Origin: a virus
DNA length: 21,321 nt
Direction: 5' to 3' (one strand)
IMG/VR virus record: IMGVR_UViG_3300019924_000022
Location: 1 to 21,321 of that record
Both the position numbers and the translations under genes were made by a program. Below, piece by piece: positions 1 to 21,321 of the stretch. Each line of letters starts with the position of its first letter. Within the stretch, counting starts at the first letter, position 1. The notes below the pieces were generated by a model, which saw only the letters and a list, made by a program, of their open reading frames with translations, searched no databases and was not told the DNA's origin.

Positions 1-1
1 G

Positions 2-64
2 TGGCCGGTGAAACGCCGAACGCTGGAGTGCCGCGACTGCGGCGAGCGCTGGATCAAGTCCTAA
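2..64 (+). CDS. C-terminal end of a CxxC zinc-binding protein (partial)
   Basis: Only the last 20 codons are inside the window. They read as a basic tail with a Cys-X2-Cys knuckle (LECRDCGERW) and end in TAA at 62-64. One CxxC pair followed by Gly-Glu-Arg-Trp is typical of half of a zinc ribbon. The other pair, and so the fold and function, would lie to the left of the window. It is read on the same strand as the terminase genes and ends 48 nt before the next start. Function is unknown; a small DNA-binding or zinc-ribbon protein is a guess. Confidence 0.55.
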   Translation, partial: WPVKRRTLECRDCGERWIKS

Positions 65-112
65 CGACCCCGCACGTTTTTCTAACCACGCCAGTAAATA
101 CGACGTAATGCC

Positions 113-406
113 ATGTCGGTGCAAACCGAACTCACACACATCCTCAAAGACGCCGCATCGCTCGATACTGCCTGCCGCAATCGCTGGGGCATAACCGCTA
201 CAATGTTCCGAACTGCCAAATTCCTCTTCTACATCGCAACACTCGCAAGCATGGCCTTTCTCGTCGAGAGTGGCGTCGACCCGTTTCTCGCTATGGCCTT
301 CGCGGCGTTACTCATCTCCGGGCCAGAAGGCTTAGAGATGTGGCTGGTCAATCAAGGCGCAATCGAGACCCCCGATACCTCGGGCGAACAGTCAGACGAC
401 CAGTAG
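113..406 (+). CDS. Small two-helix membrane protein next to terminase
   Basis: A 97-aa protein with a polar N-terminus (about residues 1-33), two hydrophobic stretches (about 34-51 with the core FLFYIATLASMAFLV, and about 56-73 with PFLAMAFAALLISG) and an acidic C-terminal tail. This is the layout of a two-span integral membrane protein. I recognise no family. A holin-like role is possible because such small membrane proteins are common in viral genomes, but there is no neighbouring lysin and haloarchaea lack murein, so I do not claim it. A T-rich stretch lies at 77-81, about 32-36 nt before the ATG, slightly further than the spacing seen elsewhere in this window. It ends 31 nt before the small terminase gene. 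Confidence 0.75.
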   Translation: MSVQTELTHILKDAASLDTACRNRWGITATMFRTAKFLFYIATLASMAFLVESGVDPFLAMAFAALLISGPEGLEMWLVNQGAIETPDTSGEQSDDQ

Positions 407-410
407 ACTC

Positions 411-414
411 TTTT
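411..414 (+). promoter_or_regulatory. TATA-like box for the terminase genes
   Basis: TTTT in the context GACTCTTTTCTC lies 27 nt before the ATG at 438, with no Shine-Dalgarno sequence between. This is the spacing expected of a haloarchaeal TATA box feeding a leaderless transcript, and it recurs at many genes here. Confidence 0.5.
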
Positions 415-437
415 CTCGCAATGGCGTAGTACGTGAC

Positions 438-941
438 ATGACTGACAGCATCTGCGGCGCGGAGTGTGCCGATGGGTCAGCGTGCCAGCACCCGGCAGGC
501 AGTTGCCCCGTGCCGTCACATTCGGACCCCGACGCCGAAAATCCACAGGGCAGGGACTTTTCGATCTCCGACGACGACCACGACGACATCCTCGAAGCCG
601 CCCGAATCGGCATGAGTAAGGCTGGGTGTGCGCGGGCCGCTGGCGTCTCGCACACCGAACTCCAGCGGTATCTCGACGCACACGAAGATTTCCGTTCAGC
701 CTTCATGCGGGCGCGAAATGCCGGCGAGCGCCGTCTTATCACCGGGCCGCTTGTCGAACCCGATGATCCCGGCGAACCAGAGATGGACGGCCAGCACGCC
801 CGCTTTCTCCTCTCTACGTCATTCGACTATCAGAAAACGGAGAAACGCGAACTCGAACACTCTGGCAAAGTCGAAGGCTCGCTCTTTGAACTCCCGCCGG
901 AGGTAACGGACCACTGGGGGGACAATGGCGACGGCGAGTGA
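438..941 (+). CDS. terS: Terminase small subunit
   Basis: A 167-aa protein. Residues 6-28 carry a Cys/His cluster (C6, C10, C16, H18, C23, H28) resembling the zinc-binding N-terminus seen in some phage small terminases, though degenerate. Residues about 49-82 form a helix-turn-helix (motif around KAGCARAAGVSHTELQRYLD), followed by the basic helix RSAFMRARNAGERRL. Its role would be to recognise the packaging site and load the large subunit. It directly precedes the large terminase and overlaps it by 17 nt in another frame, the usual arrangement. The start at 438 is supported by the TATA-like box 27 nt upstream. The name rests on HTH content, size and position, not on a clear family match. Confidence 0.75.
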   Translation: MTDSICGAECADGSACQHPAGSCPVPSHSDPDAENPQGRDFSISDDDHDDILEAARIGMSKAGCARAAGVSHTELQRYLDAHEDFRSAFMRARNAGERRLITGPLVEPDDPGEPEMDGQHARFLLSTSFDYQKTEKRELEHSGKVEGSLFELPPEVTDHWGDNGDGE

Positions 942-2181
942 CGGCGACACACCGGAGCGGATGAAACCCTTCGAGGAGCAGGCCCCATTTCTCTGGAATA
1001 CCCACAAGTTCTACGGCTATATCAGCGGCGTGGGTGCGGGCAAGACCGCCGCCGGGATCATGCGCACGGCGTTGAACGCCAACCACTGGAATCCCGGTGA
1101 CATGGGCGCTATCGTCGCACCGACGACGACGATGGTAAAGGACGTGATTATCCCACTCATGCGGGAGATGGGCCTGCTCGATAGGTGGGAGTACAAATCC
1201 AGCCACACCGAAGAGCCGGGCCTACACACGCCGGAGGGTGGCCGCATTCTCATCCTCTCTGCGGACAACCAGCGGACAATCGAACGCCTCGCCGGGTTGA
1301 ACCTCGCCTATTGGTGGGTTGACGAGGCCGCCCGAGTCCCGCCGCGAGCCATCGAGATTCTCGAACAGCGCTTGCGAATCGGGGAGTACCGGAATGGCTA
1401 CGTCACGACGACGCCGATGGGCAACGACCACATTCACGACTTTTTCATCTCCGACGACGGCGAGACGCGGGAGTGGGGCGCGGCGCGACTGCACGACACG
1501 GGCGACAGACTCTCGATTCTCAACGTCCCAACCTTCGCCAATCCGCATACGCCGGAGGACTTCAAAGCGGAGATGCAACAGAAAAGCGGGCAACTGTACG
1601 ACCGCGAAGTCATGGGCGAGTTCACCGACTTCGAGGGGCTGGTCTACAAGTGGTTCAATCGGGACAGTCACGTCGTCGACGCCGAGGACATCCCCGACAG
1701 CACCGACCGAACGCTGTACGGGTTGGACTGGGGCGGGACGGCACCCACGGCCATTCTCGCCATTCAGGAACACGACGGCACCTTCTACGTTGCCGACGAG
1801 TTTTACGAACCGCGGGTGGTCAACGAAACCATCATTGCCGAACTCGAAACCTTCGAGGAGCAATACGGCCGCGGCCCGATCTACTGCGATACGAACGAAC
1901 CGCGAGCAATTGAGGCACTGTCGCGTGCTGGCTTCGACGCCCGCGAAGCCGACAAGTCCGTCGACACGGGCATTCGCCACGTCTCGAGCCAACGCGAGAA
2001 TATCCGCGTAGCAGAGCGATGCCAGAACACCATCAACGAGTTCAATTCCTACCAGTACAAGAACGGCGGCGACAGCGACGACGTGATCAAAGAGAACGAC
2101 CACGCCATGGACGCACTGCGATACGCGCTGTTTTCCGACGAAACGGGACTGGAAGCTGGCGGGTTCGTGATGGACCTGTGA
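925..2181 (+). CDS. terL: Terminase large subunit (ATPase and nuclease)
   Basis: A 418-aa DNA-packaging motor. The N-terminal ATPase has a Walker A loop at residues 35-41 (GVGAGKT) and a Walker B strand ending in D133-E134 (LAYWWVDEA). The C-terminal RNase H-like nuclease begins with the acidic strand YGLDWGG, with D268 the likely first metal ligand. Further acidic candidates are in YVADEFYE (about 291), YCDTNEPRAIEAL (about 322) and ENDHAMDALRYAL (about 392-396). It cuts concatemers and drives DNA through the portal. The ATG at 925 lies inside the end of terS; a later ATG at 961 is possible but would shorten the N-terminus. The family assignment is secure. Confidence 0.97.
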   Translation: MATASDGDTPERMKPFEEQAPFLWNTHKFYGYISGVGAGKTAAGIMRTALNANHWNPGDMGAIVAPTTTMVKDVIIPLMREMGLLDRWEYKSSHTEEPGLHTPEGGRILILSADNQRTIERLAGLNLAYWWVDEAARVPPRAIEILEQRLRIGEYRNGYVTTTPMGNDHIHDFFISDDGETREWGAARLHDTGDRLSILNVPTFANPHTPEDFKAEMQQKSGQLYDREVMGEFTDFEGLVYKWFNRDSHVVDAEDIPDSTDRTLYGLDWGGTAPTAILAIQEHDGTFYVADEFYEPRVVNETIIAELETFEEQYGRGPIYCDTNEPRAIEALSRAGFDAREADKSVDTGIRHVSSQRENIRVAERCQNTINEFNSYQYKNGGDSDDVIKENDHAMDALRYALFSDETGLEAGGFVMDL

Positions 2182-2189
2182 CCCAAACG

Positions 2190-2194
2190 CTTAC
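2190..2194 (+). promoter_or_regulatory. TATA-like box for the portal gene
   Basis: CTTAC lies 31-27 nt before the ATG at 2221. The ATG is preceded directly by GT (GAGTGTATGGG), the same start context as other promoter-proximal genes here, and no Shine-Dalgarno site is visible. A leaderless transcript is inferred. Confidence 0.45.
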
Positions 2195-2220
2195 CGACAG
2201 CGCCGCGCCTATCCGAGTGT

Positions 2221-5200
2221 ATGGGACGCATTCGTGATTTGTTTGGCGGGGGCAATGACCGCCCCGCGCCGGAGGAGATTGCACACTGGGATTCCGAGGA
2301 CATTGCCGAGGTAAACAAACAGTGGCTCTCGGCTAACCCACGGCAGGCGGCCAAAGAAGACGCACCGGGGCCGTCGACACTCACCGAAGGCACTCTGGAA
2401 AAGCAACCCTCGACAGGCTCTTCGCGTGCCGAGTTTCCGTGGTTGCACGACCCCGACAAGGGCGTGCAATGGGACTTCGACCCGGTGCGATTGCGCGAAC
2501 TCGCACAGCCGAATACGTGGGTCGGGACACTCGTGAACACCATCGTCAAAGAGATTGCACAGACGCCGTGGCAGATCGTCGAACACGACGGCACCCGCGC
2601 CGAGACATCGAAACGCTTGCGCACTCACCCGGAGCAACGCGACAGTATCGAGAAACAAGCGACCGGCCCCGTCGCGCAACGACTGGCGCGACTGATCGAC
2701 GACCCACATCCCGACGCCGACAGTCAAGACCTGTTCCAGATGCTCATGGCTGACTTGCTCGAAGTCGGGTCACTCACCGCGCCGCTGGCCTTCGACAGCG
2801 ACGATTATGTGGATGACCAACTCGTCGCCAACCCCGACCCGCCGCTGGCGATTCAACCGTCCGCGCCGGAGGTGTGGACCAAAGAGTTCGCCGATAAGAC
2901 CGACGTACTGCAAACCTACTGGCAGTTCGAGCGGGTGTCCTCGCCCGGCGGCACATCGGGCAACACACGCGGCCGACGCCAGCAACCCATCGCCTTCGAC
3001 AGACGAGAGGTAATTTGGTCGGACCTCAACAGCCGGACGAACCGCCGCTACGGCCTGCCCCCGACGCTACTGGTGCGCAAATTCCTCGAAAGCGCTGACC
3101 TCGCTATCACCCAAGAACAGAACTACCTGAGCAAAGGCTCGATTCCCTCCGGTGCGCTGGTCTTTGAGGGCTGGGGCCGCGAAGAACTCGAAGCGTGGAT
3201 GACCCAACAGCAGGAGAACATCAAAGGCAAGCCGCATAAGTGGCTGACGCTGGCGGGCAAGGGCGGCGACATCTCCTTCGAGCCGTTCTCCTACAACTTC
3301 AGCGAGATGCAGTTCATGGAGCGCCTGCGCTTTTACGCCAAGGTCATCGCCAGCGCGTTTCAAGTCCCCACGGCAGTCGTCGGCTTAGAGCCGGAGAAGG
3401 TCAACTACAACACCTTCGAGGGCGAGCGACAGAACTTCGAGGCCAACACGCTCGGACCGTACCTGCAAAAACTGGAGCGGGTGGTTAACGATCAGTTGGT
3501 GTGGGAGTTCTTCAGCGACGACCTCCGCTTCGAGTTTGCGCCCGGAATGTCCGAACAGACGCGCAACATGATTAGCCAGCGTGTCACGGCGGAGGTGTCG
3601 GCAGGCATCCGCACGCCGAACGAAGCGCGGGAGGAGATTGGCTTGCCGGAACTCGACAGCGACGACGCCGATAGTCTCGGTGCCGGTGGCGACGACGACG
3701 GCGACGGCGACATGGGCGCACTGGGCGACCTCGTTGCATCGGTGGCCGACAACTCCGCCGGGGCGACCGACACCAGTGCCACAAAGGCCGCCTTTACAGT
3801 CGGAGATGCAGTCACGTATCGCTGGCAGGGCGAGCGGTATCACGGCCGAATCGGTGGCCCGCCGCGTGACAGCATCCAACCGCCGGGGATGCCGTCGCCC
3901 GTCTCTGGTGACAACGGCGAGCCGGTCTACCCGATCCATCAGTGGGATGGTGATGAGGGCGCGTATCTCGCACTGAATGGCGAACCGAACACTGCAAAAC
4001 CGGAGTCGGCGTTATCAGCCTCAACCGAACCACTCCCGCCGTTGTCCGAAGCGCGTATCCTCGACGTGGATGTCCCACAGGCCAGCAAAGCCGAGTACGA
4101 CGTAGCCGACGAGACAATCGACATTACGCCGCCGGAGTACATGGTCGCCGCCGCCGAGGCCGGGGCCGAAGCGGAGAACGACCCCGACGTATCGGGCGAC
4201 TGTGGCACGGGCGTGGGCGACCGCCGCGCCGACCAGATCACCAACGACGAGGTAGGGCCGGAGGTAGTGCGGGAGATTGCCAGCTATCTCACCAGCCACG
4301 AAGAGGATGTAACCGCCGAGGGTGCGCCGGGGGAGTGGACCGACGAGGAGATGAGCGACTGCGGCAACCGACAGTACGCGAAGTGGGGCGGCACGGGCGA
4401 CGGCAGAGCGAAGGCGTGGGCGCAGGGCAAGGTGAACGAACTCGACAGAGCCAACGGCGACGACCTCACGTATCCCGAAGCCAACGCTGCCGGCGGCATC
4501 CAGAAAGACGAACCGCTACGCAACAATCCCGACACCGCCGCAACCTTTGCCCTCCAACCGAGCATGGTCGAAGACTTAGCCGACGAGTTAGACGACCCAG
4601 TGGCCCAGTTCTTCGACGCCGTACTCTCCTCGGAGGAATTGGCCGACGCTATTGATACCTTCGCCAGCGCCGCCGACAGCGCCGAGAAATCGCTGTCTGA
4701 GGCGACGGGCGAGACTGACGACGCCCACTTGCGTCGGACTGCCAGCGCCGCCGTTGCCAAGCGCGGGCTCAACGACATCCGCCGCGTCGTCGAAGACCTC
4801 GCCGCAGACTTTGATCTCGCCGAGACGGTTCGGGATGCTGTGACGACAGCGGCCGGTCAGGCGGCCCGTGAAGCCGTCGAAGATGCAGTCGGAGAGGTTG
4901 AGGCCGACGTGGCCGCGGACCCGATTGTCGAGGCCGTGCAGAGCCGTGACCGGGCAGTGCTGGACAACTACACCGACGAAATGGCCGAGCAGATTCTCGA
5001 CACGGTGCAAGAGGGCTGGGAAGCGGGCAAGACGAGTACGGACATTCGTGATGACCTGCAAGCCACCAAGGAGGACTTTTCGGAGTGGGGTGCCGAGCGG
5101 GTGGCCCGACAGGAACTCCAGATAGCGACGGGGCAGGCGCGTAACGAGTTCGCCGCCGAAGCGGGCAAGGTAGAGGTGTGGCGCGACTCCGGCGATGATC

Positions 5201-5400
5201 GGGTGCGTGAGGCCCATCAGCAGATGGACGGACTCTGGAAAGAGCCACAAGAGGAGTTCGTCGTCGACTATGGCGACCGCGGCGTCGAAAAGGAGAACGT
5301 GCCGGGACAGTCAGAGCCGGGTATCGGGTGTCGGTGTTGGGTGGAGCTTGTGGACCGCGAGGATGTAGACGACGCCGACCACGCCGGGACGCTGACGTGA
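2221..5400 (+). CDS. Portal protein fused to Tudor-like, head and MuF domains
   Basis: A 1059-aa fusion. Residues about 1-475 are a portal protein: the upstream neighbour is TerL, and the segment WVGTLVNTIVKEIAQTPWQI and the C-terminal helix with PNEAREEIGLPEL are typical. An acidic Gly/Asp linker follows (about 478-500). A Tudor/SH3-like domain spans about 523-600 (FTVGDAVTYRWQGERYHGRI to AKPESAL). Residues about 637-740 resemble a region of phage capsid proteases and head proteins, with PPEYMVAAAEAG, then SYLTSHEEDV and the Trp-Gly-Gly patch WGGTGDGRAKAWA. An acidic helical stretch (777-900) leads to a MuF head-morphogenesis domain (about 913-1050: VARQELQIATGQARNEF, REAHQQMDGLW, GIGCRCW). 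The portal ring is the DNA entry vertex; MuF domains are internal minor capsid components. Portal-MuF fusions are known, but four modules in one chain is unusual. Confidence 0.93.
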   Translation: MGRIRDLFGGGNDRPAPEEIAHWDSEDIAEVNKQWLSANPRQAAKEDAPGPSTLTEGTLEKQPSTGSSRAEFPWLHDPDKGVQWDFDPVRLRELAQPNTWVGTLVNTIVKEIAQTPWQIVEHDGTRAETSKRLRTHPEQRDSIEKQATGPVAQRLARLIDDPHPDADSQDLFQMLMADLLEVGSLTAPLAFDSDDYVDDQLVANPDPPLAIQPSAPEVWTKEFADKTDVLQTYWQFERVSSPGGTSGNTRGRRQQPIAFDRREVIWSDLNSRTNRRYGLPPTLLVRKFLESADLAITQEQNYLSKGSIPSGALVFEGWGREELEAWMTQQQENIKGKPHKWLTLAGKGGDISFEPFSYNFSEMQFMERLRFYAKVIASAFQVPTAVVGLEPEKVNYNTFEGERQNFEANTLGPYLQKLERVVNDQLVWEFFSDDLRFEFAPGMSEQTRNMISQRVTAEVSAGIRTPNEAREEIGLPELDSDDADSLGAGGDDDGDGDMGALGDLVASVADNSAGATDTSATKAAFTVGDAVTYRWQGERYHGRIGGPPRDSIQPPGMPSPVSGDNGEPVYPIHQWDGDEGAYLALNGEPNTAKPESALSASTEPLPPLSEARILDVDVPQASKAEYDVADETIDITPPEYMVAAAEAGAEAENDPDVSGDCGTGVGDRRADQITNDEVGPEVVREIASYLTSHEEDVTAEGAPGEWTDEEMSDCGNRQYAKWGGTGDGRAKAWAQGKVNELDRANGDDLTYPEANAAGGIQKDEPLRNNPDTAATFALQPSMVEDLADELDDPVAQFFDAVLSSEELADAIDTFASAADSAEKSLSEATGETDDAHLRRTASAAVAKRGLNDIRRVVEDLAADFDLAETVRDAVTTAAGQAAREAVEDAVGEVEADVAADPIVEAVQSRDRAVLDNYTDEMAEQILDTVQEGWEAGKTSTDIRDDLQATKEDFSEWGAERVARQELQIATGQARNEFAAEAGKVEVWRDSGDDRVREAHQQMDGLWKEPQEEFVVDYGDRGVEKENVPGQSEPGIGCRCWVELVDREDVDDADHAGTLT

Positions 5401-5401
5401 T

Positions 5402-5508
5402 GTTACCACGGTTGTAACCATCACTCCGGCCCAACGTTACCTGTCATGTATCCACACGCCCACCGCGTAGCTACATAACGGTAACACTTATGCACAGGGC
5501 GATGTTAC
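5402..5508. promoter_or_regulatory. Array of GTTAC/GTAAC half-sites, putative RHH operator
   Basis: Five copies of a 5-bp half-site lie between the portal gene and the RHH gene: GTTAC at 5402-5406, GTAAC at 5414-5418, GTTAC at 5436-5440, GTAAC at 5481-5485 and GTTAC at 5504-5508. The first two form a 17-bp near-palindrome with one mismatched pair. Start-to-start distances are 12, 22, 45 and 23 bp, close to multiples of about 11. A TATA-like CTTATG (5487-5492) lies 27-32 nt before the ATG at 5519, so the last two half-sites flank the core promoter. Ribbon-helix-helix proteins usually bind short repeated half-sites, so autoregulation by the next gene is inferred. Confidence 0.55.
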
Positions 5509-5518
5509 AATGCTGTGT

Positions 5519-5800
5519 ATGGCAGACGACAGCCAGACAGACGGCGACAGCATCGAACGGACGCAAGTACGGGTCAGAAAGGAAACCCGCGAAGAGGCGA
5601 AAAAACACAAAGGCCCCGGCGAAACGTGGGACGATTACCTCAAGCGCTGTACTGAGCAGGGCCAGCCGGTGCTTGAAGTCGTCGACGCACAGGACGCGCT
5701 GGCAGGCATCGGCGGTGACGGGCTGACCTACGACGACGTGAAAGCCGCGGTGTCGGCGGCACTGGAAGAACAACTCCCCGAAGAGGTGCAGCAGCGATGA
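5519..5800 (+). CDS. Ribbon-helix-helix-like DNA-binding protein
   Basis: A 93-aa acidic protein. Residues 14-20 (RTQVRVR) look like the basic DNA-contacting beta strand of an RHH fold, followed by helix 1 (KETREEAKKHKG, 21-32) and helix 2 (ETWDDYLKRC, 35-44). Small haloarchaeal proteins with this strand-helix-ETWDDF pattern are common. Residues 50-93 form a second acidic part with two predicted helices and may mediate oligomerisation. I chose the ATG at 5519, in the context TGTGTATGG with a TATA-like box 27-32 nt upstream, over the in-frame ATG at 5510. It heads a chain of overlapping small genes and follows a cluster of GTTAC half-sites, which suggests a repressor controlling its own operon. 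The regulatory role is inference. Confidence 0.75.
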   Translation: MADDSQTDGDSIERTQVRVRKETREEAKKHKGPGETWDDYLKRCTEQGQPVLEVVDAQDALAGIGGDGLTYDDVKAAVSAALEEQLPEEVQQR

Positions 5801-5955
5801 GCGACGGCGACTGGCAGATCGAAGGGACTGCGCACATCTGCGGACTGGGGCACCTCCCAGACAAAATTCACGACATGCACGAAACAGAAGTATATGCTGT
5901 CTTTTCGGACGGCGAGACGCTACTTCTGAAACCAGCAAGCGAGGTTCAGCCATGA
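5797..5955 (+). CDS. Small protein of unknown function (52 aa)
   Basis: A 52-aa ORF that overlaps the stop of the RHH gene by ATGA and is preceded by a Shine-Dalgarno-like GAGGTG at 5783-5788 (8-nt spacer). It looks like a small beta-rich domain (HICGLGHLPDKIHDMHETEV, then VYAVFSDGETLLLKPASEV) with one Cys and several His residues. I do not recognise a family. Coupled start and stop codons at both ends and the ribosome-binding site argue that it is translated. Confidence 0.65.
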   Translation: MSDGDWQIEGTAHICGLGHLPDKIHDMHETEVYAVFSDGETLLLKPASEVQP

Positions 5956-6143
5956 ACAACCACATCAAGCGACTGGCCGATGCCGTCCCCGACGCCGACG
6001 AGCGCCAGCCGACGCCGCTGGCCCATCGCCCACCCACGGAGTTGCTGATCGGCACCGAGGGCGTTCGCCTGCGCGAACGGTCGGCGGTAGGCGAGGCGTG
6101 GATCGAAGCCGAGTACTTCGAGCGACTGGAGGACTGGCGATGA
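5952..6143 (+). CDS. Small acidic-basic protein of unknown function (63 aa)
   Basis: A 63-aa ORF linked by ATGA overlaps to the genes on both sides, with GAGGT at 5941-5945, 6 nt before the ATG. The N-terminal part is Pro/Asp-rich (NNHIKRLADAVPDADERQPT). The C-terminal part (TELLIGTEGVRLRERSAVGE followed by AWIEAEYFERLEDWR) looks like a short beta segment and a helix. No family is recognised. Translational coupling is the main support. Confidence 0.65.
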   Translation: MNNHIKRLADAVPDADERQPTPLAHRPPTELLIGTEGVRLRERSAVGEAWIEAEYFERLEDWR

Positions 6144-6421
6144 GTAACGGTGAGTCTACAGACGGGACTGGCCTTTCGGAACTACAGGAACAAAGCAAAA
6201 GTCGAGTTCTCAAAGTCCCGTCCGCAGAAGGTCAGCACTGGATACGGTACGTCGGAGACGAAGACGAGTTTCGGGCAGTATACGAAGGTCCGCATGGTCC
6301 CGAAAACTCCGAGAAAACCATCGACAACAGGAACATCCGCGAGTTGCTGAAATCGGCAAACGGATGCGAGATTGAAGAAATCGATAACTCACCATTCACG
6401 GAAATTGAGGTGGTTCTATGA
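6140..6421 (+). CDS. Hypothetical protein (93 aa) in an AT-richer patch
   Basis: A 93-aa protein starting at an ATG that overlaps the previous stop (ATGA), with GGAGGA at 6128-6133 (6-nt spacer). The sequence has a polar N-terminus, a beta-like core (SRVLKVPSAEGQHWIRYVG), and a C-terminal half with NRNIRELLKSANGCEIEEI and FTEIEVVL. I recognise no family. Local GC is about 50%, clearly below the capsid genes, so the gene may have been acquired separately from the structural module. Its stop overlaps the next ATG. Confidence 0.7.
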   Translation: MSNGESTDGTGLSELQEQSKSRVLKVPSAEGQHWIRYVGDEDEFRAVYEGPHGPENSEKTIDNRNIRELLKSANGCEIEEIDNSPFTEIEVVL

Positions 6422-6597
6422 GGCCCATTGATCGGATAGAAGAGGATTGCCCCGAATGCGGTGGCGAACTCCAGCGGCAGGATCAAGAGAATTTGCAGTG
6501 TCTCGGATACTGTCGTGAACCGTTTGCACATTACCGCCACAGCGACGGGACGCACGTTCTTGAGAATAGCGAAAGCGAGGTGGTCCGCCGTGTCTGA
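6418..6597 (+). CDS. Small zinc-ribbon protein (59 aa)
   Basis: A 59-aa protein with a Cys-X2-Cys knuckle (CPECGGEL, residues 11-18) and a second Cys pair (QCLGYC, residues 27-32) separated by a short loop. This matches a compact zinc ribbon of the kind common in haloarchaea and their viruses. The tail is His/Glu-rich (AHYRHSDGTHVLENSESEV). It starts by an ATGA overlap with the upstream stop and has GAGGTGG at 6407-6413, 4 nt before the ATG. Zinc binding is inferred from the Cys pattern; whether it binds DNA, RNA or protein is unknown. Confidence 0.7.
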   Translation: MRPIDRIEEDCPECGGELQRQDQENLQCLGYCREPFAHYRHSDGTHVLENSESEVVRRV

Positions 6598-6748
6598 TTC
6601 ACCACCAGACGACTACCATGCAGACAATGCTGGTCTTACGCCAATACTCGCGTTGTTAGTGCTTATTTACCTACTTGGGCGAGGTGTTGGGTTGTGGTCA
6701 CTACATCCGGACACTCACCGAACCGATACGAACGATGATGAAGTGTAA
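6590..6748 (+). CDS. Single-span membrane micro-protein (52 aa)
   Basis: Starting at GTG 6590, which overlaps the preceding stop by 8 nt, the frame encodes 52 aa: a polar acidic N-terminus, one hydrophobic span (about residues 17-38, LTPILALLVLIYLLGRGVGL) and a polar acidic tail (DTHRTDTNDDEV). No ATG is available in a sensible place, so GTG is the best start. No family recognised. It is the first of three membrane micro-proteins in this cassette. Confidence 0.6.
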   Translation: MSDSPPDDYHADNAGLTPILALLVLIYLLGRGVGLWSLHPDTHRTDTNDDEV

Positions 6749-6824
6749 CCACTGCGGCCAGCGGGTGGCCGATGGGTCCGAACTGCGCGAGCACATCCGC
6801 GAGAAGCACCCGGGGAAAGTATGA
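6735..6824 (+). CDS. C2H2 zinc-finger micro-protein (28-29 aa)
   Basis: A single classical C2H2 finger makes up almost the whole protein: Cys-X2-Cys (CNHC), 12 residues, His, 4 residues, His (REHIREKH). Two tandem ATGs (6735 and 6738) are possible starts, giving 29 or 28 aa. The gene overlaps the upstream micro-protein by 14 nt and its stop overlaps the next ATG (ATGA). One-finger proteins this small are known from haloarchaea and archaeal viruses, but the partner here is unknown. The exact ligand spacing makes chance unlikely. Confidence 0.7.
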   Translation: MMKCNHCGQRVADGSELREHIREKHPGKV

Positions 6825-7027
6825 CCACTGCAAAGCAACGCCACGGCGCGGCGGTAATCGTCCGACTGGTACAGTGGCTCCTCGTACTCATCACGGCGCT
6901 GTCGTGGTGGGCGCTATTCTCGGCAACGAGGTTGGTGGATATCACGGCGCTGGGCATGTACGCGCTCAGTACGGCGGCGCTGGTCGTCGCACTCGAAGCG
7001 GTGACATGGCGGTGGTCCGATGACTGA
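6821..7027 (+). CDS. Two-span small membrane protein (68 aa)
   Basis: A 68-aa protein with a short basic N-terminus, a first hydrophobic span (about 10-33, VIVRLVQWLLVLITALSWWA) and a second (about 40-62, ITALGMYALSTAALVVALEA), ending in WRWSDD. Start and stop are coupled to both neighbours (ATGA upstream, 8-nt overlap downstream). No family recognised. Trp-rich paired spans could suit a membrane-perturbing or anchor protein, but that is speculation. Confidence 0.7.
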   Translation: MTTAKQRHGAAVIVRLVQWLLVLITALSWWALFSATRLVDITALGMYALSTAALVVALEAVTWRWSDD

Positions 7028-7109
7028 CCCATTCTGGTTCGGCCTACTCGTCGCACTGTTCATCCAGACACTCATCTACGCCGTCGCGTTCGCTATCCTC
7101 GCAGTCTAA
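7020..7109 (+). CDS. Single-span membrane peptide (29 aa)
   Basis: A 29-aa frame starting at ATG 7020, inside the end of the previous gene. It is almost entirely one hydrophobic helix (WFGLLVALFIQTLIYAVAFA). It begins with MTDP and ends in TAA at 7107-7109. Its coupling to the two-span protein suggests the two are made together and may act as a pair. Such a short ORF could arise by chance, so confidence is moderate. Confidence 0.55.
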   Translation: MTDPFWFGLLVALFIQTLIYAVAFAILAV

Positions 7110-7126
7110 CCCACCGCCGCGATAGG

Positions 7127-7132
7127 ATTTTG
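7127..7132 (+). promoter_or_regulatory. TATA-like box for the phosphoesterase gene
   Basis: ATTTTG at 7127-7132 lies about 28-32 nt before the ATG at 7159, whose context is CTCGTATG. There is a 49-nt gap after the small-gene cassette. A leaderless start is inferred. Confidence 0.45.
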
Positions 7133-7158
7133 GTAGGCCGGGCCTACTGTCCACTCGT

Positions 7159-8613
7159 ATGCCTGATTCCGTGCCGACACTTGCCGAGGTTGATGCATCT
7201 CCCCGCCAGCGCGAACTCGCCGAGTACGTCGCACTGTATGGCCCACTCTCTCGTGATTCCGTGGCCGAGGCCTTCGACCTCGCAGGGAACACCGTCAGTG
7301 ACCACTTGCGGCCGTTCAAGGCGGCGGGTGTGATTGTTCACACCGACGACGGCGAGTACGCCCATCACGACGACAGACCGACGACGACGGACAGCGAGGA
7401 CTTACCACAACTCGATGCAGTGCCACTGGGCGACGACCCCGACCCCGCCGACCTGACCGAACGCGAGGAATACATCGCCACGGAACTCACGACGGGCGCG
7501 ACAGTTGAGGGGCTGGCCGATGACCTCGGCGAGCGACCCTCGGTGGTAACTCAACACCTACGGGACCTTCGACAAAACGGCTGGCAGGTCTATGTCGACG
7601 AGACGGCGGGGCAAGTGGCGCTGGAGGGCGACCACAACCTCCGCAGTTCCGAGCACACCGGCACTCGAACCCGCAAGGCGAATCAGTGGTGGGAGTTGCG
7701 CCACTCCGCGCTCGTCAGGGAGTTCAACGGCCTGCAACAGCCAACGGCTGACCCAGTACATACTGCCGATGGCGAGGACTGGTTGCTGCATCTCACCGAC
7801 CTCCACGCTGGCGATGTGGTGCGCCGCGACGACGGCACCGTGGTCTACCAGACTGCCGACATTCCCGACGTGATTGATTACGTCACCGAACAAGCGCTGA
7901 CGCTTGCCGATACGCACGACGCCACCTACGATACCGCACATCTCCTGTGGGGGGGTGACTATCTCACGAACGAAGGCATCTACGAGGGACAATTCGAGGA
8001 CCTCGATGCGTGGCTGGACGAACAGCATGACGCACTCGTCGCGCCGCTGTTGCGCCAACTCAAAGCCTTTGCCGAGCGCTTTCCTGCCGTCAACGTCGTC
8101 TCGCAAGTCGGGAATCACGGCGACCACAGAGCCAGCGGGACGAGCAAACAGGCCAACGCCGACCTCGTTCTCTACAAGACGATTCGCAACGTCGTGGCCG
8201 AACTGCAAAAAGAGGTTGACGTACTCTCAAACGTGACGTTTCGGATCGGGCAGGCACAGGCGTACCGCAACTTTGCCTGCCGCGACGGGCGGATTCGGGG
8301 CCACTTGCGCCACGGCCAGCACCGCCGCCCACAGGCCGAGACGAGCGCCCGCAAAAAGGAGTGGCTATCCACACTGCGCGAACACGAGTTCGACATCGCG
8401 TTCATGGGCCACCACCACGTCTCTGGCCGCATCCCGTGGGATGGCCCGCCAATCCTCGCCACAGCATCGCCGAAGCCATCCGGTGAGTTCGTCGAGCGAA
8501 TCGGCGAATCGGTCAAAACCAGCCAGCAGAACATGGCGACGGTCTGCGGTGTAAGCGACGACGGCATCACGTCTATCTTCCCGATAGATTCGCGCAACTA
8601 CGACGCGCAGTGA
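7159..8613 (+). CDS. HTH-metallophosphoesterase
   Basis: A 484-aa two-part protein. The N-terminus (about 12-65) is a winged-helix domain (RQRELAEYVALYGPLSRDSV, NTVSDHLRPFKAAGVI), and a second similar HTH follows at about 103-150 (TEREEYIATELTTGATVEGL, SVVTQHLRDLRQNGW). The C-terminal half is a calcineurin-like metallophosphoesterase with all its metal motifs: DLHAGD (D214, H216, D219), GGD (D267), GNHGDH (N319, H320), a His pair in RHGQHRRP (H385, H388) and FMGHHHVSG (H418-420). The substrate is not evident; nuclease or phosphodiesterase activity on DNA is plausible given the DNA-binding half. Tailed haloarchaeal viruses commonly carry related proteins. It sits inside the head gene cluster under its own promoter. 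Confidence 0.9.
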   Translation: MPDSVPTLAEVDASPRQRELAEYVALYGPLSRDSVAEAFDLAGNTVSDHLRPFKAAGVIVHTDDGEYAHHDDRPTTTDSEDLPQLDAVPLGDDPDPADLTEREEYIATELTTGATVEGLADDLGERPSVVTQHLRDLRQNGWQVYVDETAGQVALEGDHNLRSSEHTGTRTRKANQWWELRHSALVREFNGLQQPTADPVHTADGEDWLLHLTDLHAGDVVRRDDGTVVYQTADIPDVIDYVTEQALTLADTHDATYDTAHLLWGGDYLTNEGIYEGQFEDLDAWLDEQHDALVAPLLRQLKAFAERFPAVNVVSQVGNHGDHRASGTSKQANADLVLYKTIRNVVAELQKEVDVLSNVTFRIGQAQAYRNFACRDGRIRGHLRHGQHRRPQAETSARKKEWLSTLREHEFDIAFMGHHHVSGRIPWDGPPILATASPKPSGEFVERIGESVKTSQQNMATVCGVSDDGITSIFPIDSRNYDAQ

Positions 8614-8626
8614 CGTGGCCGGTACG

Positions 8627-8632
8627 GTTTTC
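8627..8632 (+). promoter_or_regulatory. TATA-like box for the gene at 8657
   Basis: GTTTTC lies about 25-30 nt before the ATG at 8657, which has the GGGTATG start context. This supports starting at 8657 rather than at the upstream in-frame GTG at 8615, which would place the box inside the gene. Confidence 0.5.
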
Positions 8633-8656
8633 CCGCCCACAGTCCTACCAGTGGGT

Positions 8657-9160
8657 ATGCTCGATACACTCCCGACACTCCTCGAACAGTACCCGGCACT
8701 GCTCGCCGCGCTGGCACTCGTCATGCGGGCCGTGCTCGCGTGGCAGCGCAGTCTGACGTGGTACGAGTACCGAACGCTGCACGGACTCAAGCGATTCGTT
8801 CTCCCGCGACTCGGCACGGGGATCAACGAGAAGGGCGGCAGGGACGACGCCGAGTTCATCACGACGGTGGATCGGTCCCCGCGCAAGACCGTTGGGACAC
8901 TCCGCGAAGCGGGCGCGGTGTTGCACCTCGTCTGCTCGCTCAAGCGACGGCCAGACGGAGCGCTGACGTACGCCCACCTGATCTTCGAGCACGGCGACGA
9001 CCAAACCGAGGCGTTCCTGTTCGCCAACGGTGACGGGACGACGGACGTGTACGCACACTTTGAGCCGGGGCCAGAAACGCCACTGGAACACCTCGGCGGC
9101 GACGAGCAAGAGGACGGCGACCCGCGCGGTGTCGTTCGGGACGCACTGGGCAAGGACTAA
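8657..9160 (+). CDS. Membrane-anchored hypothetical protein (167 aa)
   Basis: Residues about 12-27 (PALLAALALVMRAVLAW) form a hydrophobic N-terminal helix. A basic stretch (RTLHGLKRFVLPRLG) and a soluble alpha/beta domain follow (FITTVDRSPRKTVGTLREAG, LTYAHLIFEHGDD, DVYAHFEPGPETP), ending in an acidic tail. This suggests an N-terminal membrane anchor with a cytoplasmic or virion domain, but I recognise no family. The start is chosen from the promoter-like box 28 nt upstream. It lies between the phosphoesterase and two virion-like beta proteins. Confidence 0.75.
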   Translation: MLDTLPTLLEQYPALLAALALVMRAVLAWQRSLTWYEYRTLHGLKRFVLPRLGTGINEKGGRDDAEFITTVDRSPRKTVGTLREAGAVLHLVCSLKRRPDGALTYAHLIFEHGDDQTEAFLFANGDGTTDVYAHFEPGPETPLEHLGGDEQEDGDPRGVVRDALGKD

Positions 9161-9185
9161 CAGCCACCACCGCGTACCGTCGCAC

Positions 9186-9584
9186 ATGACCAACGACTTT
9201 TCGACAGACTTTGCCACCGACATTGCCGAGTACCTCTTCGACGGCACGCAACTCCCCACCCCGCCGGGAACGATCTACGTTGCACTGTTCGACGACACCG
9301 GCACCGAAGTAACGAGCGATTTCCAGAACGGGCGCGTTGGCCTTGCCGTGCCGGGCGACTGGTCACGGTCAGGCAGTCAGGCTGACAACGGCGTTGACGT
9401 GGCATTCGGCGAGGCAACGGCGGACGTAAGCAACATCGCTCGCGTTGGCCTGTGGGATTCCGCAAGCGGTGGCACGGAGTTCGGACGATTCGATATTGAC
9501 GACGCCGACGCACCGTTTGATGTGTCGGATGGCTCAACACTGACGATCAACACCGGCAATCTGGACTTTGACGTACTGGACTAA
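9186..9584 (+). CDS. Gp80-like tail-fibre/virion protein (132 aa)
   Basis: A 132-aa protein with the architecture of the small phage gp80/tail-fibre-like family: an N-terminal helix (DFATDIAEYLFDG), the strand TIYVALFDDTGTEV, a middle region (VDVAFGEATADVSNIARVGL with WDSASGGTEFGRFDI) and a C-terminal strand pair (GSTLTINTGNLDFDV). In bacteriophages this family occurs among head or tail structural genes, and the residue pattern from Y-V-A-L-F through G-L-W-D to L-T-I-N matches what I recall of it. Its stop overlaps the next ATG (TAATG), so the two are probably made together. It may decorate the capsid or form part of a fibre; location is inferred. Confidence 0.7.
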   Translation: MTNDFSTDFATDIAEYLFDGTQLPTPPGTIYVALFDDTGTEVTSDFQNGRVGLAVPGDWSRSGSQADNGVDVAFGEATADVSNIARVGLWDSASGGTEFGRFDIDDADAPFDVSDGSTLTINTGNLDFDVLD

Positions 9585-9982
9585 TGGTTGATACTGACCT
9601 CACTGTACAATCAGGCAACTCTCGCACCGTCGCCAGCGGCGCGACTGACAACGGCGACCCGGTAGTTGTCGCGGGCGAACTCGTCGTGGCTGGCGAGGTG
9701 CAGGTCAAACCGGACTATCAACCCGTCGCCGCCGGAGCCGGTGGCGCGGACGGTGATACAGTCACGCAACGCCGCCGGACAGCAGTTGCCGCCGGCGCAT
9801 CGGGCGCGGCAGGCGGCGCAACGACCCAACGGGAACGCACGTTCTCCGCCGCAGGTGCCGGTGGCGCAGACGGTGGCGTCGTCGCGGTGCAAGTCGTGGT
9901 CCCACTCATCCGGCGGAGTAATCGCACGCAGACGTGGAACGAACGCGACGATCTGGCGCTCGACGCCGAGAGCGACCAGTAA
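9584..9982 (+). CDS. Gly/Ala-repeat virion-associated protein (132 aa)
   Basis: A 132-aa protein coupled by TAATG to the gp80-like gene. Residues 1-48 look like a short beta domain. Residues 49-108 contain three 20-residue tandem repeats beginning AAGAGGADG, AAGASGAAG and AAGAGGADG, the first two followed by TQRRR or TQRER. The C-terminus is charged. Low-complexity Gly/Ala repeats are common in virion surface or fibre proteins, so a structural partner of the upstream gene is likely. I do not recognise a named family. Confidence 0.7.
   Translation: MVDTDLTVQSGNSRTVASGATDNGDPVVVAGELVVAGEVQVKPDYQPVAAGAGGADGDTVTQRRRTAVAAGASGAAGGATTQRERTFSAAGAGGADGGVVAVQVVVPLIRRSNRTQTWNERDDLALDAESDQ
9728..9907 (+). 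repeat. Three 60-bp in-frame tandem repeats
   Basis: Three consecutive 60-nt units each begin with a GCCGCCGG-like or GCCGCAGG-like sequence and encode the Ala-Ala-Gly motif described for the surrounding gene. Units 1 and 3 are the most alike; unit 2 has diverged. Confidence 0.6.
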
Positions 9983-9983
9983 T

Positions 9984-9989
9984 CTTTTG
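9984..9989 (+). promoter_or_regulatory. TATA-like box upstream of GTG 10014
   Basis: CTTTTG lies 25-30 nt before a GTG at 10014 that opens a 55-codon frame. The spacing matches the other promoter-start pairs in this window. Confidence 0.4.
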
Positions 9990-10013
9990 GCACTGTCCCC
10001 CAATATCTGAACC

Positions 10014-10181
10014 GTGGCCGCCGGAGTCGTGGGCCGCTGGCTTGCCGGTGACGCGGCAGGATTCCACAACGTCCAAGCCCACACCGAAACGCTGTATTGT
10101 GGTCACGGATCGAACCAAGAACGAACGTCGACCTCGAACGCTATCGAGATTCCAACCCACTGCACGGTCGGAACGTCATAG
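10014..10181 (+). CDS. Possible small protein (55 aa) with GTG start
   Basis: The stretch 9983-10277 has no obvious long gene. Within it, a frame from GTG 10014 to TAG 10181 encodes 55 aa, beginning VAAGVVGRWLAGDAAGF and containing two Cys and several His residues. Support is the TATA-like box at the standard distance and fairly GC-rich third codon positions at the start. Against it are the lack of ATG, the lack of a recognised family and the short length. I see nothing further in 10182-10247 before the protease promoter. Confidence 0.35.
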   Translation: MAAGVVGRWLAGDAAGFHNVQAHTETLYCGHGSNQERTSTSNAIEIPTHCTVGTS

Positions 10182-10247
10182 CTTGTCATCTTCCGCCACA
10201 CGGCAGGAACGTGTCATATCCGTGCCGGGGCTACCCGACCCGGCACG

Positions 10248-10253
10248 CTTTTC
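10248..10253 (+). promoter_or_regulatory. TATA-like box for the protease gene
   Basis: CTTTTC lies 25-30 nt before the ATG at 10278. No Shine-Dalgarno sequence is seen, so a leaderless start is inferred. Confidence 0.45.
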
Positions 10254-10277
10254 CGAACTCTGGTCCCATAGACAGAC

Positions 10278-11639
10278 ATGGGACTGCCGACTTACGAGTC
10301 ACTGGACGACCTTGCAAAGACGCTTGCCGCCGAGTTGCAGGTGGGGACCGATACCGCCCAACGCCTTGCTCGGGAGCTCGACGCCGAAGCGAGCCACGAT
10401 CTTGGCGATGCCGACGAACTGTATCAGTCGATGAAAGACGGTGCTGGGATGATTGCCGACGTTGGTGTCGACATTCTCTCCGGCGTTGACGTACCGGCCA
10501 TTGACAGCCAGATGCTCACGCTCAAGAGCAACGGCAATGGAGTGTGGGGCGGCGAGCGGCAGGTCTTGCTGCGCAAAGACGACGACACCGAGCGGCGGAT
10601 TTCCTCGGCGGCGGCGATGATCCCGCGCGAACCCGACAAGGAGGGCGAAACCGTCTCGACGCCCACGGTGGAGCAGGCGGCACACGACTACCTCAAGGGC
10701 CTGCAAGACAACGACGGCACTGGCGTGGACACCGACCACAACCTGATTGACGACAAAGGCCACGTCGTGGAGTCGCGCATCCTCCGCGAAGACCGGGAGT
10801 TCGACCTCCCCGATGGTGGCACGAAGACCCACAAGGCCGGGTCGTGGCTGGTTGATATTGAGTGGGCTGCCGAGCCGTGGGAGCGGGTGAAAGCTGGCGA
10901 CATTGAGGGCATCAGCATCTACGGCACGGCGGAGCAGGTGCCGATTGAACGCTCTGAGGATCTGACAAAGGAGTTCGTCGTGCCCTTCGCCGACGAGAGT
11001 GTGGTGCAAGTCCTGTACGCTTCGCGTGCTGTCGCGGCGAAGGCGGCGCGTCGGATGGGCTTCGACGGCGAGGATGATGCAATCACGCACGAACACGAAT
11101 ACGACGGCGACCCGCACTATATGCCCGCGCCGAGTCACGAGGAGTATGTCGAAGCCTACAACGACTTTGCCGAGTCCGAAGAGTTCGGGCCAGTGGACGA
11201 AGACGGCGAGACAGTCGCGGCGTCGGCCACAGTCGCAAAGGGCGAGTTCTCCGAAGGCGAAGCGGTGTACTGGGACTGGCAAGGCGACCGCGTGCATGGC
11301 CGTATCGCCGAGGAACGCGAAGAGTCTGCAACGGTGGACGGCGTGACGATTACTGGCGACGACGATGAGCCAGTCTATCTCATCGACGAGTACGACGAAG
11401 AGGTGGATGCACTGCGCCGGGAGAACGTCGCCAAACCAGAGTCGTCGTTGAACGAATCCAGCCGAGAGATTCCCGACCGGAGCGAGGAAAACTATGCCAG
11501 TTCGGCCAGTGCAAAACAGGCGGTGACGTGGGAGGGGTACGAGAAAGTCGGAACGCGGATTGATGAGTTCGGGAATGAAGTGCCGCGGATGGTTCCGAAG
11601 TCGGCGGCGAAGCGACTGCGCAAACAGGATAACGATTAA
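10278..11639 (+). CDS. XkdF-like prohead protease with Tudor-like domain
   Basis: A 453-aa protein. Residues about 120-230 match the XkdF-type prohead serine protease: AAHDYLKGLQ, then VDTDHN with the likely catalytic H154, then HVVESRI with the likely catalytic S166, then GSWLVDIEWAAEPWERVKAG and GISIYGTAEQV. Its role is to process scaffold and capsid proteins during prohead maturation. Residues about 320-391 are a separate Tudor/SH3-like domain (FSEGEAVYWDWQGDRVHGRI to AKPESSL) closely matching one in the portal fusion. The C-terminus is basic (PKSAAKRLRKQDND). It directly precedes scaffold and major capsid genes, the canonical order. Confidence 0.9.
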   Translation: MGLPTYESLDDLAKTLAAELQVGTDTAQRLARELDAEASHDLGDADELYQSMKDGAGMIADVGVDILSGVDVPAIDSQMLTLKSNGNGVWGGERQVLLRKDDDTERRISSAAAMIPREPDKEGETVSTPTVEQAAHDYLKGLQDNDGTGVDTDHNLIDDKGHVVESRILREDREFDLPDGGTKTHKAGSWLVDIEWAAEPWERVKAGDIEGISIYGTAEQVPIERSEDLTKEFVVPFADESVVQVLYASRAVAAKAARRMGFDGEDDAITHEHEYDGDPHYMPAPSHEEYVEAYNDFAESEEFGPVDEDGETVAASATVAKGEFSEGEAVYWDWQGDRVHGRIAEEREESATVDGVTITGDDDEPVYLIDEYDEEVDALRRENVAKPESSLNESSREIPDRSEENYASSASAKQAVTWEGYEKVGTRIDEFGNEVPRMVPKSAAKRLRKQDND

Positions 11640-11642
11640 ACG
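11634..11642 (+). promoter_or_regulatory. TATA-like box for the scaffold gene
   Basis: GATTAAACG overlaps the protease stop codon and lies 23-31 nt before the ATG at 11665, whose context is CGTGTATGG. This supports 11665 over upstream in-frame starts. Confidence 0.45.
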
Positions 11643-11664
11643 CGGCGGCCACCCATACCCGTGT

Positions 11665-12297
11665 ATGGGCGACGACGATACCGGCACCCGAACACTCTCC
11701 GAAGCCGACATTGCAGCCATCAAAGATGGCCTACAGTCGGGCGAGGAGGGCGGCATCTCGCTCAAGGCTGACGAATCCCTTAACGAAGTCTTGGCAGAAG
11801 CCGCCGAACAGATTGCCGAACACGACGACGTAATGCGCGACTCCGCCGCGCTGAAAGAACTGCTCGTCGAGACGGTCGCAAACGAAAACGACGACGGCGA
11901 GGACATGGACGACGACGAGGAGGACATGGAAATGTCCGCCGACGAACTCGCCGAGAAACTCGCCAGCACCGAGAAGATGGTCGGCATGGACACGCTCGTG
12001 ACCATGCTCGGCGAGATGGATGCTATCGACGCGCCGGAGGAAGAAATTGCCGACGCCCTCGCCATGCTCGCAGGCGACGACATGGGCGGCGAAACTGAAG
12101 AGACTGAAGCATCCGAACACGGCGACGAGGAAGACGACGACGAGATGGACAAGTCGGCCACCCGCGCCACGCGCTCGAATCTCGGCAAAGGTGCCGGAGC
12201 GACCGGCGGCGCTGCCGGGACCACGGCGGGCGGCGACGACGCAACGACGAGCAACCCACTACAGGACCGCACAGCCGTCATTACGGAGGACAACTAA
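11665..12297 (+). CDS. Capsid scaffold protein
   Basis: A 210-aa, extremely acidic, helix-rich protein with long runs of Asp/Glu (for example GEDMDDDEEDMEMSADEL) and helical segments such as SLNEVLAEAAEQIAEHDDVM and ADELAEKLASTEKM. The C-terminal part (about 170-205) is Gly/Ala/Thr-rich. Composition, size and position between protease and major capsid protein are those of a scaffold that fills the prohead and is removed by the protease. No sequence family is recognised. The start at 11665 is set by the promoter box and by the context matching other leaderless genes. Confidence 0.75.
   Translation: MGDDDTGTRTLSEADIAAIKDGLQSGEEGGISLKADESLNEVLAEAAEQIAEHDDVMRDSAALKELLVETVANENDDGEDMDDDEEDMEMSADELAEKLASTEKMVGMDTLVTMLGEMDAIDAPEEEIADALAMLAGDDMGGETEETEASEHGDEEDDDEMDKSATRATRSNLGKGAGATGGAAGTTAGGDDATTSNPLQDRTAVITEDN
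12285..12290 (+). promoter_or_regulatory. Shine-Dalgarno site for the major capsid gene
   Basis: GGAGGA lies 9 nt before the ATG at 12300, inside the end of the scaffold gene. It is a strong ribosome-binding site, unlike the leaderless starts nearby, and suggests that capsid protein is made from a shared scaffold-capsid transcript at high level. Confidence 0.6.
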
Positions 12298-12299
12298 CA

Positions 12300-13556
12300 A
12301 TGTCTACCACGCAAACGTCGAAGAAACGACACAACGAGGTTGTCAAATCGCACAGTAAGCGAGAGTCAGCCTACAAGAACAGTTTCGGGGATTTCCCCCG
12401 CGATACCATCTACCGCGACCCGCTCGGCTTCAAGACTGGCGGCGAAAGCGTCTTGATGCAAAAAGAGTGGTCGGAGATGCTGACCGAGGACGTGGACTGG
12501 GGCGCAACTGCCACCGGGACACGGCACGCCTCAATCATTGAGAAGTGGAACGAGCTCCAGCACAAGGGCTTCACCGTCAAGCAGACCACCGAAGAGATCT
12601 CGAAGGCGTTGGGCACGGGTGACTTTCAGCTTCCGCTGGACATCATTCAGGATGTGTTTGTCGTTCAGCCCGAGCAGACCCCCGCCGCAGAGTTCATCAC
12701 CCGCGTCACCACGCAGGACGACCGCGTGCATGCAACGCCCGTCACCGACCAGCCCGAACCGTCCTTTGACCTCGAAACCGGCGCGGCGACGGACGCCGAT
12801 GGCAACCGGGTGTACGCCTTCGATGACGCCGATTACGCGGACCTCGTGTACGACGTGGAGGGCTACGGTGTCGCTACGCGGATCACCGACAAAATCATCC
12901 TGTCCAGTCAGAACCTCCGCTCGCCGGAAGCGACGACGGAGGAACAGCTACTCATCGGCCACCGCCAGAAGACCGAACGGCAGATCATCTGGGGCACCAA
13001 CGCCGCCGCACCGTCCGAGGGTGACAGTAACGGCTGGGGTGGCTTCGCCGACTACGGCGAACGCTCGCTTTCCGCACTCGCCGAGGCCGATGCCAGCAAC
13101 CCCGCCGACGTGCAGGATTACGTCGAGGACCTGATCGACGAGTGTGAGCGTGCCGGTGCGCCGCTGGAGTCAATCGCCGTCTTCCTGCCGTTCGACCTCC
13201 ACCGCACGCTGCGCCGGGCCTTCGACGAGCGTATCCGCTACGAACCTGCGGAGGCACTGGACGTTGGCTTTGCCACCTTCGCCATGGAAGGCGGACAGGT
13301 CCCGGTGTTCAAGACCAACGCCATTCCGAACACCTCGGCGTATCCCTCCGCCGAGACGAACGACGTGGCCTTTGCGGTCAACATGGACAGCGTGGCGCTG
13401 TATCAGCTACAGGAGCCGACCATCCAGCCACTCGCCAAACTCGGCCCCGAGGAGCGGATTGCCGCCGACCAGTACAACGTGCTCGTCTCTGAGTCCGGCG
13501 ACGGGTCTACCCGGACGGCCGACCACATCCAGATCGGTCAGCTACAGACCTCCTAA
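12300..13556 (+). CDS. Major capsid protein (HK97-fold, inferred)
   Basis: A 418-aa protein directly after the scaffold and before the connectors, the normal place of the major capsid protein. The N-terminal 50 residues are basic and polar, as in an N-arm. A long helix (about 76-106, around SIIEKWNELQHKGFTVKQTT) is followed by an E-loop/P-domain-like beta region (QLPLDIIQDVFVVQPEQTPA). The C-terminal half contains a DDADYADLVYDVEGYGVATR segment, a long helix after GHRQKTERQIIWG and an A-domain-like strand set (VPVFKTNAIPNTSAY, VALYQLQEPTIQPLAK). The HK97 fold is inferred from this layout and from synteny. A Shine-Dalgarno site 9 nt upstream fits high expression. Confidence 0.88.
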   Translation: MSTTQTSKKRHNEVVKSHSKRESAYKNSFGDFPRDTIYRDPLGFKTGGESVLMQKEWSEMLTEDVDWGATATGTRHASIIEKWNELQHKGFTVKQTTEEISKALGTGDFQLPLDIIQDVFVVQPEQTPAAEFITRVTTQDDRVHATPVTDQPEPSFDLETGAATDADGNRVYAFDDADYADLVYDVEGYGVATRITDKIILSSQNLRSPEATTEEQLLIGHRQKTERQIIWGTNAAAPSEGDSNGWGGFADYGERSLSALAEADASNPADVQDYVEDLIDECERAGAPLESIAVFLPFDLHRTLRRAFDERIRYEPAEALDVGFATFAMEGGQVPVFKTNAIPNTSAYPSAETNDVAFAVNMDSVALYQLQEPTIQPLAKLGPEERIAADQYNVLVSESGDGSTRTADHIQIGQLQTS

Positions 13557-13572
13557 GGCCGACCCCACTTCC

Positions 13573-13581
13573 TTTGTATTT
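13573..13581 (+). promoter_or_regulatory. TATA-like box and T-rich stretch after the capsid gene
   Basis: TTTGTATTT lies 20-28 nt before the ATG at 13601 (context GCTGGTATG). It also follows the capsid stop by 16 nt, so it may act as a T-rich archaeal terminator as well as a promoter for the next gene. Confidence 0.45.
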
Positions 13582-13600
13582 CGCCCGCGTAGCCGCTGGT

Positions 13601-13942
13601 ATGAGCGAAACGTGGTATTTCGACGCGACGGAGAGTAACGCCCACGCAGATATTGACGTGCTGTATCCGAGCAAGGACCACCCGGACCTTGCCGACGCCG
13701 AGCAGGTCCGCCCGATTACGGACCCGGACCCGACCATTCCACGCGTAGGTGGTGATGAGAACGACGGCGGCGGCGGTGGCTTTGACTACGAGACATTCGC
13801 AGACCAGCACTGGCGCACCCGCGTTTCACAGATCGAATCCGGCGACGTGGATGACCACCTCGACACAATCGCAGAGCAGACCGGAAGCGACACCGTGGCC
13901 GAAGCCGTCGAAGACCGCCGAACGCAACGGGCCGGTGAGTGA
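13601..13942 (+). CDS. Small head-associated protein (113 aa)
   Basis: A 113-aa acidic protein between the major capsid protein and the first connector. The N-terminus is a beta-like segment (WYFDATESNAHADIDVLYPS), the middle is a Gly/Asp linker (GGDENDGGGGGFDYE), and the C-terminus is helical (about 85-113, DHLDTIAEQTGSDTVAEAVE). The position would suit a head decoration or neck protein, but no family is recognised. The start is taken at the ATG with the GGTATG context and promoter-like box, rather than an upstream in-frame TTG at 13574. Confidence 0.7.
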   Translation: MSETWYFDATESNAHADIDVLYPSKDHPDLADAEQVRPITDPDPTIPRVGGDENDGGGGGFDYETFADQHWRTRVSQIESGDVDDHLDTIAEQTGSDTVAEAVEDRRTQRAGE

Positions 13943-13955
13943 GCCGGGGAAACGC

Positions 13956-13961
13956 CTTACC
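13956..13961 (+). promoter_or_regulatory. TATA-like box for the connector gene
   Basis: CTTACC lies 24-29 nt before the ATG at 13985 (context GATGTATG). It closely resembles the element upstream of the portal gene. Confidence 0.45.
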
Positions 13962-13984
13962 ACTGTGCCGTCTTATCCTGATGT

Positions 13985-14740
13985 ATGAGTGCCAGCGGCC
14001 CCATCCCACTACCCAACGATCCATACGTCCCGATAGACAACCTCAAGCGCCGCATTGACTACGACGCCGCCGAGATTATCGGCGAGCAAGAACACAACCC
14101 CGAGAAGCGATTCGATGAGCTGCTCGGCGGGTCGGACTTTGTTGACAATCCTGAATACGGCACGGACTTTGCCGGACTCGAAGCCGAAGCGCGGGGTATT
14201 ATCAACACGCGAACGGGCGACCAGACCTACCATCTCCAAGAGGATCGCACCGACGTACGCCGGACGCGGAGCACGGCCACGCTCGAGCTTCCCTATCCCG
14301 TCAACAGTGTTGACACGGTGGAGCGGCTGGTCTTGCGCGGCACTGACGAGACGTTCGAGGAAATTGAGCCACGGCGATACACCAGCGACCGCTATCACCT
14401 GATTCTGCGCTCGCAGTTCGGGCGACTGACGAACACCCGAAACAGCATCCGGGCGAACCCACTCACCAGCAAGGCCGACCGGCGGACGTGGCGCGACGTG
14501 AGCGAAGAACTCCGCATCACCTACTCCCGTGGGTACGAGACGATCCCGGCGGAGGTGCGCAACGTGACGATTCGGCTGGTCAATCAGATGTGTCGGAATC
14601 TGGCGATGGAGCAGGGCATCGCCGCGGCGTCACCGGAGCAAATGCGGCCACTGATCGACGCCAGCGCCGTCGTGACCGAGGAGATAGAGAAAGACATCGG
14701 CAACCTCACGCAATCAACGAACCCCGTCTATACGGTGTAA
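13985..14740 (+). CDS. Head-tail connector (gp6-like adaptor)
   Basis: A 251-aa protein with the look of an HK97 gp6-type adaptor: an N-terminal helical segment (GLEAEARGIINTRTGDQTYH), a beta insert (LELPYPVNSVDTVERLVLRG, EEIEPRRYTSDRYHLIL) and a C-terminal helical half (IPAEVRNVTIRLVNQMCRNL, then PEQMRPLIDASAVVTEEIEK). These adaptors form a ring under the portal. Synteny (two genes after the capsid protein, followed by a gp10-like gene and a tail terminator) supports this. The sequence is longer than bacterial gp6 proteins because of the beta insert. Confidence 0.78.
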   Translation: MSASGPIPLPNDPYVPIDNLKRRIDYDAAEIIGEQEHNPEKRFDELLGGSDFVDNPEYGTDFAGLEAEARGIINTRTGDQTYHLQEDRTDVRRTRSTATLELPYPVNSVDTVERLVLRGTDETFEEIEPRRYTSDRYHLILRSQFGRLTNTRNSIRANPLTSKADRRTWRDVSEELRITYSRGYETIPAEVRNVTIRLVNQMCRNLAMEQGIAAASPEQMRPLIDASAVVTEEIEKDIGNLTQSTNPVYTV

Positions 14741-14742
14741 CA

Positions 14743-15150
14743 ATGGTTACGGTACGCTTGGACCTCTCGGAGTTGTCCGACGAACTCGAAGGCGCAACGC
14801 AGGAGGTACTTCGCGACGTAGCCAGCGAGTTGGTGAATCGGCTGAAAGACGAGGCTCCGGTGGGGGCGACCGGCGACCTCCAGCGACTCACGCAAATCTA
14901 TCAGGAGCAACCGGGCCGGGTTATCATCACCATGCCCGAGCACGCGCGATTCGTGCAAGAGGCAACAGACCCACCCGCCGCCGGTCGGTCAATTCCGTTC
15001 GGACCCATTGAGTTGTGGACGCGGCGGAAACTCGGCGGCGACGAGGATACGGCATGGGCAGTCTGGCAGAAACTCATGACCGAAGGCACCGACGCCGACC
15101 CGTTCGTGACGCGGGCGCTGGAGCAGACCAAACGACAGTTTCAGGGATAG
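14743..15150 (+). CDS. HK97 gp10-like neck/tail completion protein
   Basis: A 135-aa protein starting 2 nt after the connector's stop. It has an N-terminal helix (LSELSDELEGATQEVLRDVA), the motif VNRLKDEAPVGATGDLQR, then YQEQPGRVIITMPEHARFVQ, and a C-terminal helix ending ALEQTKRQF. The pattern of a helix, then A-P-V-x-T-G-x-L, then a loop with A-x-F-V-Q-x-A-T-x-P-P is characteristic of HK97 gp10-like tail components. It would bridge the connector ring and the tail terminator. Translation may be coupled to the connector. Confidence 0.82.
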   Translation: MVTVRLDLSELSDELEGATQEVLRDVASELVNRLKDEAPVGATGDLQRLTQIYQEQPGRVIITMPEHARFVQEATDPPAAGRSIPFGPIELWTRRKLGGDEDTAWAVWQKLMTEGTDADPFVTRALEQTKRQFQG

Positions 15151-15151
15151 T

Positions 15152-15158
15152 CCTATCC
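15152..15158 (+). promoter_or_regulatory. Weak TATA-like element upstream of the tail terminator
   Basis: CCTATCC lies 23-29 nt before the ATG at 15181 (context CTCGGTATG). It is less A/T-rich than the other boxes; the start context and spacing are the main support. Confidence 0.3.
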
Positions 15159-15180
15159 GACACGGCAGGCAATACTCGGT

Positions 15181-15627
15181 ATGGTCAACCGCGACAATTC
15201 CGCCGTTCTCGAACACCGCCTCGCCATTCTCGAAGCAATCCGCGCCGCCACAGTTGACGCCGACGGCCAGTTCAACAGTCTGTTTTTCGGACCGCACGAC
15301 TGGTCGGGTGTTCGCTATCCAGCGGTGCAAGTCGACCCACAAGAGGCGTCGTATCAGGGCGGTCACGAATACCAGCACACCATTGAGACGGCGCTGGTGT
15401 ACCGCTGGCAAGATTCGACGGACTATCTTGAGGATGTGTTGCCGCCGACGTTCGACTATCTCTCGGCAGTCATGACGGAGTTAGAAGGGACGCCAGCGGT
15501 GATGAACTATCTCCCGTCGCAGGTGTCGGACTTTGCGGGCGAGGTGGAGGGGCAACGACTCACCGCGCTGGTGGTCCGGTGGCAGGTCACCACGCTGTCG
15601 GATCTGGCTGTGTCGTCGGACCAGTAG
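15181..15627 (+). CDS. Tail terminator protein
   Basis: A 148-aa alpha/beta protein with an N-terminal helix (SAVLEHRLAILEAIRAATV), strands including YPAVQVDPQEASYQGG and HTIETALVYRW, the helix DVLPPTFDYLSAVMTEL and a C-terminal strand (LTALVVRWQVTTL). This strand-helix layout and size suit the tail-terminator (lambda gpU-like) group, which caps the tail tube and joins it to the head. It sits after the gp10-like gene, as expected. The name relies on order and predicted fold, not on a conserved motif. Confidence 0.68.
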   Translation: MVNRDNSAVLEHRLAILEAIRAATVDADGQFNSLFFGPHDWSGVRYPAVQVDPQEASYQGGHEYQHTIETALVYRWQDSTDYLEDVLPPTFDYLSAVMTELEGTPAVMNYLPSQVSDFAGEVEGQRLTALVVRWQVTTLSDLAVSSDQ

Positions 15628-15634
15628 AGATAAG
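15627..15634 (+). promoter_or_regulatory. TATA-like box upstream of GTG 15659
   Basis: AGATAAGT lies 25-32 nt before the GTG at 15659. It supports a leaderless GTG start and overlaps the end of the tail-terminator gene by one base. Confidence 0.4.
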
Positions 15635-15658
15635 TGCAATCGCCCGGCAATTGCAGAC

Positions 15659-15928
15659 GTGACCGATGAGATTCCACAGCAGACGAGTATCAACATCTAC
15701 GAGTACGACGTAGCGGCGGAGTTTCGAGATCGCAAACCCGACCGGATGAGCAACGCCGAGTATCTGGCCTTTCTGATGGACAGCGCCGCGAGCGTGCCGG
15801 AAGAATCCGAGGCGATTGCCAAGGCTGTCGTTGAGGCACTGCGCGGTGAACTCTCGCCGGACAGAGATGCAATCAGAGACGCCGCCCGCAGTGGCACGAA
15901 ACAGGCGATTCGGGAAGTTGAGGAGTGA
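15659..15928 (+). CDS. Small acidic helical protein of the tail region (89 aa)
   Basis: With the GTG at 15659 the protein is 89 aa: a beta-like N-terminus (QQTSINIYEYDVAAEF), the segment RKPDRMSNAEYLAFLMDSAA, and two acidic helices (SEAIAKAVVEALRGELS and DAIRDAARSGTKQAIREVEE). It has no cysteines and no membrane span. No family is recognised. An in-frame ATG at 15746 is possible but would remove the conserved-looking first third. Position after the tail terminator suggests a tail-assembly or accessory role. Confidence 0.6.
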   Translation: MTDEIPQQTSINIYEYDVAAEFRDRKPDRMSNAEYLAFLMDSAASVPEESEAIAKAVVEALRGELSPDRDAIRDAARSGTKQAIREVEE

Positions 15929-15959
15929 CGACGCGGGGCAATTGGTGTGCAATCGGTAC

Positions 15960-15967
15960 TATTAAGT
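15960..15967 (+). promoter_or_regulatory. TATA-like box upstream of gene 15991
   Basis: TATTAAGT lies 24-31 nt before the ATG at 15991, in a locally A/T-rich intergenic stretch. It is the most TATA-like element in the window. Confidence 0.5.
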
Positions 15968-15990
15968 ACCTATGGGTACATTGTTGTAAT

Positions 15991-16188
15991 ATGGCACAGC
16001 AGAACAACGCAGTTCCGCGGGAACAGACTCAAACCAAGACTGTTCGTGACGAATACGGTGGTAAACATCGCTTGCACATCAATACCGAGACGGGCGGCAC
16101 GCACCTCAAGCACAGCGAAGAATCAGACAGCGTTTGCCCGTACTGCAATCCCGACCGAGATTACGGCATGGGCGTTGACCTCTCATAA
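15991..16188 (+). CDS. Small zinc-knuckle protein (65 aa)
   Basis: A 65-aa protein with one Cys-X2-Cys knuckle (VCPYCN) near the C-terminus and several His residues before it (KHRLHINTETGGTHLKHS), which could complete a zinc site with CPYC. The N-terminus is Gln/Thr-rich. The start is fixed by a TATA-like box 28 nt upstream and by the run-in of stop-free but coding-unlike sequence before it. Function is unknown; its own promoter suggests independent regulation from the tail genes. Confidence 0.65.
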   Translation: MAQQNNAVPREQTQTKTVRDEYGGKHRLHINTETGGTHLKHSEESDSVCPYCNPDRDYGMGVDLS

Positions 16189-16238
16189 CCCCGACTCTCG
16201 TAGTATCCGGTATCACTGCCGGGCGGGGCCTGCGGACC

Positions 16239-16493
16239 ATGACAGACGACCAATCCGACGACGATACGGCAGAACAGCACTACAACAAGAACGTAAACGA
16301 ATCACACGACAAGATCCGTCTCGAAGCGGACATTACCCGTGGCACGGGCACCCGCGACCAAGAAAAGCACAAGCTCAAGGCCCGCGGCGAGACGCCCGAG
16401 CAGGCGGCCGAGCAGTTGAGCGAGTCCCTGCGGGAGTTGGAAGAACGGGACGTGTTCGAGCGAGCGCGGCAACTGGGTGATGGTGATGAGTGA
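16239..16493 (+). CDS. Haloarchaeal small acidic protein with TRGTGTRDQ motif (84 aa)
   Basis: An 84-aa protein with the core IRLEADITRGTGTRDQEKHK followed by KARGETPEQAAEQLSESLRE. I recall small haloarchaeal and haloviral proteins with the same TRGTGTRDQ strand and GETPEEA helix, a domain of unknown function (possibly DUF7389), so it is a real family without known activity. The N-terminus is an acidic tail. A weak element (TATCAC, 16211-16216) lies about 28 nt before the ATG. The stop overlaps the next gene. Confidence 0.7.
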   Translation: MTDDQSDDDTAEQHYNKNVNESHDKIRLEADITRGTGTRDQEKHKLKARGETPEQAAEQLSESLRELEERDVFERARQLGDGDE

Positions 16494-16704
16494 CGACGAC
16501 GACCTCCGATTCACGGCCCAAGAGTTCGGTACACTATTGGAGTGGTTGATGGCAAGCGACCCGTTCCCGCTTGAGCAGTCACGGCGGCAGCGCATGGTAG
16601 ATATGCTCAACGACGAAGCGCGAGCGCGGAGCTACGACGACTGGATACAAGCATATCACGACAACCGGATGGAAGACGACCCGCGCGACGGTCATCAGTT
16701 GTAA
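16486..16704 (+). CDS. Small helical acidic protein (72 aa)
   Basis: A 72-aa all-helical protein: an acidic start (SDDDDLRFTAQEF), an amphipathic helix (LLEWLMASDPFPLEQSRRQR) and the segment VDMLNDEARARSYDDWIQAY. It overlaps the upstream gene by 8 nt, with GGTGAT at 16476-16481 as a possible ribosome-binding site. Starts at 16480 or GTG 16477 would add two or three residues. No family recognised; it is probably co-translated with the TRGTGTRDQ protein. Confidence 0.65.
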   Translation: MSDDDDLRFTAQEFGTLLEWLMASDPFPLEQSRRQRMVDMLNDEARARSYDDWIQAYHDNRMEDDPRDGHQL

Positions 16705-16723
16705 CGACGACTAACCCCGCCTT

Positions 16724-16730
16724 CTTTTAC
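16724..16730 (+). promoter_or_regulatory. TATA-like box for the tail tube gene
   Basis: CTTTTAC lies 24-30 nt before the ATG at 16754 (context GGCGTATG). It is one of the clearest promoter-start pairs, as expected for an abundant virion protein. Confidence 0.5.
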
Positions 16731-16753
16731 TGTCGGCCACCCTACGACGGCGT

Positions 16754-17203
16754 ATGAGCGCACCCGGCAACGCATACCGAGGACAAGAGGCAACGGCAAT
16801 CGCCGTCAATGAAAGTGGCGTGACGGTTGGCCTGCTCCAAGGGCTGTCCGTCAGCGTCACACCAGAATACGCAACACTGACTGGCGCGGGGACGACGGAC
16901 GTGATTGACGTAGCGGAGAATCTCAAAGAGCCAGAACTGACTGCCGAGTATGGCACCTTCGACGAATCGACGTGGCAGACGTTCATCCAGTTCGACGACC
17001 TTGAATCGAGGACCGACGACAGCGCCGACCCGGTAGAACTGGATATGGAGGTTCTCATCCCCGCCGCGGCAGACAGCGCCAACGACATCAATTTCACAAT
17101 CGTCGACTGTCGGCCCGAAACCGAGTTGAACGCCGATCCTGATTCACAGGCAACGCTCAACATGACCTTTACTGGCCGCTACATCAAGGAGCCGGGGACG
17201 TGA
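16754..17203 (+). CDS. Major tail (tube) protein
   Basis: A 149-aa beta-rich protein: GQEATAIAVNESGVTVGLLQ, LSVSVTPEYATLTGAG, AENLKEPELTAEYGTFDEST, VELDMEVLIPAA and a C-terminal strand LNMTFTGRYIKEPGT. Short beta proteins of about 150 aa that begin by describing a function-like barrel and end with a T-F-x-G-R-Y strand fit the tail-tube fold. Position directly before a probable frameshifted chaperone pair and a tape measure gene strongly supports this. No tail sheath gene is found upstream. Its own promoter fits high expression. Confidence 0.8.
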   Translation: MSAPGNAYRGQEATAIAVNESGVTVGLLQGLSVSVTPEYATLTGAGTTDVIDVAENLKEPELTAEYGTFDESTWQTFIQFDDLESRTDDSADPVELDMEVLIPAAADSANDINFTIVDCRPETELNADPDSQATLNMTFTGRYIKEPGT

Positions 17204-17205
17204 AT

Positions 17206-17847
17206 ATGAGTGAGACACAGCACGGCGGGCCGGACCTCGGACCGCACACCCGCCACGACCTGATGCGGATGGGCGCGCGAGAAGCGCGGGAGGAACTCAC
17301 TGACGAGCAATTCGAGGAGTGGGCGCGGATCACCGACCACGCCGACGACCTCCAACAAATCCAAGACGAGTTCGGCGAAGCCCAAGAGACAGTCATCGAC
17401 GCGGCGGTCTCTCATCACGAGGATGAATACGCCGAAACGGGGACGTGGCACGGCAACGAGATCACGTATCGTCTGGACCCCGAGGAACTCTCGCAGATGG
17501 ACAGCGAGGTACTCGCCTTGATGGACGACCCCGAGACGAACGCGGGCGCTGTCGAGAATCCCGACCAGATCAAAGATGTGTACGCCCAAGCGTTCGCTAC
17601 GCTGTGGACGCAATTCGAGGACACCGACCTCACCGCCGAAGACCCCGCCGACGTTCGGTACTGGATTCGCCATGAAGTCGTCGAGACGTGGGGCCTGCGT
17701 GACTGTGGGTTGATCCTTGGCGAGCAAATCGTCCAAGCGCTGGAGCGCGAGCAAGAGCTACAGGAGGCAGTGGATAAGTTTCGCGGCACGGTGGGGGCCG
17801 ACAATGGTAGCCCTCCTGCGCATAACCGGACATGGGAGCGTCGGTGA
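17206..17847 (+). CDS. Tail assembly chaperone, upstream (G-like) frame
   Basis: A 213-aa acidic helical protein that starts 2 nt after the tail-tube stop (a GTG at 17200 is an alternative). Segments include LMRMGAREAREELTDEQFEE, WARITDHADDLQQIQDEFGE and the C-terminal helix VETWGLRDCGLILGEQIVQA. Like lambda gpG it lies between tail tube and tape measure, and its end overlaps a short ORF in another frame. At 17791-17799 the codons GTG GGG GCC contain five G in a row; a +1 slip there would give a 242-aa fusion with the downstream frame. Chaperones of this kind hold the tape measure while the tube assembles. Confidence 0.78.
   Translation: MSETQHGGPDLGPHTRHDLMRMGAREAREELTDEQFEEWARITDHADDLQQIQDEFGEAQETVIDAAVSHHEDEYAETGTWHGNEITYRLDPEELSQMDSEVLALMDDPETNAGAVENPDQIKDVYAQAFATLWTQFEDTDLTAEDPADVRYWIRHEVVETWGLRDCGLILGEQIVQALEREQELQEAVDKFRGTVGADNGSPPAHNRTWERR
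17793..17797 (+). other. Candidate programmed frameshift site (GGGGG)
   Basis: A five-G run in GTG-GGG-GCC lets the glycine tRNA re-pair with GGG one base downstream, after which reading continues CCG ACA ATG into the second chaperone frame. The net shift is +1 (or -2). Phage Mu uses a G-run for a -2 shift in the same gene pair, so a frameshift here has precedent. Confidence 0.45.
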
Positions 17848-17935
17848 GTTATTCGCTGAGACGGACGCCTTCAATCGCCGCTTGCTCGTCCAGTGCCTGC
17901 AACAAGACCAAGAGCGCTACAACAATATGATCTGA
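17804..17935 (+). CDS. Tail assembly chaperone, downstream (T-like) extension
   Basis: A short frame that overlaps the end of the upstream chaperone by 44 nt and ends 1 nt before the tape measure gene. From the ATG at 17804 it would encode 43 aa (MVALLRITGHGSVGELFAET then DAFNRRLLVQCLQQDQERYN and NMI). The frame is open upstream at least to 17717. The compact helical sequence and its position argue that it is expressed as a C-terminal extension of the upstream frame by frameshifting. Independent initiation at 17804 cannot be ruled out, but no ribosome-binding site or promoter precedes it. Confidence 0.7.
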   Translation: MVALLRITGHGSVGELFAETDAFNRRLLVQCLQQDQERYNNMI

Positions 17936-17936
17936 T

Positions 17937-18671
17937 ATGAGCGGCGACAACAATCTCGGCGAACTGACTGTTTCGGTCAACGAAGATGGGTTAGAAGAGA
18001 CGGCCGAACAGACTGCCGAAGCCCAAGCCGACGAGGGCGGCGGTGGCTTACTCGGCGGCGGTGGCGCGGCCGGTGGCTTACCTGCCGGACTCGGGCGGGC
18101 GCTCGCACCGCTGGCCTTTCTCTCGATACTGGCGAGTCTCAAGCCAATACAGGCAGCGCTGAGCACGATTCTCGGCCTTGCCGAAACACTGCTCGCGCCG
18201 TTCCTGCTGATCGGCTTGCGCCTGCTCTCGCCCGTGTTGCAGTTGCTTGTGGATGTATTACCGGCGCTGTTGTCGTTCCTTGACGACCCCGTGGGCTCGT
18301 TGATCGGGTTGGCGCAGTTTATCGTCGATACGCTGGTGAAGCTTCCGGGGATGATCTGGAACTTTATGCAACGGCTACCGGGACAAATCTGGGACTTTAT
18401 GAAGGATTTGCCGGGGATGATCGGGGACGCAGTATCGAAATTCTTTGGAGAGGACGCGGGCGAGAGTGCCGAAACAGTCGCTGCCAACCCGCCGATATTC
18501 AACCCAGTGCCGACGTTTAACCCAGCGGGAGTGCTTGGCCAAGCAACCAACACAGCAACGGCCGCAACGGCGTCAATCGAAGCGCCAGAGACGAACATCA
18601 ACTTTACCGGCGGCCTGTCGGCGCTCGTCGAGCGAGTTAACCGCGACGACAATTTCTCGTCCCTGCCCTAA
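17937..18671 (+). CDS. Short tail tape measure protein
   Basis: A 244-aa protein. Residues 1-35 are polar and acidic, about 36-55 are Gly-rich (GGGGLLGGGGAAGG), and about 55-130 are strongly hydrophobic helices (LAFLSILASLKPIQAALSTI, LLSPVLQLLVDVLPALLSFL). Residues 135-167 hold three 11-residue repeats. The end is Pro/Asn/Ala-rich with a final ALVERVNRDDNFSSLP. Hydrophobic spans plus 11-residue aromatic repeats directly after the chaperone pair identify a tape measure, but it is far shorter than the usual 600-2000 aa. At about 0.15 nm per residue it would specify a tail near 37 nm. Confidence 0.75.
   Translation: MSGDNNLGELTVSVNEDGLEETAEQTAEAQADEGGGGLLGGGGAAGGLPAGLGRALAPLAFLSILASLKPIQAALSTILGLAETLLAPFLLIGLRLLSPVLQLLVDVLPALLSFLDDPVGSLIGLAQFIVDTLVKLPGMIWNFMQRLPGQIWDFMKDLPGMIGDAVSKFFGEDAGESAETVAANPPIFNPVPTFNPAGVLGQATNTATAATASIEAPETNINFTGGLSALVERVNRDDNFSSLP
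18339..18437 (+). repeat. Three 33-bp repeats in the tape measure gene
   Basis: Three consecutive 33-nt units encode KLPGMIWNFMQ, RLPGQIWDFMK and DLPGMIGDAVS. The L-P-G core and aromatic positions recur every 11 residues, a periodicity known for tape measure proteins. Confidence 0.65.
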
Positions 18672-18679
18672 CGGCGGGA

Positions 18680-18686
18680 CTTTTTG
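18680..18686 (+). promoter_or_regulatory. TATA-like box for the baseplate gene
   Basis: CTTTTTG lies 25-31 nt before the ATG at 18711 (context TGTGTATG) and 9 nt after the tape measure stop. It may also act as a T-rich terminator. Confidence 0.45.
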
Positions 18687-18710
18687 CACCGCGGCGCTGT
18701 ACTCCTGTGT

Positions 18711-19211
18711 ATGAGCACCGACAACCTTGAGGAACTTATCCTCGTCAAATTCCCCGACGCCCAAGACGCGCCGGATGGTCCGCGCCGGGAATACACGATG
18801 TATCCCGTCCAAGAGGTGGACGAATCCCAAGAGAAGCCCGGCATCAGCATCTCGCCGCCGGGTGCCGCGGCACGAAATAACGTCATCGTTGGCGTGCAAG
18901 GCCAGAACGCAGATATTCCGCTGGAGTTTGCGATTTGGGAAGACCCTGACGGCACCGACCGCGCCAACGGCACGCACGACAGTACGGTCGTCACTGTGGC
19001 CGAGCAGATCAACTACCTCCGTGACGTGATGCACGACCCGAGTACGACAGTGCCCTTCGAGTTGACCCACTCACCCGCAGGACAACTCTCCGAACGAGTG
19101 TATGATCAGGACAGCGTGTACTTCGAGACACTCGATATGACGACACTCTCGGCGTCTGAACGGAAGTGGAAAACGGCGACAATCCGTCTCCAGCGCGGGG
19201 TGTCGGGATGA
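18711..19211 (+). CDS. Baseplate/distal tail-like protein (166 aa)
   Basis: A 166-aa protein between the tape measure and the hub-fibre gene. It has beta strands around RREYTMYPVQEVDESQ, NVIVGVQGQNADIPLEFAIW, and the helix TVAEQINYLRDVMHDPSTTV. The C-terminus (LDMTTLSASERKWKTATIRL) ends with strands. The pattern of a jelly-roll-like body ending in a strand that rates as an interaction surface would suit a distal tail or baseplate component. Position is the main evidence; no motif is diagnostic. The start at 18711 is chosen from the leaderless context over an upstream in-frame GTG or ATG in the intergenic stretch. It overlaps the next ATG by 4 nt. Confidence 0.65.
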   Translation: MSTDNLEELILVKFPDAQDAPDGPRREYTMYPVQEVDESQEKPGISISPPGAAARNNVIVGVQGQNADIPLEFAIWEDPDGTDRANGTHDSTVVTVAEQINYLRDVMHDPSTTVPFELTHSPAGQLSERVYDQDSVYFETLDMTTLSASERKWKTATIRLQRGVSG

Positions 19212-21321
19212 GCGCCAACGGCGGTCTGACGGTGGAGCGATTCGACGGCGGCAATTGGTCGGAAATTACCTATCGCGGCGGTACACTCTCACTGGAAACG
19301 GGTGTGCATAAGCGCCTGCTCGCACCGCGACTGTCATTTGAGGTGAGCGCACAGAACAACGGCCAAGCAATCCCCGCAGGCGAGCGATTGCGTGTCAAAG
19401 ACCCTGGCGGAAACGTGTTCGCGGATTACCTATCCACTGTCTCGCGGGGCAAATACGGGCCGGATGGGGCGCGGACGATCACCGCCGAGCATGACGCCTA
19501 TGCATTCTTCGACGAATCGGTCACACTTGACAACGAGGTGCAGAGCGCGTCTGACCATATTGATGACGTGCAAGTCGAAGCCGAGAACGGGTTTGACTGG
19601 CTGATTGACTACAACGGCCCCGACGCCACGTTTGAGTACGAGGCGAAGGATGTGAAAATCCGCGAGATATTCCGCGACATCATGGAAATTGACGGGTCGG
19701 TGTTCGTCGTCGCGCTGGATGAACAAACGATTACCGTCGAGGATAGCAGCACGACGTGGCAGAGTATCGACACGCAGGCCGACCCCGCAGCACTCGTTGA
19801 GTGGGAACCCGGACTTGTGGATAGCGTCACCAATCGCGTGACGGTCGTCCCCAGTGGCGGAGAGGGCAAGCCCGTCCAAGCCGTTGCGGAGGATCAAAAC
19901 AGCATCGACGAGTTTGGCGTTCGGTCGGAGGTCATCAGCATCCGACAGATCACCGAACAAAGCGCCGCCGACGACGTGGCACAGAACTATCTCCAGCCGA
20001 CGCCCGACGACGCTGGTACGTTGCGACTGGTCGGTGACGTACTCGGTGACGGGACACAAATCAACCCGTACCAATCACTCGCCAATCGGTTCGTGGAGTT
20101 GACCGACGACACGCGGGACGTGCAAAGCGAGCAGTTGTTGATCGAAAAACAAACCATCGAGAACGGTCAACAGATCCTCGAGATCGGCGGCGGCGGTGGC
20201 GAGATTCAAGAGACGGCCAAACGCAGCGGCCAGAGTACGAACGAACAGACTGAACCGGGGACGATTATGCCGACCGACCGGATTGCTGACGACGCGGTGA
20301 CGGGCGACAAGGTTGGCTCAGATGCCATCGACACTGATGAGCTCGCGGACCGCGCGATTGTAGATCAGAAAGTGGCGCTGTCGGGCATCATCGCGGAGAA
20401 CCTCGCAGACTCTGCCGTCGAGCGGGCGAAGATTGCGCAGGCGGCCATCAACGGCGACAAGGTAGAAACCGGCACGCTCGGCGCGACAAAACTCTTTATC
20501 GAGGACTGGATACCCATTGGACTGGAGTTCCGCGAGGGCGATGCTGGCGAGGATGACTTTGACGGCAATCCGCTGGCGAGTGATGAAATTGCATGGAATG
20601 AGCATAGCATCGTCTTTGAGGGGTCGGAGTACGACATTCTCGCAGACGTGACGAACCGCAAATATACGTATTTCTCGCCGGGGTTCGGCTATATCTCGAC
20701 TGACAGCAAACCCGATCTCGACGACGACGAAGCGCTGGTCGTGGTGAACGACCCGCCGGGCGTGGCGAATCAAATCCTCCAAGCGACGAGTATTCACGGC
20801 GGCGCAATCCGAACGGGGAGTATCGAAGCGGCGGAAATATCCAGCGGGACGATTACGGCCGATTTGATTGATGTTTTGAACCTCAACGCTGGCGAGTTCT
20901 CCGTCACAGACGACCCAGCAAACCCGACAGAAGGCATTGAAATTGACCTCGATAGTACAGGGACTGTGTCAATTCTTCCAGTCACTAATGAGGGTGCGCG
21001 GCTCGGTCAGGGCAACAATGACAGATTCCTCGGAGTTGCCACGTCATTATTAGATGCTGAAACTGTCCTTGCTGCTATCGGGCCGACAACTGGAGCAATA
21101 CGGATAGAGGATTCTGGGAGTCAGAATCTTGTCCAACCGCAAAATGATAGTGGGGGGTCGCTGGGGACAGACAGTAATAGTTTCAATAACGTCTGGGCAT
21201 ACAACTACTTCGACGCCAACACCGGCAGTACAATCAACGACGGTGGCGACCCGCTTGCTGGCCTGACAAACGGCCACGGACCGCCGGAACACGCCAAGCG
21301 CTACGACGACGACGGCGAGGT
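19208..21321 (+). CDS. Tail hub-fibre fusion (runs off the right edge)
   Basis: The frame stays open from ATG 19208 to the window end, 704 codons. Residues about 1-345 resemble a baseplate hub/gpD-like protein: LTVERFDGGNWSEITYRGGT, VHKRLLAPRLSFEVSAQNNG, then VTNRVTVVPSGGEGKPVQAV and SIDEFGVRSEVISIRQITEQ. From about 353 the sequence is fibre-like, with repeats such as IADDAVTGDKVGSDAID and GIIAENLADSAVERAKIAQA. Later come a beta-rich stretch (AGEFSVTDDPANPTEGIEID) and a region with the fibre signature LGTDSNSFNNVWAYNYFDAN. It would link the tail tip to host attachment. Base composition falls to about 50% GC at about 20940-21180, within the likely receptor-facing part. No Shine-Dalgarno is clear; start is coupled by ATGA. 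Confidence 0.82.
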   Translation, partial: MSANGGLTVERFDGGNWSEITYRGGTLSLETGVHKRLLAPRLSFEVSAQNNGQAIPAGERLRVKDPGGNVFADYLSTVSRGKYGPDGARTITAEHDAYAFFDESVTLDNEVQSASDHIDDVQVEAENGFDWLIDYNGPDATFEYEAKDVKIREIFRDIMEIDGSVFVVALDEQTITVEDSSTTWQSIDTQADPAALVEWEPGLVDSVTNRVTVVPSGGEGKPVQAVAEDQNSIDEFGVRSEVISIRQITEQSAADDVAQNYLQPTPDDAGTLRLVGDVLGDGTQINPYQSLANRFVELTDDTRDVQSEQLLIEKQTIENGQQILEIGGGGGEIQETAKRSGQSTNEQTEPGTIMPTDRIADDAVTGDKVGSDAIDTDELADRAIVDQKVALSGIIAENLADSAVERAKIAQAAINGDKVETGTLGATKLFIEDWIPIGLEFREGDAGEDDFDGNPLASDEIAWNEHSIVFEGSEYDILADVTNRKYTYFSPGFGYISTDSKPDLDDDEALVVVNDPPGVANQILQATSIHGGAIRTGSIEAAEISSGTITADLIDVLNLNAGEFSVTDDPANPTEGIEIDLDSTGTVSILPVTNEGARLGQGNNDRFLGVATSLLDAETVLAAIGPTTGAIRIEDSGSQNLVQPQNDSGGSLGTDSNSFNNVWAYNYFDANTGSTINDGGDPLAGLTNGHGPPEHAKRYDDDGE

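Follow-up and report, generated by a model that had tools for sequence, protein, structure and literature searches.

Putative operator sites co-vary with RHH protein type at a variable island of HSTV-1-like haloarchaeal tailed viruses

Known regulators and the island behind the portal gene

The archaeal-virus RHH regulators SvtR (SIRV1) and AvtR (AFV6) bind their own promoter at several sites, can spread, and repress their own gene (PMC5569661). RelB acts at relO, the core of which is [A/T]TGT[A/C]A (PMC2812701), Aca8-type regulation of anti-defence genes has been described for aca8 of SIRV2 (PMC11065993), and viral VapB homologues that lack a toxin partner have been interpreted as antitoxins that act on toxins of the host (PMC8651126). 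RHH autorepressors are an established class of regulator among archaeal viruses. For haloarchaeal tailed viruses, the targets of only few transcription regulators are known. Lambdoid immunity regions combine repressor and operator specificities that vary together and are swapped as one module.

The window analyzed here is a whole IMG/VR virus record of 21,321 bases, which may be a genome fragment. Its predicted gene content, which includes the terminase large subunit (925-2181), a portal-MuF fusion gene (2221-5400, plus strand) and the major capsid protein (12300-13556), places the virus near Haloarcula sinaiiensis tailed virus 1 (HSTV-1, Shortaselviridae). The conserved portal-MuF gene forms the left border of a variable island and a conserved gene at 9186-9584 (plus strand) its right border; most relatives, as well as HSTV-1 (gp10), have a homologue of the latter 3' of their cassette. 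The island between these borders (5401-9185) is hypervariable, ranging from about 0.3 to 3.8 kb among relatives, which have almost no island genes in common except for the RHH types. An empty allele is found in L067 (3679-3985), where about 300 nt lead from the portal gene to the next conserved gene without an RHH gene and without such a promoter. Gene order around the island has also changed between the window and its close relative L014: an HTH-exonuclease gene (7159-8613), encoding an N-terminal winged HTH fused to a metallophosphatase/exonuclease domain, follows the portal gene in the window and lies upstream of terS in L014. A perfect inverted repeat (GTAGGCC-G-GGCCTAC, 7136-7150) is located a few bases before the start of this gene at 7159 and could be the protein's own operator or a terminator.

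At the head of the island's cassette operon, which is embedded in the head-gene region, lies a gene for a 93-residue RHH protein (5519-5800, plus strand) with a VapB/DUF7557-like N-terminal domain, with a predicted strand (RTQVRVR) followed by predicted helices at residues 21-30 and 37-46. The protein alone stays under every Pfam cut-off, and its link to the RHH family is made by its relatives, which match DUF7557, VAPB_antitox and RHH_1, some of them above the Pfam cut-offs, and by the comparison of its subfamily with the VapB/DUF7557-like profile (HHalign, 97.4%). RHH proteins (MetJ/Arc/CopG-like) are dimers that place paired strands in the major groove. An AlphaFold monomer of low confidence (pLDDT 59) contained helices 21-30 and 37-46 with the strand not formed and was too weak for use as a query in structure searches; a profile search of the PDB returned weak matches only (MazE7 antitoxin, E = 0.2; histone H2B, E = 0.058). 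Single-sequence searches with the RHH protein retrieved no relatives from the viral or genome collections, and portal-based searches were therefore needed.

Eight further small ORFs follow on the plus strand (5797-5955, 5952-6143, 6140-6421, 6418-6597, 6590-6748, 6738-6824, 6821-7027 and 7020-7109). As originally predicted, the nine ORFs between 5519 and 7109 form one unit, a plain operon in which neighbors overlap by a few bases. Two of the eight encode zinc-binding-like proteins and three encode hydrophobic, probably membrane proteins, which cluster in the cassette (6590-6748, 6821-7027 and 7020-7109) and are possible candidates for lysis or superinfection exclusion. No match to a PIN-domain toxin was obtained with Pfam in the eight cassette ORFs scanned, the 29-residue ORF at 7020-7109 lying outside the scan, and a toxin-antitoxin pair was rejected as there was no toxin gene in the cassette (Pfam, eight ORFs). 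Likewise, searches of Pfam, PHROGs and PADLOC, libraries that hold few anti-CRISPR or anti-defence families, gave no match that would assign such a function to a cassette gene.

Five sites in the promoter gap

The gap between the portal gene and the ATG of the RHH gene at 5519 comprises 118 nt (5401-5518) and contains the five copies of GTTAC/GTAAC on which the original prediction of an operator was built, beginning at 5402, 5414, 5436, 5481 and 5504. Putative operator sites 1 (5402-5406, GTTAC on the plus strand, ATGTTACCA) and 2 (5414-5418, read as GTAAC on the plus strand and assigned to the minus strand, TTGTAACCA) together make up the predicted 17-bp near-palindrome GTTACCACGGTTGTAAC (5402-5418), in which seven of eight pairs match, and their 12-bp step is also present in the related locus L095. 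Site 3 (GTTAC, plus strand) occupies 5436-5440. Site 4 (5481-5485, GTAAC on the plus strand, minus orientation) directly abuts the predicted TATA-like element ACTTATG (5486-5492, plus strand), and site 5 (5504-5508, GTTAC, plus strand, ATGTTACAA) follows between this element and the start, so that the last two sites do flank the TATA-like box as had been proposed. The element lies about 27-33 nt before the ATG, a spacing of the leaderless type. Sites 4 and 5 are the left and right halves of a 23-bp pair and delimit a putative core operator, GTAAC-N18-GTTAC (5481-5508), a 28-bp dyad around the TATA-like box; the string GTWACACTTATG around this box is common to the window and the loci L095 and L079.

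The earlier description of these elements as half-sites requires revision. GTTAC and GTAAC differ in the middle base alone, each site being a pseudo-palindrome GTNAC, often within TGTNACA. Since each site is by itself nearly self-symmetric, one site suits one symmetric RHH dimer, the T or A in the middle confers no real orientation, and a half-site orientation carries little meaning.

In the whole record, GTTAC/GTAAC occurs 18 times, against 22 occurrences expected, and five of these 18 fall in this gap, the only one in which the window's sites cluster; shuffling the entire record 400 times never placed more than four in any stretch of 118 nt. Dinucleotide shuffles of the gap yielded a mean of 0.72 sites, with P = 2e-4 for five or more GTTAC sites when the motif is named in advance. 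If the best of all 5-mers is considered instead, P amounts to 0.088 with dinucleotide and 0.006 with mononucleotide shuffles of the gap when overlapping copies are counted, and to 0.017 with non-overlapping counts. Because these best-of-all values lie at about 0.01-0.09, the cluster by itself is suggestive of more than chance, but not decisive.

Binding on one face of the helix had also been proposed from the spacing of the sites. This does not hold at the normal 10.5 bp per turn (R = 0.16, P = 0.87). The sites become aligned only at a period of about 11.25 bp (R = 0.99; P = 0.0018 with periods of 10-11.6 scanned), for which the DNA would need to be underwound or wrapped by the protein.

Operator classes and RHH types among relatives

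For comparison, relatives on independent contigs were identified through homology of their portal genes, blind to the operator, and the gap after the portal stop was examined together with the genes behind it in haloarchaeal tailed viruses. Sixteen non-duplicate loci with a forward cassette were obtained, and in all of them an RHH-like gene follows the portal stop at a distance of no more than about 640 nt; the RHH calls for L080 and L092 were made mainly by eye, that for L080 being accompanied by a weak profile match. Sites of the GTTAC/GTAAC type were present in the window (five), L095 (three), L079 (two) and L077 (three), and none was found in the 803 nt of the remaining 12 loci. All three loci with a GETW-type RHH protein, namely the window, L095 and L079, are among the four that have at least two sites (P = 0.007). 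Thus, at the homologous post-portal promoter the sites are conserved in relatives that carry the same gene: L095 and L079, with the RHH subfamily of the window, share its 23-bp pair, which encloses ACTTATG in all three. L077 has the pair at a different position, and the product of chances for the exact 23-bp spacing in L095, L079 and L077 is 3e-4.

Other loci possess other motifs. Half-sites of a CTACAA...TTGTAG class, 8 bp apart and just before the start, are found in HSTV-1, L073, L074 and L075, and L068 has a variant of this class in which two 14-bp copies flank the TATA box; although its sequence differs, the class retains the geometry of sites that surround the TATA box and precede the start codon. 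Runs of CTATRG/CTATAA, partly in 10-bp steps, characterize L071, L072 and L076, and a weaker CTATAT/TTATAG pair of the same CTAT class is present in L078. In L071 (5661-5732), four CTATRG-like sites run through the promoter in exact 10-bp steps (offsets 21, 31, 41 and 51). Each class goes with its own RHH type: GTTAC operators with the GETW type (window, L095, L079), CTACAA operators with the NWKTLRVP...TWGEQ type and CTAT operators with the TTxI[ES] type. Best-dyad scores are non-significant in most individual gaps, and the best single dyads per gap do not attain significance (Fisher P = 0.058); repeated 5-mers do (P = 5e-5, for loci that are not independent).

In Mantel tests on the 16 loci, promoter 6-mer similarity was correlated with RHH-domain similarity (r = 0.74, P = 1e-4; the loci are mutually related and all permutation P-values are approximate), and the correlation was the same when portal and first gene were partialled out (r = 0.74, P = 1e-4). 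Without near-duplicates and RHH calls made by eye it amounted to r = 0.64 (P = 1e-4). The last 24 nt of the promoter alone gave r = 0.72 (P = 1e-4), whereas the correlation was weaker for the stretch that precedes the TATA box (r = 0.38, P = 0.01). Promoter similarity follows neither the first gene (r about 0) nor the portal. In the 12 loci where the RHH gene is not the first and at least one gene intervenes, r was 0.76 for the RHH protein and 0.01 for the intervening first gene, a contrast that matters because plain linkage would pull the nearer gene at least as strongly. As RHH similarity, unlike that of the first gene or portal, goes along with promoter similarity, the RHH protein is the likely ligand of this promoter.

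A comparison of L075 with L077 illustrates the same relation: their portal ends are nearly identical and the downstream gene is identical (MGDHFDGFDV...), yet promoter class and RHH type both differ. On this evidence the two loci are a natural swap of promoter class together with RHH type. Outside the compared locus, HSTV-1 has a second RHH gene besides gp5, namely gp2, located after terL and of the TIEV type (TTxI type). Its upstream gap (L066, 1327-1367) contains CTATGG/CTATAG/CTATAG in exact 8-bp steps, which is the motif of the TIEV-type post-portal loci and agrees with the pairing of operator and RHH type; this virus may possess a pair of RHH regulators, each with its own operator. The RHH genes in exo-neighbor contigs sit inside operons and are unsuited to a clean held-out test. 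In L017, a more distant virus in which an RHH-containing operon sits behind an exonuclease gene, a 13-bp palindrome (CCTAAGTATTAGG) is located between the TATA-like box and the start of that operon (about 6560-6640).

Two cases count against the pairing. The RHH protein of HRTV-28 is 51% identical to that of the window over 55 residues and 77% identical to that of L095 over 48, but only one GTAAC and no site array is present in the promoter of its cassette, located between terL and portal, and HRTV-28 is a counter-example. L077 is a weak point as well, having three GTTAC-type sites and yet a different RHH protein (RHH_1 type). Searches from the operator side, in the viral collection and 391 haloarchaeal genomes, added no new members. 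A scan of the viral collection for GTWACACTTATG-N11-GTWACA returned 12 stretches, two of which were the known L079 and L095; the other ten were AT-rich (27-38% GC), lacked an RHH homologue, were mostly coding-like and were set aside as chance matches. A slightly looser composite pattern was found in none of the 391 haloarchaeal genomes.

Proposed autoregulation, alternatives and relation to known systems

We consider it quite probable that the gap is the promoter-operator of an autoregulating RHH repressor and that both form a matched pair exchanged with the variable cassette. In this mechanism, the gap would drive a small operon of early type that an HSTV-1-like haloarchaeal tailed virus has embedded among its head genes. 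Its first product, the 93-residue RHH protein, would bind GTNAC (TGTNACA) sites as symmetric dimers. The conserved 23-bp pair flanks the predicted TATA box and comes close to the start codon from upstream, and once filled it would block TBP/TFB or RNA polymerase, such that the RHH protein would limit its own operon; the upstream sites 1-3, with their 12- and 22-bp steps, may add cooperative loading. Regulator and operator would be swapped between related viruses as a matched pair, together with the variable cassette. Sequence and statistics show the sites, the operon structure, the RHH-type homology, the conserved 23-bp pair and an operator that co-varies with the RHH protein but not with the genes in between; DNA binding, repression rather than activation, its timing and what the cassette genes do are inferred.

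It is unlikely, in our view, that the protein is instead an orphan antitoxin, that is, a toxin-less VapB homologue which neutralizes VapC toxins of the host, with DNA sites that are irrelevant or vestigial. In VapB-type antitoxins, the C-terminal part binds the toxin. However, the C-terminal parts are unrelated between the viral RHH types, the cassette ORFs scanned with Pfam gave no PIN-domain match, and the tight co-variation of operator and RHH protein indicates selection on DNA recognition. The RHH domain is nevertheless related to haloarchaeal VapB, a chromosomal relative (L033) adjoins a VapC-like ORF, gp5 of HRTV-28 is annotated as VapB3, and exactly such a role has been proposed for toxin-less viral VapB homologues (PLoS Biol 2021, PMC8651126). 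The roles of antitoxin and autoregulator are not exclusive.

That the operator serves activation or a switch rather than repression seems improbable. AvtR represses its own gene yet can activate others (PMC5569661), and sites 1-3 of the window lie outside the core promoter, but the conserved pair brackets TATA box and start, where its occupancy would block initiation. We regard as quite improbable an origin of the motifs independent of the RHH protein, as sites for a host regulator or as a general promoter or recombination motif of the virus. HGTV-1 does repeat a promoter motif, a TATA element plus inverted repeat, before many ORFs (PMC3950731), and the TATA context ACTTATG is more widespread, for example in HRTV-28. 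However, the motif varies with the RHH type and not with the virus backbone or the first gene, and a genome-wide promoter repeat of the HGTV-1/PeSL kind was rejected, as the HSTV-1 palindrome occurs exactly once in its 32-kb genome, at the post-portal promoter, and the GTTAC cluster of the window in one gap. That a hand-picked 5-mer clusters by chance in a gap richer in AT is already disfavored and hardly credible: the best of all 5-mers does attain five copies in 2-9% of dinucleotide shuffles, but three further viruses independently have the same sites with the 23-bp spacing (product of chances 3e-4), and the 12 other loci have none.

For the autoregulating RHH repressor, co-variation yields a predicted operator for every RHH type (GTTAC-type, CTACAA-TG-TTGTAG or CTATRG), one gel shift could test each, and the loci naturally provide regulators and operators in both matching and non-matching combinations. 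The hypervariable island, the predicted regulated promoter of which can be recognized, is also a place to seek anti-defence genes of haloarchaeal viruses; that the island holds such genes, as aca8-type islands do, is a guess by analogy. More broadly, and tentatively, fast-evolving RHH-operator specificities, as an archaeal counterpart of those of lambdoid immunity, might control a hypervariable island of tiny anti-defence genes that separates portal and capsid genes in HSTV-1-like haloarchaeal viruses, and the "orphan VapB antitoxins" of archaeal tailed viruses might largely be such autoregulators.

The present locus resembles those of SvtR and AvtR in that a small virus-encoded RHH protein is predicted to act at repeated sites in its own promoter, overlapping TATA box and start. 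In contrast to these regulators of crenarchaeal rod-shaped and filamentous viruses, it belongs to a haloarchaeal tailed virus, and a separate VapB-like RHH lineage would use a different motif, with matched operator classes across relatives. With RelB/relO, VapB and DUF7557 autoregulators it shares a VapB-like RHH domain and short repeated sites in its own promoter, and the relO core resembles the TGTNACA of the window sites. Unlike RelB/VapB autoregulators, it has an unrelated C-terminal region and a cassette with no toxin gene, and its sites are 12, 22 and 23 bp apart, whereas RelB-type sites are contiguous hexads. As with Aca2 and Aca8, a small, here predicted, DNA-binding regulator is combined with an operon of tiny, fast-changing genes and one strong promoter with operator repeats; Aca2 and Aca8, however, are HTH or wHTH proteins, and the window cassette has no known anti-defence function or match. 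Like lambdoid immunity regions, the island appears to harbor regulator-operator specificities that co-vary and are replaced as a module, but with RHH instead of HTH proteins, an archaeal promoter architecture, an operon in the head-gene region and no evidence of lysogeny. As far as the literature searched shows, what would be new is the replacement of matched RHH-operator specificities by one another, as modules, at a single island of haloarchaeal tailed viruses.
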